Positions 1-64,000 of a stretch of 64,000 nucleotides of DNA are shown here, piece by piece. Source of the stretch: Opitutales bacterium (GTDB lineage Bacteria > Verrucomicrobiota > Verrucomicrobiia > Opitutales > JABSRG01); assembly GCA_028280845.1 (NCBI GenBank), contig JANQKZ010000038.1:248001-312000 (forward strand), read 5' to 3'. The notes beneath the pieces were generated by a model. The model was not told the DNA's origin and did no database searches. It saw only the letters and a list, made by a program, of their open reading frames with translations. The translations under genes were made by a program, and so were the position numbers. Position 1 is the stretch's first letter. The number at the start of each line of letters is the position of its first letter.

Positions 1-173
1 CGATCGATATTGGGCGTTTCATACAGGTCGCTCCCTTGAACCGCCGCATCGGCATAGCCCCAGTCATCAACCAGGATTAAAATGATGTTCATCGGTGGGG
101 TTTCCCTCCCGAGTCCCAGGCCGGGCAGCAGGCTAATCCAAAGGCAGGTGAGGAAAAGAATCCGAAATGACAT
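1..173 (-). CDS. Sulfatase, N-terminal fragment (runs off the window)
   Basis: Only the first 57 codons are inside the window. The reading frame starts at an ATG at 173 with an AGGAG two bases upstream, and begins with a hydrophobic signal peptide of about 22 residues. It then enters the sulfatase N-terminal strand NIILILVDDWGYAD, whose paired aspartates bind the catalytic calcium in formylglycine sulfatases. The protein is therefore probably exported and hydrolyses sulfate esters, commonly on algal polysaccharides in this group. The catalytic Cys/Ser motif lies beyond the window, so substrate and subfamily cannot be judged. Confidence 0.85.
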   Translation of the reverse strand, partial: MSFRILFLTCLWISLLPGLGLGRETPPMNIILILVDDWGYADAAVQGSDLYETPNID

Positions 174-244
174 AGCTCCTACTCTGGAGAAAACTGCGGG
201 AAAGCGCTACCGGAAAATACGGTGACGGGGAGAATGGATCGGCA

Positions 245-1192
245 TCAGGCCGAAGCCCTCAGGGCAGGCCTACGGGCGCTTACCTGCTCGCTCCGCCATT
301 GCCGCGGTGACATGCCCTTCAGTTTACGGAAGACCCGGTTGAACTGGGACAGGGATTGAAATCCCACCGCAAAGGCCGCCTCTGTGATACTGATTTTGGG
401 ATCCATGAGCAAATCGCAGACATGCTCGATCCGCACCGCATGAATATACTCCACATAGCGAAGTCCGGTAAATCCATGAAAAGCCCGACAGAAATACCCT
501 TCACTCAAGCCACAGATCTCCGCAGCTTCCACCAGGCTGGGAGGATGTTCATATTCGCGCTGGATAAGGGAGCATATCTTCACGATAAACGTGGGTAGCG
601 GGCGCTCGGTGTCATCCCCCTTCAATTCCAGACTGCGAATCAAAGATTCCGCGGCTAGTTTCAGCCACCGTTGAAGCGCGATGTCTTTGGCCTCCGTCAT
701 CGATACGGTATGGTGCTCAAATTCATAGAGGGCCTCGTCGACATCATCGACATGAAGCCGGTCCAACAGGTGACGAAGACGATTCCGCGAAAAGGCGTCG
801 ATCTCTCCCACCCGGTACCCTCCGGCCATTAAATAGCCCAGGGTCTCCCCGGCAAACCGCAGCGGGACACAAAATCCTGCCAGGCCCGCATCACAGGGAT
901 TGGCCGAAAAGTCATCCGCCTGGGCATCCTTAACCAATCCCTCCAGGTAACGCTGACAGTGGGTACCCCCTTGCGCATTGCTCCGCACCCGCTGACACAG
1001 GGCTGAATCACTGCAGGGAATCGACATTTCACTCGATTTGCAGCTCGGCCCGACCAATCGGAGCGGGATCCCCGCTATCGCTTCCAAGTCACTTTTTAAC
1101 TCGGTAAGCACCGGGGAAGTCTGCAGTTTGTGAAGGAGGGTTTGTCGGATTGTGTCAGCCAATAAATGAAGAATTGAGGTCAATTTATGCAC
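245..1192 (-). CDS. AraC-family regulator with PocR ligand-binding domain
   Basis: The N-terminal 170 residues match the PocR sensory domain pattern (Cys-rich CSDSALCQRV, then CDAGLAGFCVPL and GETLGYLMAGGYR). The C-terminal 100 residues carry a two-helix AraC DNA-binding domain ending in GFQSLSQFNRVFRKLKGMSPRQWR. The open frame extends far upstream, but that part overlaps the divergent gene starting at 1250. A start at GTG 1192 (315 residues) keeps the whole PocR domain; TTG 1198 is possible, and the first ATG (about 1026) would cut into the domain. No strong ribosome binding site is visible. The 57-bp gap to the divergent gene makes that gene, or the regulator itself, a likely target. The ligand is unknown. 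Confidence 0.85.
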   Translation of the reverse strand: MHKLTSILHLLADTIRQTLLHKLQTSPVLTELKSDLEAIAGIPLRLVGPSCKSSEMSIPCSDSALCQRVRSNAQGGTHCQRYLEGLVKDAQADDFSANPCDAGLAGFCVPLRFAGETLGYLMAGGYRVGEIDAFSRNRLRHLLDRLHVDDVDEALYEFEHHTVSMTEAKDIALQRWLKLAAESLIRSLELKGDDTERPLPTFIVKICSLIQREYEHPPSLVEAAEICGLSEGYFCRAFHGFTGLRYVEYIHAVRIEHVCDLLMDPKISITEAAFAVGFQSLSQFNRVFRKLKGMSPRQWRSEQVSARRPALRASA

Positions 1193-1249
1193 AGTCAATG
1201 AAAATAGGCGCAGTCTGAAGCCGCCATTTCCTGTAAGTTGCTCTCCGCC

Positions 1250-3172
1250 ATGGATACTCAATCGACTCCAAAAACACTCAATCTCCCCTTCAAACCCGAG
1301 GGTCTCGCCAAAGAGATCCTTGAAGCTGCCCCATCTGTGCAAGTAGCTGGAACGGTCGAAGAGCTGACTGCGCTCGCCGTCGCCAACGCTGGCCCTGATG
1401 GATGGCATGAGGTCGCCTACGACGTTCCCGGAAAAGGAAAGATCGTCGAAGCAAAGGCCTGCCGCGTTAAAAACGGAATCGCCGCCAATTATATGGAGCC
1501 TTACATGCGCCGGCGCGACCCGGACTGTATGGTGATCGGCGACAATCGGGCCACGGATAAACCCACCTTCGAAGGCCGTTTCGGAGAATCTTTCGACAGC
1601 CTGCGCCAGGAAACCATCGAATGGCTCAAGCAACAGGATTTGGCCGTATTCGGTTTTGTGGCCGGTATGCCGGACAAAGGCACCTACGCCCTGGCGATCT
1701 GCCCGGCCAACGCAGGCTTCTTCGCCATGGGATTGGCCATGCTGCAAGCCATCCTTCCCATCGAAGAACTCGGGGATGACTTTAAGCCGACGGCGATCAT
1801 TTACGTCGCGCCCCCCTTCCGGCACAGCTATTTTGAAGGGAAGCAGGTGGTCGTGCACAACCGCCTGGACGGCATGCACGAGCTGTTCAGCTACAACCTC
1901 TATCCGGGACCCAGTGCCAAGAAAGGAATCTACGGCGTCCTCCTCACGATTGGTGAAGCCCAGGAGTGGGTGACCATGCACTGCTCCACCGTGGAGGTCG
2001 TTACGCCCTACGAGAGAAGTATTGTGATTTCCCACGAGGGGGCCTCCGGCGGCGGCAAGAGCGAAATGCTCGAACAGGCTCACCGCCAGGGAGATGGTTC
2101 CCTCCTGCTCGGACGCAATGTGATCACCGGTGATATCCGCACCCTCACGCTCCCGAGTACCTGTTCACTGAATCCCGTCACCGATGACATGGCCCTCTGC
2201 CATCCCTCCCGGCTCTTGAAAGAAGGGGGAAAACTCTCCCTGAGGGATGCCGAGGATGCCTGGTTTGTCCGGGTCAACCATATCGAAAAGTACGGCACCG
2301 ATCCCCACCTGGAAGCCAAAACCATATCCCCGGAGAAACCGCTCCTCTTCCTGAATATTGATGCCCACCCCGGCAGCACGGTGCTCATCTGGGAGCACAT
2401 TGAAGACAGTCCGGGCAAACCCTGCCCCAACCCCCGCGTCATCGTCCCAAGGGACATCGTAGACAATGTGGTGAAGGGCCGGGTGGAAGTGGACCTCCGC
2501 AGTTTTGGGGTGCGTTGCCCCCCCTGCACCCGGGAAAACCCGACTTACGGCATCCTGGGGCTGTTCCACATCTTGCCCCCCGCCCTGGCCTGGCTGTGGC
2601 GATTGGTCGCCCCCCGAGGCCACGCCAATCCCAGCATTGTGCAATCCGAAGGCATGTCCTCCGAGGGCGTAGGGTCCTACTGGCCTTTTGCCACCGGCCG
2701 TATGGTCGACCAGGCCAACCTGCTCCTGCGGCAGATCGAGAATACGCCGGCGGTCCGCTATGTCCTGATCCCCAATCAGCATATCGGGGCATGGGAAACC
2801 AGCTTCATGCCGCAATGGGTCGCCCGGGAATACCTGGCCCGCAAAGGGGGCGCGGAGTTTTCCGAAGACCGGGTCAAGGCCGCCCGATGCCCCCTGCTCG
2901 GCTGGCACCCCAACAACATCCTCGTGGAGGGCCGCCAGATCGGAGCCTGGTTCTTCGAAGTCGACAAGCAGCCCGAGGTCGGTGAGGCCGCCTACGACGA
3001 AGGCGCCCAGATCCTCTCGGATTTCTTCCACCAGGAGATTCGCCAATTCCTCGTCGATGACCTCGATCCCCTGGGCCGCGAAATCATTGAGTGCTGCCTG
3101 AACAACGGCACCCTCAATGATTATGTGTCCCTCATCAAACACCCCGTCTTGAAGCCGGCCCCCTTGAAATAA
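1250..3172 (+). CDS. DUF4914 / PEPCK-like P-loop protein
   Basis: A 640-residue soluble protein starting at ATG 1250; a TTG four codons upstream is less likely. It has a P-loop GASGGGKS near residues 264-271, followed by SEMLEQ. Further conserved-looking stretches are LFLNIDAHPGSTVLIWEHIED and GSYWPFATG, and length and layout fit DUF4914, a family related in fold to phosphoenolpyruvate carboxykinases. The P-loop differs from both classical PEPCK types (GxSGTGKT in ATP enzymes, FPSACGKTN in GTP enzymes). A true PEPCK reaction should therefore not be assumed; nucleotide-dependent decarboxylation or phosphotransfer is an inference. It is divergent from the PocR/AraC regulator, which may control it. 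Confidence 0.72.
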   Translation: MDTQSTPKTLNLPFKPEGLAKEILEAAPSVQVAGTVEELTALAVANAGPDGWHEVAYDVPGKGKIVEAKACRVKNGIAANYMEPYMRRRDPDCMVIGDNRATDKPTFEGRFGESFDSLRQETIEWLKQQDLAVFGFVAGMPDKGTYALAICPANAGFFAMGLAMLQAILPIEELGDDFKPTAIIYVAPPFRHSYFEGKQVVVHNRLDGMHELFSYNLYPGPSAKKGIYGVLLTIGEAQEWVTMHCSTVEVVTPYERSIVISHEGASGGGKSEMLEQAHRQGDGSLLLGRNVITGDIRTLTLPSTCSLNPVTDDMALCHPSRLLKEGGKLSLRDAEDAWFVRVNHIEKYGTDPHLEAKTISPEKPLLFLNIDAHPGSTVLIWEHIEDSPGKPCPNPRVIVPRDIVDNVVKGRVEVDLRSFGVRCPPCTRENPTYGILGLFHILPPALAWLWRLVAPRGHANPSIVQSEGMSSEGVGSYWPFATGRMVDQANLLLRQIENTPAVRYVLIPNQHIGAWETSFMPQWVAREYLARKGGAEFSEDRVKAARCPLLGWHPNNILVEGRQIGAWFFEVDKQPEVGEAAYDEGAQILSDFFHQEIRQFLVDDLDPLGREIIECCLNNGTLNDYVSLIKHPVLKPAPLK

Positions 3173-3417
3173 AGTAGGGAGCGGCCACAAGATTTCCCTG
3201 GCAAGCCGGGGGACGTGCTTCGGCGCGTGCCCCGCCTTGTCCATGGCCGGTCCGCCTCCGAAGCCTGCCCACCCCACCCCGATAGCGCTTGAAAATCCTC
3301 CAGTTTTCCCTGAGGATCACCGATTACCACCAGGCGTGGGTGTTCTTTGAGATGACATCATCTCATTCTTGAAGCCAGAATTCGGACTTTGGATTTCTCA
3401 ATTCTGACTTCTTTTTT

Positions 3418-3770
3418 GGGGGTGTAACTGGCATTCGACCTCATAGCGTAGGTTCAGGTTGCAAGTCGGAGTTGATCGCTGGGCTCCGTATCAAGGCGAT
3501 CAATAAATATTAAATGGCGAAGATTACGCCATGGCTGCCTAATAGTTGCAGCCCGTGTCACCCTTGACGCCTTCTAGGGGAGTGACACGTCGTGAGAAGG
3601 TATAGCGGAAGTTCTTGTCCCGGGAACTCCCGCCGTACTTTTCCGGGAATAGCTGATCGGTAGCGTGTCGATGCGCGACCCTGAGGCGAAATGCAAAGTA
3701 TCGACTAAGCTTGTAGATACCCGTTCAGAAAGTATGAGGGACCCGGGTTCGAGTCCCGGCACCTCCACCA
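3418..3770 (+). ncRNA. ssrA: tmRNA (transfer-messenger RNA), complete
   Basis: The 5' end GGGGGTG (3418-3424) pairs with CACCTCC at 3760-3766, just before an encoded ACCA, forming a seven-pair tRNA-like acceptor stem with one G-U. The universal TTCGAC follows the 5' strand, and a T-arm CCGGG-TTCGAGT-CCCGG precedes the 3' strand. A tag frame ending GEDYAMAA then TAA TAG lies at about 3514-3545. An in-frame TAA upstream limits the tag to at most eleven residues (ILNGEDYAMAA); the resume codon is not certain. tmRNA with SmpB rescues stalled ribosomes. Its 3' end is a common integration target, and here it abuts an integrated element. Confidence 0.9.
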
Positions 3771-3912
3771 TTTTTCCCCAGGCTCCGCTTGGCTGGAAAA
3801 ATGAGTGCCACGCCATAGCTCCAGAGGAGCGACGGCGGGCCCCTCCGTTTCGGCGTAGCTTGCTCCAACGCAAGCGAAGACGGACACACCCGTCCAAAGG
3901 ACTTTTCTCACC
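3761..3912 (+). repeat. attL-like direct repeat (tmRNA 3' end and downstream)
   Basis: Begins with ACCTCCACCATTTTTCCCC, the tmRNA end and following T-run. It continues with a palindrome-like segment (CTCCGCTTGGCTGGAAAAAT) and the motif GCGTAGCTTGCT...AAGCGAAGACGG, ending at CTCACC. Nearly the whole stretch recurs at 7805-7952 with scattered substitutions and small indels. Confidence 0.75.
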
Positions 3913-4003
3913 GGATTAATAACAAAATTAAGCATATGTGTCGAAAAATTGAGGTGGTTTGCATATGTGCCTAACTGCCAAGTGTCTTCTTAGGAAATAC
4001 AGG

Positions 4004-5044
4004 TCACTTGCGGTTCTTCTTAAAGTAGTCGTAAGCCTCATTGATTTTCTGCATTTCGACCTGTGCGAGCTCGCGCAAACCTTCGCTCACACTGGCCACC
4101 TTGTCGGGATGATAGTCAGTGGCCAGACGGCGATAGGCGCGGCGGATATCCTCGATTGGCGCATCGGGCGCAACACCGAGTACGCGCGCATAGTGCTCTG
4201 AATCCCGCTTTTTATGGGTTTCTCGATGCGTTTTGTATTCCTCGTAATCCGGGCTTGAAATGTGAAAGATCGACGCTGCTTCACCGATAAGCAATTCCGC
4301 TTCGGCGCTCATCTCGCCATTGATCACACTGAGGATAAAAAACGCCTTCAATGTGTCTACGAGTTGCTCCGGGTTGCTTCGTGTAGCCTCATAAAAGCGG
4401 CGGGCAGTGACAGCAAAATCAATCTCCTGCGTCAGCATGTAATGAAAAATCTTGAGCGCTTCTATGCGGAACTCATCAGGCATTCCAACCGCATGCTCAA
4501 AAAACCCGTCTACCGCATTGGTCTCCTCGTCCGATACATTCCCGTCGCTCTTAGCTATCGCCGCCAGCAATGCAATAAGGTCGACAAAATCGTCTGTCAG
4601 CTTCTGGGTCAAATGTTCATAGCGGCGGATATCCCGCCCAGAACCTGTTGAATGAGAGGCCGCATGCGCCGTTTCTGGCGGGCTGTTTTGATGCGATGGT
4701 GCACCAAATTTATTGACCTTATCCTCACCGGGATAGCAGCCGACTACGATAAAATACCCTAGCCAGCCTACCCACGGAATCATCATTGGAAGCAGCCACC
4801 AGCCAGACTTACCGAGATCATGCAAGCGCCGCACAGAAATGGAAAAAAATCCCGTTACGATGCCAATGGAAAACAGGAATAATATTACGCTCATCAGTGG
4901 CTCTAGGGCCGGGAAGCCTTCTGCAAGAGCCGCGCATATCATCAGGCAGATGAAATAACTACCGAACAAACCGCCTAGCCCCTGCCAATAGGTTTTGCGG
5001 TTTATCCGTCCGGTAAATGTGAACCCGTCATTACTGCCGCTCAT
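4004..5044 (-). CDS. DUF805-TerB/DjlA-DnaJ fusion membrane protein
   Basis: A 346-residue protein with three modules. Residues about 10-110 are a DUF805 membrane domain (GRINRKTYWQG, RRLHDLGKSGWW, several hydrophobic helices). Residues about 145-255 are an acidic helical TerB/DjlA-like domain (LLAAIAKSDGNVSDEE...FILSVINGEMS). Residues about 283-346 are a C-terminal J domain with the catalytic HPD at 312-314. The TerB plus terminal J layout resembles DjlA, a membrane-anchored co-chaperone that stimulates DnaK, but the DUF805 anchor is different. It is the most downstream gene of the island's leftward set. A role as membrane-linked co-chaperone is inferred; its target is unknown. Confidence 0.8.
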   Translation of the reverse strand: MSGSNDGFTFTGRINRKTYWQGLGGLFGSYFICLMICAALAEGFPALEPLMSVILFLFSIGIVTGFFSISVRRLHDLGKSGWWLLPMMIPWVGWLGYFIVVGCYPGEDKVNKFGAPSHQNSPPETAHAASHSTGSGRDIRRYEHLTQKLTDDFVDLIALLAAIAKSDGNVSDEETNAVDGFFEHAVGMPDEFRIEALKIFHYMLTQEIDFAVTARRFYEATRSNPEQLVDTLKAFFILSVINGEMSAEAELLIGEAASIFHISSPDYEEYKTHRETHKKRDSEHYARVLGVAPDAPIEDIRRAYRRLATDYHPDKVASVSEGLRELAQVEMQKINEAYDYFKKNRK

Positions 5045-5154
5045 TGGCGATTAAAGAAGATAGAGTTTTATATTGAAGGCCTTGTTAAACATTGCCACTT
5101 GCCACCTGCACCCCTCCCCTTCCCCCCACTTCCCCTGTTATGTCATGTCGCTAT

Positions 5155-6003
5155 TCAACCTTCATCGAGGTTGCTGACCATCCACTCCCCATCCTCAATA
5201 ACGACACTTGCTTTTATGCGCTTACCTCCGTATTCCAATGTCACCGCGCCGGATCGACCATCAATGTCTTTAGAGATGAATTGATAGTGTTTGTAAAACT
5301 CCGGGTCGCGTTTGTGACCGGTGATGATGTTCAGCTCAGCGGCAGAACTCATCCATTTATCGCTGTATTTCCGCGCATCCGCTTCGTTCCCGGTGGCGAT
5401 TGCCGTGAAGAAACGATACACGGCCTGTTCGGGTGTATGACTACGGGTGAACTCCTTTTTTGGCTTGGGCGGTGCCGGAGCTTTAGATGATGTGGTTCTA
5501 GACGGAAATGGTGTGACCTGATCACTGCGCAGGGATTGGATTTCGATCGTTTGGTGCAAAATACCGCCGCCACTGCCGACGAGCGCCATTTCAAATGATG
5601 TGGGAATGGTCACCTGAGACCCCTGCGCACGCTCGCGAATATCAAAAGCATCGCCTGGCTGCACCGCGATGGTCGGCATACGTCGCTCCAACCTGTCCGT
5701 ACTGCTCACGTCATAGCGCACATAGCCGCCTCGTTTATTAAAGGCAAAGGCCGCTCTTTCCCATTGGTCTATAATGGCGATGCGTTGCCGCTGGCCCGGC
5801 TTGACTTCATACCATCCACGGCTTCGGACTTTGCTCCAGCCATCGCTTGAGTGAAAGAAGCCAAGCCATCTGGTATCCCCAAAAGCCACATGGACTGTTT
5901 CATCGCCAGTATTACGGATGTAAATATACATCTCGCCACCACTCGCATGAGCCGATGCTGCGAACAGGATTAAAACGAAAAGCGTCGAGAATAGATGTTT
6001 CAC
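5155..6003 (-). CDS. Secreted protein of unknown function (island cargo)
   Basis: 282 residues from a GTG start, beginning with a clear signal peptide (MKHLFSTLFVLILFAASAHA). The middle part (MYIYIRNTGDETVHVAFGDTRW) looks like a small beta-rich domain. A proline/lysine linker near residues 170-185 precedes a C-terminal 95-residue region (HTPEQAVYRFFTAIATGNEADARKYSDKW...GEWMVSN) that resembles NTF2-like/DUF4878 lipid-anchored or periplasmic domains. I do not recognise the full protein. It lies 27 bp after the small membrane protein at 6031-6165 and about 110 bp before the DnaJ-like gene, all leftward. Confidence 0.65.
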   Translation of the reverse strand: MKHLFSTLFVLILFAASAHASGGEMYIYIRNTGDETVHVAFGDTRWLGFFHSSDGWSKVRSRGWYEVKPGQRQRIAIIDQWERAAFAFNKRGGYVRYDVSSTDRLERRMPTIAVQPGDAFDIRERAQGSQVTIPTSFEMALVGSGGGILHQTIEIQSLRSDQVTPFPSRTTSSKAPAPPKPKKEFTRSHTPEQAVYRFFTAIATGNEADARKYSDKWMSSAAELNIITGHKRDPEFYKHYQFISKDIDGRSGAVTLEYGGKRIKASVVIEDGEWMVSNLDEG

Positions 6004-6030
6004 TTTGTTTTGTGTCTTGTGGGTGAAAGT

Positions 6031-6165
6031 TCAATTGCCCGAACAGGAGCCAATGATTACAAATATGAAGAAACCGATCACGAGCCACGTAATGATCACG
6101 CTGCAGCCGATGGACTTCTCTTTTTCGTAAACGTCGATTTGACCTTTTTTCCTATATTTAGCCAT
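6031..6165 (-). CDS. 44-residue single-span membrane protein
   Basis: Translates to 44 residues: a basic N-terminus (MAKYRKKGQIDVYEKEKSIG) followed by one long hydrophobic helix (SVIITWLVIGFFIFVIIG) and a short SCSGN tail. It sits between two leftward island genes with close spacing and starts with ATG; the Shine-Dalgarno is weak. The topology is clean for a tiny inner-membrane protein, but function is unknown and it could be a chance frame. Confidence 0.45.
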   Translation of the reverse strand: MAKYRKKGQIDVYEKEKSIGCSVIITWLVIGFFIFVIIGSCSGN

Positions 6166-6194
6166 AAGATGAAGCTGTATTGAATGATGCAGGG

Positions 6195-6446
6195 TTAGCC
6201 GTTACCGCCAGAGAACACGCCGATCAGCAAAAAGGCACCGACCAGCAGGATGGTGAGACCCATCCCACGGCTATACATGGCAAAGGCAGTGCTGAGAAAA
6301 AAGCCGAGTATGGCGGCAAGAACCGGATCAAGGCCGAGATTGCGACCAAATAATAATCCAATCGCCGCGCCCATGAAGGCCGCAACCGCCGCAATGGTAT
6401 TGCGGCTGTCGAAGTCCGACTCGATGGTATGACGGTTGGTTGGCAT
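6195..6446 (-). CDS. Small two-span membrane protein
   Basis: 83 residues with a polar N-terminus and two or three hydrophobic segments (TIAAVAAFMGAAIGLLFG; PVLAAILGFFLSTAFAMY; LTILLVGAFLLIGVF). No known domain is recognised. It is 29 bp upstream of the 44-residue membrane protein, so these two, the secreted protein and the DUF805-TerB-DnaJ protein may form one membrane-associated unit. The left 31-bp inverted repeat of the recombinase unit begins 49 bp upstream of its start. Confidence 0.5.
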   Translation of the reverse strand: MPTNRHTIESDFDSRNTIAAVAAFMGAAIGLLFGRNLGLDPVLAAILGFFLSTAFAMYSRGMGLTILLVGAFLLIGVFSGGNG

Positions 6447-6495
6447 AGAGGTGAGGTGTGTTGCAACCGATTGACGGGCAATTGGTTACAATGAT

Positions 6496-6526
6496 ATGCA
6501 ACAGTTTGGACAAATTGTTGCGTTTT
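6496..6526 (+). repeat. Left 31-bp inverted repeat
   Basis: Starts ATGCAACAGTTTGGACAAAT and is identical to the reverse complement of 7186-7216. In the rightward direction it reads MQQFGQIVAF and then a stop, the same first ten codons as the recombinase gene on the other side. Confidence 0.9.
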
Positions 6527-6532
6527 AAGGTC

Positions 6533-7216
6533 TCATTTTAGGCTCTTTTGGTCAAGAGGATTAGGGTATTTTACCCAGTTAGGCTCAACTGCGAGTTTCA
6601 TGGTCGCTTCTCTGAGCACATCTAGGTCAAGCGTATATATCGTCGTGTTCTTCACATTGGCGTGGCCGAGGATTTTTTGCACAGTAACCAGATTTTCTTC
6701 CTGGTCATGCAGCGCGTGGCGGCCCACCGCATGCCGCATTCCACGGGGGCAGGCCCGTCGGCCCGTCAACTGAACGTATTCCATTACCCCTTTGACCCAA
6801 CGCCAGCCGGTCTGACGACAAACCGGCCAGAGCAGGCGCTCCGGCGGCCCTTGCAGATCAAAGCAGCGTTCAAAGAGCTCAATCCATGATGGCAACAGCG
6901 TGTAATAGCGATATCGCGGCGGCTCGCCGGGTGGTTGGCGCGTCTTTAAAGATGCTATGCGCAGGGTTTCATAAGAGATCAGCACATCGCCGAGTGTGAT
7001 ACCAAGGGCTTCTGAGATGCGCGGACCGTAATTGAGTAATGTCAGGCAAAAAAGCTGACGGTGCAGTCCTTTCACGCCGAATGGTATCGCCTCGGCGTAA
7101 CGTAAGCGTTCGTCCTGAGACAGGTATTTTGGGTCTCCAAATGGGTGTTCTGGGTCATAGATCGGTTTCATGGTCATTGTCTTAGAAAACGCAACAATTT
7201 GTCCAAACTGTTGCAT
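6533..7216 (-). CDS. Short tyrosine recombinase/integrase
   Basis: A 227-residue protein with a tyrosine-recombinase catalytic domain: R66 in GPRISEAL, K91 in SLKTRQ, R161 in RGMRHAVGRHAL, H185 in ILGHANVKNTTIYT and the nucleophile Y194. The box II position three residues before R161 is Arg, not the usual His. The N-terminal arm-binding domain of phage integrases is missing, and the core-binding part is very short. The ATG at 7216 lies inside the right inverted repeat; a later ATG (MTMKPIYDPEHPFG, residue 14) would place the start outside most of the repeat. It may act on its own flanking repeats, or on the ssrA att sites, or both. Confidence 0.85.
   Translation of the reverse strand: MQQFGQIVAFSKTMTMKPIYDPEHPFGDPKYLSQDERLRYAEAIPFGVKGLHRQLFCLTLLNYGPRISEALGITLGDVLISYETLRIASLKTRQPPGEPPRYRYYTLLPSWIELFERCFDLQGPPERLLWPVCRQTGWRWVKGVMEYVQLTGRRACPRGMRHAVGRHALHDQEENLVTVQKILGHANVKNTTIYTLDLDVLREATMKLAVEPNWVKYPNPLDQKSLK
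7186..7216 (-). repeat. Right 31-bp inverted repeat
   Basis: Perfect inverted copy of 6496-6526. It contains the recombinase ATG and its first ten codons, so the site and the gene start are fused. Confidence 0.9.
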
Positions 7217-7342
7217 TCGGCAAAAGTCAGAGGGGGCATGTGGGCGTAAGTAAGTGAGAGGGGAGTTCGCAGCAATTACTTAGGGAATGCCAAGCGAACG
7301 TATAGCAATTTGGCCAGCGTTCATGTGAGTGAAACCGTTTTG

Positions 7343-7611
7343 ATGAGAGGGGACTATCTTATGCTAATATATCGAAATTTCACATCTCTAAAGAAACTTA
7401 ATCGTAATATCGGGCTCAAATTGATGCATCTTCGCGTGAAGTCATCGACTATGAAAATGATCGCTCAATTATAACCGCTCCTGAGTTTGTGCGCTTTTGC
7501 CTTTGCTTGGAAGAGCCGGTTGAATCTTTCGTTTTGCCACCTGAAGGTAAGCGCCCGGTGTATACCCACGGGTTGGCCCTCGATAGTGAGGATTGCTGGA
7601 TTATGCTATAG
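7343..7611 (+). pseudogene. Possible frameshifted small gene
   Basis: An ATG at 7343 reads MRGDYLMLIYRNFTSLKKLN and continues to about 7411. Coding-like sequence then continues one frame over, QIDASSREVIDYEND through YTHGLALDSEDCWIML, to a TAG at 7609-7611. Joining the two frames near 7411-7425 would give about 88 residues. No homologue is recognised. It could be a decayed cargo gene of the island or a chance pair of frames. Confidence 0.3.
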
Positions 7612-7687
7612 ACCGGATGAAGTGGTCAATAGTGGCAAGAGATGACCTCAATGTTGAGGATCTATGTGGAGAGGTAAGCAAAAGGAG

Positions 7688-7798
7688 TCATCCTGCGTAT
7701 TTTAAGGTTTCTCACTGTTTCCCTAATCGTTTTCCCGCAGCGGATTCGTCGTCCCCTGGATCACGGATTTTTCCTCAATATTAAAATACGCAGAATGA
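7688..7798. repeat. 18-bp inverted repeats near the right att copy
   Basis: TCATCCTGCGTATTTTAA (7688-7705) and TTAAAATACGCAGAATGA (7781-7798) are inverted copies with one mismatch, separated by 75 bp. The right arm ends six bases before the right att-like repeat, so they may be arm-type recombinase or accessory-protein sites. I see no gene between them. Confidence 0.5.
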
Positions 7799-7804
7799 TC
7801 CCTT

Positions 7805-7952
7805 ACCTCCACCATTTTCCCCCAAGCTCTGCTTGGCTGGAAAAATGAATGCCACGCCATAGCTCCAAAGGAGCAACGGCCGGCCCCTTCATTTCGGCGT
7901 AGCTTGCTGCAACACAAGCAAAGACGGGCACACCCGCCTCAGGACTCTCACC
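7805..7952 (+). repeat. attR-like direct repeat of the ssrA 3' end
   Basis: Repeats ACCTCCACCATTTT-CCCC and about 130 bp more of the sequence after the tmRNA, with roughly 20 differences. It is not a second tmRNA or tRNA: upstream of ACCTCCACCA there is no T-arm or acceptor partner. The stretch from 7953 to 8159 is C/A-rich and holds nothing I can support. Confidence 0.75.
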
Positions 7953-8159
7953 AAGTAGGGCCCGTTGCTCGTCAACGTGGCCACTCCCAGCCCCAAATCC
8001 CCCCAAAAACGGAGGGCACCGCACCAAAGCGCAGCCACCTTCCACCTGCAACATGCACCCCGCACCTGCCCCATCCCCATCTCCTTAAAATTCAACCAGT
8101 CTCCAAAGATCTGTTTGCCCACGCACCCAGTGCATATTAATTTGTTCGATGAACAAAAA

Positions 8160-9092
8160 ATGAACTATTACGCATGCCCAATTTGCAGGTCACCTTGCCG
8201 AACTATATCTCCTGAAGGTTTTCAGAAAGTAGATTGCCCTAGATGTGGCACCTACAAGATTGGGCACACCCCATTGGCTCTGCTCGAAGCCCAGGACATT
8301 CCCAAAGAAATTAGATGGAATATATCCAGCTACATTCATTCATTGAAGGAATACACGTTAAAGGCGGAAACGATTGAAGATCTGAAAGAAGTTCACCCCC
8401 CTAGAGTATCTGAACGCGCCGAAAGTTTACTCCATCACCTTACCCGTCAATACCCAGTTCCCGGAACAAAGATCAAAATTCATCCAGGTAATATGATTTA
8501 CATATTCGAAGTCCTCTCAAAGCAGGAGGAACCTGAATACATTGAATCACTAAAAGTTCCCTTGGAAATATTCTACGAGTACCTCCCTATATTAAGCGCA
8601 GGTTGGATTACCTCTCTTAAGGAACTAATATTTTTCCTAACCGAGTATTTAACTTCAGATTTAGGATATTTGGAAAAAAGAGAAAATAATGAGTACTTTA
8701 TTTCAGCAAGAGGATGGGATTACGTTCAAAATACCCAAAAGGCAAATGACAGTAATTCTATTTTTGTAGCCATGAGCTTCAGCTCCGACTTGGAAGACTT
8801 TTACCTCAATTTGGTTGAAAAGGGCATAAAGAAAGCTGGCTACGACCCAATTAGAGTGGATCGAACTGAGCACGTGAACAGGATCGATGATGAAATTATT
8901 GCTTTAATTAAGCGGTCAAAAATGGTGGTGGCTGATTTCACGGAGCAAAAAAACGGTGTCTATTTTGAAGCAGGTTTTGGTCTCGGACTGGGAATCCCAA
9001 TAATTTGGATGTGTCGACACGATGATTTAAAAAGGGTCCATTTCGATACTAGACAGTACAACACAATAGAATTGGGATCCCGGAGATTATGA
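8160..9092 (+). CDS. Zinc-ribbon plus deoxyribosyltransferase/TIR-like protein, apparently frameshifted near its end
   Basis: Start at ATG 8160; the frame is open further upstream, but that part is low-complexity. Residues 6-29 form a zinc ribbon (CPIC...CPRCG). Residues about 40-195 are an unrecognised helical middle. Residues 201 to the end are a nucleoside 2-deoxyribosyltransferase/TIR-like Rossmann domain (IFVAMSF, MVVADFT, GVYFEAGFGLGLG). The annotated frame ends in GSRRL. One base earlier or later at about 9072, the sequence continues WDPGDYEDGINKLQIRIEAIGG to a stop at 9157-9159, which is the normal end of this domain. A single extra T in GAATTGG would explain it. The substrate is unknown; such domains occur as nucleotide-hydrolysing effectors in defence. 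Confidence 0.75.
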   Translation: MNYYACPICRSPCRTISPEGFQKVDCPRCGTYKIGHTPLALLEAQDIPKEIRWNISSYIHSLKEYTLKAETIEDLKEVHPPRVSERAESLLHHLTRQYPVPGTKIKIHPGNMIYIFEVLSKQEEPEYIESLKVPLEIFYEYLPILSAGWITSLKELIFFLTEYLTSDLGYLEKRENNEYFISARGWDYVQNTQKANDSNSIFVAMSFSSDLEDFYLNLVEKGIKKAGYDPIRVDRTEHVNRIDDEIIALIKRSKMVVADFTEQKNGVYFEAGFGLGLGIPIIWMCRHDDLKRVHFDTRQYNTIELGSRRL

Positions 9093-9213
9093 GGACGGAA
9101 TCAATAAGCTCCAAATTCGGATAGAAGCTATTGGAGGGAGAGGAAAAAATAAAAATTAAACATCGAACAAGCAGTCGACGGCACCTCAGCTAGGTCGTTA
9201 TCCTTAGAAAATT

Positions 9214-9918
9214 ATGCCAACACAACTAAGAGCATTCTTTGCTAGTCCATTCGCTGATGAATACCAGTGGATACGGGACGCAATTGCGACTGCTTGCCGG
9301 GAGATGGATGTGGATTTCCGGGCAGTGGACGAGAAAGTCGTTCCTGGAGAATCGATTATTGATTCTATCCACACGGAGATCGCAACGGCTGATATCGGTA
9401 TCGCTGTCATATCTGGCTTCAACACCAACGTGATGTATGAATTGGGACGGCTTCTTGGGGGTAGCAAACCGACCATTCTTGTCGCGGATAAAGAGAGTAT
9501 TTCGAACCTTCCTTTCGATATGAAAAGCTTTTCCATAGTCGGATACGACGCGAAAGCGAAGGACGCAACAGACTTGACCAATGTTATCGCGAAAAGCCTA
9601 GGTAAAATTAAAGGCGCAATGAGAGGCGAGTTCCTCCAAGCGGTAGCAACTAGCAAACCTCTGCCTGAGAATTTATCGACCTTAACTTCCACCATTACAG
9701 CATCCGAAATTCAGTCGCTGTCTGCCATCGATTGGGGCTCAGTGAAAGACGAAGGCGAGAGGATGCTCGGCAAGTCGGGCTGCAAATCGATTGATGTGGA
9801 GGTGGTTGAAACCGATGACTTTAAAGGCTGGCGACAAACCCTTGATTGCCCTTGCGGAGATACCGTAATCATCATTGTTGACTTAAACGGGGACGTGAAG
9901 CGAGCGAAGGTTCGATGA
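9214..9918 (+). CDS. Deoxyribosyltransferase/TIR-like nucleotide-binding protein
   Basis: 234 residues. The N-terminal 120 match the deoxyribosyltransferase/TIR-like Rossmann pattern: FFASPFADEYQWIRDAI, then ESIIDSIHTEIATADIGIAVISG, then NVMYELGRLLGG with the likely catalytic Glu at residue 76, and LPFDMKSFSIVGYD. The C-terminal 100 residues are unassigned and contain a CPCG pair. It follows the frameshifted zinc-ribbon gene by 54 bp in the same direction and shares its fold class. The two may form a nucleotide-sensing or nucleotide-degrading pair; no enzymatic activity can be assigned from sequence. Confidence 0.7.
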   Translation: MPTQLRAFFASPFADEYQWIRDAIATACREMDVDFRAVDEKVVPGESIIDSIHTEIATADIGIAVISGFNTNVMYELGRLLGGSKPTILVADKESISNLPFDMKSFSIVGYDAKAKDATDLTNVIAKSLGKIKGAMRGEFLQAVATSKPLPENLSTLTSTITASEIQSLSAIDWGSVKDEGERMLGKSGCKSIDVEVVETDDFKGWRQTLDCPCGDTVIIIVDLNGDVKRAKVR

Positions 9919-9997
9919 AACTCAAACTAAGGGATAATAAGGCAGTGGTGGTAACGTTGCTATCACGCCGCACCACACTTTGACATTAGATGAAAAA

Positions 9998-10684
9998 ATG
10001 GAAAATGAACCAATACTTGGCTTAATCAAATTTGGTAGCTCCGAAAATCTAGAAAAGTTGAGATCGAGTGGACAGGTATACATGAATACCTGGGGTTATT
10101 TTAAACGGCTTGAATCCAATCAAGTTCAAGGTGACAAAGACGAAGGCCTTGTTTCCATGTATCAAACCTCCAAAGGAGCGAATTTAATGATTCGGGTTGA
10201 TGGAGATTTTCAACCAATCAAACATCTTACGGGTCAGATAAAATTCACCTCAGGAAAGTTAGAGGATTTTAATTTATTTTGTTTGTTCGCCCTTACAACG
10301 GAGAGTTTTTCCTACCTATCCGATGAAAGAATCCAGGGTTTCGGGGATTCTGCCCTTACTTTTTTGAATGGCGACGAATTTCTTGGACGGTTAAGAAAAC
10401 GATTAAAAGAAGAGGATTTGGCCTTTGAAAGTGCCCTTGTGGAATATGTTAAAAAAGAGGAGTTTCACGGAAAAATGGGGCCATTTCGAAAACTAGAAAC
10501 ATATTCTTACCAGAACGAGGTTCGAATATTTGTTCAGGGAAACTGCAGCGGACCATTAAAGATCAATATTCCTAGCATTGAGGATATTAGCGTAATTGTT
10601 CCAATAAATGACGTTACAAAGCATTTAAGAATCATCAAGGGGAAAGAAAAGGAGTCAAACGCAGAAAACGAGAATCCTAACTAA
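9998..10684 (+). CDS. Unknown protein (FGSSENLEKL...MNTWGYF type)
   Basis: 228 residues from ATG 9998. It begins ILGLIKFGSSENLEKLRSSGQVYMNTWGYFKRLE and a few residues later has GDKDEG. This start pattern recalls a widespread group of uncharacterised proteins with a conserved K-F opening, an N-T-x-x-Y-F segment and GD-x-x-EG. There is no signal peptide or membrane segment, and the C-terminus is lysine/glutamate rich. It is rightward, 79 bp after the preceding gene, in the same AT-rich block. Function is unknown; co-location with two effector-like fold proteins is the only clue. Confidence 0.6.
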   Translation: MENEPILGLIKFGSSENLEKLRSSGQVYMNTWGYFKRLESNQVQGDKDEGLVSMYQTSKGANLMIRVDGDFQPIKHLTGQIKFTSGKLEDFNLFCLFALTTESFSYLSDERIQGFGDSALTFLNGDEFLGRLRKRLKEEDLAFESALVEYVKKEEFHGKMGPFRKLETYSYQNEVRIFVQGNCSGPLKINIPSIEDISVIVPINDVTKHLRIIKGKEKESNAENENPN

Positions 10685-10735
10685 ACAAGCGCTAGTTACC
10701 GCTGCCCCTGGGTTTTAAAATGTGCAAACCTTAAG

Positions 10736-10754
10736 TTTAGCTTAGAAAGCTAAA
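10736..10754. terminator. Weak hairpin between convergent genes
   Basis: TTTAGCTT-AGA-AAGCTAAA forms an eight-pair stem with a three-base loop between the rightward gene ending at 10684 and the leftward gene ending at 10841. No T-run follows on the plus strand, so termination is uncertain. Confidence 0.3.
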
Positions 10755-10840
10755 GTTCAATAAATGTATAAGCTCAATGTTTGATCCCCTTTTTTGTTCT
10801 TTTTACTTTCTGTGTATAGGGACCGTTCATTTCTATCACG

Positions 10841-11308
10841 CTAATCTCTTCTCCAAATAAAATCTCCTCTTACCGAATCCCCCTCGATTTCATACATAAC
10901 AATTGAGTCAATTTGATATATCCCATAATCGCTGTATTTATCCATATAGTCAAATTTACCAATAATTTTGGAATAGCTATTTTTCAAGTCCTGATTAAAA
11001 ATCCTTTCCTTTTCAGGCGTGAAATCATCAATAATTATTGATGAGTCAATATCATACATAAAACCATGTTCTTTTGTAAGATATAGTCGAGCATGCGAAT
11101 CTTCTCTAATTAAATAACCATATATAACTACCTCTGCATTTGAAAATTGACTAGGATTGGCCAAAAGGCTTAAGAGAGACGGCTTTTGACCTCCGTTCTG
11201 ATTGCTATCTGTGCACCCTGCAACCCAAAGCATTAGTAATGCAATAGCTGCTATTTTCTTTATTTTAGCCTCAAGGGAAGGGATAATATGGAATCGGTTC
11301 TGAATCAT
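10841..11308 (-). CDS. Small lipoprotein downstream of the RHS gene
   Basis: About 155 residues from ATG 11308; a GTG at 11338 would add ten. A lipoprotein signal (KKIAAIALLMLWVAGC) has a VAGC lipobox, followed by a roughly 120-residue domain with LLANPSQFSNAEVVIYGYL, which recalls OB-fold or lipoprotein beta-domains. The start overlaps the end of the RHS gene by 38 bp. That is the position and arrangement in which immunity proteins or partner lipoproteins of RHS toxins are found, so a protective role is possible but not shown. No ribosome binding site is evident; translation may be coupled. Confidence 0.65.
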   Translation of the reverse strand: MIQNRFHIIPSLEAKIKKIAAIALLMLWVAGCTDSNQNGGQKPSLLSLLANPSQFSNAEVVIYGYLIREDSHARLYLTKEHGFMYDIDSSIIIDDFTPEKERIFNQDLKNSYSKIIGKFDYMDKYSDYGIYQIDSIVMYEIEGDSVRGDFIWRRD

Positions 11309-14300
11309 CAGTATTTCGGTAGAGATAGACGGTTTCACTGTTATAGGGGATTATGTAAACAGGTTTATTCCCAATATTATCTACAATGTTCCGATAGTAC
11401 AAATTGTTCCTCCCAGAAACATCTTGGGAAGATATTGATGGGGGAGTACCTATAATTAGTGCAGCAACCGTTCTATTGAAAGGAAGCTCTCTCTGGTTTG
11501 GCCAAATAGGATTACCGAATACATTTATAATTTTGCCATCTCCCATTTCTGGCCGAATCTCTCTTTGCAATTCATAATTTTCAATAAAAAAGTCCTTATC
11601 TTCAGGTGAGTCGTGTTCAAAGATAAAAGCTCCGAGGGCATTCCCCCTGAAGTCAACACCTGGAAGTAATGGATCTCTTCTAGGCATATTTGCATCCTGC
11701 AATGCTCTTCTTACTCTTAAGATTTGCTGATCCACGGCTCGCGTAAATGCATCAGCAAATTCTTCATATTCGCTTTCATCCATTAACTCCCCAAACTCAG
11801 CGATGAACTCTGTATCATCTCTATGAAAACCCATAGCCAAAGGCTTCATTCCTCGCGCGATATCGCCGATGGTTACAAGGCCCTGAACCGGCTTTCCATC
11901 AACTTTCTGAACTCTCACAGTATGTGTGACAGTCCAATCAAAATTATTCCATCTTTCCATATAATCGTTAGGGGGAGAGATGAGGTATTTCCCCTCCCAT
12001 CCTGCACCATAGGCAGCATCCTTCTCTGCTAAGTATTCATCACGCTCATACTCGCTTTCAAAATATTCTCCATCTGCTTCCCATTCCGTTGGCGGACGAT
12101 TTGGCGACATCCCTAAATAATCCCAACTGTTGATCGGGTCATTACCAGCAAAGGCATATAAATTAGCACCCCCGGCCTCGCCGATGGGATCCCGGTTGAT
12201 GAACCGCCCCTTCCTGGAATCATAGAACCGGTATCCGTAGTAATAGAGATCCGTATCCTGGATACGGAACTTCGTGCTCCAACTAGGCAAAAGGACGGAT
12301 AAGGCGGCGGACTCCGTATACGAATGATATTGCTCGCGGATCATCTGGCCGAACGGGCTATATTCAAATTGGGCCGCGATCGTATTGGCGTTATAGTCAA
12401 GAAAGCCGGTTACATTGCCATTTCCGTCGTAGAAGGGAATATAGCAGTGGCCATTGTAATTCTCCACCGCAAGGAGCGCCCCTACTCCACCCGCCGCAGT
12501 TAAGCTATCCATCATGTCCAAGCCCCAGGAATAGGACCTGTACATTGTTGTATTATAAACCGCAGCAATAATCTGATGGCCATTATAGACGAGAAAATAG
12601 CTGTAGACCCGATCATCTGAACCTTCGGACCGGTCTTCATAACAGGCGATCCATACTAACCGGCCGAGGTAGTCATACCTAAAGGTGAAAAGCAGCTCCT
12701 CGTCATTGGGCAAATGGCCAACCTCGCTGTATGGCAAAACAACCATTCGGGTTACTCGATTCTCCGCATCATAAGTAAATTCCCACTTGCCGTCATCCAG
12801 CAGGTTCCCGTCATCATCATAGCCGAGGTCCCTGTGGTTCTGCCGAATGAAGTCATAAATATTCGAAGTGGGATTACTGCCTCCATCGATAATTTGTAAC
12901 TGGGCTGAATCCCAGACTGCTTCCGTGGCATTGCTGTCTGTGAGGGAAGAAAACTCGTGGAAGTATAAGTGGTTTTCCTGCGCTGTGACCCCATCCACTT
13001 TTGCGCTGTAAGAGGTAAAGTCCAGGAAGCCGGCCACACTGATTTTGTTGGGCTCCGACCGGCTTTCAATCTGGTTCAGGGCATTGGAGTTCCACGTGTC
13101 GGGGGTTAATCCATCCACCGTGGCAACATCCCGATTCCCGGCCTCCGTGTAGGAATAGCTATAGTCCCGGCCGCTTAACGGTAAGCCCGTCATTCCGCCA
13201 GAACTGGTGCGTTGATATGTGATGGCTCCCACCAGCTGATTCCTGTCATCGTAGGTATAATTGGTGCGGATACCATACGCCCCATAGGGATCAAACAGGT
13301 CGCCTTGCATATGGCATGTCGCTCTTGAACCGTTGTTGTTATAATCGTATTCATACCGCGCTACCGTATTAACTCCGGAAGTATTGCTAACCGAAATGAC
13401 ATCCAGCAGGTTTCTACTTTGCAGATAGGTCTTCGTCAGCTTGTAAGTGGCGCCTCCACCTAGTTTTACTTCACTCACCCGGTTTGATTTCGAGGCATAC
13501 GTATAAGAAAATGTTCCTGCAGGGGTAGCCACACTTGAGATTCGCCCGGTCGTGGAGCTGAAAGTGTATCCCACATCCATTTTCTCCGTGGTGTTCTCCC
13601 AGTAACTATACCCGGCATATCGCCCGAGGTTGTTTCCGGTGCCGTAATTGTAAACCACTTTTCTCCCCGAACCATAATCCGCGGGCAAAAGCTCTTCCTT
13701 CAGGGATAGATCGGTATTGTAGTTGAAAGTGCGAGTGCCCAGCCCATCCGTCACTGTTTTCAGGGCGCCATGCCGATGATAGGCATATGTAATATTATCA
13801 GTCGTTCCACTGTCATTGTACGTTTTGCCGGCAAGTCTTCCCCAGTCATCGTAAGAATAAGTGGTCTTAACCCGTGTTGATGTTCCAGACAGGTATCTAT
13901 CCCATTGCCGATTTTTTACGCCTCCATGCTTAAAATAATCAAATTCTGTAAAATAGGACAGAGCATCTGTTTTCTTATGCAGGGAGCCATCCTGCGCATA
14001 GTAGGTAAATGTCGTGCTATTCCATGTTCCGGAGGGAAGGTTGTTGCTTCCGGTAAAATTCGAATTATTGGTCTGGATCGTTTTGAGATCTCCGTAGGTG
14101 GAGTCATAGGTGTACTTAGTCGGAGTAGTGAGGGCCCCATACATTTCGGTAAGCTGCCCCCGCAAGTTGTAAGTGTAAGAAACCTTATCGCCATCCTGGT
14201 TAGTTTTCGAACTCACTCGCCCCATGTTATTATAAATATAATTAAAGTAATTCGAAACTCCGGTTTCCTTTTCTTGTGAAACTAAATCTGTCCCTGAGAT

Positions 14301-17300
14301 GTAAGTATATTCCCTGCCGTGCCAGCTATCCCAGGCCTCATTTGTGAGGCGACCATGGCTGTCGTAGGTGTAGTTCACAATGGGATGAGCAGTATCGACT
14401 AACCCCGTATTCAACTCATGGGATTCACTGACCAGAAACCCTGCCAGAAACCTTTTCCGGTGATAGTTACTCTGATTGGGAGGATCTGTGAAAACCTCTC
14501 TTTCATCGTTTAATGGATTAACCTCTACCCAGGTAGTGGTCACCAGGCCATTGACGTCCACAGCTTTTGATTCCGCCACCTTAGTCGAAGTCAGTCCGGT
14601 CAATCTCTCCTTAATCGTAGACACTAAGGTGGTTGAGGTATTATTGTCTGTGGGGTAAATCGTCGTCGCGGTTTGCTTCCACCAACTGCCGCTCTCCAGG
14701 ACATACGAAGTTTCATTGTGCGAGATGGAATCCTTTGAATTGGTTTCCAGGACCGAATCCCCATCTTCGTCTACTCCGAAGTTCGCGAGTTCAGCCGTGG
14801 TATCGTATTGATACAACAGGTCCCCTAATTCTGACCGAGTTGTTTGAGTTAGCTGCCCCGAAGCATTGTAGGTATTCCCTTCGATGTATTCCCCGGCTGA
14901 GGTGTTCTTGCGGGTTTCGTAGGGACGACCCAGCCAATCCATTCGGGTTTTCAGCCAGCGGCTCGAACCGCTGCTTCCGGAGTTTTCCTTAACTTCCGTT
15001 TTGTAATATCCACCGAGGGAAACAAAATCATAGGTGTTATAACTGGGGACAACCGCGGTTCCCGTAACTTCATCCAGCAATCCATTGTAATGGAATTTAG
15101 TGGTTTTCGTTCCCCCATCGGGGTAAGTCTCTATTAAGGTGCGCCCCCCGTCATTTTGATCATATTCAACTAAAATCGAATTTGAAGTTGTTGCATAGTG
15201 CTTGGCTGATTTCAGGTGCCCGCCCAGGGTATAGACGTATTCCGTAGTAATTTTGTTGGACGACCCCAGCTCTTCTTTTTTCAAGCGACCCGCCTCATCG
15301 TAGGTCAGATACGTGTAGATAAATCCGCTTGTTGGGTGAGGTCTCTTGATCTGGGTGATCTGCTGCAGATCGTTGTAAGTGTACTCCGTTCGGACTCCCG
15401 CCTCATCCTCATCCCAAATTAATTTACGGCCGGTATACCCCGACTTACGAAGCGTAGCACTGCCATTGTTCAGGTCCCTCACCTGTGTGATCAGCCTTTG
15501 ATAATTATAGGTGAAAGCGTATTCCTTTAGTACTGCTTCTCCTGAGGCGTATTTTACTAACAACTTCTCATTAGTCGTTCTTCCTTTGGCATCTACGGTC
15601 TTAGAGTTAATTGTCGTTTTATTGTTCACCGCGTAGATGTCAGCCACCACATTATGTCCCGTGTAAAGACTCCCCCCTGAGGATGAGTTTTTATAGCCCA
15701 TAACCGTGTTGATTGTCGTAGTTGTAGAAAAATCATATCCATAGGCCACCATCGTATCATCGGGGTATTCCACAGCGAATGGAATGTTATCATAGAGCCC
15801 CCCATCGATATAGGCATACGTGACTGTGGTATTTTTATTGGAAGCATTTCCATCCGGATACGCGTCGATTTGCCGCTTCAGGACCTTTCGGTTCCCTGTA
15901 GACGAATCATCGATGTCGGTATTCGTGATAATCGTATTGCCTACTTGCCGGGAAGCGGTGCCTTCCTTCACATATTTCAATATTTGAGTGGATAAGATGT
16001 CTCTTTTGTCAGGGTCTGCCTCATAGGAATATTGCGAATATGTGATGTTGCTGGAACCGGTGGATGGAACTGTAGTGGGTCGCGTAATATCCGTCCAGGG
16101 GCCGAATTCCCGATACACTTGCCCCCTTGAAGACCATGCATTGTGGTAGGTGAACCAACTCCAGTTTCCGTCCGGATAGGCTATTGATGACACCTGGCGC
16201 ATGCCGGCACCATCGGAGGATGAGGTATAGTAGTAATAATTCGTGATGAAGTCCAAATTCTGGTTGTCAGTATCTTTTAGGACTTTCCTCTGGGTGAGTT
16301 CACTGCCCCACGAGTAAGTTGTAAATGTATTGATGACTTTCGAGGCAATGGTGGTATGGCCCGCGTCATCGGCAATGGTATAGGTTTCCACATTTCCTGA
16401 ATACGTTTTTTTGTGACTCTGAAGGACCGAAGTGAAGGTCTTTAACTCCATCCTGTAATCTGTACTGCTGACCTTTTTATACAGGGTATAATAGTTGCCA
16501 TCGCTATCGACGTTTTTTCTGACTAATAGCTGATCTGTAGCAGGTTTCGTAAAATAATAAGAAACCATGGTATCGTCTTCAGACATGGAGTAATAGCCAC
16601 CTGAACTGTTCCAGGTAACATCATCAGGGTCATGGAATTCAATTTTGAAGGCATTTGTCCCCGTTCGCGCAATATTGATCAGCGCGTTCGGGGTCATAAT
16701 CTGCTTCCAGATCGAGCTGATGTTGATTTCTTCAATTTCACCGTAAGAAGAGTAGAACTCGACCGCATCGATCGTATAGAGAATGGAATCAAAGGAAGAC
16801 CTTCGAATCATTAATACACCCGCCGGGTTTCCATTCACCCGGCTCCCTGCACTGACTCCCCAAATGATTTTATCTTTACCGAAATCTTTTACCACTTCTT
16901 CGCCACACATGACAGCCTCTCCGGTTAAGGACGGGACAATTGTCACTGTGTGGACATCGCTACCCGGCACCGGGAGCAGCTGCTGCCCCGGCTCGGTCAA
17001 TGAGGCCGGAAGTGAATCAATGATAACATCGTAGCCTGGAATCGTCCTTGCATAAAGCCGGTACCCCAGGATGTCATCCCAACTGAGGGATAAGTTATAT
17101 GTCTTATTTAGTTTCAGGGAAGTATACCCGGACGCACCCGTGAAGGTACTAGCTATATTTCCCCCACTCGCACTGGCCCCATTGAGTGTCAGATTTAAAG
17201 TGGGAGACCCGGGACCAACCGTATAAGCCCCGTCGAACCATACCGGGATTTCGACTGGATTGTCGAGTTGCTGCCCTAAACAGGCAACAGCAGATGCAAA

Positions 17301-17330
17301 AAGTGATAATAAAAGCTTAAGTTTTTTCAT
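11271..17330 (-). CDS. RHS/YD-repeat secreted protein with unrecognised C-terminal domain
   Basis: 2019 residues from ATG 17330, chosen because AGGAGG (17338-17343) is seven bases upstream; an ATG two codons earlier is too close. A signal peptide (MKKLKLLLSLFASAVACLG) is followed by a beta-rich N-terminal region. Many YD repeats follow (for example YTYNDLQQITQI, YTYDDRNQL, FTYDAENRVTRM), then the RHS core end RFINRDPIGEAGGANLYAFAGNDPINSWDYLG around residue 1715. That motif has DYLG where most families have DPLG. The last 280 residues form a distinct domain of unknown type, as in polymorphic RHS toxins. It is third of a leftward operon, 18 bp after the preceding gene. Confidence 0.9.
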   Translation of the reverse strand: MKKLKLLLSLFASAVACLGQQLDNPVEIPVWFDGAYTVGPGSPTLNLTLNGASASGGNIASTFTGASGYTSLKLNKTYNLSLSWDDILGYRLYARTIPGYDVIIDSLPASLTEPGQQLLPVPGSDVHTVTIVPSLTGEAVMCGEEVVKDFGKDKIIWGVSAGSRVNGNPAGVLMIRRSSFDSILYTIDAVEFYSSYGEIEEINISSIWKQIMTPNALINIARTGTNAFKIEFHDPDDVTWNSSGGYYSMSEDDTMVSYYFTKPATDQLLVRKNVDSDGNYYTLYKKVSSTDYRMELKTFTSVLQSHKKTYSGNVETYTIADDAGHTTIASKVINTFTTYSWGSELTQRKVLKDTDNQNLDFITNYYYYTSSSDGAGMRQVSSIAYPDGNWSWFTYHNAWSSRGQVYREFGPWTDITRPTTVPSTGSSNITYSQYSYEADPDKRDILSTQILKYVKEGTASRQVGNTIITNTDIDDSSTGNRKVLKRQIDAYPDGNASNKNTTVTYAYIDGGLYDNIPFAVEYPDDTMVAYGYDFSTTTTINTVMGYKNSSSGGSLYTGHNVVADIYAVNNKTTINSKTVDAKGRTTNEKLLVKYASGEAVLKEYAFTYNYQRLITQVRDLNNGSATLRKSGYTGRKLIWDEDEAGVRTEYTYNDLQQITQIKRPHPTSGFIYTYLTYDEAGRLKKEELGSSNKITTEYVYTLGGHLKSAKHYATTSNSILVEYDQNDGGRTLIETYPDGGTKTTKFHYNGLLDEVTGTAVVPSYNTYDFVSLGGYYKTEVKENSGSSGSSRWLKTRMDWLGRPYETRKNTSAGEYIEGNTYNASGQLTQTTRSELGDLLYQYDTTAELANFGVDEDGDSVLETNSKDSISHNETSYVLESGSWWKQTATTIYPTDNNTSTTLVSTIKERLTGLTSTKVAESKAVDVNGLVTTTWVEVNPLNDEREVFTDPPNQSNYHRKRFLAGFLVSESHELNTGLVDTAHPIVNYTYDSHGRLTNEAWDSWHGREYTYISGTDLVSQEKETGVSNYFNYIYNNMGRVSSKTNQDGDKVSYTYNLRGQLTEMYGALTTPTKYTYDSTYGDLKTIQTNNSNFTGSNNLPSGTWNSTTFTYYAQDGSLHKKTDALSYFTEFDYFKHGGVKNRQWDRYLSGTSTRVKTTYSYDDWGRLAGKTYNDSGTTDNITYAYHRHGALKTVTDGLGTRTFNYNTDLSLKEELLPADYGSGRKVVYNYGTGNNLGRYAGYSYWENTTEKMDVGYTFSSTTGRISSVATPAGTFSYTYASKSNRVSEVKLGGGATYKLTKTYLQSRNLLDVISVSNTSGVNTVARYEYDYNNNGSRATCHMQGDLFDPYGAYGIRTNYTYDDRNQLVGAITYQRTSSGGMTGLPLSGRDYSYSYTEAGNRDVATVDGLTPDTWNSNALNQIESRSEPNKISVAGFLDFTSYSAKVDGVTAQENHLYFHEFSSLTDSNATEAVWDSAQLQIIDGGSNPTSNIYDFIRQNHRDLGYDDDGNLLDDGKWEFTYDAENRVTRMVVLPYSEVGHLPNDEELLFTFRYDYLGRLVWIACYEDRSEGSDDRVYSYFLVYNGHQIIAAVYNTTMYRSYSWGLDMMDSLTAAGGVGALLAVENYNGHCYIPFYDGNGNVTGFLDYNANTIAAQFEYSPFGQMIREQYHSYTESAALSVLLPSWSTKFRIQDTDLYYYGYRFYDSRKGRFINRDPIGEAGGANLYAFAGNDPINSWDYLGMSPNRPPTEWEADGEYFESEYERDEYLAEKDAAYGAGWEGKYLISPPNDYMERWNNFDWTVTHTVRVQKVDGKPVQGLVTIGDIARGMKPLAMGFHRDDTEFIAEFGELMDESEYEEFADAFTRAVDQQILRVRRALQDANMPRRDPLLPGVDFRGNALGAFIFEHDSPEDKDFFIENYELQREIRPEMGDGKIINVFGNPIWPNQRELPFNRTVAALIIGTPPSISSQDVSGRNNLYYRNIVDNIGNKPVYIIPYNSETVYLYRNTDDSEPIPYYPFP

Positions 17331-17348
17331 TCCCATTCCTCCTCAAAT

Positions 17349-17891
17349 TTAGTTTTGCGGCTCTTCTTTTTCGAAACGTCTTCTAAGGTTTAATCGTTCA
17401 TCAATCAGTTCAATGTATCGCGCAGATACGGAATCGGTCGGCTCAAACTTCAGGGCCTTGGCAAATGCCCTTCTGGAAAACTCCAGATTATCTCCCTGGC
17501 TGAAGGAAATCTTTCCAATCTGTCGGGCTATCCTGGCCTTTTCACTGTCCGTCAGGGTCTCCTTTTCATCTAACACCGCATTAGCTTCCGCTTGGAATTG
17601 ACTGAAGAGCTCCCTGGAAAGGGCCTTTTTACCAGACTCCGAAGCAAGATTGGTGAGAAACAGTAAATCCCTCAGGACCATTTTATCCCGGGCGCCCGGG
17701 TCCGTTAAACTGGAGTTCCGGGAGACGACAAAGTCCCGTATCTCTTGCGCATTCGGCTGCGCGGCCTTTACCCGCTCCTTTAATGTCTCTCTATGAGAGG
17801 CGCCAAATTTAGTGACGTCCGCTTCCTCTGTTTGCCCGGAAAGTGGGAGGGACAGAAGGGTTGCTATAATCAGAATAGTAAAAGGTTTCAT
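17349..17891 (-). CDS. Secreted helical protein, RHS operon
   Basis: 180 residues with a signal peptide (MKPFTILIIATLLSLPLSGQ). The rest is charged and helical, with a tetratricopeptide-like end (FSQGDNLEFSRRAFAKALKFEPTDSVSARYIELID). It starts one base after the stop of the upstream gene and ends 18 bp before the RHS start, so it is co-transcribed. It may help export or assembly of the RHS protein; this is context only. Confidence 0.6.
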   Translation of the reverse strand: MKPFTILIIATLLSLPLSGQTEEADVTKFGASHRETLKERVKAAQPNAQEIRDFVVSRNSSLTDPGARDKMVLRDLLFLTNLASESGKKALSRELFSQFQAEANAVLDEKETLTDSEKARIARQIGKISFSQGDNLEFSRRAFAKALKFEPTDSVSARYIELIDERLNLRRRFEKEEPQN

Positions 17892-17892
17892 G

Positions 17893-18609
17893 TTACTTCA
17901 AAAGCGTTACGCCGGCAGGCCGGTTTTCGTATTTTTTGCGGAGTCTCTCCATCTTCTTGCGACCCTCGATTTGCACCAGGCGCTCGAAGAGCACTTCCAT
18001 GGGATCCAGCCATGTGATGACCGTTTTTCCCTGGTCCGAAACGATGGTATCTTGAGGAGAGACGGTTAAATCCCCTCCCTCAGAGCTGGAGGCACATTCT
18101 CCTCCCACTGGTAAATATTCAAACAGTGGAGTACTCCCCCCGGAAGAGAAGGCTTCGGAGCTATAGGTGATTCTATTTTCAAGTGGTTGATGGACCTTAG
18201 AGCTGCTGCCGGGAGATCCAGTAAAGGTTATGGCAGCGTTTCCGCTTTCCAGAGAAACGGCGACCCAAAGGGGTAAGCCCTCCAACCCGGGATCGAATAC
18301 CCTCACCCAGATTCTGGTATTCGCCCCATCTGACTCACTGACAAATATCAACTCAGCAGCCTCGTTGAGGCCGGCAAGCTCCGTGAATTGGACCTCCCCA
18401 TCCTCTAAAAGATCCAGTTGGAAAAACCCGGAAATAGTCTCTTGAGAAAGCGGGTTTCCGAAATACCCGAATAGGGTGTCGGGATAGGCGAAAGAACCAA
18501 GGGGAATGTCTGAATCTACAGACAGCTCATCAATTAAAACTCCATCTTGGGCGTCTAGACAATTGAGTAGTCCGCCAATTAAAAGCAGGAGCAAGCGCGG
18601 TGTTTTCAT
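17893..18609 (-). CDS. Secreted beta-rich protein, first gene of RHS operon
   Basis: 238 residues from ATG 18609 with GGAGG well placed upstream. The signal peptide (MKTPRLLLLLIGGLLNCLDA) is followed by a beta-rich region (LFGYFGNPLSQETISGFFQLDLLEDGEVQF...ANTRIWVRVFDPGLEGLPLWVAV) and a basic helical C-terminus. The FGY-F start of the mature part is common in uncharacterised verrucomicrobial secreted proteins. It leads the leftward operon with the helical protein, the RHS protein and the lipoprotein. Confidence 0.6.
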   Translation of the reverse strand: MKTPRLLLLLIGGLLNCLDAQDGVLIDELSVDSDIPLGSFAYPDTLFGYFGNPLSQETISGFFQLDLLEDGEVQFTELAGLNEAAELIFVSESDGANTRIWVRVFDPGLEGLPLWVAVSLESGNAAITFTGSPGSSSKVHQPLENRITYSSEAFSSGGSTPLFEYLPVGGECASSSEGGDLTVSPQDTIVSDQGKTVITWLDPMEVLFERLVQIEGRKKMERLRKKYENRPAGVTLLK

Positions 18610-19007
18610 TTTTATCCTCCAGTTATTTTTTGCAGAGGATCGAAGCGAAAAATTATCCTTACAACCTCGTGTCCTCTAACCATGAGAGAAAATGATAAGA
18701 TTTTCTCAAAAAATCCAGTATAAGTTATTCACATGACTTGCGCGCCCTTCTATTAGCGGGTCTTAAGTTATGTAGCGATGAAATATCCTCTATTTCATCG
18801 CCAGAATTGTGTATCATTTTTCTCGATACTTACCGAAAAACAGGGGGTTTCCCCCAGGAAATCGTATTACATTCTGGTTACGCCATAAATTCAAAAAGGG
18901 TAAACTCAGAAGGGGTACGGTTTTCCCCAATCAACGACCACCAATTTCGGAGGAGGTCCCCTTGACTACGGGGCTGGTGTCTCCTAGAAAGACACCCGCT
19001 TTTTTCG
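18610..19007. other. Divergent promoter region with a perfect hairpin
   Basis: 398 bp between the leftward RHS operon and the rightward PSCyt gene; the left half is AT-rich. GCGATGAAATA-TCCTC-TATTTCATCGC (18775-18801) is a perfect 11-bp stem with a five-base loop. It may be an operator or transcript structure. No protein gene is supported here. Confidence 0.5.
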
Positions 19008-21566
19008 ATGCCCCACCCCTCATCTGTTATCCTCCTTGCCTTGCTGTCGCTCTGGGTAGTCGGTTGCCCCGCATGGGCTACTCCCTTGCCCGATGCCGTT
19101 CCGGACTTCATTGATTTCTATTGCGCAGACTGTCACGACGATGTGGAAGCGGAGGCTGACCTGGATTTATGGTCCCTGTCCGAGGAGCCGGTGGACATGG
19201 ACAACCTGGCCACGTGGATAAAGGCCTACGACCGGGCCAGCAACGGGGAGATGCCGCCCAAGGAAAAACGGCGTCCGGACCCCGATGACCTGAAAGCCTT
19301 TCGCAAGGGTTTAGCCGAGGCGATCATCGCCACAGAAACCGCTGAACTGGCCACCACCGGCCGGGCCTTGAAGCGGCGCATGAACCGGTATGAGTATGAA
19401 AACGCCATCCGCGACCTGCTCCAGCTGCCCTATCTTGAAATTAAAGACAGCCTCCCCGAAGATCCCACCGCCTTTGGATATAATAAAGTGGGTGAAGCGC
19501 TCGACGTCTCCCACGTACAGGTGGCCCGCTATCTCAAAACGGCGGAATATGCCCTCAGAGAAGCCATTGCGCCCGGCCCCGTTCAGCCCAAGCTGATTGA
19601 CCAACGCTATTACACCTGGCAGCAGAAACAGTTTAATCGCCCCGTGGGCCCCGACCTCCGCAAATCCTGGCCCATCGTGGAGCTGGATCTCCAGGAACAC
19701 CTGCTCTCTCGAAGAATCCGTGACCTGGAATGGGAAAAGCCCGACTGGGCTCAGGCATCCCGCTCCTGGCGGGCCGAAAAAGAGGCGGTCGTCATGCTCA
19801 TGAGCACCTATGAGCCCGCAGAAATCAAATTTGAGCAGTTCCGCGCCCCCGCGACCGGGCGCTACCGCCTCCGGTTTGCGGGCTATACCGTTTGGATGGC
19901 GCCCGATTTTTCCAAAGTCACGCGGGGTCGCCGCAATGAGCCGATCACGATCTACTCGGAAACGCCCCCACGCCGCCTCCGCCGTCACGGCACCATCGAT
20001 TTTTATCCGGATAGCACCATCAGTGAACTCACCGTATGGCTGAAAAAGGGAGAATCCATCCAGCCCGATGCCGCCCGGCTGGTCAGATCTCGCCCCCCAG
20101 ACTTTAAGAACCCGTTTCTGGAGGAGGATGGCATGCCAGGTGCCGCTTTTCAATGGATGGACGTAACAGGCCCGCTCGTCGATGAATGGCCCGGCCCCGG
20201 CCATCAACTCCTGTTTGGAGCCCTCCCCCTGATTGAGGATCCCGAAAACCCGGGAAAGTGGATCATACACTCCGAAAATCCTACCGCAGATGCGAAACGC
20301 CTCCTCGAGGCGTTCATGGCCCAGGCCTATCGGAAACCCGTCTCGCAAGAGGCATTCGACCCCTTTTATGCCTTAATTCTCAGCTCATTGGACAAGGGGT
20401 ATGGATTCATGGATTCCATGATTGCTGGCTATACCGCCGTGTTGGCCTCCCCGGCTTTCCTCTACCTGGATCCGGCACCGGGCCCCCTCACGCCCTACGC
20501 CCTGGCCGACCGCCTGTCGTTTTTCCTCTGGAACAGCCCACCGGATGAGGCATTACGGCAGTTGGCTCAATCGGGAGAAATCCTGCAACCGGAGACCCTC
20601 GACCAGGAAGTCAATCGCCTGTTGAACGACCCCAAGGCCCAGCGCTTCGTGGATTCCTTCCTCGATTACTGGCTCGACCTCCGTTTTATGAATGCCAGCG
20701 GCCCGGACGCCGAGCTCTACCCCGAATATCAACTGGACGACCACCTGGTAGAGTCTCTTCCGGAAGAAACCCGACTCTTTTTTAAGGACCTGGTGGACCG
20801 CGATATGGGGGTAACCCACATCGTCGACACGGATTATGTCCTCATCAATGAGCGGCTGGCCACCCTCTACGCTATCGAAGGTGTGGCGGGTGCCCACTTC
20901 CGACCGGTTCTCCTCCACCGGGATAGCCCACGCGGAGGCCTGATGACTCAAGCGAGTGTCTTAAAGGTCACCGCTAACGGAACCACCTCCTCCCCAATCG
21001 AACGCGGGGCCTGGATCATGGAACGCATTCTCGGGTATCACCCGCCGCCCCCGCCCCCATCCGTCCAGGCGATCGAGTCCGACATCCGCGGGGCAAAAAC
21101 CATCCGCGAGCAACTTGCCCTGCATCGCTCTCAACCATCCTGCAATGCCTGCCACGTCTATATCGATCCACCGGGGTTTGCCCTTGAAAGTTTTGATGTG
21201 ATGGGGGCCTGGCGCGACCGCTATCGAACCACTTCAAAGGGAGCAGGTGAGCCCGTCCCCGGAGTCGGACACGATGGACTCAGGTTTAAGTTCAAAATCG
21301 GCTTGCCCGTGGACGCCAGCGGGGAAATGCCCGACGGTCGCGCGTTTGACGATATCCGTGATTTAAAAGCCCACCTCGTCCAAAACCCCGCCCTCCTCGC
21401 CAAGAACCTTGTCGAGCAACTGTCCATCTATGCGACGGGGGCGCCAGTGCGCTTTTCGGATCGGGCAACAATTCAGGAAATTGTCGAGTCGGCACGAGCA
21501 TCCGACTACGGGGTGCGCACCCTGATCGCCGAGCTTGTCAAAAGTGACCTCTTCCTTTATAAATAA
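19008..21566 (+). CDS. PSCyt-type protein (DUF1587/1592/1588/1585 family)
   Basis: 852 residues with a signal peptide ([17 protein letters not shown]) and a CxxCH heme-like motif at C39-H43 (CADCH). It then follows the standard domain order of this planctomycete/verrucomicrobial family: DUF1587 ([16 protein letters not shown]), a beta-rich middle, DUF1595/1592 ([17 protein letters not shown]...[16 protein letters not shown]), DUF1588 (second CxxCH at 712-716) and DUF1585 (C-terminal [13 protein letters not shown]). Located outside the cytoplasm. These proteins are always paired with DUF1552 proteins and are linked to polysaccharide or sulfated-sugar metabolism by context; the reaction is unknown. 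Confidence 0.88.
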
Positions 21567-21577
21567 ATCTACTTACC

Positions 21578-22909
21578 ATGAAAAGCACCCCTTATCTTTC
21601 CTCCGGAAAATCCCTTTCCCGCCGAAAATTTCTCCGCAATGCCGGGGTCGTCTTATCGCTCCCCTTACTGGATGCGATGCGACCCGCCTTTGCAGGCATG
21701 ACGTCCAAAGCCACCGCAGCCATCAATGGAACCCCCCGGCGCATGCTGGCGATCTGTAACAACCTCGGCCTGCTCGGGGACTACTTTTTCCCGACTGAGA
21801 CTGGCTACAACTACACGCTATCTCCCTATCTGGAAAAACTGACCCGCCATCAAAAGGATTTCACGGTTTTCAGTGGTGTCTCTCACCCCGATGTGGATGG
21901 CGGCCACCCGGCTGACATTTGTTTCCTCACCGCCGCTCCTCATCCGGGAAGCGGGGGATTTAAGAATACGATTTCCCTGGATCAATATATGGCCGAGCAC
22001 ATCGGCCACTTTACCCGCTTCCCTTCGTTTACCCTGGGGGTCAATGTGCAGCAGGGAATACGCAGCCTCAGCTGGACGGATTCAGGCGTCATGATCCCCT
22101 GCGAAGAGTCCGCTTCAGACGTCTTTAAACGCATGTTTTTCCAGGGAAGCGAAGCAGAGGTTGAGGAACAGATCCGGAAACTGGAGCTCGGCCAAAGCAT
22201 TCTGGACACGGTAGCGGGACAAGCCAGGACCCTCCAACGGGACCTGGGCGCCTCCGATCAGGATCGTTTGGACCAATACTTCACCAGTGTGCGGGACCTT
22301 GAAAAACGCATGGCCGCATCAAAAGAGTGGGAACATAAACCCAAACCCACCGTTACCGCGCCAATCCCCCTCGATCCGGAAAGCCCGGTTGCCTACATGG
22401 AGAAAGTGAAGCTCATGTATGAGGTCTCCCGCCTCGCCTTCCAGACCGACTCCACGCGTGTGATTTCCCTCATGCTGGACAGCGTGAACTCCCCTGCCAT
22501 TGAAGTAGATGGCACCACGGTCAGTGACGGATATCATAACCTCTCGCACCACGGAAAATCCGAAGAGAAAATCGAACAGCTTCAGGTTATCGATAACTGG
22601 CACATGAAGCTGCTGGCCGATCTCTTTGATGATCTGAAATCCTTCGAGGAGGACGGGGAATCCCTCATGGACCGCACCATGATCCTCTACGGGTCCAACC
22701 TCGGCAATGCCCACGCCCACACCTGTCTCAACCTGCCGACCCTGTTTGCCGGCGGTGGATTCAAGCATGGTCAACATCTCGCTTTCGATACCGAGCGGAA
22801 TTATCCCCTGCCCAACCTGTTTGTCTCTATGCTGCAGCGTATGGGAATCGAGTCGGATAAGTTCGCTTCCTCCACCGGTTCCATGCGTGGCCTGAATATG
22901 GTGGTGTAG
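21578..22909 (+). CDS. DUF1552 protein, TAT-exported
   Basis: 443 residues, starting 11 bp after the preceding gene. A twin-arginine leader ([23 protein letters not shown]) indicates TAT export. The body shows the family pattern [24 protein letters not shown], and a C-terminal [31 protein letters not shown]. The fold is related to alkaline phosphatase/sulfatase-like proteins. Together with the DUF1592 partner it forms a recurring two-gene unit of unknown biochemical role. Confidence 0.88.
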
Positions 22910-23130
22910 ATACCAGATCCCAGACAGCAGACCCCAGACGGGCGGAAACACCCAATTTTCAAATACCCAACCCCCACCACGAGGGCGCAGCTCCAGCAAT
23001 GCCATTCAGGTGATCCCAAAGTCGTAGTGGAGCGAAGATCACGGCGAAGCACACAGAGCGTAGACGGGCACCAAGCACCAGCAACAAACTTCTGGCTTCC
23101 GATTTCTGACTTCTGATTTATACTGAATCC
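22910..23130. repeat. Low-complexity intergenic spacer
   Basis: Contains short words repeated elsewhere in the window: GAGCGTAGACGGGCACC (compare AGCGAAGACGGGC near 54439) and TTCTGGCTTCCGATTTCTGACTTCTGATT (compare 3380-3413). No gene is supported. Confidence 0.4.
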
Positions 23131-24066
23131 ATGCTGTTCAGTCGAGTCACTGCGGCCCTTGCCGAGCAGGCCCGCAATTTATTTCCCGGGGGGGCATCTG
23201 AGGAGCTGCTCGCCCGTGCGGACGAAGGCTATTCCCTGCGGGGTCCGTTCCAGGTCGGCGACCGCATAGAGCTGAATAACGGACGCCACTCCCTATTGGC
23301 CAGCCGACTGGCTATTGGAACCGGTAGCGATGGCTGGGCCGGCGCCTCCAACCAAACCCGTCAACTGGGCATCCACGGAGTTGGGGATCTCCTCCAACAC
23401 GCGTTTGAAGTCCACAACATCAACTTCTGGGATTCTGCCGACCAATATGGATCCCACCCTCACGTAGCCGAAGGCCTGAAGCGGGTAAAGCGGGAGGACG
23501 TGGTCATCCTCACCAAAACAGTCGCCGAAAGCGCCGCCGCCATGCGTAAAGACCTCGACCGGTTTCGCCAGGAGATGAATACCGATGTCATTGATATTCT
23601 CCTCCTCCACTGCATGACGACGGGCAACTGGCCAAAGTATATGGCGGAAGTGATGGATGTCATTTCCGAGGCTCAGGAAGCCGGGATCATCAAAATCAAG
23701 GGGGTGTCCTGTCATAGCTTTGCCGCCCTGAAAACTGCATCGACTCACCCCTGGGTCGAGTTCGATCTGGCCCGGATCAATCCCGGCGGATTCAGCATGG
23801 ACGCCAAGCCGGATCAGGTGGTCCCGGTGCTCGATCAATTCAAGGAGAACAACAAATTGCTCATGGGGATGAAAATCTTGGGAAATGCCCGCCTGGCGGA
23901 TCGAAAACCCGAAGCCCTCCGCTTCGCCCTCGGTTTGGATTGCCTCGACTGCTTCACTATCGGCTTTGAAAACCAACAAGAGCTGGATGAGGTGGTGGGG
24001 ATTATCAATGGGGACTCGCGAGATCCGGGATCCGGGATCCGGGATTCAGGGAAATTTAACCATTAA
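23131..24066 (+). CDS. Aldo/keto reductase
   Basis: 311 residues. The catalytic tetrad of the aldo-keto reductase superfamily is visible: D101 and Y106 in [10 protein letters not shown]129 in LTKTV and H160 in LLLHCMT. The N-terminal 45 residues precede the barrel and are unusual. The last 15 codons run through a tandem GATCCGG repeat (24022-24049) that encodes [11 protein letters not shown], so the C-terminus has been altered by the spacer repeat. A carbonyl or sugar substrate with NADPH is expected. No clear operon partner. Confidence 0.82.
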
Positions 24067-24076
24067 AGGAGGATCA

Positions 24077-24478
24077 ATGAGCTACAGGGATTTGGAAATC
24101 TGGCAGCTGGCAAAAGAAGCCGTAGTAATCATTCACAGAATGACGCTTACCGAACTGCCTAAGTTCGAGATGTATGAAGCAGGTTCCCAAATTCGAAGAG
24201 CCTCAAAATCGATTCGGTCCAATATCGTCGAAGGTTATGGCCGCCGACGTTACAAACAGGATTACGTGCGCTTTCTCACCTACGCCCATGCATCCTGCGA
24301 TGAAACGATTGACCACCTGGAGACCCTAGTTGAAACGGACTCCCTGCTAAACGAAGAGCTCTATAAATCCCTTATTGCGCTATTGAACAAACTCGGCGCA
24401 AAACTTAACCGGTTCATCCGGAGCGTAGAAGAACGCCATTTGTCAGTAAAAGAAGACCCCCAAAACTACGGATCATAA
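24077..24478 (+). CDS. Four-helix-bundle protein (23S rRNA IVS type)
   Basis: 133 residues from ATG 24077 with AGGAGG at 24067-24073. The opening [20 protein letters not shown] and later [19 protein letters not shown] are signatures of the S23/four-helix bundle family, first known from intervening sequences in 23S rRNA. Here it is a free-standing gene, flanked by simple repeats: GATCCGG units upstream and CATCACG units at 24490-24545. Its role is unknown. Confidence 0.88.
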
Positions 24479-24534
24479 TCCCGAGCCCCGCATCACGAAA
24501 CCCGTATCTCGTATCCCGCATCACACATCACGCA

Positions 24535-25065
24535 TCACGCATCACGAGAATCCTCAAGGATTCTCTCCTCCGCCCGCTTCTCTAAGCGGGCTACCGCCTC
24601 GGCGGCGTAACGTTTCAGGTCGGCCATCTCACTCTCCTCGAAGGACCGTTCTTTGTCGCCGATGACACAGAGGGATCCGAGAACTTTGCCCCCGGAGGTA
24701 CGCAAGGGGATTCCGGCATAACACACCACCCCATCCTGGTAGACGAGCGGGATATCTTTGGTACGTTCATGCAACTTGGCATTCTCGACCAGGAAGGGAT
24801 TATCGTCGAGGACGGTAAATCGACAGAAGGACCACTCCATCGGTGTGCCTTTGGATTCGCTCATCCAGCTATTCTCAAGCCCGTGAGAGGAAACAAACAC
24901 TTGGGCATCATCGAGTACGATACTAATCAGACTGATTGGAAGATTGAAGCGCTCGGCTGCCTTTTGCGTAAGGTCGTCGAGCAGGCCCTGGATTTCATCC
25001 GAAAGGATATCCAGTTTAATAATCGCTTCCAGCCGATCTGAGTCGTGAATAGGATCCTTAACCAT
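24535..25065 (-). CDS. GAF-domain protein
   Basis: 176 residues from ATG 25065 (a TTG two codons earlier is less likely). Most of the protein is one GAF domain: LTQKAAERFNLPISLISIVLDDAQVFVSSHG, EWSFCRFTVL, VCYAGIPLRTSGGKVLGSLCVIGDKERSF. There is no output domain. The C-terminus is helical and charged. GAF domains bind small molecules or act as light or redox sensors. It follows the 98-residue gene by 12 bp and is probably its operon partner. Confidence 0.8.
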   Translation of the reverse strand: MVKDPIHDSDRLEAIIKLDILSDEIQGLLDDLTQKAAERFNLPISLISIVLDDAQVFVSSHGLENSWMSESKGTPMEWSFCRFTVLDDNPFLVENAKLHERTKDIPLVYQDGVVCYAGIPLRTSGGKVLGSLCVIGDKERSFEESEMADLKRYAAEAVARLEKRAEERILEDSRDA

Positions 25066-25077
25066 ATCCAAAAAATG

Positions 25078-25374
25078 CTAACTATTCCCGTGATATTTTA
25101 ATAGTCCCAGGTAAGTATTGATTTTGGTTTTCAGGGAAAAACCGACAACTTTCAGAACCCCCTCCTGTTGGCAAAGGTATCTGGCTAACGTTTGCAGTTG
25201 GTCTAAGGTCAGGGCACGGCCTGGTTTCGAGAATCCGGCTCGATTGCAAGCGTCGTTCCAGAAGGCCTCTCCTTCCTGCTCTCCAAATATTTTTTTCAAC
25301 GACTCCAGAGTGGCTTCCTCGGTCGGGGGTAAGTAGTGATGCGGATTGGGCACGGCTGCGAACGGTTGAACCAT
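25078..25374 (-). CDS. Small protein of unknown function upstream of the GAF gene
   Basis: 98 residues, soluble, no signal. It contains LESLKKIFGEQEGEAFWNDACNRAGFSKPGRALTLDQLQTLARYLCQQEGVLKVVGFSLKTKINTY, a predicted helical bundle resembling small verrucomicrobial proteins next to sensor genes. Its stop is 12 bp before the GAF start. Confidence 0.55.
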   Translation of the reverse strand: MVQPFAAVPNPHHYLPPTEEATLESLKKIFGEQEGEAFWNDACNRAGFSKPGRALTLDQLQTLARYLCQQEGVLKVVGFSLKTKINTYLGLLKYHGNS

Positions 25375-25493
25375 TATCTTTCAGATTTTTGTAAAAATGA
25401 GCTAAATGACAAGGCTTTGCTGACTAAAACCCCCTTATCACTTGGCAAGGGACCTCCACAGGGATTAACTACAGGGTGATTATCCCAGCAGAG

Positions 25494-25916
25494 ATGAGCA
25501 CCCAGCGCTTGACCATATTCCTCATTTTCTTCCTTGGCGGATGGATTTCTATCTGGGGAGAGGAGGCCGCTGCTGAAGGGGTCCCGGAAGCCGAAGTAAA
25601 ATTCAAGCTCGACTTGAATGAGGAACCCGAGGTTATCCGCCAAATTCTCCTCGATTTGACACCGCCCGGGACCGATGTCTATGCCGTCGCCAGAGCCATT
25701 GTGAAAACCGTTTGGAAGAACGAGCAAGCCCACAAGCTCAAGCATAAATCCGATTCCTACTACTTCGAGCGGGAATTCCATGGGGAAGGTTATATCCTGG
25801 TTGAATTGGGAGGAACCAGTGGCTTCGGCTCGGCATGGAAAAAGCGACCTGTTCACGCAATCTATGTCTTTGATAAACGCAGGGTCCTCCAAGACATCCT
25901 CATCAAAAAGAAATAG
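25494..25916 (+). CDS. Small secreted protein of unknown function
   Basis: 140 residues from ATG 25494; a GTG six codons upstream is possible. The signal peptide (LTIFLIFFLGGWISIWG) is followed by an acidic helical stretch and a basic C-terminus (AWKKRPVHAIYVFDKRRVLQDILIKKK). No domain recognised. It converges with the EF-G-like gene. Confidence 0.5.
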   Translation: MSTQRLTIFLIFFLGGWISIWGEEAAAEGVPEAEVKFKLDLNEEPEVIRQILLDLTPPGTDVYAVARAIVKTVWKNEQAHKLKHKSDSYYFEREFHGEGYILVELGGTSGFGSAWKKRPVHAIYVFDKRRVLQDILIKKK

Positions 25917-25924
25917 CCGACACG

Positions 25925-25956
25925 GCTGGACTTGCTGTTGCAACAGCAAGCCCAGC
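25925..25956. terminator. Hairpin between convergent genes
   Basis: GCTGG-A-CTTGCTGTTG/CAACAGCAAG-C-CCAGC is a nearly perfect 32-base palindrome between a rightward and a leftward gene. It lacks a T-run, so it may stop both transcripts only weakly or protect their 3' ends. Confidence 0.4.
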
Positions 25957-26011
25957 GCGACAAAGTGTCAGGGAAAGAGCTTCCCTCACCTCAGGGACGC
26001 AGAACTGCGAT

Positions 26012-28084
26012 TCAAGCGTCGGCTTTCGACCTTTCGATCACCTTCTTCTCTATATCAGGAGGCAGAAACTCATAATGGCTGAGCTCCTCCGCATGAAACC
26101 CACGCCCCTGCGTCATGGACCGGAGATTGGTGGAATAGCGATACATTTCCATTTGAGGCACCTGTGCGTTAACCACCTGAAGGCCATCCTCAGCATCCAT
26201 ACCCAGGATCCGCCCACGACGCCCGGAGATATCGCCCATTACATCCCCCATATAATCTTCAGGAATATAGATAGATACATTGAGAATCGGCTCTAGCAGG
26301 ACCGGCTTTGCATTCAGGAACGCTTCGCGGAAAGCCTCCTTCCCCGCGATCTGGAAAGCGATGTCTTTCGAGTCCACCGGATGCATCTTCCCATCGTAGA
26401 AATCGATCTTCACATCGACCACGCGATACCCTGCCAGGATCCCTTCGACACAGGCCGCATTGACCCCCTTTTCCACAGAGGGAACAAACACACGGTCCAC
26501 ATTCTGCCCGACGAGGGATTCCTTAAAATCGATCCCGGCATCACGGTCATTGGGCGCAATGCGCATCCAGACTTCACCGAACTGCCCGGCTCCACCCGAC
26601 TGTTTCTTATGCCGGTACTTCGCCTCGGCATTCGCCCGAATGGTTTCGCGGAAGGGCACCCGCGGCTCCCGCATGGTTACATTCACATTAAAGCGGCGCT
26701 TTAAGGCGTCTTTGATAATCTGTAGATGCAGCTCACCCTGGCCCGAAATCACCGTTTCATGGGTCTCCGGATGGACTCCATACAGAAACGTGGGATCTTC
26801 TTCGTGCAAGGTTGTGAGTCCGGTTCCCAAGCGTTCCTCATCCCCACGTTCGGCAATCTCAAGCGTGGCATGAATATTGGGTTTTGGAAACTCCACTTCC
26901 GGCAGCCGTATATCGAGTCCATTTTTGCACAGCGTGTTCCCGGTATGGGTATCCTTCAGTTTCACAAAGGCACCGATATCTCCACTGTACAAGTGGTCTA
27001 CCGAATCCCGGTTACGGCCATTCATCAAGTAGATCTGCCCCACCCGCTCGGTCTTATTGCGATCCGTATTATGGAGATCCATGCCGACCTGGATGGACCC
27101 TGAATAGATACGGAAAAACGACAGGTCGCCGACATGGGGTTCGCTAATGGTTTTGAACACATAGAGCACCGGATCGTTTCCGTCGAGGGCCACCTCTACC
27201 GACTCATCACTGCCATTCCGCCCCTCTACGGTTTTTCGATCCACCGGGGACGAGCCGTACTTGGAGATGAAGGTCATGAGTCGCGCCACCCCGATGTTGT
27301 GTTCTGCAGAGGTGACAAAACAGGGAATGATCACCTGATCCTGTACGGCTCGGTGGACTCCCCCGCGCATCTCTTCTTCAGACAACCCGTCCTGCTCAAA
27401 AAACTTTTCCATCAAGGTATCATCCGACTCGGCAATGTACTCAATCAGCTCCTTGTGGAGGGTCTTCACTTGCTCATCATATTCCCCGGAGGCGGGCTTT
27501 TCCACGTATTTCCCGGATTGGTCAGTGTGGTAGTCGATCTCTTCGCTCCGCATCACATCCAGGGTTTTATTGAAGCCTGGCCCCGGATTTATGGGGAGCA
27601 CCATCGGGAAGACTCGGGGGCCAAACTGCTCACGCAGGGACGCCAAGACGCCATCAAAATCCACGTTCTCCCGGTCCATTCCATTGATCACGAGAATCTT
27701 CGGGATATTGAACTGGGTGGCGTACTTCCACGTCTGAACCGTTCCCAGTTCCACCCCTTTCACCGCATCCACAACGACGAGGGCGAAGTCCCCTACCCGC
27801 AATGCGCCAAGCCCATCACTGATAAAGTCTAAATACCCGGGGGTATCGATGATATTAAACTTCTTTTCCTTCCACTCCGTGTGGAGGATGGAGGCGTGAA
27901 TCGAAATTTTCCGGTCTTTTTCGTCTTCATGGTAGTCGGATACGGTGCTTCCATTTTCTATCCGACCCAGCCGGTTGATCTGCCCGGAACAGGCTAGCAT
28001 GGATTCGGCCAGCATGGTCTTTCCACTCCCACCATGGCCTACAATTGCGAAGTTCCGGATGTCTGCTGCGTGATAATCATTCAT
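26012..28084 (-). CDS. EF-G-like translational GTPase (paralogue)
   Basis: 690 residues with all five EF-G domains. The GTPase P-loop is GHGGSGKT (16-23), the DTPG motif is in NIIDTPGYLDF, and domain III has SGQGELHLQIIKDALKRRF. Domain IV has HKKQSGGAGQFGEVWMRI and GSVEKG-like VPSVEKGVNA; domain V has PEDYMGDVMGDISGRRGRI. The G-S-G-K P-loop and the overall divergence mark it as an EF-G paralogue (EF-G2 type), not the housekeeping fusA. The guanine-specificity motif reads NGMD, not NKxD, so GTP preference may be altered. No ribosomal genes flank it. Confidence 0.88.
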   Translation of the reverse strand: MNDYHAADIRNFAIVGHGGSGKTMLAESMLACSGQINRLGRIENGSTVSDYHEDEKDRKISIHASILHTEWKEKKFNIIDTPGYLDFISDGLGALRVGDFALVVVDAVKGVELGTVQTWKYATQFNIPKILVINGMDRENVDFDGVLASLREQFGPRVFPMVLPINPGPGFNKTLDVMRSEEIDYHTDQSGKYVEKPASGEYDEQVKTLHKELIEYIAESDDTLMEKFFEQDGLSEEEMRGGVHRAVQDQVIIPCFVTSAEHNIGVARLMTFISKYGSSPVDRKTVEGRNGSDESVEVALDGNDPVLYVFKTISEPHVGDLSFFRIYSGSIQVGMDLHNTDRNKTERVGQIYLMNGRNRDSVDHLYSGDIGAFVKLKDTHTGNTLCKNGLDIRLPEVEFPKPNIHATLEIAERGDEERLGTGLTTLHEEDPTFLYGVHPETHETVISGQGELHLQIIKDALKRRFNVNVTMREPRVPFRETIRANAEAKYRHKKQSGGAGQFGEVWMRIAPNDRDAGIDFKESLVGQNVDRVFVPSVEKGVNAACVEGILAGYRVVDVKIDFYDGKMHPVDSKDIAFQIAGKEAFREAFLNAKPVLLEPILNVSIYIPEDYMGDVMGDISGRRGRILGMDAEDGLQVVNAQVPQMEMYRYSTNLRSMTQGRGFHAEELSHYEFLPPDIEKKVIERSKADA

Positions 28085-28230
28085 AATTAAATTTTGGCTA
28101 ACGGTTAAGATGCACGGGGGCGTTGCTGTGAACGACGGCTCACCAATAGCCGCAGCTCACACCAACCACACACAACTCAGGATCACGGGCTCCGCCAAAT
28201 CCAAAAAGCCGGAGCGCCCGTCGACCTGCC

Positions 28231-28761
28231 TCAGGGAGATTCAGCTTTAGCGGCTTCTCCCTCCTCGCTCGGTGGTATGTACTCGTACACTTCTGATGGC
28301 AGACGAGTGGTAAAGCTGATCACCTTCGGCTGGACCAGGCGGTCAAAATCCGTGTAGTTCATTTTCACCAGCTCGGTGTGACTTCCTGCATTAAAAAAGA
28401 TGATTTCATCCTCTGTCAGGCTTTGAGCCACATAGACATCCATATCAAATAGATTCCCAAACGGTGGCATCGCCCCCACCTCGCAGTCCGGAAACTTGTC
28501 TTTAAAGTCGGACTCCGCCGCCAAATATACATCCCCCGTCCCAATCGCATGCGATAATCGTGTAAAGTCTACATTGTAACTCGCTGGAAGCACCATCATC
28601 GCTAATTTGTCGTGAATTCTCACGATCACGGTCTTCGCCATTTCTTTTCCAGGTATGTGGGCCAACGCGGCAATTTCTTGAGCCGTGAAGGCCCGTGAAT
28701 GGCTTGCAACCACATACTTCACCTCCTCTTTATCCAAATAGGAACGCAGGATATCTAACAT
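28231..28761 (-). CDS. YbaK/ProX-type aminoacyl-tRNA deacylase domain protein
   Basis: 176 residues from ATG 28761; the frame extends 19 codons upstream to a TTG with no better start site. The YbaK/EbsC fold is shown by VKYVVASHSRAFTAQEIAALAHIPGKEMAKTVIVRIHDKLAMMVLP, LAAESDFKDKFPDCEVGAMPPFGNLFDMDVYVA and IIFFNAGSHTELVKMNYTDFDRLVQP. Members edit mischarged tRNAs such as Cys-tRNAPro. It is a free-standing trans-editing candidate, leftward, 146 bp upstream of the EF-G-like gene. Confidence 0.85.
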   Translation of the reverse strand: MLDILRSYLDKEEVKYVVASHSRAFTAQEIAALAHIPGKEMAKTVIVRIHDKLAMMVLPASYNVDFTRLSHAIGTGDVYLAAESDFKDKFPDCEVGAMPPFGNLFDMDVYVAQSLTEDEIIFFNAGSHTELVKMNYTDFDRLVQPKVISFTTRLPSEVYEYIPPSEEGEAAKAESP

Positions 28762-28998
28762 GATTTTTTTATATTTAGGGTGTAACAGATTAGGAAATCT
28801 TATGATAGGGCCGCTCAATCGAGCCTGTCAATCCTTCGTGTTATCCCTCCTCCTTTCAATCTTTTTTGTCGACTGGCCACGCCCCCATTCGACTCCCCCC
28901 GGCCGCGCCTGACTCCTCTCACTTCCCGACCGGTTCTCGCCCGACGTCGACCCGATTTTGTCAGATGGCGATTTTGGAGACGAAGGATATCTTTTTTA

Positions 28999-29012
28999 TG
29001 CAATAAAATGCA
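28999..29012 (+). promoter_or_regulatory. Predicted operator, copy 1 (TGCAATAAAATGCA)
   Basis: Exact match to TGCA-N6-TGCA, upstream of the TonB receptor. The palindromic outline and the LacI regulator gene in the same locus suggest a LacI-family operator. Confidence 0.55.
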
Positions 29013-29097
29013 CTAAATCTTTATTTTTTCTCATTAATTAAATGGTTTATATTTTATAAATAATTGATAATTATAAAATTAAATCAAAAAATAATAA

Positions 29098-29111
29098 TGC
29101 ACACTAATGCA
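29098..29111 (+). promoter_or_regulatory. Predicted operator, copy 2 (TGCACACTAATGCA)
   Basis: Second exact match, 99 bp from the first (about nine helical turns), as expected for a looped or tandem operator pair. Confidence 0.55.
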
Positions 29112-29249
29112 CATTTTTTAATTGACCGGCACCCCTTCCCACAATCATATTCAACATCATGGAGCTCCGGGTTGACCCCGCTCAAGCGAGGGTTCCCCTC
29201 CCGGAAACTACCCCCACCCCTAATAAAAATAACTCCAAACTCACTGAAT

Positions 29250-32171
29250 ATGAAATCAGGCAATCCTGAATTCCAGCTATGGCGCAAAGCCATCGCTTTG
29301 GGTTTCATCGGGCTTCTCCCTTTCACCGGGTATGCCCAGGATTCTTCGGAATCCGATGAAAATGAAGACAACGAAATTGCAACCCTGAATCCATTCGAGG
29401 TCACCACTTCCGGGGATTCCCGTTATTTCGCCACCAATTCGATCGCCGGCACACGTGTCGACTATCGGATTCAAGACATCCCCATTTCGATTGAGGTCAT
29501 CACCTCCGAATTCATTGAAGACACGGGCTCCGTAGATCTCCGTGAATCGCTGAGATATAGTGCTGGTATCGTTCTCCAGTCCCAAAATGATGCCCTCTCT
29601 CAGCCGTTTTCCGATACGGGAGGGGTTCACAACCCGGAAGGGGTCACCAACAATAAAACCAACACCTCGATCAAGATACGCGGCTTCGTCACGGACAACG
29701 TATTGAGAAGCGGGTACCGCCGACAGCATGCAACCGACGCGATTAATATCGACCGGATTGAGGTCGTGCGCGGGCCCAATGCCCTGCTCTACGGGATTGG
29801 CAACTTCGGAGGGATTGTCAACTACCTGGCCAAACGGCCACTTCCGGAACAGAGAACCGAGCTTGGGTTCACAGTCGGTTCAGATGAGTTTTACCGGTTC
29901 ACCGTAGATAATACCGGACCCATGGGAGACCACTTTGCTTACCGTATTACCGGGGCCTTGGAGTCCACCAATCACTGGACAGAAATCAAGGACCAACAGC
30001 ATTGGTTCATCTCCCCGGTTCTCGAATGGCGACCCTTCGAGAAGACTCGGATAATCGCGGACTTTGAGTTCGGGGCACAGGAGGAAACCGGGGTTAGCTT
30101 CCAAAGTGTTCGTGCGCCCACCCTGGGCAACTTCGATGTCACCCAGCAAGACCGCCTGGAAGTTTTCGGCCTCCTCGAGTTTGATGGAAAAGACCCGCGG
30201 ACCTTTCGCTGGTCGGGTCCGGATACCTTTCTGAATACGGACGCGATGAACATGAATTTGGAACTCCAGCAGGAACTTCTGCCCAATCTCCATCTTCTTG
30301 CCGGGTATAACTATTCGCAAAATAAGTTCGAATCCCGAGACGTCTTTGGGTCCCTCAATCAGAATGTCGGCCCCACGAATCTTCGGGGCTCTTACTTATC
30401 GAAACGGGTAGTCACCGGAACCGAGGACCCCAATCCTGTTCAGGTCGACAACGCCATTTTCCAATATCAATGGCAGGATCGTGAGGAAGAGAATAAGCGG
30501 GATCAGGTCCGAGTTGAATTAAACTACCGCCTCAACCTCTTCCGGGGCAGCGATTGGCTGGGTTCACAAAACAACTTCATGCTCGGCTTCTCCTGGGAAG
30601 AACTGGAGACCGAAACCTTCGCCCGCGGGACTGATTCCTCCGGCACGGACCCCATCCGCGACGGATGGAATTGGAAATCGCCTACGGACGCTTCCTACAT
30701 TCGCTTTGGCACACAGGGAGATGGAGTGGCCGATGAACCCCTCACCGATCGATTCCGCAATATCACGGTGGCTTCAAACACAGCCTGGTACGGGGTCTAC
30801 TCCGGAGCCTGGCTCAATGATCGAGTTCACGCCATCGTTGGATATCGGAATGACACGGCCTCCACCTCGGTGGATCAAGTGGGCTTCCGCCCGGGAGAAG
30901 GCACCTTTAATTCTTCGGCTGATGGATTTGAAAAGGGATCCTGGCAATTTGGCCTCAGTGTTGAGCCCCTCAAAGGGGTGACCCTGTTCGGCCTCACTTC
31001 AGAGGGACTGCAACCCAATTTCGGCGGCAATATCGACGGCAATGGCCAACCGCTTGACGCCACCACGGCAGAGTCGGAAGAACTGGGAATCAAACTCTCC
31101 CTCTTTGAAAACAAGCTGACCCTGAGTGGCAGTGTATTTAAGATCGAACGGGAGGGGATTCCATTCTCCTACTGGTGGGCCCCCGCCCCCGCTCGCGGGG
31201 CTTTTGACCCGAATGCCGATATCGTCTACCGTATGGATGACTTCAATCCGCTGACCAAACCCGACAATGTTTATCTGCAAGCCGGACTCGATGAATTCAT
31301 CGCCGCTCAAAACAGCGGAGCCGTCTTTGAACAAAACGGGTTAACTTACCTGAACGCTTCCACCTCCCAAGGGGCAGCCTACCTCAACGCGGTCTTTGAC
31401 AGCCTGAATGCAGCCTACGCGCTTCCTCCCGGGGAACGTCCAGCAGATGCCTGGCCAGGATGGCTCTACAATGGTTTCGATGATCCTCTGGTAAACACAG
31501 CAGCGGAAAATTGGTCCGTCGGAGAATTTTTCCAGTCCATTTCCGACAAATCGGAGGGCTACGAAATCCAGCTGATGTTTGCGCCAATGGCCAACTGGCA
31601 AAATATCATCACCTTCTCTCATGTTGAACGTGAAATCGTCAGCCCGGGCAACTTCGTCACCCATCCGTTCAATGAGGGCAATGTAGACCTCTGGCCGATG
31701 TGGCGCTTCCCCAACGGTAACTGGGGCCTCACCGGGTTTGCCCCCGAAGACGTTTACCTGGATCCCTCAGATTCCGGCACCTGGACCGGCATCGGATATG
31801 GTCGGGGGGAGTCGCTTGATGATACCCCTCCGTATGCCATCTCTGGCTGGACCTCGTACGACTTCATCGATGGAAGCCTGAAGGGCCTGCGGTTGGGCCT
31901 GGGCTTCAACTGGGAAGACAAACGTGAGTTCGCCTCAGAATTTACCAGTGCGGGACAGAAGAAGGAGAATCCTACGGAAAATAAGATCCAGGCCTTCACC
32001 CCGGAGCGCTTCCAACTCAATGGTATGCTTCGCTACGAATGGCTCCTGCGGGATCGCTACAACATGGCGGTTCAACTAAACGTCGATAACATCCTCGACG
32101 ATAAAGACCAGTACGGCCTGCTCTACGCACCGGGTCGTTCCTGGCGCTTCAATCTATCAACCAGCTTCTGA
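29250..32171 (+). CDS. TonB-dependent receptor
   Basis: 973 residues from ATG 29250. A signal peptide (LWRKAIALGFIGLLPFTGYA) is followed by an acidic stretch and the TonB-box-like LNPFEVTTSG. The plug domain follows (QDIPISIEVITSEFIEDTGSVDLRESLRYSAGI...RIEVVRGPNALLYGIGNFGGIVNYLAKRPL), then a long beta-barrel with AEELGIKLSLFENKLTLSG-like strands and a C-terminal NLSTSF. It is an outer-membrane importer driven by TonB. Next to GH16 and GH17 enzymes it probably takes up oligosaccharides. It is likely repressed by the LacI-type protein through the two upstream sites. Confidence 0.92.
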   Translation: MKSGNPEFQLWRKAIALGFIGLLPFTGYAQDSSESDENEDNEIATLNPFEVTTSGDSRYFATNSIAGTRVDYRIQDIPISIEVITSEFIEDTGSVDLRESLRYSAGIVLQSQNDALSQPFSDTGGVHNPEGVTNNKTNTSIKIRGFVTDNVLRSGYRRQHATDAINIDRIEVVRGPNALLYGIGNFGGIVNYLAKRPLPEQRTELGFTVGSDEFYRFTVDNTGPMGDHFAYRITGALESTNHWTEIKDQQHWFISPVLEWRPFEKTRIIADFEFGAQEETGVSFQSVRAPTLGNFDVTQQDRLEVFGLLEFDGKDPRTFRWSGPDTFLNTDAMNMNLELQQELLPNLHLLAGYNYSQNKFESRDVFGSLNQNVGPTNLRGSYLSKRVVTGTEDPNPVQVDNAIFQYQWQDREEENKRDQVRVELNYRLNLFRGSDWLGSQNNFMLGFSWEELETETFARGTDSSGTDPIRDGWNWKSPTDASYIRFGTQGDGVADEPLTDRFRNITVASNTAWYGVYSGAWLNDRVHAIVGYRNDTASTSVDQVGFRPGEGTFNSSADGFEKGSWQFGLSVEPLKGVTLFGLTSEGLQPNFGGNIDGNGQPLDATTAESEELGIKLSLFENKLTLSGSVFKIEREGIPFSYWWAPAPARGAFDPNADIVYRMDDFNPLTKPDNVYLQAGLDEFIAAQNSGAVFEQNGLTYLNASTSQGAAYLNAVFDSLNAAYALPPGERPADAWPGWLYNGFDDPLVNTAAENWSVGEFFQSISDKSEGYEIQLMFAPMANWQNIITFSHVEREIVSPGNFVTHPFNEGNVDLWPMWRFPNGNWGLTGFAPEDVYLDPSDSGTWTGIGYGRGESLDDTPPYAISGWTSYDFIDGSLKGLRLGLGFNWEDKREFASEFTSAGQKKENPTENKIQAFTPERFQLNGMLRYEWLLRDRYNMAVQLNVDNILDDKDQYGLLYAPGRSWRFNLSTSF

Positions 32172-32222
32172 TTAAAGGCCCTAACGGTTCATTCAGTAGG
32201 ATTAAGATAATTTTAGAGACAT

Positions 32223-32248
32223 CCCTCCTCTCCTTCGGGGGAGGAGGG
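32223..32248. terminator. Strong hairpin with UUCG loop after the TonB receptor gene
   Basis: CCCTCCTCTCC-TTCG-GGGGAGGAGGG forms an 11-pair stem with one wobble and a stable UUCG tetraloop, 51 bp after the receptor stop and 34 bp before the LacI start. No T-run follows, so it may be an attenuator or mRNA-stabilising element rather than a classical terminator. Confidence 0.5.
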
Positions 32249-32282
32249 CATCTAAAAGCTTTACCTGAAACAACCCTGTAGT

Positions 32283-33380
32283 ATGGAATCCAAGGCAATC
32301 ACAATGCCTCGCCCATCATCCAACGGACTCGAAACGGTTAATCAGCAATACATCGCGGAACAACTTAACTTATCCCGCACCACCGTTTCCCGCTGCTTTA
32401 CCAATCACCCGAAAATTAATCCGGAAACCCGGGCCAAAGTTTTTAAACTGGCAGCAAAGTTGGGCTACCGCTATTCCGCTCCGAGAAATATTCGGGACCG
32501 GAAACCCAATCGGGGGAATACCATTTCGGTCTTGATTGGATTACGTGAGGACTACGATGGGCCGGTTGAAACAGATACCCTTATCCTTCAGGGTATCAGT
32601 GAAAAGGCTGCCGCCAGCCGGTTGGAACTGGAAATCCACTATGTTGAGCCAAGGACATTCAACCCGCCCCCGCGTGCCCGACAGATCTTTCCCAATGGAA
32701 GCCCCACTCGATGGAAAGGCCTCATCCTGCTCTATCCCTTCAAGGAACCCGTGGTGCAGAGCCTGATGAGTCGGGTCCCCACGGTTTCCGTTCTTGAGGA
32801 CTATAACCGTGCGGATGTGGATTGCATCAATCCCGACCAGATCCGTGGCATCTCGCGCATGGTTGAACACCTCCACGACCTGGGTCATCAAAAGATTGGT
32901 TTCCTCTCCTGGAAATATAGCGTGCCCGCCCCCTGGGTTGAACGCCGCCTGGGAGCCTACGTTGAAAATCTCATCCGGTTCAACATGACCTTGAACCAGG
33001 ACTGGATCTTGAATGTGCGCCCCGATGAAAATCTGGAGGCCGCACAGTTGGCCCAGCGGGTGGCTGGTTGGGTCGACCAGGGAGTGACCGGCTGGGTCTG
33101 TGCTGCAGATCACCAGGCTTATTCCCTCGTTCGCGATCTTAACCAACTCGGGGTCCAGGTCCCTCGGGATTGCTCGGTCACCGGCTTTGATGGAATTCAT
33201 CCGATGTATGACCTGCCTCAACTCTCCACCGTCAAAGTTCCCTTTCAGGAAATTGGTGTTTCTGCCCTTACCACTCTACTCAGAAAAATCGAGAACCCCA
33301 TGGCGGCCCGTCGCCACATTCTGGTCTCCGGAAGTGAAGTCATAGGGAAGAGCACGGCGCCTCCCCCTTCAACACATTAG
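32283..33380 (+). CDS. LacI-family transcriptional regulator
   Basis: 365 residues. The N-terminal helix-turn-helix is NQQYIAEQLNLSRTTVSRCFTNHPKINPETRAKVFKLAAKLGYRY. The C-terminal part is a periplasmic-binding-protein-like sensor (VSVLIGLREDYDG, HLHDLGHQKIGFLSW, DQGVTGWVCAADHQAYSLVRDLNQLGVQVPRDCSVTGFDGI). It lies between the TonB receptor and the carbohydrate enzymes, and is probably the repressor of the surrounding locus through TGCA-N6-TGCA. The inducer is likely an oligosaccharide; the exact binding site is inferred. Confidence 0.9.
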   Translation: MESKAITMPRPSSNGLETVNQQYIAEQLNLSRTTVSRCFTNHPKINPETRAKVFKLAAKLGYRYSAPRNIRDRKPNRGNTISVLIGLREDYDGPVETDTLILQGISEKAAASRLELEIHYVEPRTFNPPPRARQIFPNGSPTRWKGLILLYPFKEPVVQSLMSRVPTVSVLEDYNRADVDCINPDQIRGISRMVEHLHDLGHQKIGFLSWKYSVPAPWVERRLGAYVENLIRFNMTLNQDWILNVRPDENLEAAQLAQRVAGWVDQGVTGWVCAADHQAYSLVRDLNQLGVQVPRDCSVTGFDGIHPMYDLPQLSTVKVPFQEIGVSALTTLLRKIENPMAARRHILVSGSEVIGKSTAPPPSTH

Positions 33381-33408
33381 ACCACACCTGCCTTAAGGCA
33401 CCATTTCC

Positions 33409-35508
33409 ATGTTAACCATCAGCCTTCCCGGGCTGGAGATCTGTCGCTTGGGCCCTGAAACAATCGGGTTTCGGGATTCCCGGCAAACGGCTCGTCTCCG
33501 CCTCTACCTGCTCGCCAACAACGAGAAATCCATGTTTCAGTGTGAAACTCCCCAAGGGAGTTCGACTGAAGTGTCCCTGATTTGGCAGCACCCGAAATTC
33601 GGAGCCGTTCAGCAGGAATGGATCTTCTCGAAGACCGGTGATGATTGCCGGGCAAAGATTCACTGGACCTTACAACCGGATCACGCGCTGGATGCCCAGA
33701 TTCAATGCGAGTGGGAAATCCTCCCGCTCGACACCCCTCGATTCATGATCCCGGGAAGCCTCTACGGCACTAACAATATTCAGGATTCCTATAGCGTTCA
33801 GCCTCAACTCAATTACCGGGGCGATCTGCATTACCCCAAGACGCCCCTTATTTTTACCAGGGCCGACCGCTCCACTCATAATGCTGTGCTGGTGTGGAAC
33901 CGTAACCGGGTCTTGGCCATGCGTATCGATGAACGGACCCATTCCGGCGATTCATCGTTTTACAATGGCCTTTATGTGGATACGCGTGGGAGGGACATCT
34001 ACGACCGGCTTGGCATTACCTTGGGGTACCGCCACAGACCCGTACATTACAAAGGGAAGCTGGATGAAGACTCGTTTACCCATGACCCAAATCCACATCC
34101 CATCCAATTTGCAGAAGGACGGACATATCGAACTGACGGTCATTTTTTTTGGGGTTGCCAGGACACCTTTGACTGCTTCGAAAGCCCCATTGAATGGTTT
34201 TACGAACAAATCCATGAATACCCGAAGAACTCCGGACCCAGAGATGAGGTGGTGAGCGAGTTAGTTCATGGAATTGTAAACCATGGTTACGACCGGGAGC
34301 ATCAATATTTCCCAACGGTGGTTTCCGGTAGCTATGCGGAAACCGGAGTCGCCGGGGACACGGCATGGACAGGCGGTATGCAAGTCGCCTACCCTCTCCT
34401 TCGTGCAGGATTCAATCACCCGGAAGCTGAGGCCATCGCTTTAGACTACATCTCCAACCTTCTCGAAACAGGTATTTGTCCCAGCTCAGGCTTTTTCTAC
34501 GAATCCAAATCCAAAGAAGCGTGGAGGAACACCGGTTGGTGGACTTCACACCTCCAGGTCGACGACTGCGATGGACGACGACTGGAAGAAGTTCACTCGG
34601 CTTACATTAACGGCCAGGCAGCATGCTACCTCTTAAAGTCTATCAAAATCCTCCAAGCCTCAAATCAAGCCCAGGATTACCCGCTCACGAACTGGTTAGT
34701 GACCATAAAAAGTCTGTTGGATCGTGTCATTGACCAACAGCGGTTTGATGGAGCCTATGGGGTCTACTTCGATCCCTCCAACGGGGAAGCTCGATACTAC
34801 AATAGTTTTCAGGGGGCCTGGTTTTTTGCGGCCATCGCCGAGCTGTATTCGGTCCTGAAAGATCCAGCCTATCTCGCCTCCCTGGAAAAGGCCGACCAAT
34901 TCTATTTCAAAGCCATTATGCGTTGGGAGCCCTGGGGCACCCCTATGGATGTTGACCACGCAGTCGATGAAGAAGGGAATCTGGCCTACATCACAGGGGT
35001 TACCACGCTGCATCGAATGACACGTAACGAAGCGTGGTTATACCGGCTCGAACGAGCCTTCCATTTCGAGTTCACCTGGAAATTCGCCTACAATACTCAA
35101 TTCGTCAACGAGCCCTTAAAGTCGATGAATTGGTCCTCATCTGGAGGCAGTATCACCTCCACGCATAATATCCACATCCACCAAATGGGAAATCTGGTGG
35201 CGGAGGAACTCTACTACCTGGTCCAGCTAACCGACAATCCCTACTATAAAGCGCGCCTTCGTGATACGGTCATTTGGGGCTTGGGCACCCACAACCGAAG
35301 CGATGGCTACTTTGGTTATGGCCTTCGCGGATTTGTAACCGAACAGTTTTTCCATAGCGACGGGGTTCAGGACGATATCGAGCGAATTCCGGATGGAGGG
35401 ATCTGGCCGGACTTCCTGCCCTGGGCCTCCAGCTGTGTCCTCCTTTCTACCATCGCAGATATCCCGGATGAATACTATGAACCCCCCACCCGGAATGAAG
35501 TTAGCTAG
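33409..35508 (+). CDS. Cytoplasmic (alpha/alpha)6-barrel-like protein, possible glycoside hydrolase
   Basis: 699 residues, no signal peptide. An N-terminal beta-rich 260 residues is followed by a helical region with repeated W/Y-rich helices (GDTAWTGGMQVAYPLLRAGF, YNSFQGAWFFAAIAELYSVL, MDVDHAVDEEGNLAYITGVTTLHRM). That is the layout of six-hairpin glycosidases. No catalytic motif can be assigned to a known GH family with confidence. It starts 28 bp after the LacI gene and overlaps the next gene by 14 bp, so it is in the same operon and probably acts on imported oligosaccharides. Confidence 0.65.
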   Translation: MLTISLPGLEICRLGPETIGFRDSRQTARLRLYLLANNEKSMFQCETPQGSSTEVSLIWQHPKFGAVQQEWIFSKTGDDCRAKIHWTLQPDHALDAQIQCEWEILPLDTPRFMIPGSLYGTNNIQDSYSVQPQLNYRGDLHYPKTPLIFTRADRSTHNAVLVWNRNRVLAMRIDERTHSGDSSFYNGLYVDTRGRDIYDRLGITLGYRHRPVHYKGKLDEDSFTHDPNPHPIQFAEGRTYRTDGHFFWGCQDTFDCFESPIEWFYEQIHEYPKNSGPRDEVVSELVHGIVNHGYDREHQYFPTVVSGSYAETGVAGDTAWTGGMQVAYPLLRAGFNHPEAEAIALDYISNLLETGICPSSGFFYESKSKEAWRNTGWWTSHLQVDDCDGRRLEEVHSAYINGQAACYLLKSIKILQASNQAQDYPLTNWLVTIKSLLDRVIDQQRFDGAYGVYFDPSNGEARYYNSFQGAWFFAAIAELYSVLKDPAYLASLEKADQFYFKAIMRWEPWGTPMDVDHAVDEEGNLAYITGVTTLHRMTRNEAWLYRLERAFHFEFTWKFAYNTQFVNEPLKSMNWSSSGGSITSTHNIHIHQMGNLVAEELYYLVQLTDNPYYKARLRDTVIWGLGTHNRSDGYFGYGLRGFVTEQFFHSDGVQDDIERIPDGGIWPDFLPWASSCVLLSTIADIPDEYYEPPTRNEVS

Positions 35509-36433
35509 ATTGGGAAATTCTGACTTGGAATTGTCCAGGCTTGGCTTTGGAGCTTGGGCCATTGGCGGGCAATGGCAGTATGGCTGGGGTTCCCAGGATG
35601 ATGAGTTATCCATCAAAACGATTCATGCCGCACTGGATACGGGGATCAACTGGATCGATACCGCACCGGTATACGGCCTTGGGCATTCTGAGGAAGTGAT
35701 CGGACGGGCTATCTCCGGTATGCAGAGTAAACCCTACGTCTTTACCAAATGCTGCTTTCGATGGGATCATACAGGGGATATCACACCCTCTCTCGCAGCT
35801 GAATCCGTTCGTCAGGAAGTGGAAGCAAGTCTGCAGCGACTGCAACTCGATGTGATTGACCTTTACCAGATCCACTGGCCCCAACCTCTTGAACAAATTG
35901 AGGAGGGATGGGAGACCCTGGCCGCACTGAAACAGGAGGGAAAGATAAGGTGGATAGGGGTATCCAACTTCTCCGTAGAGCAAATTCAGTTGATGGAGAA
36001 AATCGCTCCGGTAAGCTCCCTTCAGCCCAACTACAATCTGATCCATCGCGAAGTGGAAACGGACATCCTCCCCTACTGTTTAAAGCAGGGAATCGGAACG
36101 ATTGTATATTCCCCCATGGCGTCAGGGCTCCTGTCGGGAAAAATGACCCGGGAACGAATTCACCAACTTGCAGATGACGATTGGCGCAGGTCAAACCCGG
36201 ATTTTCAGGGCCCTGAATTGGACCGTAACCTGGCTATCGCTCAACGCTGCCTCGAAGTGGGAAATGCAGTCGGCGGAAGCGCCGCAGAGATTGCCATTGC
36301 CTGGACACTTCAACACCCGGCCGTCACCGGGGCAATTTGCGGACTGAGAAACCCTGAACAGGTCGAAGGAATTAAAAGGGCATCCGGTTTTGATCTGAGC
36401 AGTTTTGATTTCCCACACCCATTGGATTCTTAG
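35495..36433 (+). CDS. Aldo/keto reductase
   Basis: 312 residues from ATG 35495, overlapping the preceding gene by 14 bp; an ATG six codons upstream is possible. The tetrad is D55, Y60 (DTAPVYGLGH), K85 (FTKC) and H127 (IHWPQP). The YhdN-like C-terminus (PAVTGAICGLRNPEQVEG) binds NADPH. In sugar operons such enzymes often reduce or oxidise keto- or deoxy-sugars. Confidence 0.85.
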   Translation: MKLARLGNSDLELSRLGFGAWAIGGQWQYGWGSQDDELSIKTIHAALDTGINWIDTAPVYGLGHSEEVIGRAISGMQSKPYVFTKCCFRWDHTGDITPSLAAESVRQEVEASLQRLQLDVIDLYQIHWPQPLEQIEEGWETLAALKQEGKIRWIGVSNFSVEQIQLMEKIAPVSSLQPNYNLIHREVETDILPYCLKQGIGTIVYSPMASGLLSGKMTRERIHQLADDDWRRSNPDFQGPELDRNLAIAQRCLEVGNAVGGSAAEIAIAWTLQHPAVTGAICGLRNPEQVEGIKRASGFDLSSFDFPHPLDS

Positions 36434-36455
36434 CAGGATCCGGCGCAGCATCAGT

Positions 36456-38012
36456 ATGGCTTTAAAATCGACCCCTTACACCCTTTATCTGGCTACAGTC
36501 GTTTCCCTCGGCGGGTTTCTTTTTGGTTTCGATGCCTCCGTCATTTCGGGAGTAATCCGTTACGCAACATACACCTTTGACTTGAACGACTGGCAAATCG
36601 GCCTCCTCGTGGGAGCCCCGACACTCGGAGCTATTCCGGCCGGCCTGCTCGCGGGCCCGCTCAGTGATTGCTTCGGGAGAAAACGGGTCCTCCTGGTTAT
36701 CGCCTTTCTCTACACCCTTTCGGCCATTACCTCCGCCTTTGCCCCCACTTTCGAAATTCTTGTAGCGGCCCGGATAACTGGAGGACTCGCCTTTTGCTCG
36801 CTCATGCTCGCTCCACTCTACATCGCTGAAATAGCACCGGCTGGGCTCAGGGGGCGTTTGGTATCGATCAACCAGATGAATATAGTGGTTGGGTTTTCTG
36901 CAGCCTATTTTTCCAATTACCTCATCTTAAAAATCAGCGGATCAAGCGCTGAATGGGTATCAATGCTCCATATAGCGGATCTTCCCTGGCGCTGGATGCT
37001 GGGCCTGGAAATCATTCCGGCCCTCGCCTACTTCCTTTTCCTGTTTGGAATTCCCGAAAGCCCCCGGTGGTTGCTGGTAAAGAACCGGAAAAAAGCCGCT
37101 CGGGAGATTTTACTCCGGCTTGATCCCGACTCAGGAGTTGAGGCCCGCATTTCACAAATCGGGGACAGCATTGAAAAAAGCCGGAATGTATCCAAATCGC
37201 ACATACGCCTGTTATTTACCCCCGCCTTACGGCTCCCCCTCCTGATCGGGCTCATCGTGGGGATTGTTCAACAAATCACCGGGGTCAATGCGATCTACTT
37301 CTATGCTCCCGGTATCTTCGAACAAAGCGGGGTCGGAACCGATGCGGCTTTTGCCCAGGCGATCTGGATTGGCCTGACCAATATCATTTTTACCCTTATA
37401 GCCATGGTCACAATCGACCGCTTCGGGCGCAAGCCTCTGCTCATTGTAGGCCTGTCAGGAGTTTTGATCAGTATGTTCGTGGCAGCCCATGGCTTCGCCA
37501 ATGCTACCTACACCCTCACACCAGAATCCGTTCAGACCTTAGAGGCGATTGAACCGGAACAACTCAAGGACCTGGTGGGGAGAGAATTCATATCCGATGT
37601 CGAATTTAAGCAAGCGCTCACCAATACCCTGGGAGAATTCGAGGCAAAGCAACACGAAGCCGCATTGATTCAAGCCGCCGTCAAACTGAACCCAACTCAG
37701 ATTCTGGTCGGTATTCTCGGCTTCGTTGCCTCCTTTGCCGTCTCCCTGGGGCCCGTGATGTGGGTCCTGTTCTCAGAACTCTTTCCCAATCGAATCCGCG
37801 GCCTGGTTATCTCTTTTGTCGGTTTTTTTAACAGCCTCGTGAGTTTTGGAGTCCAGTTCCTTTTCCCTTGGCAGTTGTCAAACTTAGGAGCAGCTGGAAC
37901 CTTCCTCACCTACGGACTTTTTGCCCTGATCGGACTGATCCTGGTCATATGGATTCTACCCGAAACGAAGGGTAAATCTCTCGAAGAACTCGAGGCCTTC
38001 TTTTCCCGATAA
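36456..38012 (+). CDS. Sugar-porter MFS transporter
   Basis: 518 residues from ATG 36456, 12 TM segments. Sugar-porter signatures are visible: GPLSDCFGRKR after TM2, PESPRWLL after TM6, QQITGVNAIYFYAPGIF in TM7, DRFGRKPLL, and PETKGKSLEELE at the C-terminus. A roughly 70-residue acidic loop (VQTLEAIEPEQLKDLVGREFISDVEFKQ...) between TM9 and TM10 is unusually long but typical of planctomycete/verrucomicrobial members. It imports a mono- or disaccharide across the inner membrane and is the last rightward gene of the LacI operon. Confidence 0.88.
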   Translation: MALKSTPYTLYLATVVSLGGFLFGFDASVISGVIRYATYTFDLNDWQIGLLVGAPTLGAIPAGLLAGPLSDCFGRKRVLLVIAFLYTLSAITSAFAPTFEILVAARITGGLAFCSLMLAPLYIAEIAPAGLRGRLVSINQMNIVVGFSAAYFSNYLILKISGSSAEWVSMLHIADLPWRWMLGLEIIPALAYFLFLFGIPESPRWLLVKNRKKAAREILLRLDPDSGVEARISQIGDSIEKSRNVSKSHIRLLFTPALRLPLLIGLIVGIVQQITGVNAIYFYAPGIFEQSGVGTDAAFAQAIWIGLTNIIFTLIAMVTIDRFGRKPLLIVGLSGVLISMFVAAHGFANATYTLTPESVQTLEAIEPEQLKDLVGREFISDVEFKQALTNTLGEFEAKQHEAALIQAAVKLNPTQILVGILGFVASFAVSLGPVMWVLFSELFPNRIRGLVISFVGFFNSLVSFGVQFLFPWQLSNLGAAGTFLTYGLFALIGLILVIWILPETKGKSLEELEAFFSR

Positions 38013-38056
38013 GAACCAAAGCGTGAAACTCCAGGCTACTGCCCTCTCAAACCGGA

Positions 38057-38779
38057 TCAATCCGCTTCAACAGCCGAAGCTGCGCGATCCTCGATTACCG
38101 ATTTAGTTGAAAACCGGTATCGCATATTTCGATACACACAGACATCGGTCACGTCCTCTGGAGTCCCCTTGGGGGCAGCCCGGTAGTTCGTTGATACACG
38201 ATATGGTCCATCCACCGGTAGAACCCGATGCCAACAGTGACCATGAAGCAAAACCAGCGTCCCCTTCTTTGGATACAGCGTTATCTGGTCTTTAAAATCC
38301 ACATCCGGATCTCCTGCCGGGAGCACCTGGCCTCTATGAGTTCCTGGTACTAATCGGAGTTCACCCCCAATTTCAGGAACGATGTCACGCGTGTAAATCA
38401 GGCGGTTTAAGTTGAAGTCATTTCTCGCTTCTGGCGGACAATCCTGATGCCAAGCCTGACCCTTCGTTCCCTTGGCAGAGAACATCACCATGCTGTATTG
38501 GGAATACCAGCCCGCTCCCAGGACCAACTCCGTTATGTTTTTTAACTCCGGATCGTTTTCGATCCGGTCGAAGGCATCGACCCCCTCCCGTTGAGGAAAC
38601 CACGGTACAATTTCGCATTTGGACTTATCCCAGAACTCCTCGTTCAGCATACTGCCGTGAACGGCTCCAAAGTGATCCAGAATGAGCCGATGCAGCTCAT
38701 CCATGCACTCCTCCGCGAAGAAGTTTTCGACGACAAGGTAGCCATCTTCCCAGAATTTTACGGTGAGATCTTCAACCAT
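38057..38779 (-). CDS. Phytanoyl-CoA dioxygenase (PhyH)-like Fe(II)/2-oxoglutarate enzyme
   Basis: 240 residues. Iron ligands are visible as H111-x-D113 in WHQD and a downstream His in LLHGHCWHRV (H179-H184), with R194 in GPYRVSTNYR as probable 2-oxoglutarate partner. The beta-jelly-roll strands DGYLVVENFFAEECMDEL and GELRLVPGTHRGQVLPAG fit the PhyH family. PhyH-like proteins are very common in Verrucomicrobiota carbohydrate loci; the substrate is unknown. It is divergent from the GH26-like gene with an operator between them. Confidence 0.82.
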   Translation of the reverse strand: MVEDLTVKFWEDGYLVVENFFAEECMDELHRLILDHFGAVHGSMLNEEFWDKSKCEIVPWFPQREGVDAFDRIENDPELKNITELVLGAGWYSQYSMVMFSAKGTKGQAWHQDCPPEARNDFNLNRLIYTRDIVPEIGGELRLVPGTHRGQVLPAGDPDVDFKDQITLYPKKGTLVLLHGHCWHRVLPVDGPYRVSTNYRAAPKGTPEDVTDVCVYRNMRYRFSTKSVIEDRAASAVEAD

Positions 38780-38831
38780 GGCAGAGTCTAACGTAGAGAG
38801 GATTAATCAAAAGTGGTATTTTCTTTAAAAG

Positions 38832-38845
38832 TGCATTAAAGTGCA
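38832..38845 (+). promoter_or_regulatory. Predicted operator, copy 3 (TGCATTAAAGTGCA)
   Basis: Exact TGCA-N6-TGCA in the 197-bp space between the divergent PhyH-like and GH26-like genes. It overlaps a perfect AAAGTGCACTTT palindrome (38838-38849). One site could control both genes. Confidence 0.6.
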
Positions 38846-38976
38846 CTTTAGTCAATGGTTTATAGTTGTGATTTTATCATAGTTTCCTTTTCATAATTTG
38901 CATTGTTTACCAATTTACTGCCAGACAACTACCTCGGACCTGAGATGGAACCCTCCCCCCCCTGCTTTACCCGAAA

Positions 38977-40062
38977 ATGAAATCCTTACCATGCGCAATA
39001 TCTACCCTGATACTGGGTGGACTTCTATCCGCCAATCTACCCCTTTCACCCATGAATGCCGGCGAGACTGATTTTATTCCCAGAAAGAACTTTGGGGCAT
39101 TATTTGAGCCGGAAAACACCGTTTTGAGCGGAGCCGGGCAAGACCCGAATCGCGACGATGGAGCGGAAGGCTTCCTTGAATATGCAGAAGCGCTGGGGGA
39201 AGCGTGTTATCCCATCCTTTTTATGACGTATGCAGGGCTGACTCCGCCCGTGGATAAATCAGCGGATTGGGGCACGGTCGAGGACATTCTAAAATGGGGA
39301 AAACGGCTGAAGGGGTTCCTGGACGCCACGGGGAGAAAGGATGTCTACCCTCAGGTAGGGATGTCCATGGTGGGAGGTAAGGATTCCGGAGCAGGACGGG
39401 ATGACGAAGTCGCAGCCGGCTATTTTGATTCTCACATTGATGCTTATATTGAAGCCATGAAAGGGCTGGGCCGTCCTGTCTATTTAAGGATTGGATACGA
39501 ATGCGAGGGCTCCTGGAATGGCTACCAGCCCGAAACCTACAAGGCCGCGTGGATTCGCATTACGAAGCGGATTCGGGAGGCAGGCATTCCCGTTGCGACG
39601 GTTTGGTGCGTCGCCGGGGGCTCTTCCGGAACAACTGAAGTTGAACCCCTGATGGCCTACTATCCTGGAGATGAATGGGTCGACTGGTGGGCCATTGACA
39701 TCTTTTCACCAGAGGAAATTGATGCTCCCTTGACCCAGGCTTTTTGTGAAGAGGCCGGACGCCGGGGAAAACCCGTCATGATCGGAGAAGCCACTCCGAG
39801 GTATGTCGGTGTCCACGATGGAGAACGCTCCTGGGATAACTGGTTCGGCCCCTTCTTTGACCTGATTCGGCGGCAACCCGAAATTAAAGCTATTTCTTAC
39901 ATCAACTGGGACTGGGACTATTGGGCCGATACACTGGGTTATCCATTCCACGGATGGAAGGACTCCAGAATTCAGAAAAACCCTGTCGTTCTCGAGCGCT
40001 TCCGCGAAGAGATGAAATCCCCCTTGTATTCCCATTCGCAGCAATATGTTGAAGCAAACTGA
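38977..40062 (+). CDS. GH26-like glycoside hydrolase, secreted
   Basis: 361 residues with a signal peptide (ISTLILGGLLSANLPLSPMNA). A clan GH-A barrel is indicated by the likely acid/base E175 in LRIGYECEGSW and nucleophile E271 in VMIGEATP, with DWWAIDIF and AISYINWDWDYW. This resembles GH26 (mannanase and beta-1,3-xylanase) proteins and their relatives, though the substrate is not clear. It overlaps the start of the next gene by 17 bp and is controlled by the operator upstream. Confidence 0.72.
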   Translation: MKSLPCAISTLILGGLLSANLPLSPMNAGETDFIPRKNFGALFEPENTVLSGAGQDPNRDDGAEGFLEYAEALGEACYPILFMTYAGLTPPVDKSADWGTVEDILKWGKRLKGFLDATGRKDVYPQVGMSMVGGKDSGAGRDDEVAAGYFDSHIDAYIEAMKGLGRPVYLRIGYECEGSWNGYQPETYKAAWIRITKRIREAGIPVATVWCVAGGSSGTTEVEPLMAYYPGDEWVDWWAIDIFSPEEIDAPLTQAFCEEAGRRGKPVMIGEATPRYVGVHDGERSWDNWFGPFFDLIRRQPEIKAISYINWDWDYWADTLGYPFHGWKDSRIQKNPVVLERFREEMKSPLYSHSQQYVEAN

Positions 40063-43000
40063 CCCCACCGCAATGCCCGAGAGTTCCGTCTACTATGGCC
40101 AGACCCCGCTTTCCCCTAATCAAAGCGATGTGGCCGGAAAAATTGTAGAAGTGAATGGTGAGGCCTTCTACCAGATCTCCCATTACGATCGTATGCCCCC
40201 TTTCTTCATGACGATCGTGAGCGACTCCGATCACTGGATGTTTCTCTCCAGTAAGGGAGGGGTAACCTGCGGCCGTGGAAATGCCGACAACGCGCTATTC
40301 CCCTATTACACAGATGACAAAATCCATGATGCCTCGACCACCACAGGCTCATTTTCCCAGTTCCATGTCTGGAAGGAAGGAAAGACATTCCTCTGGCTCC
40401 CTTTTCACCTCAATCTGCCCGCACCCTACTCGATTGCACGAAACATCTATAAGAGCTTAACCGGAAACCAGATCATTTTTGAGGAAATCAATCACTGTCT
40501 GGGCCTGAAATTCCGAATGGCCTGGATGAATAGTGAATCCTTCGGTTTTGTCCGCCAAGCCAGCCTGACGCTCCTGGAAAAACAGGAAATGACTCAGCTG
40601 GAAGTGTTCGATGGGATTCGTAATATCCTTCCGTATGGTATCAACAGTGGCCTTCAGACCCGGGCCAGCACCCTGGTGGATGGATACAAGTACTGCGAAA
40701 TCGACTTGGAATCCAACCTCGGCATCTATTCGCTCAGCTCGATCATCACAGACCGGGCCGAACCCAGCGAAGCGCTGAAAGCAACCACGGTGTGGTCTAC
40801 CGGGTTCCCCAACCCGCTCATCCTGCTCTCCGACAGACAGATTGAGGCCTTCCAAACAGGAATAGAACTCAAGCCCGAAAATAGAGTGCGCGGAAGACGG
40901 GGAGCTTACTTCATCCACGGCTCCATTGAACTAGACCCGGGCTCCACCAAAACGTGGTGGATCGTGGCGGACATCAACCAGGGACCCTCGAACATTACCG
41001 AACGTAAAGCCTTTCTCCTCTCTCAACCCGAACCGGCTGCTCCCCTCCTCAAGGATGTCGAACGGGGAACTCAAGCCCTGCGCACCCTCGTCGCCCACGC
41101 CGATGGAATCCAGGACAGCGGTGACTCCCTCGCTGTCGCTCGACACTTTTCCAATTCCCTCTTCAACATTATGCGGGGAGGCACCTTCCCGCTGACCTAC
41201 CAGATACCGGTCCGCGACTTCCTGGATTTCATCAAGACCTGGAATCGAAACGTCCACCAGCGACATAAAGACTTTATTGAATCCCTGGGGGATTCGATCT
41301 CGCTCACGGATTTGAGGAACCTGCCCCCCGCACGGGAAGATGCCCAGTTCCAACGCCTGATCTATGAATACCTGCCGCTGACCTTTAGCCGCCGGCATGG
41401 TGATCCAAGTCGCCCATGGAACAAGTTCTCTATTGAAATCAAAACCGAATCCGGAGATCGCAATTTCAATTACCAGGGCAACTGGCGGGACATCTTTCAA
41501 AATTGGGAAGCCTTGGCCTTGTCCTATCCCGAATACCTGGAAAACTTCATCGCTAAATTTGTCAACGCCTCCACCGTCGACGGCTATAACCCATACCGGG
41601 TAACGCGCCATGGAATCGATTGGGAGGTCTTTGACCCAACTGACCCCTGGTCGAATATCGGGTATTGGGGCGACCATCAGATTATCTATCTGCTCAAGTT
41701 CCTGGAATGGGCGGAAAAATTCCATCCTGGCACCCTGGAAGAACTCCTGCATCAACGGATATTCGTTTACGCGAACGTTCCCTATCGTATACGCCCCTAT
41801 CAGGATATCCTCAACAGCGTCCAGGAAACGATCGATTTTGACCATACGGCCGCCGACCAAATCGAGCAACGTGTGGAAATCCTCGGGTCGGACGGAAAAC
41901 TCGTCATGGACCGGTCGGGAAGTCCATATCGGGTCTGTCTTTTCGAAAAGCTGCTCACCCCCTTGCTATCCAAGATCAGTAACTTCGTTCCGGAGGGTGG
42001 AATTTGGATGAATACCCAACGCCCCGAATGGAATGACGCGAACAACGCGCTGGTCGGCTATGGCTTGTCTATGGTCACGCTCTATTATATTCGGCGTTAT
42101 CTCTCCTTCCTCGCGACGCTTCTTCCAAAATCTAAAAACCCGGCACAGATCTCCAGCGAAGTCTACACCTTCCTCATCCATTTACACGAGGTCTTCCAGG
42201 AGCATCAGGGTTTGCTCACCGGTTCCTTCAGTCCGGCTGAACGGAAACACATGGTCGACGCTCTGGGTGAGGCTGGGAGCCAGTATCGGCTCAATCTCTA
42301 TACAAACGGCTTCTCCGGAAAAACAGTCCCCGTTGACCCTGAATTGGTGGCATCCTTTTTAGACCTCAGCCTCCAATTCGCAGATCATACGATTCGTGTG
42401 AACCGCAGGGAAGATGGCCTTTTCCATGCCTACAACTTAATCCAGTTTAGAGACGACGGTTTTGGGGTGCAAACCCTACAGGAAATGCTTGAAGGCCAGG
42501 TAGCCGTTCTGAGCTCAGGCTTTCTCACACCTCAGGATGCCTTGACAGTGTTGGACGCCCTCCGGCAAAGCAGCCTCTACCGGGAAGATCAAAACTCCTT
42601 CATCCTTTACCCGGACCAGGATCTGGGATCCTTCCTCGATAAAAACATCATTCGAGCGGATCTTTCCCCCTACCCCTTCCTCCTGCGAGAACTGGAAGCC
42701 GGATCTACCCGTATCGTGGAAAAAGACATCAACGATCGCTACCATTTCAACGGTGCCTTTCGCAACGCAACCGAATTGAGGGAAGCCCTCGATCAAATCC
42801 CCGAACTGGGAGACGCGGAACAAGAGTCCATCTGTGAGCTCTTTGAAGACACCTTCAATCACCGCGCCTTTACCGGCAGGTCAGGAGCCATGTTTAAATA
42901 TGAGGGGCTGGGCTGTGTCTATTGGCACATGGTTTCCAAATTACTCCTCGTGACCCAGGAGGTGTATTTTGAGGCTGCCGAAAATGGCGCTGACTCTGAC

Positions 43001-43456
43001 CTCTTGCCAGCCATCCGGTCTCACTATGAAGACATTCGGGAGGGTATCGGACTGAAGAAATCCCCAGAGCAATATGGAGCCTTTCCTGTCGATCCGTATT
43101 CCCATACCCCCGGCTTCACCGGAGTTCAACAACCCGGAATGACCGGCCAGGTTAAAGAAGATTTTATATCCCGGCTGCTCGAATTGGGTGTGATCATCAA
43201 AGACGGCCAACTCGGCTTTCACCCCAGGCTCTTGTCCCCTAACGAACTGAAGGAGGACGGGACCCTGCAATTTACCATATGTGGAATTCCCGTCATCTAT
43301 TTCGATCAACCCGGAAACCGGCTGGAAGTGCACTATAGCGACGGGTCAACCCGGATTCTGGAGAATACCCTCACCCTGTCCGCCGGGATTTCACGACAGG
43401 TGTTTCTCCGTGATGCAAACCTGACCCAAGTCAAGGTGTTCACCAAGATCCAGTAA
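40046..43456 (+). CDS. Large GH94/GH149/GH161-like carbohydrate enzyme
   Basis: 1136 residues, no signal peptide. The N-terminal beta-sandwich (MTIVSDSDHWMFLSSKGGVTCGRGNADNALFPYYTDDKI) and the barrel with FNYQGNWRDIFQNWEALA, DGYNPYRV, WSNIGYWGDHQIIYLLKFLEWAE and EWNDANNALVGYG match the layout of glycoside phosphorylases related to GH94. The Asp of W662-N-D664 would be the general acid. Length and neighbours (GH16, GH17) fit GH149/GH161 beta-1,3-oligoglucan phosphorylases, which release glucose-1-phosphate. Family is not certain; it could be a hydrolase. A start at ATG 40073 would remove the overlap. Confidence 0.6.
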   Translation: MLKQTDPTAMPESSVYYGQTPLSPNQSDVAGKIVEVNGEAFYQISHYDRMPPFFMTIVSDSDHWMFLSSKGGVTCGRGNADNALFPYYTDDKIHDASTTTGSFSQFHVWKEGKTFLWLPFHLNLPAPYSIARNIYKSLTGNQIIFEEINHCLGLKFRMAWMNSESFGFVRQASLTLLEKQEMTQLEVFDGIRNILPYGINSGLQTRASTLVDGYKYCEIDLESNLGIYSLSSIITDRAEPSEALKATTVWSTGFPNPLILLSDRQIEAFQTGIELKPENRVRGRRGAYFIHGSIELDPGSTKTWWIVADINQGPSNITERKAFLLSQPEPAAPLLKDVERGTQALRTLVAHADGIQDSGDSLAVARHFSNSLFNIMRGGTFPLTYQIPVRDFLDFIKTWNRNVHQRHKDFIESLGDSISLTDLRNLPPAREDAQFQRLIYEYLPLTFSRRHGDPSRPWNKFSIEIKTESGDRNFNYQGNWRDIFQNWEALALSYPEYLENFIAKFVNASTVDGYNPYRVTRHGIDWEVFDPTDPWSNIGYWGDHQIIYLLKFLEWAEKFHPGTLEELLHQRIFVYANVPYRIRPYQDILNSVQETIDFDHTAADQIEQRVEILGSDGKLVMDRSGSPYRVCLFEKLLTPLLSKISNFVPEGGIWMNTQRPEWNDANNALVGYGLSMVTLYYIRRYLSFLATLLPKSKNPAQISSEVYTFLIHLHEVFQEHQGLLTGSFSPAERKHMVDALGEAGSQYRLNLYTNGFSGKTVPVDPELVASFLDLSLQFADHTIRVNRREDGLFHAYNLIQFRDDGFGVQTLQEMLEGQVAVLSSGFLTPQDALTVLDALRQSSLYREDQNSFILYPDQDLGSFLDKNIIRADLSPYPFLLRELEAGSTRIVEKDINDRYHFNGAFRNATELREALDQIPELGDAEQESICELFEDTFNHRAFTGRSGAMFKYEGLGCVYWHMVSKLLLVTQEVYFEAAENGADSDLLPAIRSHYEDIREGIGLKKSPEQYGAFPVDPYSHTPGFTGVQQPGMTGQVKEDFISRLLELGVIIKDGQLGFHPRLLSPNELKEDGTLQFTICGIPVIYFDQPGNRLEVHYSDGSTRILENTLTLSAGISRQVFLRDANLTQVKVFTKIQ

Positions 43457-43524
43457 CGAGCGTGTTGTAGGAGTGAATGCTTGCATGGCATGGGTCACCC
43501 AAACCGGCGAGCAAACCGAAAACG

Positions 43525-45753
43525 CTATTTTAGAGCAACTTGCGTTTCGGCCAACGCTTTCGGACTACGGTCCTCGAAAAATAAACCCCAGTGCTTTTCA
43601 GCCCCCATCGGGTTATCCGGGTTGCCTTTCCATGGCTCATCGAAAGCTTCGAAGAAGAAAACCGTCGTGTTGGTCGTCTCAGCCCATTGTCGCAGTTCCT
43701 GGTAATATTGAATCTGATAGGCCTCGTTTGCCTGGCCGGGAAACTCATTAGCGGTCGTCGCCCAACCGGCTTCCAGAATTGCAATTCTGCTGTCGGGCAA
43801 AGCGGCGTGCACATCCGCAATATTTTCCAGGGTGTAGGCCAACGCTTCATCTATCGTTTTGCCTACCCAGATGGGATAGGTGTGGACCCCTACAAAATCG
43901 AGCTCAGCGGCAAGCCGGCTTCCTTCTTCGACCCAGATCAGATAGTTTTCCGCTACCGTTATGGGTTGATGGATTACTGATTTAACCTGGCGCACATATG
44001 CAATCATGCTGTCCATGGTGACGAGATGGTCGTTCCAGTCCACCAGGGCTTCGTTACCCACGTTGACAGCCGCCACGATATGGGGAAAAGCCTTGGCCAA
44101 TTCGATCCCACGATTCACCTCCGCCTGGTTCTTTACCTTATTGGCAGCCAACAGCTCAGGGGCATAGGGTTCGGTCAGCCAGTCACAGGTTGCGTAACTA
44201 TCGATTTCCGCGTCCAGCCAGATCCCCAGAAGGACCTTCATCGGAATATCGTACTCCTGGATAAGTTCGAGGGTCGCTCGGGTGTTTTCTCTAGAATCGT
44301 ACATGCGGATTAAATGAAACCCATGCTCAACCATGATGTTCAAATCTTCCAGGATCTGCTCCCGTGTCGGGTTGTTTGCCCCGTCTCCCCGGTCAGGGTG
44401 CTGCCCTTTGCGGAATCCGGAATAAGCGACCGCCATCACCTGGCCTTCTATCAGATCGCTTGCCTTCTGCGAATAGCGACTGGGGGAAACCAGAAATGGA
44501 ATATTCGCGGTGGCCGATTTATTACCGGAACCCTTCACGTAGACAAACAGGCGGTAGGGCCCGGGCTCCGCCGGCGCTTCAAACTGAATGCTCTCCACAT
44601 CTCGGGTCACATAGTTGAACGCAAGGGTGGGTGGACGCGCTTCTTTGTCGCCTCCCCATCGCTTGTCCGTGCTTTCCGGCATCATTTCCCAGCGCACATC
44701 GACGGCCTCTCGATCACCTCGATAAAGTGTGTAATGGGCCAAGACCTTCTGTCCGGGCTCCAGGACAAGCTGTTTCTCATAGTCCTGCTGCTGGAAACCA
44801 TTCAAAAAAAGCGGGCTGATTCGAGGAGCAAGATCGACGGGCAGAGTTCCGGTCCAGGCTTCCTGCATGACGTCGATTGTTTCTGTCGCGGACCCATCCT
44901 CGAGGAACATGCCAAACCAGGTGGGGGTACGCTCCTGCTTCTGCCCCCAGAGAAAGACAAATGACCCCAGGCAGTGGGGATCATCCGTTATATAGCGATA
45001 CCGTTGTTTGATGGCGGCTGCCTTCTGAGTACTGGAAGCTTCCATCTCCGCCCCCCAGTGAGTCATGCCACCCTCCCAGAATCCGGTGGGCCCCCATTCC
45101 GTCACTAAATAGGGCTTATCCCAGCCATACTCCCGCAGAAAACCGGACAACGCATGAATGCCTCCGTAGGCATTGACTCCCAACAGATCCAGGCTCGGGC
45201 ATCGCTCCTTGATGTAGGCAATTTTTTCCCGATCGGGATACGCGATTACACACATGACCGGACGATGGGGATCCACGCTTTTAATGTAAGCCGCAACGGC
45301 CTCGACCGTGTCCCAGACCTTGGGATTGGTATAACCCAGTTCGACCTCGTTGCCCACGCCCCAGAGCAGAAGCCCCGGGTGGTTTTTCACCTGGTCGACC
45401 CGCGCCTTCATCTCTTCGATTTGGTGAGCCACGGCCGCCTCGTCATTATAGTCAAACCCGTGCCGTTCGTGCTCGATCCACAGCCCTCCCATCACCATGA
45501 GACCGTTGGCATGGGCTTCATCAATCATCCCCAAGGTCTGTTCGACCGACCAGGTGCGCAAGGTATTCCCCCCGCTGGCCACCAGAAGTTCCTGATTGGT
45601 GGAACCGCCCACTCCGTTGACGAAGAAGGGCTCCCCGTCTTTCAGCAGATGGTAGCGCCCGTCCTTTTTAATGATATTGACCACAGGGGAAGCCTCACAC
45701 AGCGCAGCGGCTCCGAGGAGCCCCAGGAGGAAAAATCGAGTTGCAAAGTTCAT
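43525..45753 (-). CDS. Secreted two-barrel enzyme: GH-A (GH2/GH5-like) plus GH17
   Basis: 742 residues with a signal peptide (FFLLGLLGAAALCEA). Residues 25-300 form a clan GH-A barrel with acid/base E136 (GVGNEVELG) and nucleophile E219 (LVTEWGP). A beta-sandwich linker (about 310-425) is followed by a second barrel of GH17 type, acid/base E568 (VNVGNEALVDWN) and nucleophile E661 (ILEAGWATT). GH17 enzymes cleave or transglycosylate beta-1,3-glucan. The start overlaps the stop of the upstream symporter gene (ATGA), so the two are translationally coupled. Confidence 0.82.
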   Translation of the reverse strand: MNFATRFFLLGLLGAAALCEASPVVNIIKKDGRYHLLKDGEPFFVNGVGGSTNQELLVASGGNTLRTWSVEQTLGMIDEAHANGLMVMGGLWIEHERHGFDYNDEAAVAHQIEEMKARVDQVKNHPGLLLWGVGNEVELGYTNPKVWDTVEAVAAYIKSVDPHRPVMCVIAYPDREKIAYIKERCPSLDLLGVNAYGGIHALSGFLREYGWDKPYLVTEWGPTGFWEGGMTHWGAEMEASSTQKAAAIKQRYRYITDDPHCLGSFVFLWGQKQERTPTWFGMFLEDGSATETIDVMQEAWTGTLPVDLAPRISPLFLNGFQQQDYEKQLVLEPGQKVLAHYTLYRGDREAVDVRWEMMPESTDKRWGGDKEARPPTLAFNYVTRDVESIQFEAPAEPGPYRLFVYVKGSGNKSATANIPFLVSPSRYSQKASDLIEGQVMAVAYSGFRKGQHPDRGDGANNPTREQILEDLNIMVEHGFHLIRMYDSRENTRATLELIQEYDIPMKVLLGIWLDAEIDSYATCDWLTEPYAPELLAANKVKNQAEVNRGIELAKAFPHIVAAVNVGNEALVDWNDHLVTMDSMIAYVRQVKSVIHQPITVAENYLIWVEEGSRLAAELDFVGVHTYPIWVGKTIDEALAYTLENIADVHAALPDSRIAILEAGWATTANEFPGQANEAYQIQYYQELRQWAETTNTTVFFFEAFDEPWKGNPDNPMGAEKHWGLFFEDRSPKALAETQVALK

Positions 45754-47165
45754 GTCATGGCTGGGGACTCATCCCCGTTGGTTAAATCAGTTTTCTTTTT
45801 CCTGGCTTCCAGTTCAGCCTCAATTTCGAGCATCTGTTTATCTCGAAGCGGGTAGAGGAAGATCATAAGAGCGTTCAACAGGGCGAACACCATCGGAATG
45901 ATGCAGAACAGGAGCCGGATCCCAAAGAGAGCTTCCTCTGACTGGTCCACATCCGGAACAAATCCGAATAGCCCAAGAAGCCAGCCGGATAAGGCCCCGC
46001 CAATCGTGAGGCCAAACTTCATCGCAAAGAGCGAGCCCGCAAAGACCAGCGCCGTCGCGCGACGTCCAAACTTCCACTCCCCGAAATCGGCTACGTCCCC
46101 ATACATCGCCCAGACCATGGCCACACACGGACCCACTGCAAAGGAAGCCAGCACCTGCAGCACCAGCATGAGCCCCAACTGATCCGGCGGAATTAAAAAG
46201 TAGGCTCCGATTATCAACGCATTGATCACGTAGAGCCAGAGCATCAAGGTGCGCCGATCGATGCTGGAGGACAAATACTTCGTAACCAGCACCCCGACAA
46301 TCATGCCCAACGACCCCGTGGTGAAAAATATCGTGATGTAATCCAAGCCCAACCAGATGGATTCGTTCCCCACCCCTACATAATACTTCATGTAGTGAAT
46401 GGTCACCGCGTTACGTAGCGCGATATTGGCTAGATTAAAGACCGCCGCCAAAAACAACAGGATCCAGGGCCCATTGTTTATCAAATCCTTTAAGTCCTGC
46501 TTAATGTTGGATTCCTGAGCCTTGGGGGGTTCAACCCGTTCCTTTGTCGTCACAAAAGTAAACAGGAATAAACCAATAGAGATTACCGCAAACAGCCCCA
46601 TAGCCAGCTTGAAGCCGAGCGCTTCATCTCCGCCACCAAAGATCCGAATGATGGGAAATACCGAAAAGCCGATCAACATTTGCCCTCCGAACGCACAGAA
46701 GAAGCGATAGCTCGACACCACCGTCCGCTCTCTCGGATCCGGAGTAATGACCCCCATTAAGGCCGAATACGGAATGTTGATCGCCGTGTAGAGCAACAAC
46801 ATCGCCGAGTAGGTGATATAGGCATAGACCAACTTACCGGTTTCCGATAGATCCGGCCCCATAAACATAAGAAATCCACACAAGCCGTAGGGCACCGCCA
46901 TCCAAAGCAGATAGGGGCGATACTTTCCCCACTTCGTTTTCGTCCGGTCCGAGATGATTCCCATAATGGGATCGCTGAAGGTGTCAAAGATCCGAACAAC
47001 CAGGAACATTGTGCCCACCGCCGCAGCCCCTATCCCAAAGACATCCGTGTAATAATAAAGGAGGAATAAATTAAAGGTGTGGAAAAAGAAATTGGAGGCC
47101 ATGTCTCCCAATCCATATCCAAGTTTTTCTTTAAATTTTAGGGAATCGCGCGCGGTTTCTGACAT
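45750..47165 (-). CDS. GPH-family sugar/cation symporter
   Basis: 471 residues, 12 TM segments, with GPH family hallmarks: KLGYGLGDMASNFFFHTFNLFLLYYYTDVFG, RIFDTFSDPIMGIISDRT and TKWGKYRPYLLW, and INIPYSALMGVITPDPRERT. It couples sugar or glycoside uptake to sodium or protons. It begins the leftward unit that continues into the GH-A/GH17 enzyme, divergent from the first TonB_C-like gene with a degenerate operator between. Confidence 0.88.
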   Translation of the reverse strand: MSETARDSLKFKEKLGYGLGDMASNFFFHTFNLFLLYYYTDVFGIGAAAVGTMFLVVRIFDTFSDPIMGIISDRTKTKWGKYRPYLLWMAVPYGLCGFLMFMGPDLSETGKLVYAYITYSAMLLLYTAINIPYSALMGVITPDPRERTVVSSYRFFCAFGGQMLIGFSVFPIIRIFGGGDEALGFKLAMGLFAVISIGLFLFTFVTTKERVEPPKAQESNIKQDLKDLINNGPWILLFLAAVFNLANIALRNAVTIHYMKYYVGVGNESIWLGLDYITIFFTTGSLGMIVGVLVTKYLSSSIDRRTLMLWLYVINALIIGAYFLIPPDQLGLMLVLQVLASFAVGPCVAMVWAMYGDVADFGEWKFGRRATALVFAGSLFAMKFGLTIGGALSGWLLGLFGFVPDVDQSEEALFGIRLLFCIIPMVFALLNALMIFLYPLRDKQMLEIEAELEARKKKTDLTNGDESPAMT

Positions 47166-47260
47166 TGCTCAAAGGGGTAAGGGGAACAACTGGAAAGGGG
47201 CACCAGTCTTTACGCCCTGCAGCATTCGGTTCCATTTCCGTTCTGGCAATACAAAAAATT

Positions 47261-47274
47261 TGCATTATTTTTCA
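47261..47274 (+). promoter_or_regulatory. Degenerate operator (TGCATTATTTTTCA)
   Basis: Differs from TGCA-N6-TGCA at one base. It lies between the divergent symporter and TonB_C-like genes, the position expected for regulon control. Confidence 0.35.
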
Positions 47275-47368
47275 TTTTATTGTTACACTTATTTCACCCC
47301 ATCAATTTAACCGGCAGATTCCTCCTGCTGCTGCTTGAAGTCATGCTTATCTGCTTTAGTTTTCCCCG

Positions 47369-48163
47369 ATGAAACGCCTGTTTCTGCTCTTCGTCACCGC
47401 CTGCTTATGGCCTGTCCTCCTGATCGCTCAGGCTGGAGATGCCAACGGTCCGGCTCCCTCGGACAAGGAGACCATGTCAGCCGGAGAACTGGGCGAAGCA
47501 GAGAGCCGAAACGCCCGGCTCAAACGCGCCCTCACCTACCCCATTCCCCCGGATCTGCGGAACTTGTTGATTGAAAACCCCTATGCCAGCTACCTCGTCA
47601 AAATTGGCGAGGATGGTTATGTCAAAGAGGCCATGTGTATCGGTGCCACCCATTTTGACCTGATCCGGCCCGGGATGAATCAAGTGATCAAAGCGGAATT
47701 CGTGCCGGCCCTGAACCTGGGAATCCCTGTCTCCGTAACCGGAGTGGTCCATGTCCGCTTCTTCGACCCGGAACAGGAACTCTGGCAGAGCGGAGTAGAT
47801 TACACCCCCTTTGGGGTCGACGTGACCCAGGGACTCGAACGGCGAATGTATAACGTAGCTCCCGATTCCTATGTGTTCAAGAAATCCAAGGTCAGCGAGT
47901 TGGACGATCTCCTTGTCGCCCTCGAGGGTGAGTTAGTGATCCTGGAAGACGAAGCCGGAAACAAAGCCGTCGGGGAATGTCGCATGGAATTCTATATCGG
48001 CTCAGATGGTAAGGTCTACTTTCCAAAGGTTCTCGAAAGTGAGGACGACCTCGTCAGTATGAGTGCCATCATGTCTCTGAAAAAATTTCGCTTTCAACCC
48101 CCTACCCACGAAGGTCGCCCCACCTTTGTTCAGGTCCGCCAGACCTTTCGCTTTACCAAGTAA
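47369..48163 (+). CDS. Secreted protein with two TonB_C-like halves, paralogue 1
   Basis: 264 residues, signal peptide (LFLLFVTACLWPVLLIAQA). Two repeats of a TonB C-terminal-like pattern are seen: residues about 70-140 (YLVKIGEDGYVKEAMCIGATHFDLI...FVPALNLGIPVSVTGVVHVRFFDPEQ) and about 190-264 (CRMEFYIGSDGKVYFPKVLESEDDLVSMSAIMSLKKFRFQPPTHEGRPTFVQVRQTFRF). There is no N-terminal TM anchor or proline linker, so it is not a classical TonB. It is the first of three tandem paralogues. It may engage receptors or bind ligand in the periplasm; unknown. Confidence 0.65.
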   Translation: MKRLFLLFVTACLWPVLLIAQAGDANGPAPSDKETMSAGELGEAESRNARLKRALTYPIPPDLRNLLIENPYASYLVKIGEDGYVKEAMCIGATHFDLIRPGMNQVIKAEFVPALNLGIPVSVTGVVHVRFFDPEQELWQSGVDYTPFGVDVTQGLERRMYNVAPDSYVFKKSKVSELDDLLVALEGELVILEDEAGNKAVGECRMEFYIGSDGKVYFPKVLESEDDLVSMSAIMSLKKFRFQPPTHEGRPTFVQVRQTFRFTK

Positions 48164-48220
48164 GTTGCCCGGCTCCCGTCTTTGGCGCTTGAACCACAGG
48201 ATCAATTCCCTCAAAATAGA

Positions 48221-48234
48221 TGCACTTTAATGCA
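48221..48234 (+). promoter_or_regulatory. Predicted operator, copy 4 (TGCACTTTAATGCA)
   Basis: Exact TGCA-N6-TGCA, and the reverse complement of copy 3, 67 bp before the second TonB_C-like gene. Confidence 0.6.
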
Positions 48235-48300
48235 ACTATCAGGGCTGGCACTCCAACTGCCCTGCGTTATTCCTGAGTAAAATCCGATCCACCTTCCGCT

Positions 48301-49086
48301 ATGATGTCCCTTACCCCGTTTTCCATCAGCTCGATCTTCTTCCTCTCCACCGTGATATGGGCTCAAATGGATGGTGCGCATTCCGAGAAGGAAATAATGA
48401 ACACCCAAGCTGCTCCGGTCGCTGATAGCCGCCACCCAAGATTGAAAGATAAAATCGTCCTCCCCGTACCCCCTGACTTGCGTGGCCTCCTCATGGAACA
48501 ACCTCAGGCCCGGTATTTAGTCCAGGTCAGTGAAGAGGGATTCGTGACCGAAGCGCTCTGCCTTGAAGCGACTCATTTCGATTTGGTGGCCCCTGGAATG
48601 TCAAAAGTCCTACAGGCCGAGTTTTCCCCTGCTTTAAACCTTGGAATACCCGTATCGGTTGCGGGAATGATCCTCGTCAGATTCTATGACCCTGAACAGG
48701 AAGCCTGGAGATCTGGAGTAGATTACACCCCCTTCGGCAGCAATGTCTCCGTGGGCACCGAACGTTGGATGTACAACATTTCCAGGGATTCCTACACTTA
48801 CAGCGAGACCAAGATCGACGATCTGGATGATCTTTTGATCCTTCTGGAGGGAGAGATTGTGGTCCTGTCGGATGACCAGGGAAACAAGGCTGCAGGAGAG
48901 TGTTTAGTAGAATTTTATATTGGACCGACTGGAAAAGTGCTCTTTCCCCGTATCATTCAAAGTGATGGGGAACTCGTCAGCATGAGCGCAATCATGTCCC
49001 TGAAGAAGTTCCGATACCAACCCCCCACCCGGGATGGAAGGGAAACCTACGTTCAGGTCCGGCAGACATTCCGCTTCACCGAATAG
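48301..49086 (+). CDS. Secreted protein with two TonB_C-like halves, paralogue 2
   Basis: 261 residues, signal peptide (SISSIFFLSTVIWAQ). Closely similar to paralogue 1 over its whole mature length: YLVQVSEEGFVTEALCLEATHFDLV, GIPVSV, DYTPFG, DDLLILLEGEIVVLSDDQGNKAAGE, VEFYIGPTGKVLFPRI and ending VQVRQTFRFTE. Its own operator-like site upstream suggests separate regulation. Confidence 0.65.
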   Translation: MMSLTPFSISSIFFLSTVIWAQMDGAHSEKEIMNTQAAPVADSRHPRLKDKIVLPVPPDLRGLLMEQPQARYLVQVSEEGFVTEALCLEATHFDLVAPGMSKVLQAEFSPALNLGIPVSVAGMILVRFYDPEQEAWRSGVDYTPFGSNVSVGTERWMYNISRDSYTYSETKIDDLDDLLILLEGEIVVLSDDQGNKAAGECLVEFYIGPTGKVLFPRIIQSDGELVSMSAIMSLKKFRYQPPTRDGRETYVQVRQTFRFTE

Positions 49087-49333
49087 GCAGCAGCCTCACC
49101 CAACTGGTGCTGGGTAAGCCGGTTCCTCTATACACTTTACCTGCAGTGTAGGGCCCCCTGCTCGCAGGGTGGCCATGATTTGGCTGGGGAAAAAAAAGCT
49201 CAAGGTAAACATGCAGCCAGCGATAAGCCCTCGGCAGAGCATGAGGTCCAGGCCTGGAAATACTTCCCAATCACCAAGCCAGAGAGATTTTTATCGTGCA
49301 CATGAATTAAAATTCTTAATATAATGCTTCTCC

Positions 49334-50182
49334 ATGATAAGCACCAGGAGGTTTTTCAAACGCCGGGGCAAACCCGAAACCCTGGCAGGATATAGGAAAT
49401 GGCTTCAAGCAGGTACGCCAGATGGGGCCTCGGGATGGTCTTGGATCATTTATGCCGTTTTAGCTATGGGATCCGCGTCGTTCGTTCTCACCCCACAACT
49501 GGATGCGGCCGACAATGGCGAAACGCGCCACCCTCAATTAAAAGCATTTCTGGAAATCCAGGTCCCCGAGCAACTCCGGAAATACTCGATGGAACGGCCC
49601 GAAGCGCACTTCCTGGTCATGGTGAATGAGAAGGGAAAAGTCACCGAAGCCCTTTGCCTTGGAGCAACCCATCGGGACCTGATCCAGCCAGGAATGTCTC
49701 GGGCCATGAAGGCCAAATTTGATCCAGGGCTTCGTGACGGACAACCCGTCACGGCATGGGCCATCGCCACCGTTTATTTTTTTGATGCGGTACAGGAGGC
49801 GTGGTGGGCCGGGGGAATCGATGTCCCCCTAAGGGTGGATACATCCATGGGAGTAGATGAACGCTTTTATCATCTTTTCCAAAGCTCATTCGCTTATAGC
49901 AAGAGCAACCTCGGCGAGCTCGACGACGAATTACTTTTAGTCGAAGGCAGCCTGATCATCCTGTCCGATAAACAGGGAAACAAAGCGATGGGTGAATGCC
50001 TCGTAGAGTTTTACATTGATCCAGAGGGATTGGCTCGCTTTCCCCGTATTCTGGAAAGCGATAATGAACTGGTCAGCATGAGCGCACTCCAGTCCCTCCA
50101 AACGTTCCGATACCACCCTCCCACTCGAAACGGAAGGGAAACCTACGTTCAGGTCCGGCAACCCTTTCGCTTTCAGGATTAG
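49334..50182 (+). CDS. Secreted or membrane-anchored TonB_C-like protein, paralogue 3
   Basis: 282 residues. The N-terminus is longer (MISTRRFFKRRGKPETLAGYRKW) and a hydrophobic segment (WIIYAVLAMGSASFVLTP) follows at residues 37-55, so it may stay anchored. The mature part matches the other two (HFLVMVNEKGKVTEALCLGATHRDLIQPGMS, LIILSDKQGNKAMGECLVEFYIDPEGLARFPRI, YVQVRQPFRFQD) but is more diverged in the middle (WWAGGIDVPLRVD). The 247 bp upstream hold only a half-site TGCA at 49297. Confidence 0.62.
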   Translation: MISTRRFFKRRGKPETLAGYRKWLQAGTPDGASGWSWIIYAVLAMGSASFVLTPQLDAADNGETRHPQLKAFLEIQVPEQLRKYSMERPEAHFLVMVNEKGKVTEALCLGATHRDLIQPGMSRAMKAKFDPGLRDGQPVTAWAIATVYFFDAVQEAWWAGGIDVPLRVDTSMGVDERFYHLFQSSFAYSKSNLGELDDELLLVEGSLIILSDKQGNKAMGECLVEFYIDPEGLARFPRILESDNELVSMSALQSLQTFRYHPPTRNGRETYVQVRQPFRFQD

Positions 50183-50230
50183 GCTCGCCTCTACCTTGAC
50201 ATAAGGCCTTTTTCTTTTTTCTATAATAAA

Positions 50231-51238
50231 ATGCAAAATAGTGCAATTTTATTACCCCTGATTCCCCTTCTCCTGCCTTTTACGCTCGCTGCTCAAGTCG
50301 ATCTCCAAGCCAACCCGGCCGTAATCCTATCCCTCCGGACAGAGACTGGAAAACTCTACCAGGTCGAGGAATCGACCGACATGAGCACCTGGTCTTCAAC
50401 CGGTTACGCCTTTGAAGGTGACGGATCGACTTGGACCGAGACCTTTGCCAAAGAAGGTGAATCCCACTTCCTGCGCATCCGCGAACTGGATTCCAACGAA
50501 TGGGGCTTGGTCTGGGCCGATGAATTCAATGGAGACCAGGTGAATTACTCAGACTGGTCCCACCTGCAGAATGGGGAAGGAGGCGGAAACAATGAACTTC
50601 AGTATTATACGATTGCCCCGGCCAATACCACCGTTTCGGACGGTTCCCTCAAGATAAAAGCAATCCGGGAAAGCTATACCGATATTCGAGGAAATGGCTA
50701 CGATTGGACCAGTGGCCGCATTCGCACCTACAGGCAGGTATCGTTTAAATATGGTCGTATTGAAGTACGGGCCAAATTCCCGGCTGGTCAGGGATTCTGG
50801 CCCGCCATCTGGTTGCTCCCGAGGGATTCCGTCTACGGCACATGGGCCGCCAGCGGGGAGATCGACATTGTGGAAAACCGGGGCCAGGAACCCAATCAAA
50901 TCTCCGGTACCATCCACTATGGCGGGCAATGGCCCAATAATACCTTCTCCGGCAGGGATTATGTCTTCAGCTCGGGAAATGTGAATGACGAATTTCATAC
51001 ATACGCGATTGAATGGGAAGCCGGAGAGATCCGGTGGTATGTCAATGGAGAACGCTACAGCACACAGACGGAATGGTCTTCGGAGGGAGGAGCCTTCCCT
51101 GCCCCATTTGATCAGGAGTTTTTTCTCATCATCAATCTGGCAGTTGGAGGCTGGTTTCCGGGAAATCCAGACGGCTCCACGCCACCCGAGGGAACGCTTG
51201 AGGTAGACTGGGTACGCTACTACAAAAAAGCCCCGTAG
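50231..51238 (+). CDS. GH16 endo-beta-1,3-glucanase (laminarinase type), secreted
   Basis: 335 residues. Signal peptide (ILLPLIPLLLPFTLAAQ), then a roughly 65-residue beta-rich N-terminal module (YQVEESTDMSTWSSTGYAFEGDG) of the type found in verrucomicrobial exoenzymes, then a GH16 domain from residue 90 (LVWADEFNG). The catalytic signature GEIDIVENRG gives E210, D212 and E215 in the E-x-D-x-x-E spacing of GH16 subfamilies with a beta-bulge, and WPAIWLL and GTIHY support laminarinase type. Its ATG lies next to the operator-like site at 50232. Confidence 0.9.
   Translation: MQNSAILLPLIPLLLPFTLAAQVDLQANPAVILSLRTETGKLYQVEESTDMSTWSSTGYAFEGDGSTWTETFAKEGESHFLRIRELDSNEWGLVWADEFNGDQVNYSDWSHLQNGEGGGNNELQYYTIAPANTTVSDGSLKIKAIRESYTDIRGNGYDWTSGRIRTYRQVSFKYGRIEVRAKFPAGQGFWPAIWLLPRDSVYGTWAASGEIDIVENRGQEPNQISGTIHYGGQWPNNTFSGRDYVFSSGNVNDEFHTYAIEWEAGEIRWYVNGERYSTQTEWSSEGGAFPAPFDQEFFLIINLAVGGWFPGNPDGSTPPEGTLEVDWVRYYKKAP
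50232..50245 (+). promoter_or_regulatory. Predicted operator, copy 5 (TGCAAAATAGTGCA)
   Basis: Exact TGCA-N6-TGCA covering the first five codons of the GH16 gene, so a bound repressor would sit just downstream of transcription start and on the start codon. Confidence 0.55.
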
Positions 51239-51372
51239 GTTCTTCCACGTGCACCGCACTACTTTTCGATCCTATACATTAAATCGGCAGCTGGGTTGCT
51301 TTTTTAGCAAATCCCTAGAAAAATGTGGCAATCTAAAACCGTTAGGATTTTCCGGGGTTTTATGCTTTGAAT

Positions 51373-52821
51373 ATGGATTTGCGCGGATTCCTCTCACTCT
51401 ATGTCTTTCTCGTTTGCGTGGGCGGGCTTATGACAGGTTGTTCTCACAAACCAGAAACTTTCGGTCCCCCCGAAACGATCGGTGAGTCCTTTTCCCGTGA
51501 GGGGCTCGCTCCGCTGGAGGATCGATGGTGGGAAAGCTTTGAAGACCCCCAGCTGAATGCACTGGTTGAACAGGCATTGGAAGAGAATTTTTCCCTTCAA
51601 ACCGCATGGGCACGGCTTGCACAGTTTGAAGCCCTGCGCAAACGCGCCCGTTCCAGCCTGTTTCCCACCCTGTCAGCCAGTGCCGGTGCCGATTACACCG
51701 AACAGATCAACGCTGGAAATAGTAACCTGGAGGGGGAGAGCTGGGACTTCAGTCTGAATGCCGCCTATGAGGTGGACCTCTGGGGCAAACTCCGTTCGCG
51801 AAATGATGCCGCGAAACTGGATTTACTCGCAGAGGAAGAGACCCTGAAAACCGCCGCCATCACCGTTTCCGCCGCCGTGGCTTCGACCTGGTATCAACTT
51901 CAGGAGCAATATACCCAACTCGAGGTCCTCAATAACCAGATCAAAATCAACGAGGATACACTGAATCTGATCGAAACCCGCTTCCGCCGAGGCCAGTCCG
52001 ACTCCACCGACGTCCTCCAACAGCGGCGCTTGGCGGAACAACGCCGCGGAGAACGCGAAAATGTCCGATCCCGGATTGAAGTTCTCGAAAATGCCCTCGC
52101 CATTCTGATCGCGCGGGACCCTGTCCAGGAAACCTTTCAAAACACCGGCCTGCTCACCGCGCTCCCACCTCTTCCCCAAACCGGAATCCCGGTGGATCTA
52201 GTCCGCCGTCGTCCCGATGTCCGCTCTGCCTTTTTCGCGGTCCAGGCAGCTGACCTGCGTGTGGCCGCCGCTATCGCTGACCGTTACCCTACCCTGCGAT
52301 TGACGGCCTCGGGCCGAACCACGGGGGATAGCGCGAGCGACTTATTTGACTCCTGGTTGGTCAATCTCGCCGCCGGTCTGACCGCCCCCATCATCGACGG
52401 AGGCCAACGAAAATCAGAGCTTGAGCGCACCCGGGCCGTGGTAGCCGCGGAATACAATACCTTTGCCCGCATCCTTCTGGAAGCCCTCCAGGAAGTAGAA
52501 AATGCCCTCGAGCAGGAGTTCAGACAGGAACGATTTATTGAATCCCTCGAGAAACAACTCGAACTTGCCCGGGCCACCACCCAACAAACCGGTGCCCGTT
52601 ACCTCAGAGGAGCCGAAACTTACCTGCAGGTCCTCTCAGCCCAACAAACAGAGCAGGCCCTGGAACGGACCCTCCTGGGGGCCAGGCAAGACCTGATCGG
52701 CTTTCGCATCGACCTCAATCGGGCCCTCGCCGGCGGCTGGGAAATGACCCCGCCTACGGCCTACCCGGATTATAAGGACTACCTTTCCAACTTCCCCATG
52801 GATACCCTGGACTCGGAATGA
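51373..52821 (+). CDS. Outer-membrane efflux lipoprotein (NodT/OprM type)
   Basis: 482 residues from ATG 51373, with a lipoprotein signal (YVFLVCVGGLMTGC). Two OEP repeats follow: WWESFEDPQLNALVEQALEENFSLQTAWARLAQFEA...DLWGKLRSRNDAAKLDLLA and DLVRRRPDVRSAFFAVQAADLRVAAAIADRYPTLRL...APIIDGGQRKSELERTRA. It forms the trimeric exit duct of the RND system encoded downstream. The signal is SPII-type and the C-terminus is longer than needed. Confidence 0.9.
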   Translation: MDLRGFLSLYVFLVCVGGLMTGCSHKPETFGPPETIGESFSREGLAPLEDRWWESFEDPQLNALVEQALEENFSLQTAWARLAQFEALRKRARSSLFPTLSASAGADYTEQINAGNSNLEGESWDFSLNAAYEVDLWGKLRSRNDAAKLDLLAEEETLKTAAITVSAAVASTWYQLQEQYTQLEVLNNQIKINEDTLNLIETRFRRGQSDSTDVLQQRRLAEQRRGERENVRSRIEVLENALAILIARDPVQETFQNTGLLTALPPLPQTGIPVDLVRRRPDVRSAFFAVQAADLRVAAAIADRYPTLRLTASGRTTGDSASDLFDSWLVNLAAGLTAPIIDGGQRKSELERTRAVVAAEYNTFARILLEALQEVENALEQEFRQERFIESLEKQLELARATTQQTGARYLRGAETYLQVLSAQQTEQALERTLLGARQDLIGFRIDLNRALAGGWEMTPPTAYPDYKDYLSNFPMDTLDSE

Positions 52822-52934
52822 CCAGGTCTTGCCTCACTCTAAACCCTTCAAATCGTAGGACCCCGTGCCTGTCGCAGACCTGAGCAATGCCGAAAGCTAC
52901 AGGACTAAATTACCATCTAAATTTCCAGTCCATA

Positions 52935-53007
52935 TGTAGAGTCCGCGCTCGCGCGTGGCAGAAGAATCTCATATTAATCCAACCTACGCGCGAGCGCGGG
53001 CTCTACA
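52935..53007. repeat. REP-like inverted repeat
   Basis: TGTAGAGTCCGCGCTCGCGC... at 52935-52956 and its inverted partner at 52986-53007 have 22-bp arms with one mismatch, 29 bp apart. GC-rich with a TGTAGAG edge, this resembles a REP element. It lies between the efflux lipoprotein and adaptor genes, ten bases before the adaptor start. Confidence 0.65.
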
Positions 53008-53016
53008 ATTCAAACC

Positions 53017-54399
53017 ATGACCGAACCCACACATCCCCCGCCGGATACAGGACAGCAGCCCGCCAAGGGCTTCATGAAATGGGTCCACCTCCTCTTCTCC
53101 AATTTACTCCCTATAGTTGTCCTCCTCGTTGGTTTTCTCATCGCGGCCACCCTTATGCGGACCAAGCCGTCGGCCGAGCGCCGCCCCCCCGAACGACAGG
53201 CCCGCCTCGTCGAAACGACTCAAATTCGCCCCTCCACCCAGCAGATCGTTATCCCTGCCATGGGGCGGGTGACGGCCTCAAAATCCGTCCCCCTTCGACC
53301 CCGAGTCACCGGAGAGGTCACCGAAGTCTCTGAAAACTTTATCCCCGGTGGCGTGTTTCAGGCCGGTGACATGATCCTGCAAGTCGACCCCACGGATTAC
53401 GAAATCGAAGTCCTCCGGCGCAAGGCAGAGGTAGCTCGCGCGAAAAGCTCCCTCCGCCTGGAAATGGGGCAGCAATACATCGCCCAACAGGACTTTGAAC
53501 TCCTCGGGGAAAACATCAGCGAGGAGGATGCCGAATACGTCTTGCGCCAACCTCAACTGGAAAGCGCAGAAGCCCAGCTCCGCGTGGCCGAGGTCCAACT
53601 CGAGGATGCCGAGCTGAACCTGCGCCGGACCACCATCCGCTCCCCCTTCAATGCGATTTCCCTTACCCGTAATGCCAACATCGGCACCCTCGTCAATCCC
53701 AACACCACCTTGACCGAGATTGCCGGTATTGATGAATTCTGGGTCGAGCTGGAAGTACCGGTCGATGCCCTCCAGTGGATCAATATCCCCAAGACCACTA
53801 TGGAACCCGGATCCATGGTTCGCCTCTATGATGAAGCGGCCTGGGGCCAGGATGTCTTCCGCGAAGCCCGGGTCCTCCGCTTGACCGGCGAGGTCAATAC
53901 CCAGAGCCGCATGGCCACCCTGCTCGTCTCCGTCGCCGATCCCCTCAGCTTTCAACCGGAGAATGCCGGTAAACCCGAACTGCTCCTCAATAGCTACGTC
54001 CGTGCTGAAATCATGGGTCGCTCCCTCGATCGCGTCATCTCCATTAAGCGCGAAAACCTGCACGAAGGCGACACCATCTGGACCATCAACAGCGAAGGCC
54101 GCCTCGAAATCGATCCTGTCAATGTCATCTACCGCGGCCCTGAGGACATCCTCATCCGTATGCCAGGTGCCAGCAACCTCCAGTTGATCACCACCAACCT
54201 CACCACCCCTGTCGAGGGCATGGCTCTGCGGACCGATACCGGAGGTCCGCCCGACTTCCGGCGTGAAGGCGGCGGTGGCCGCGCCGGTAATGCACAAGGC
54301 CAACGCCCCCGAACCGAAGACAAGCCCGAAGTAGCCCGTCGCAACAACCCTCCCCCTCAATCCCCTGCCACCTCCTCCCCTCCCCCCAACTCCAACTGA
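53017..54399 (+). CDS. RND efflux periplasmic adaptor (HlyD/MFP family)
   Basis: 460 residues with an N-terminal TM anchor (LLPIVVLLVGFLIAATLM). Then come a biotinyl-lipoyl half (PLRPRVTGEVTEVSENFIPGGVFQAGDMILQVDPTDYEIEV), a short coiled-coil hairpin (LESAEAQLRVAEVQLEDAELNLRRTTIRSPFNAI), a beta-barrel and a proline/glycine-rich tail. It links the inner-membrane pump to the outer-membrane channel. Confidence 0.9.
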   Translation: MTEPTHPPPDTGQQPAKGFMKWVHLLFSNLLPIVVLLVGFLIAATLMRTKPSAERRPPERQARLVETTQIRPSTQQIVIPAMGRVTASKSVPLRPRVTGEVTEVSENFIPGGVFQAGDMILQVDPTDYEIEVLRRKAEVARAKSSLRLEMGQQYIAQQDFELLGENISEEDAEYVLRQPQLESAEAQLRVAEVQLEDAELNLRRTTIRSPFNAISLTRNANIGTLVNPNTTLTEIAGIDEFWVELEVPVDALQWINIPKTTMEPGSMVRLYDEAAWGQDVFREARVLRLTGEVNTQSRMATLLVSVADPLSFQPENAGKPELLLNSYVRAEIMGRSLDRVISIKRENLHEGDTIWTINSEGRLEIDPVNVIYRGPEDILIRMPGASNLQLITTNLTTPVEGMALRTDTGGPPDFRREGGGGRAGNAQGQRPRTEDKPEVARRNNPPPQSPATSSPPPNSN

Positions 54400-54522
54400 T
54401 CCTAGCGAAGTGTAACGCAGACCTCGGTGTAGCTCAGAGAGCGAAGACGGGCTCATGCGCTTAATCTTACTCCTACTTTCCCTCTACCCCCCCCGCTCCA
54501 CCACTCACACCTCCCCCAACCC

Positions 54523-57500
54523 ATGCGCTCCCCGGAACAACTCGCCACCAAACCAGGCCCCCTCGCCTGGTTCGCCCGCAACCATGTCGTGGCCAACTTG
54601 ATGATGGTGGTCCTGCTCGCCGGAGGCGCCCTCCAGGTGAGCAACATGAACAAGGAGGTCTTCCCCGACTTCACCTTCGATGCCGTCACCGTCAGCGTCT
54701 CCTTCCCCGGGTCGACCCCGGAAGACTCTGAACAGGGCATCGTCCTCGCCATTGAGGAAGCGGTCCGGGGCCTCGAAGGTGTGGTCGAAATCAATTCCAC
54801 CGCCCGCGAGGGCGGGGCCACCGTCAGCATCGAATATGAGCTCGGCACCAACGAACAGAAATTTTACCAGGAGGTCCAGCAGGCCATCGACCGTATCCGC
54901 ACCTTTCCCGAAGAGGCCGAAGAACCCCGCATATCCCTCGCCTCCCGCCGCCGCGAGGTGATCGATGCCGTGATCTTTGGCAACGCCTCCGAGCACGTCC
55001 TGCGAAACCTCGCGGAGGAAGCCCGCTTCACCCTTCTCGCCCACCCTTCCATTTCCCAAATCGATTACCAGTCCTCCAAAAACCTTGAAATCCATATCCA
55101 GCCCTCCATGGAAAGCCTGCGCCGCTACGGCCTGAGCTTTCAGGATATTTCGCGGATGGTCTCCCAGACCTCGGTCGAAGTCCCCGGAGGCAGCGTCCGT
55201 ACCCAGGGAGGAGAAATCCTCGTCCGCTTTGACGAGCGCAAAGACTTTGCCCGTGAATTTGCCCGGATTCCCCTCCTTACCACCCAATCCGGAGCTATCG
55301 TCCGCCTCGAGGATGTCGCCCGGGTCGAAGAGAAATTCGAAGATGTCATCCGACTCGATTTCTACAACGGCCTGCCCGCCATGGGCCTGGAAATCTATCG
55401 GGTCGGCGACCAGACCCCCCTCGAAGTCACCACTGCCGTTCGGGAAGTGATGAGCGAGTTCGAGGCCTCCCTCCCGGAAGGAATCAACTTTGCCATCCGC
55501 AATGACCGGTCTGAGATCTATAAACAGCGCCAGGACCTCCTCCTGAAAAACGGCATGATCGGTCTGACGCTCGTCCTCGTCCTCCTCGGCACCTTTCTCG
55601 AAGTGCGCCTTGCCTTCTGGGTCACCATGGGGATTCCCATCTCCTTTCTCGGAGCCTTCCTCTTCCTCCCCGAACTCGGTGTCACCCTGAACATGATCTC
55701 CATGTTCGCCTTCCTCATTGCCCTCGGTATTGTGGTCGACGACGCCATCGTCGTCGGAGAAAATATATACGAAAACCGGCAAAACGGCATGCCGCCCATG
55801 AAGGCCGCCATCGCCGGGGTGCGACAGGTGGCCGTGCCGGTGACCTTCAGCATCCTGACCAACGTCGTCGCCTTCCTGCCTCTCTATTTTGTGCCCGGCT
55901 TTATCGGCAAGATATGGAAGGTCATCCCCCTCGTCGTCGGCACCGTCTTCATAGTTTCCCTCATCGAGGCCCTTGCCATTCTGCCGGCCCACTTGGGCCA
56001 TTTGAAAGACAAACCGGATCGCGGCGTCATGAAGCGTATCCACGGATTTCAGCAAAAAGTCAGCAACCTCCTCCGCAACCTCATATACAACCTGTACGGG
56101 CCCTTCCTCGATGCCTGCATGCGCCACCGCTACCTGGTCGCCAGCACCAGCATCGCCATCCTTATGGTATCCCTCGCCTTCGCCATGAGCGGACGCATGG
56201 GCATGACCCTCTTTCCTTCCGTGGATTCAGACTACTCCTTTGTCAGCGTGCGCATGCCTTTGGGATCCCCCGAAAGTGAGATTTTTGCGGTGCAAAAAAA
56301 GCTCGACGAAGCGGCTCAACGCGTGATCGAAAAGAACGGCGGGCAGGGGATGTATGAAGGCACTTTTACCCAGATTCAGGGAGACTCCATTTCCTCCCGT
56401 ATCTACCTGGCTCCCCCTGATGTTCGCCCCTTGGAGAACCCGGAAGTCATCCAGAAGTGGCGGCAGGAGTTGGGCCCGATCCCCAGTGCCCAGGCAGTCC
56501 GCTTCCAGTCGAATCGAGGCGGCCCCGGCGGCCGTGGGAATGACCTCACCATCGAACTCGCTCACAGCGATGTGAAAACCCTCGAGCAGGCTGCCGCCCA
56601 GCTGGCCGAGGCCTTGGAACAGTTCCCCAGCACCAAAGACGTGGATGAAGGCTTCACCCCCGGTAAAATGCAGCTCGATTTCACCCTTAAGCCGGAGGGC
56701 CGCAGCCTCGGCCTGACCTCCAGCAATGTCGCCTCACAAATCCGTTCCGCCTTTTACGGCTCCCAGGCCATCCGGCAACAGCGCGGCCGGGATGAAGTCC
56801 GCGTCCTGGTCAAACTCCCCGAGGAGGATAGCCGGAGCCGCTACTCCATCGAACAGATGATGATCCAAACCCCGTCCGACGCCTTCGTCCCTCTCCGCAA
56901 GATTGCCGATTTCAACTGGGGCCGCGCCTACACCAGCATCGAGCGCCGGGACGGCCGCCGCATCATTGAGGTCGAGGCCGGGGTCGAACCGCGCGATGAG
57001 GTCACCCAGATCCTGAATACTTTGCAGGCCGATGTCTTACCCCAGCTCTTGCGGGACTACCCCGGGTTGGCCTATTCCTTCGAAGGATCCCAGGCCGATA
57101 TCCGCGAGTCCATGGCCGGCCTCGGCCAGGGCTTCATCCTTGCCTGTGTCATCATCTTCGTCCTCCTGGCTATTCCTTTTGGCAGCTATACCCAGCCCCT
57201 CATCGTCATGACCGCCCTCCCCTTCGGCATGGTCGGTGCCTTCATCGGTCACTGGATCATGGGTTACAGCCTCAGCGTCATCAGCATGATGGGCATCGTC
57301 GCCCTCTGTGGCGTCGTCATCAATGACTCCCTCATCATGGTCGTCTTTGCCAACGACCAGCGCAAAGAAGGTAAGAACCGCTACCAGGCGATGCACCTCG
57401 CCGGGGTCCGCCGTTTCCGCCCCATCCTCCTCACCACCATGACCACCTTCTTCGGCCTCGCTCCCATGATTTTCGAAACCTCACGCCAGGCCCGCTTCAT

Positions 57501-57702
57501 GATCCCCATGGCCATCTCTCTCGGCTATGGCCTCGTCTTCGCCACCGCCATCACCCTCGTCCTCGTCCCCTCCCTCTATCTCATCCTCGAGGACATCCAG
57601 GACTTCTTCGCCAAGCTCACCGGCAAACCCCGCAAATCCATGCACGAGCGCACTGAAGAAGAAAAGGAAGAGTTCGTCGAAGAACCGACCCTGAATGCCT
57701 GA
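54523..57702 (+). CDS. RND efflux pump, inner-membrane component
   Basis: 1059 residues with the ACR/RND layout: TM1 (NHVVANLMMVVLLAGGAL), a large periplasmic loop, TM2-6 with ALGIVVDDAIVVGENIYENRQNG (paired Asp of the proton relay), a second loop, and TM8-12 with GVVINDSLIMVVFANDQR. The acidic C-terminus ends in a run of glutamates. It exports hydrophobic or amphiphilic compounds with the adaptor and outer-membrane factor upstream, in the order OMF-adaptor-pump. The substrate is unknown. Confidence 0.92.
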   Translation: MRSPEQLATKPGPLAWFARNHVVANLMMVVLLAGGALQVSNMNKEVFPDFTFDAVTVSVSFPGSTPEDSEQGIVLAIEEAVRGLEGVVEINSTAREGGATVSIEYELGTNEQKFYQEVQQAIDRIRTFPEEAEEPRISLASRRREVIDAVIFGNASEHVLRNLAEEARFTLLAHPSISQIDYQSSKNLEIHIQPSMESLRRYGLSFQDISRMVSQTSVEVPGGSVRTQGGEILVRFDERKDFAREFARIPLLTTQSGAIVRLEDVARVEEKFEDVIRLDFYNGLPAMGLEIYRVGDQTPLEVTTAVREVMSEFEASLPEGINFAIRNDRSEIYKQRQDLLLKNGMIGLTLVLVLLGTFLEVRLAFWVTMGIPISFLGAFLFLPELGVTLNMISMFAFLIALGIVVDDAIVVGENIYENRQNGMPPMKAAIAGVRQVAVPVTFSILTNVVAFLPLYFVPGFIGKIWKVIPLVVGTVFIVSLIEALAILPAHLGHLKDKPDRGVMKRIHGFQQKVSNLLRNLIYNLYGPFLDACMRHRYLVASTSIAILMVSLAFAMSGRMGMTLFPSVDSDYSFVSVRMPLGSPESEIFAVQKKLDEAAQRVIEKNGGQGMYEGTFTQIQGDSISSRIYLAPPDVRPLENPEVIQKWRQELGPIPSAQAVRFQSNRGGPGGRGNDLTIELAHSDVKTLEQAAAQLAEALEQFPSTKDVDEGFTPGKMQLDFTLKPEGRSLGLTSSNVASQIRSAFYGSQAIRQQRGRDEVRVLVKLPEEDSRSRYSIEQMMIQTPSDAFVPLRKIADFNWGRAYTSIERRDGRRIIEVEAGVEPRDEVTQILNTLQADVLPQLLRDYPGLAYSFEGSQADIRESMAGLGQGFILACVIIFVLLAIPFGSYTQPLIVMTALPFGMVGAFIGHWIMGYSLSVISMMGIVALCGVVINDSLIMVVFANDQRKEGKNRYQAMHLAGVRRFRPILLTTMTTFFGLAPMIFETSRQARFMIPMAISLGYGLVFATAITLVLVPSLYLILEDIQDFFAKLTGKPRKSMHERTEEEKEEFVEEPTLNA

Positions 57703-57955
57703 AAAGGAAGGAAATCCTAATTTTTTAATCCGGAACCCGGGCCCATACCCATTTCAGTATCAAAGCCGGAATTCATTTTTCCCTTTTTGGATTTCGGATT
57801 TGTTTTGGGGTTTAGCGTTTAGGATTTCTCCATTTGGCTACTTGGGTATTTCGTCATTCCAGAACTCCTTCATGTTCACTTTCATTCCATGATTTATTGA
57901 AAAACAATAAATTCTTATTGACTTAACCTATAAATTTATTGTTTTTCAATAAATC
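57703..57955. other. Spacer before the DUF2975 operon
   Basis: 253 bp without a gene. It contains low-complexity words (TTTCGGATTTGTTTTGGGG, GGCTACTTGGGTATTTCGTC). A related word occurs in inverted form at 58832-58854 on the far side of the operon. The right end is the palindrome pair described separately. Confidence 0.5.
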
Positions 57956-57961
57956 ATGGAA
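57885..57961. promoter_or_regulatory. Perfect 29-bp inverted repeat made of two palindromic operators
   Basis: Arms 57885-57913 and 57933-57961 are perfect inverted copies around a 19-bp centre. Each arm contains TTTATTG-N5-CAATAAA, a palindrome by itself. The right arm includes the start codon of the DUF2975 gene. Two identical operators flanking the promoter centre suggest autoregulation by the HTH protein of the operon. Confidence 0.7.
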
Positions 57962-58600
57962 ACACAAGTCACCGCTCGATCTCTCAAAATCCTGCTCCTG
58001 TTTTTAAACCTCAGTTGGTGGACCACCCTCATCGGAGGGGGCCTCCTGCTCCTGATTGTCATAGTAATCCCTTTTACTGATCGGGATGCCACGGTAGAGC
58101 GCTCCTTTCGCGCTGAGGTGAACCTTAAAGACACCTCGGCTTTTCAGGTCAAATCCACATCCGGCGAGGCCGGTTCCATTGAATTCAAGGAGCCCATCCT
58201 GGCCAAGATTACCCTGCCGGAAACCAGGCGAACCCAAAGCACGGAAGATTGGATTCTGATTCCGATCGTCGCTTTTGCTCTCGGAATCAGCTTGTGGTTC
58301 ATTCACTTGCTGAGGCAGATCTGCCGGAGTGTCCGCGACGGAGAGCCCTTCACCCTGATCAATGCCAAGCGCATCCGGCTGTTGGCCCTGGCCCTCTTCC
58401 TCGGCACCGTGTTGGGCGACAACCTCCAATCCCTGTTCCGTATGTTCGCCGCCCGCGGCGTCCAACCCGATGGATTCACCTTTTCCGCCTCATTTGGAAT
58501 CGGGGGCGAAATCCTCTTCCTCGTCCTCATCCTCATGGTGCTCTCCGAAGTCTTTCGTCTCGGTGCCCGGATGCAGGAAGACCAGAAATTGACCATCTAA
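57956..58600 (+). CDS. DUF2975 membrane protein
   Basis: 214 residues with four TM segments (TTLIGGGLLLLIVIVIPF; WILIPIVAFALGISLWFIHLL; IRLLALALFLGTVLGDNL; GEILFLVLILMVLSEVF). The family signature is INAKRIRLLALALFLG and the RLGARMQEDQKLTI end. DUF2975 genes are typically followed by a small Cro-type regulator, as here. The pair may act as a membrane sensor with its cognate regulator; the signal is unknown. Confidence 0.85.
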   Translation: METQVTARSLKILLLFLNLSWWTTLIGGGLLLLIVIVIPFTDRDATVERSFRAEVNLKDTSAFQVKSTSGEAGSIEFKEPILAKITLPETRRTQSTEDWILIPIVAFALGISLWFIHLLRQICRSVRDGEPFTLINAKRIRLLALALFLGTVLGDNLQSLFRMFAARGVQPDGFTFSASFGIGGEILFLVLILMVLSEVFRLGARMQEDQKLTI

Positions 58601-58618
58601 CGGCCTAGCCCCTCCCTC

Positions 58619-58834
58619 ATGCCCATCAAAGTCAAACTGGACCGCGTCATGCTCGATCAAGCGGTATCGCTCACCGAGCTGGCCGACCGCATCGGGATCA
58701 CCCTCGCCAACCTCTCCATCCTTAAAACAGGCAAAGCCAAAGCCATTCGCTTCTCCACTCTCGAAGCCCTCTGCCAGGAGCTAAACTGCCAACCCGGGGA
58801 CCTGATTGTTTTCGAAGAAAACGAACAAGAATGA
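58619..58834 (+). CDS. Cro/C1-type HTH regulator (YozG-like)
   Basis: 71 residues, one HTH domain (VSLTELADRIGITLANLSILKTGKAKAIRFSTLEALCQELNCQPGDL). It follows the DUF2975 gene by 18 bp, the usual partnership. It probably binds the TTTATTG-N5-CAATAAA palindromes at 57885-57961 and regulates its own operon. Confidence 0.87.
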   Translation: MPIKVKLDRVMLDQAVSLTELADRIGITLANLSILKTGKAKAIRFSTLEALCQELNCQPGDLIVFEENEQE

Positions 58835-58870
58835 CGAAGTAGCCAAATACCCAATACCGTGGTCCCCCAA

Positions 58871-59287
58871 TCAACCACGATAGATTTTGGCAAAGATCAG
58901 ATGGAGTTCCTTGGCCTCTTGAAAAACCGGGATGCCTGTCTCCCTCAGTTCGGGAACAGCGCGAACAATCATACGGACAAAAAACTTCGTCTCGCGGGCT
59001 TCCTTCTTGCAGGTTGAAATCTTGTGGCGGAAATCCTTTTTCGAAACCGCGTCATCAGCCTCACAATAATTCGCACCCACACTCGTCCCCGCCCCAATGA
59101 TTTGAGAAATCAATCGCTCAGTTAAGCAGGACCTCGGGACCTTCTTGGCAAAATCAATCACCATCTCCCCAAACCGAGCCGTCCGCTCAGCAAGATCATA
59201 CGGCTTCCCTCCTTCATTTAATTGGAAGGCTTCGTCATTGGATATTTTATCATTTCTTAGGTATTTGGGTGTTTCATCATTCGTCAT
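58871..59287 (-). CDS. Four-helix-bundle protein (23S rRNA IVS type)
   Basis: 138 residues with GGAGGAGG before ATG 59287. The core ERTARFGEMVIDFAKKVPRSCLTERLISQIIGAGTSVGANYCEADDAVSKKDFRHKISTCKKEARETKFFVRMI is the classic S23/IVP pattern. The N-terminal 25 residues are low-complexity and match nearby spacer words. A second family member in this window is at 24077. Confidence 0.9.
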   Translation of the reverse strand: MTNDETPKYLRNDKISNDEAFQLNEGGKPYDLAERTARFGEMVIDFAKKVPRSCLTERLISQIIGAGTSVGANYCEADDAVSKKDFRHKISTCKKEARETKFFVRMIVRAVPELRETGIPVFQEAKELHLIFAKIYRG

Positions 59288-59312
59288 TTTTCCTCCTCCT
59301 TCCCCTCACGGT

Positions 59313-60722
59313 TCACACGTCCACGACTTCCCCCAACTCCGGAAGAACCGCCTCATTCCCCCACCGCTTCTGAATCTCCCGCGCCAGGGGTTCCCGGCCT
59401 TTCGCCTCCCCATGATTCAGGATGATCCGCGGGCTGTCCTTCCCCGGAGCCAGCTCGCCCAGCCAGTGCAGCAAATCATCCTGCCCGGCATGCGCACTGA
59501 ACCCACCCAGGGTGTGGATCGTCGCCTTCACCGAGATAGCTTCGCCAAAAATTTTCACTTCATCGCGACCTTCCACCAGCAGCCGTCCCAAGGTGCCTTC
59601 GCCTTGATAACCCACAAAGAGCACATCAGTATTGGCCTTCCACAGACTGTGCCGGAAATGATGCAGAATCCGCCCCCCCGTGCACATTCCCGAGCCCGCA
59701 ATCACCATCATCGGCCCCTTCACCTTATTGATCGCACGTGATTCATCGGCCGACATGCAGAGCTTCAAGGTATCCAGGTCTGCCCGGATCGGCTTGTCCT
59801 TCCGGTGGGCCATAAATTCCTCGTCAAACAGCTCCACGTGCCGCCAGTAGATGTCTGTCGCCTTGATCGCCATCGGGCTGTCCAGGAAAATCGGAAACTT
59901 GGGCACCCCACCATGGCGGAACATGAGGGCCAGGAGGTAGATCAACAGCTGCGACCGCCCCACCGCAAAACTGGGCACCAGCAGCCGCGCCTTGCGCTTC
60001 ACCGCCGCATGGATGATCGCCTCAAACTCATCAATCGTGGGCCCCAGCGGTTTGTGGCTCCGGTCGCCATAGGTCGACTCCATCACGACCACATCCGCCG
60101 ATCGAAATTGTTCCGGGTCTCGCAGAATCGGCGCCCCGGTCGGCCCCAGATCCCCCGAAAAGATCACCCGCTTTTCTCCGCCTTCCCCAGCCTGTAGCCG
60201 CAACAGGATGCTTGCCGAGCCGATCATGTGTCCAGCTTCCGCCCACTTTGCACTGATTTGAGGAGTCAGCTGCACCCAGTCATCATAGGGAACCGCCCGC
60301 AGCCGCTTCAGGGTTTCGTCCACATCTGCCTGGGAATAGGTCGGTTCCAATGCTTCCTTCCCCGCCCGCAAGCGCCGGCGATTCGTCCGTTCCAGGTCCA
60401 TCATCTGGATATGGACCGAGTCTTCCAGGATCAGGGCCGCCACCTCCCCCGTGGCCTGCGTGCAATAAATCTGCCCGGTGTAGCCGTGTTTGATCAATAA
60501 AGGCAAGCGCCCCACATGGTCCAGGTGCGCATGGGTGAGCAGCACCGCGTGCAGCCCGGCAGGGTTCAACTCCTGGGAGACCGCATTCTTCCCCTCCGGC
60601 TGCCCATAGCCCTGAAACAACCCGAAATCCACCAGAATTCTCGATTCGAGATGAGCCACCAGGGTGGCCGATCCGGTCACTTCCCCGGCCGCCCCTAAAA
60701 AGCGAAGCGTTGTGTGCGACAT
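59313..60722 (-). CDS. Beta-CASP metallo-beta-lactamase-fold RNase-type hydrolase
   Basis: 469 residues. The metallo-beta-lactamase zinc motif THAHLDHVGRLP (H64, H66, D68, H69) is followed by a beta-CASP domain and the RMMBL C-terminus (GGFSAHAGQDDLLHWLGE). VIAGSGMCTGGRILHHFRHSLW is typical of the YSH1/CPSF-like group. In bacteria such proteins are predicted RNA nucleases involved in RNA processing or decay. No operon partner. Confidence 0.9.
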   Translation of the reverse strand: MSHTTLRFLGAAGEVTGSATLVAHLESRILVDFGLFQGYGQPEGKNAVSQELNPAGLHAVLLTHAHLDHVGRLPLLIKHGYTGQIYCTQATGEVAALILEDSVHIQMMDLERTNRRRLRAGKEALEPTYSQADVDETLKRLRAVPYDDWVQLTPQISAKWAEAGHMIGSASILLRLQAGEGGEKRVIFSGDLGPTGAPILRDPEQFRSADVVVMESTYGDRSHKPLGPTIDEFEAIIHAAVKRKARLLVPSFAVGRSQLLIYLLALMFRHGGVPKFPIFLDSPMAIKATDIYWRHVELFDEEFMAHRKDKPIRADLDTLKLCMSADESRAINKVKGPMMVIAGSGMCTGGRILHHFRHSLWKANTDVLFVGYQGEGTLGRLLVEGRDEVKIFGEAISVKATIHTLGGFSAHAGQDDLLHWLGELAPGKDSPRIILNHGEAKGREPLAREIQKRWGNEAVLPELGEVVDV

Positions 60723-61052
60723 GGAATAAGCCTACAGTTAATCCTCCAAACCCTAAAGACGAAAATCCCGTCCCTCCTCAACCCGACCTCAACCTGGAGA
60801 CGCCTTTCCCAGGCCGCAGGTGAAAAAAAATCCGGATATAGATTCCATATGGAACCCAACCCCCCTACTCAAGGTTCAGGTAGAATAAGGTTCCCCAGCT
60901 TCAAGGTGTGAGCTTAAATCCTGATTCATTCTGTATCCCCAAAAGCCTCAAGCCTAGCCTGTCCTTCCCAGACGCTTATCAACCCGTTCTAGACATCGAG
61001 CCCAATTCTATCCAATATCCCACTATTCTGTTCACCTCAAAAACATAATCAT
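60723..61052. promoter_or_regulatory. Divergent spacer with a short perfect palindrome
   Basis: 330 bp. TTCCATATGGAA (60843-60854) is a 12-bp perfect palindrome and could be an operator for the exported oxidoreductase. Otherwise no gene or other clear element is seen. Confidence 0.35.
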
Positions 61053-62375
61053 ATGACTGATTTATCCCGCCGTACCTTTCTCAAGAAAACCTCCGCCGGC
61101 CTGACCGCTGCCACCGCAGCCGGTCTGGCTGCTTCCACTTCCGCCCAGGGCGCCCCTCATGCGGGCGGCTCCGACAAAATCCGGGTTGGTGTGGTCGGCA
61201 CCGGTGGCCGGGGCACCGGCGCCTGCATGGACATTGCCGAGGCCCACCCCTCCGTCGAGATCTACGCCATGTATGACCTCTTCCACGACCGCGTCATGGA
61301 GTCCTATAAGCGGCTCAAGACCGGTGAAGACCGCGGCAGTGGCGTCAATTTCCGCCGCGGCATCCCCAAGGAGCAATTCAATGTCACCAAAGACCGGATC
61401 TTCTCCGACTGGGACGGCTTTGATGCCCTCCTCGATTCCGGTATCGATGTCATCATCCTGGCCACCCCTCCCGGCTTCCGTCCCTATCATACCCGCAAGG
61501 CCGTGGAGAAAGGCATTCACCTCTTCATTGAAAAACCGGTCGCCGTCGACCCGGCCGGGGTCCGGCATTTCATGGAATCCGTAGAAATGGCCGAAAAGAA
61601 AGGTATCTATATCCTGACCGGTACCCAGCGCCGCCATGATCCTTCATGGAAAGACACCATCGCCCGGATCCATGAAGGTGCCATTGGAGACATTAAAGGC
61701 GGTTCCATTTATTGGATGGGGTCCGAACTCTGGCACCGCGGCAGCAACCCCCGCTGGTCCGATATGGAATACCAATGCCGCAACTGGTATTATTTCAACT
61801 GGCTCTCCGGTGACCATATCGTCGAGCAACATCTCCACAATGTGGATGTCATGCTCTGGGTCATGGGAACCCTTCCCGTCTCCGCCTATGGTATGGGGGG
61901 TCGCGGCAACCGCACCGACCCGAAATACGGTAACATCTGGGATCATTTTGCCGTCGAATACGTCTTCCCCGATGGGCAGCGTTGGCATAGCATGTCCCGC
62001 CAGATCCCGCGGGGCCAGGGCACCAGCCGCGTCGGCGAATTCGTCGTCGGCACAAAAGGCACCTCCGACCCCAAGGGCTTTATCCACGGAGAGCATGCCT
62101 GGGAATACACCGGAAAGCAGGTCCGCTCCCAGCTGCAGGAACACGTCAATTTCATCAACGACCTCCGGGCCGGAAAGTATATGAACGAAGGCAAACAGGT
62201 CGCCGAGGCCACCATGGGCTGTATCCTCGGCCGCATGTCCGCCTACACCGGCCGCCAGATCAAGTGGGACTGGGCCTGGAACGCCTCCCAGCTCGATACC
62301 TTCCCTGAAAAACTGGCCTGGGGCGACCATCCGGTCCCAGATGTCCCCATCGCCGGCATGGAGACACTGGTCTAG
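61053..62375 (+). CDS. Gfo/Idh/MocA oxidoreductase, TAT-exported
   Basis: 440 residues with a twin-arginine leader (LSRRTFLKKTSAGLTAATAAGLAASTSAQ). The Rossmann start is KIRVGVVGTGGRGTGACMDIA, and EKPVA (in HLFIEKPVAVDPAG) is the family's nicotinamide-binding motif. Substrate domain: DHIVEQHLHNVDVMLW. These exported verrucomicrobial members act on sugars or glycosides with tightly bound NAD(P). A clear terminator follows. Confidence 0.9.
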   Translation: MTDLSRRTFLKKTSAGLTAATAAGLAASTSAQGAPHAGGSDKIRVGVVGTGGRGTGACMDIAEAHPSVEIYAMYDLFHDRVMESYKRLKTGEDRGSGVNFRRGIPKEQFNVTKDRIFSDWDGFDALLDSGIDVIILATPPGFRPYHTRKAVEKGIHLFIEKPVAVDPAGVRHFMESVEMAEKKGIYILTGTQRRHDPSWKDTIARIHEGAIGDIKGGSIYWMGSELWHRGSNPRWSDMEYQCRNWYYFNWLSGDHIVEQHLHNVDVMLWVMGTLPVSAYGMGGRGNRTDPKYGNIWDHFAVEYVFPDGQRWHSMSRQIPRGQGTSRVGEFVVGTKGTSDPKGFIHGEHAWEYTGKQVRSQLQEHVNFINDLRAGKYMNEGKQVAEATMGCILGRMSAYTGRQIKWDWAWNASQLDTFPEKLAWGDHPVPDVPIAGMETLV

Positions 62376-62398
62376 ATTACATTAATGACTCGACCTTT

Positions 62399-62435
62399 AA
62401 CTGCCTCAGGACTAACCCTCTGAGGCAGTTTTTTT
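62399..62435 (+). terminator. Intrinsic terminator
   Basis: AACTGCCTCAG-N10-CTGAGGCAGTT followed by a T-run, an 11-pair perfect stem 23 bp after the oxidoreductase stop. The ATG of the next gene lies directly at its end. Confidence 0.9.
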
Positions 62436-63014
62436 ATGGGCCCGCTCTCCACACCCTGCCTTCCGCGCTGCCAGGTTATCCCCTCCTGGCTCGCCTTGCT
62501 CTTCCTTATGCTGCCACTCTCCCTCCCGGCCTCTCCCAGGGTGGCCGTCGTGGACTTTGATGTCCTCTCGCGCATGATGGCGGACCAGGATCCGGAATTT
62601 TCCCGCCGCTCCCAACTCCTTGAGGACCAGATCGCCGCCACACAAAACGGCATTGAAGAACTCAAAAAGACGATCGGGACCTTCAATTCCCAAGCCATTC
62701 GTATGAGCCGAGAGGGCAACCAGGCCCGGGCCGAGGAAATCTTCTCCCAGGCCCAGGCCTTCGAGGAAACCAGATCCGGGCAGGAACGGACCCTCGCCCG
62801 CCTCCAGGCCGACTTGGGTGCCCTCACCGTGGAGCTGGAACAGAAAATTTCTGCCGCCATCGCCGAGATCGCCAAAGCGAAAAACGTCGACCTGGTCCTC
62901 CAATCCCCCGAGCGGGGCGCCCCCCTCTTCCTGCATCAAACGGCCCCGCTGCATTTCATTCTCCTCAACCGGGATGTCGCCCGCACCCTCGGCCTTGACC
63001 CAGATCAGCCATGA
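62436..63014 (+). CDS. OmpH/Skp-like periplasmic protein 1
   Basis: 192 residues. Signal peptide (VIPSWLALLFLMLPLSLPASP), then the OmpH pattern: RVAVVDFDVLSRMM, a long coiled-coil (residues 50-130) and a closing beta-strand (NVDLVLQSPERG). Skp-like chaperones hold unfolded outer-membrane proteins. The start is at the foot of the terminator hairpin, so the real start may be a few codons downstream or the leader short. It overlaps the next gene by four bases (ATGA). Confidence 0.78.
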   Translation: MGPLSTPCLPRCQVIPSWLALLFLMLPLSLPASPRVAVVDFDVLSRMMADQDPEFSRRSQLLEDQIAATQNGIEELKKTIGTFNSQAIRMSREGNQARAEEIFSQAQAFEETRSGQERTLARLQADLGALTVELEQKISAAIAEIAKAKNVDLVLQSPERGAPLFLHQTAPLHFILLNRDVARTLGLDPDQP

Positions 63015-63580
63015 GTCCTCGCAGGTTCTCCCTCAGGTTCAGCCTGGCCCTACTATGGATCCTGAACGCGCCCCTCCACGCCAGTGATCCGGAAGCGGCC
63101 GCTCCCCCCATCCGGATTGCCATCCTCCGTGCGGATGATGTCATCCAGGGCTACTTCAACCAGGAAGCCGTCCGCCAGCAAATGGATGCCTCCTTCCGGA
63201 AAAGTGAACCCTATTTGAGGAAAAACCGGATCCTCAACAAGCTGATCCGCGAATACGAGACCGGCCAGGAAGCCCTCGACCAGGCCGAAACGGATGAACG
63301 CCGGTATGAGATCAGTCTCACCCTCAATAAGCTGGCCCAGGAAGCGAACCTCGCCCGCGAAGAGCTCCTCCAGATGGGAGAGGCCTACAAGCTCCAGGTC
63401 TTCGACCGCTGGAGAAACTCCATGATTCAAGCCGCCAGAGCCATGGCCGACGATCGCGGCATCACCCATCTCTACCTCGCCACCCAGGATTTCCTCCCCA
63501 CCGTTTACTACATCCGGGAAGGCTTCCCCCTCATCGACCTCACCCCCGATATTCAAGCCAAAATAGCCGGGGAAGGCTAA
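63011..63580 (+). CDS. OmpH/Skp-like periplasmic protein 2
   Basis: 189 residues with a signal peptide (FSLRFSLALLWILNAPLHA) and IRIAILRADDVIQGYF, a coiled-coil middle and AMADDRGITHLYLATQ near the end. This is the same layout as its neighbour, but diverged. Two tandem translationally coupled OmpH-like proteins may form a mixed or specialised chaperone. Confidence 0.7.
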   Translation: MSPRRFSLRFSLALLWILNAPLHASDPEAAAPPIRIAILRADDVIQGYFNQEAVRQQMDASFRKSEPYLRKNRILNKLIREYETGQEALDQAETDERRYEISLTLNKLAQEANLAREELLQMGEAYKLQVFDRWRNSMIQAARAMADDRGITHLYLATQDFLPTVYYIREGFPLIDLTPDIQAKIAGEG

Positions 63581-63596
63581 ATTCAGGCCCCAGCCA

Positions 63597-64000
63597 CTAG
63601 ACATGAAGCGCCCGCTCCACCACATAGAGCACCGGCAAATTCGGGTGATTGGCCATATTCGGATCCGGCCACTTCACCGCATATCGGGCTTCCGGTAAAC
63701 TGCGAAGTAAGTCCACTACCGCCGCTGCTTCTTCCCGCCCACCGGGGTGCCCACGGTAAGCCACCAGGGTCAGCGCACCTCCCTCCCGGAGCAGCGGAAG
63801 GGCCATCCGCAGGGCGGTGACTGTGGATGCGGGATGGGTAATCTTCGATTTATTGCCGCCCGGCAAGTAGCCCAGGTTGAACATGATTGCGTCAACCTTC
63901 CCCCCAATCCGGCCCACCGGAATTAACGTTTCCAATTGGGCATGATCTCCCTGTATCAGCGTTACCCGATCCCTCAATCCAGCGGCGTTGAGCCGATCCT
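63597..64000 (-). CDS. MnmM/YtqB-like class I SAM methyltransferase, C-terminal part
   Basis: The frame is open to the window edge and continues beyond it. The visible 134 residues show VTLIQGDHAQL, the catalytic-site NLGYLPGGNKSKITHPASTVTALRMALPLL and GGALTLVAYRGHPGGREEAAAV. These are the signatures of the YtqB/rRNA methylase family, of which B. subtilis MnmM methylates the wobble uridine nm5s2U34 in tRNA. Complete function needs the N-terminus outside the window. Confidence 0.8.
   Translation of the reverse strand, partial: DRLNAAGLRDRVTLIQGDHAQLETLIPVGRIGGKVDAIMFNLGYLPGGNKSKITHPASTVTALRMALPLLREGGALTLVAYRGHPGGREEAAAVVDLLRSLPEARYAVKWPDPNMANHPNLPVLYVVERALHV

Follow-up and report, generated by a model that had tools for sequence, protein, structure and literature searches.

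In Salmonella, the Hin serine recombinase acts at hix sites with a 2-bp core, together with an enhancer and Fis. The fim recombinase genes, by comparison, lie outside their invertible element. The halovirus phiCh1 has an invertible region with int1, a tyrosine recombinase gene encoded within the segment that it inverts; work by Roessler from 2004 is cited in PMC8371274. The recombinase of the Hin system is also encoded within its invertible segment (PMC5903667). Several switches of C. difficile depend on the tyrosine recombinase RecV (PMC5903667), and the c-di-GMP phosphodiesterase gene pdcB of this species is controlled by an invertible switch (PMC9286219). In Akkermansia muciniphila and other gut bacteria, invertons consist of inverted repeats with embedded promoters, and PEP-CTERM proteins are found among the regulated genes (PMC11892184).

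Here, we examined a 721-bp unit in the window, that is, the whole 64,000-nucleotide stretch of DNA from an Opitutales bacterium that was analysed. We propose, with a probability of about 0.78, that the unit is a self-inverting cassette that hands an outward promoter between two neighbouring genes, Y beyond the 3' end of its recombinase gene and X beyond the 5' end. In this mechanism, a small tyrosine recombinase would bind both inverted, near-palindromic end sites and synapse them, and strand exchange within their short identical spacer would turn the whole unit in place, recombinase gene included. The outer half-sites would remain with the flanks and the inner half-sites would travel with the unit, as is seen when sphingomonads are compared.

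The 721-bp unit and its surroundings

The unit, to which no strand is assigned, spans positions 6496 to 7216, limits that are drawn from its repeat pair and from relatives, the latter being where inversion was seen. A repeat search found the 31-nt arms at 6496-6526 and 7186-7216 to be 100% complementary and 659 nt apart, and the chance of a perfect 31-bp pair within 721 bp is negligible. The original prediction of perfect 31-bp inverted repeats bounding a 721-bp segment was thus borne out, as were its statements that a tyrosine recombinase (a 227-aa ORF on the minus strand) is the only gene inside and that the left repeat reads as ten codons, MQQFGQIVAF, and then the stop TAA. The site at the 3' end of the recombinase gene (6496-6526, plus strand) consists of half-site ATGCAACAGTT, spacer TGGACA and half-site AATTGTTGCGT, with the spacer limits placed from the palindrome and the relatives, and the site at the 5' end (7186-7216, minus strand) is identical but inverted. 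In a search of the 4.79-Mb genome, the site pattern was perfect at two places only, both of them the window repeats. A third match, with 2 mismatches, lies on contig C7 within an ordinary ORF and was read as incidental rather than as a further site. With inverted repeats and a matching crossover region, the window unit has the build of an inverton, or site-specific invertible segment.

The recombinase ORF (6533-7216, minus strand) encodes a catalytic domain only. It matches Phage_integrase (PF00589) with E=3.9e-10 and 40.2 bits against a cut-off of 27.1. The residues R66, K91, R161, H185 and Y194 stand at the positions originally named and align with the catalytic residues of relatives, with R158 in place of the usual H/K ahead of R161. 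This profile match and the set of R, K, R, H and Y point to a tyrosine recombinase. Its best NCBIfam matches are XerD/XerC, followed by weaker invertase and integron models, all of them far below their cut-offs. The invertase models NF007371 and NF007370 give 20.6 bits (cut-off 222) and 12.6 bits (cut-off 221), and membership in the FimB/FimE-type DNA invertase family was rejected because these scores fall well under the cut-offs. An AF2 model of the protein (pLDDT 81, pTM 0.77) has XerH, XerA and IntI4 as its nearest structures, and in a phylogenetic tree the protein has a long branch and is weakly grouped with L021, L023 and L024. The start codon within the repeat was upheld only in part: the ORF does open there, at 7216, but this start is not conserved and seems likely to be incidental. 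In relatives, coding begins just downstream of the site, and in L021 the within-site ATG is out of frame. The real start of the window recombinase is likelier M14 (7177) or M16 (7171).

Beyond the 3' site, neighbour Y (6195-6446, minus strand) encodes an 83-aa membrane-like protein, starts 49 bp outside the site and runs in the same direction as the recombinase. It is followed in this direction by genes for a 282-aa protein with a signal-peptide-like start and no family (5155-6003, minus strand), a possible further target, and for a 346-aa DUF805-TerB-DnaJ protein (4004-5044, minus strand). The 3' end of the unit faces Y and these followers (6446 to 4004). No relatives of the 282-aa protein were found in 177 genomes of the order, and a scan of the window flanks with the neighbours of other units yielded no homologues of X or Y. 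The flank at the 5' site (7217-8160, no strand assigned) holds no intact outward gene, X being missing or decayed. Because no intact gene remains there, the window copy is at best a one-sided switch; it may be intact but one-sided, or it may be starting to decay. A single orientation of this copy was seen; to judge from its intact catalytic residues and perfect sites, it would still invert.

The unit sits inside an island of ~4 kb, a setting that the original prediction did not mention. Its left border is the 3' end of ssrA, the tmRNA gene (3418-3770, plus strand). The island lies between two copies of a 132-nt, att-like direct repeat on the plus strand, the left one (3761-3892) starting within the final 10 nt of ssrA and the right one (7805-7936), 90% identical, forming the right border. 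Genome-wide, this repeat has strong matches only at its two places in the window. The island contains no other obvious integrase, and a role of the unit as the island's integrase was rejected because its 31-bp site is unlike the tmRNA repeat. At the right end of the island, 7682-7804 holds an imperfect 24-nt inverted repeat with arms 75 nt apart, and an arm has two more weak matches in the genome, on contigs C42 and C11, which make up a small repeat family. Just outside the island, at 8160-9918, two adjoining genes have weak matches to Nuc_deoxyrib_tr/TIR-like domains and are possibly defence-related.

Site pairs and inversion among relatives

A search of 132 related genomes found 11 further loci in 9 other genomes, at 28-41% identity, and 9 of the 11 are flanked by inverted repeats of ~17-29 nt that span ~640-790 bp. 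Further loci were gained from a wider sample of 384 genomes of the class with an alignment-based search. An inverted site pair surrounds the recombinase in 23 of the 28 class loci examined, window included, and these paired units measure 0.64-0.79 kb between inverted, near-palindromic sites of ~27 bp. No second site was found in L017, L019, L071, L072 and L074, and the paired units showed no third site in about 16 kb. When public genomes were scanned with the window protein alone, no relatives were found; the scan needed an alignment of family members as its seed, and it then returned >300. Among the best 80 of these, site pairs occur in Verrucomicrobiota, several sphingomonads, Cohaesibacter and Magnetococcales, and in most alphaproteobacterial members one palindromic site lies upstream or no site could be recognised.

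Each site is built of two half-sites of ~11 bp flanking a 4-8-bp spacer, and many fit the form TGAAACAGAAT-spacer-ATTCTGTTTCA. Within each unit's pair the spacers are identical in inverted orientation, and between units they vary (for L065 and L076, this identity rests on site centres placed by eye). The half-site arms, in contrast to the within-pair spacers, differ at several positions. Spacer identity within pairs fits strand exchange by a tyrosine recombinase, whereas binding alone would not need it.

Inversion itself is visible when relatives are aligned. In L246, one species compared with four relatives (L241, L242, L244 and L245, themselves colinear across the locus) from an enlarged sphingomonad sample, only the 899-bp unit is reversed and the flanks are colinear; the flanks align on one strand and the unit on the other, overlapping only in the ~25-bp sites. 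Between Sphingomonas pokkalii (L141) and Sphingomonas sp. ATCC 31555 (L147), the flanks lie on opposite strands and the unit on the same strand, and the outer half-sites travel with the flanks. At the protein level, the EAL gene of SYK-6 (L155) lies on the opposite side of the unit from that in L140 and L166. Moreover, the assembly of Sphingobium faniae contains a 908-bp unit twice, identical, on two contigs that both end at the 3' site and whose flanks diverge beyond the 5' site. This fits a mixed culture with both orientations, and two separate copies of the unit are a possible alternative. The earlier suggestion that the unit could invert itself is thus well supported at the family level, by the frequency of paired sites (23/28), their matching spacers and clean inversions between species. 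In L244 and L246, the recombinase ORF extends across the 3' site and ends in the flanking DNA, so that each orientation would give the protein a different C-terminal tail.

Neighbouring genes, promoter and alternative readings

In most units, gene X starts outward 10-60 bp from the 5' site, and the start of gene Y is often no more than about 60 bp from the 3' site. Such short distances require the promoter of X to overlap the site or to sit in the unit. The Verrucomicrobiota often have as X a PEP-CTERM protein (L021, L023-L026, L080) or, alternatively, a 74-aa protein that matches no Pfam family, and often have an HTH protein as Y. The 74-aa protein, conserved as MTIQKILGENGP...CPAAI...VQGY in L065, L067-L069 and L071-L075, begins ~16-46 bp away from the 5' site or the gene start, often with a DUF6082-like membrane protein beside it. 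The X gene of sphingomonads encodes an EAL protein and stands at the head of operons with SapC-like and two-partner-secretion-like proteins (L244, from translations), with a BapA-type adhesin (S. faniae, by similarity) or with SCPU pili (Sphingomonas parapaucimobilis, by annotation). Directly after the unit of L026 and an HTH gene, 9120-14758 holds a locus with a Cas9-like protein (1098 aa), Cas1/Cas2-like genes and a repeat array, identified from translations.

Across 31 units, the 3' end scores higher than the 5' end for an outward sigma-70-like promoter (Wilcoxon p 8e-5 to 9e-4) and also higher than the same DNA read inward (p=0.001). An alignment of five species shows TTGCCA-17-TATTT[TC] at the 3' end, with the -10 element in the outer half-site, and 9/10 third codon positions are invariant there, versus 79/187 in the core of the gene. 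The EAL gene has TTGCCA-17-TATTTC in L246, where it is faced by the 3' end of the unit, and lacks it in the orientation in which the 5' end faces it. In the window unit, the 3' end showed no convincing sigma-70-like promoter. The original prediction was that the unit could turn its own promoter on or off, which we replace with the better-supported idea of a 3'-end promoter facing either neighbour. A motif outside the 5' site, TTGGTTAG, was considered as the recombinase promoter and fits better as the 5' leader of gene X; in the window it occurs on the other side, which hints only too faintly at a flipped orientation to be relied on.

With this promoter-like signal at one end, inversion probably transfers a promoter between the two neighbours. 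The outward promoter would lie at the 3' end of the unit, with its -35 element inside the unit and its -10 element in or beside the site, and its passage from Y to X would make surface proteins or regulators phase variable. X would be off in the common orientation and on once the unit has flipped. The chief point against simple phase variation is the orientation bias in Verrucomicrobiota, where X lies at the 5' side in 15 of the 15 loci with a recognisable X. Inversion in this phylum thus appears to be rare, one-sided or selected against, and not a free 50:50 exchange; the X-off state may be favoured in sequenced cultures, or the conditions for flipping may rarely be met. We put forward only tentatively, and with more doubt than belief, the broader reading that such units are widespread self-contained switches in which a recombinase flips its own gene between divergent targets, passing on a site-split promoter, with some members biased and feeding back on themselves. 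In those members, inversion would alter the recombinase's own upstream region and its C-terminal tail.

The recombinase could be read differently, as an enzyme serving mainly in multimer resolution or of resolvase type that was inherited from plasmids or integrative elements, with the second, inverted site a by-product and inversion of little regulatory meaning. Plasmid members L034, L035 and L036 carry one palindrome, such as TTAACACTATTACCAATAGTGTTAA, ~90-110 bp upstream of the gene, several plasmid members adjoin parA or rep genes, and relaxase, MobC, antirestriction or ParB genes occur close to many units; the five class loci in which no second site was found point the same way. We nevertheless consider this reading unlikely, since the paired state is clustered on the tree and recurs in several lineages (at least nine changes are needed), spacers co-vary within pairs, neighbouring genes start at the sites, and actual inversions are seen in relatives. 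The one-site plasmid relatives suggest descent from resolution systems or exchange with them. On the alphaproteobacterial plasmids of L030-L034 and L037, a small WGR-domain protein regularly accompanies the single-site recombinase. Two family recombinases lie ~5 kb apart on the complete chromosome of L085 (G531), and L155 and L166 each likewise hold two.

A further proposal has the unit as a minimal insertion-sequence-like element that moves by its terminal repeats; the original prediction had also considered a minimal IS-like element. Its compactness, terminal inverted repeats and scattered taxonomic distribution would suit such an element, as would the few genomes that carry two to three copies (G442, G292). 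However, the window's genome has a single copy, the duplicates in G442 and G292 share about 170-830 bp past the repeats, the flanking genes X and Y are conserved in relatives, flipped loci keep the unit in the same place, and two inverted sites yield inversion, not excision. An insertion sequence would be expected to show multiple copies or insertions that end precisely at its terminal repeats; none appeared in these comparisons, and we abandon the proposal as extremely improbable. The repeats might instead be operators for repression by the recombinase or a neighbouring HTH protein, the window unit then being a degenerate or captured copy without recombination. The long branch of the window protein, the missing X gene and the lack of a clear promoter in the window are in keeping with this. 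It is very unlikely all the same, as the catalytic residues are retained and both repeats are perfect across 31 bp, including a spacer whose identity binding would not require. We therefore retain the self-inverting cassette as the preferred reading.

Comparison with described inversion systems

If the cassette works as proposed, it would be a compact, portable phase-variation switch, recognisable from sequence alone because enzyme, sites and promoter share one unit of 0.7-0.9 kb. In Verrucomicrobiota and sphingomonads, two groups in which phase variation has received little study, it would predict which surface proteins, c-di-GMP enzymes and adhesin operons vary. The units could also find use as small tools for inversion. 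The one-site plasmid relatives suggest a path from a resolution system to a switch through gain of a second, inverted site.

Part of this is already known, namely a recombinase within its own invertible segment (Hin and int1 of phiCh1) and PEP-CTERM invertons in Akkermansia. We found no description in the open-access literature of a tyrosine recombinase version this compact and widespread. The original remark that no well-described family has this exact build thus stands for that literature but not for the principle, which is textbook knowledge from Hin.

Among the described systems, FimB and FimE resemble the cassette as short, catalytic-domain tyrosine recombinases with surface-adhesin targets, and NCBIfam invertase models match weakly, but the fim recombinase lies outside its element and the sites differ from those of the cassette. 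The site shares half-sites of ~11 bp with XerCD/pdif but is unlike dif by eye, and pdif passengers use the host XerCD, whereas the cassette carries its own recombinase. The phiCh1 segment is larger, belongs to an archaeal virus and exchanges parts of structural-protein genes upon inversion. The C. difficile switches share inversion upstream of c-di-GMP genes, comparable to the EAL gene in sphingomonads, but RecV acts in trans and is not encoded within the switch. The Akkermansia invertons are close in phylum (Verrucomicrobiota), inverted repeats, promoters and PEP-CTERM targets, but they are tied to invertase genes by proximity (PMC11892184), while here the invertase gene fills the segment. 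Like the H segment with Hin, the cassette has inverted sites, the recombinase inside and an end promoter that inversion would redirect, the Salmonella segment being ~1 kb long. It differs in having a tyrosine recombinase, half-sites of ~11 bp, a spacer of 4-8 bp and a position between two outward genes, and membership among the Hin/Gin/Pin invertases was rejected because these are serine recombinases. By analogy, we file the cassette as a putative tyrosine recombinase counterpart of the Salmonella Hin segment.
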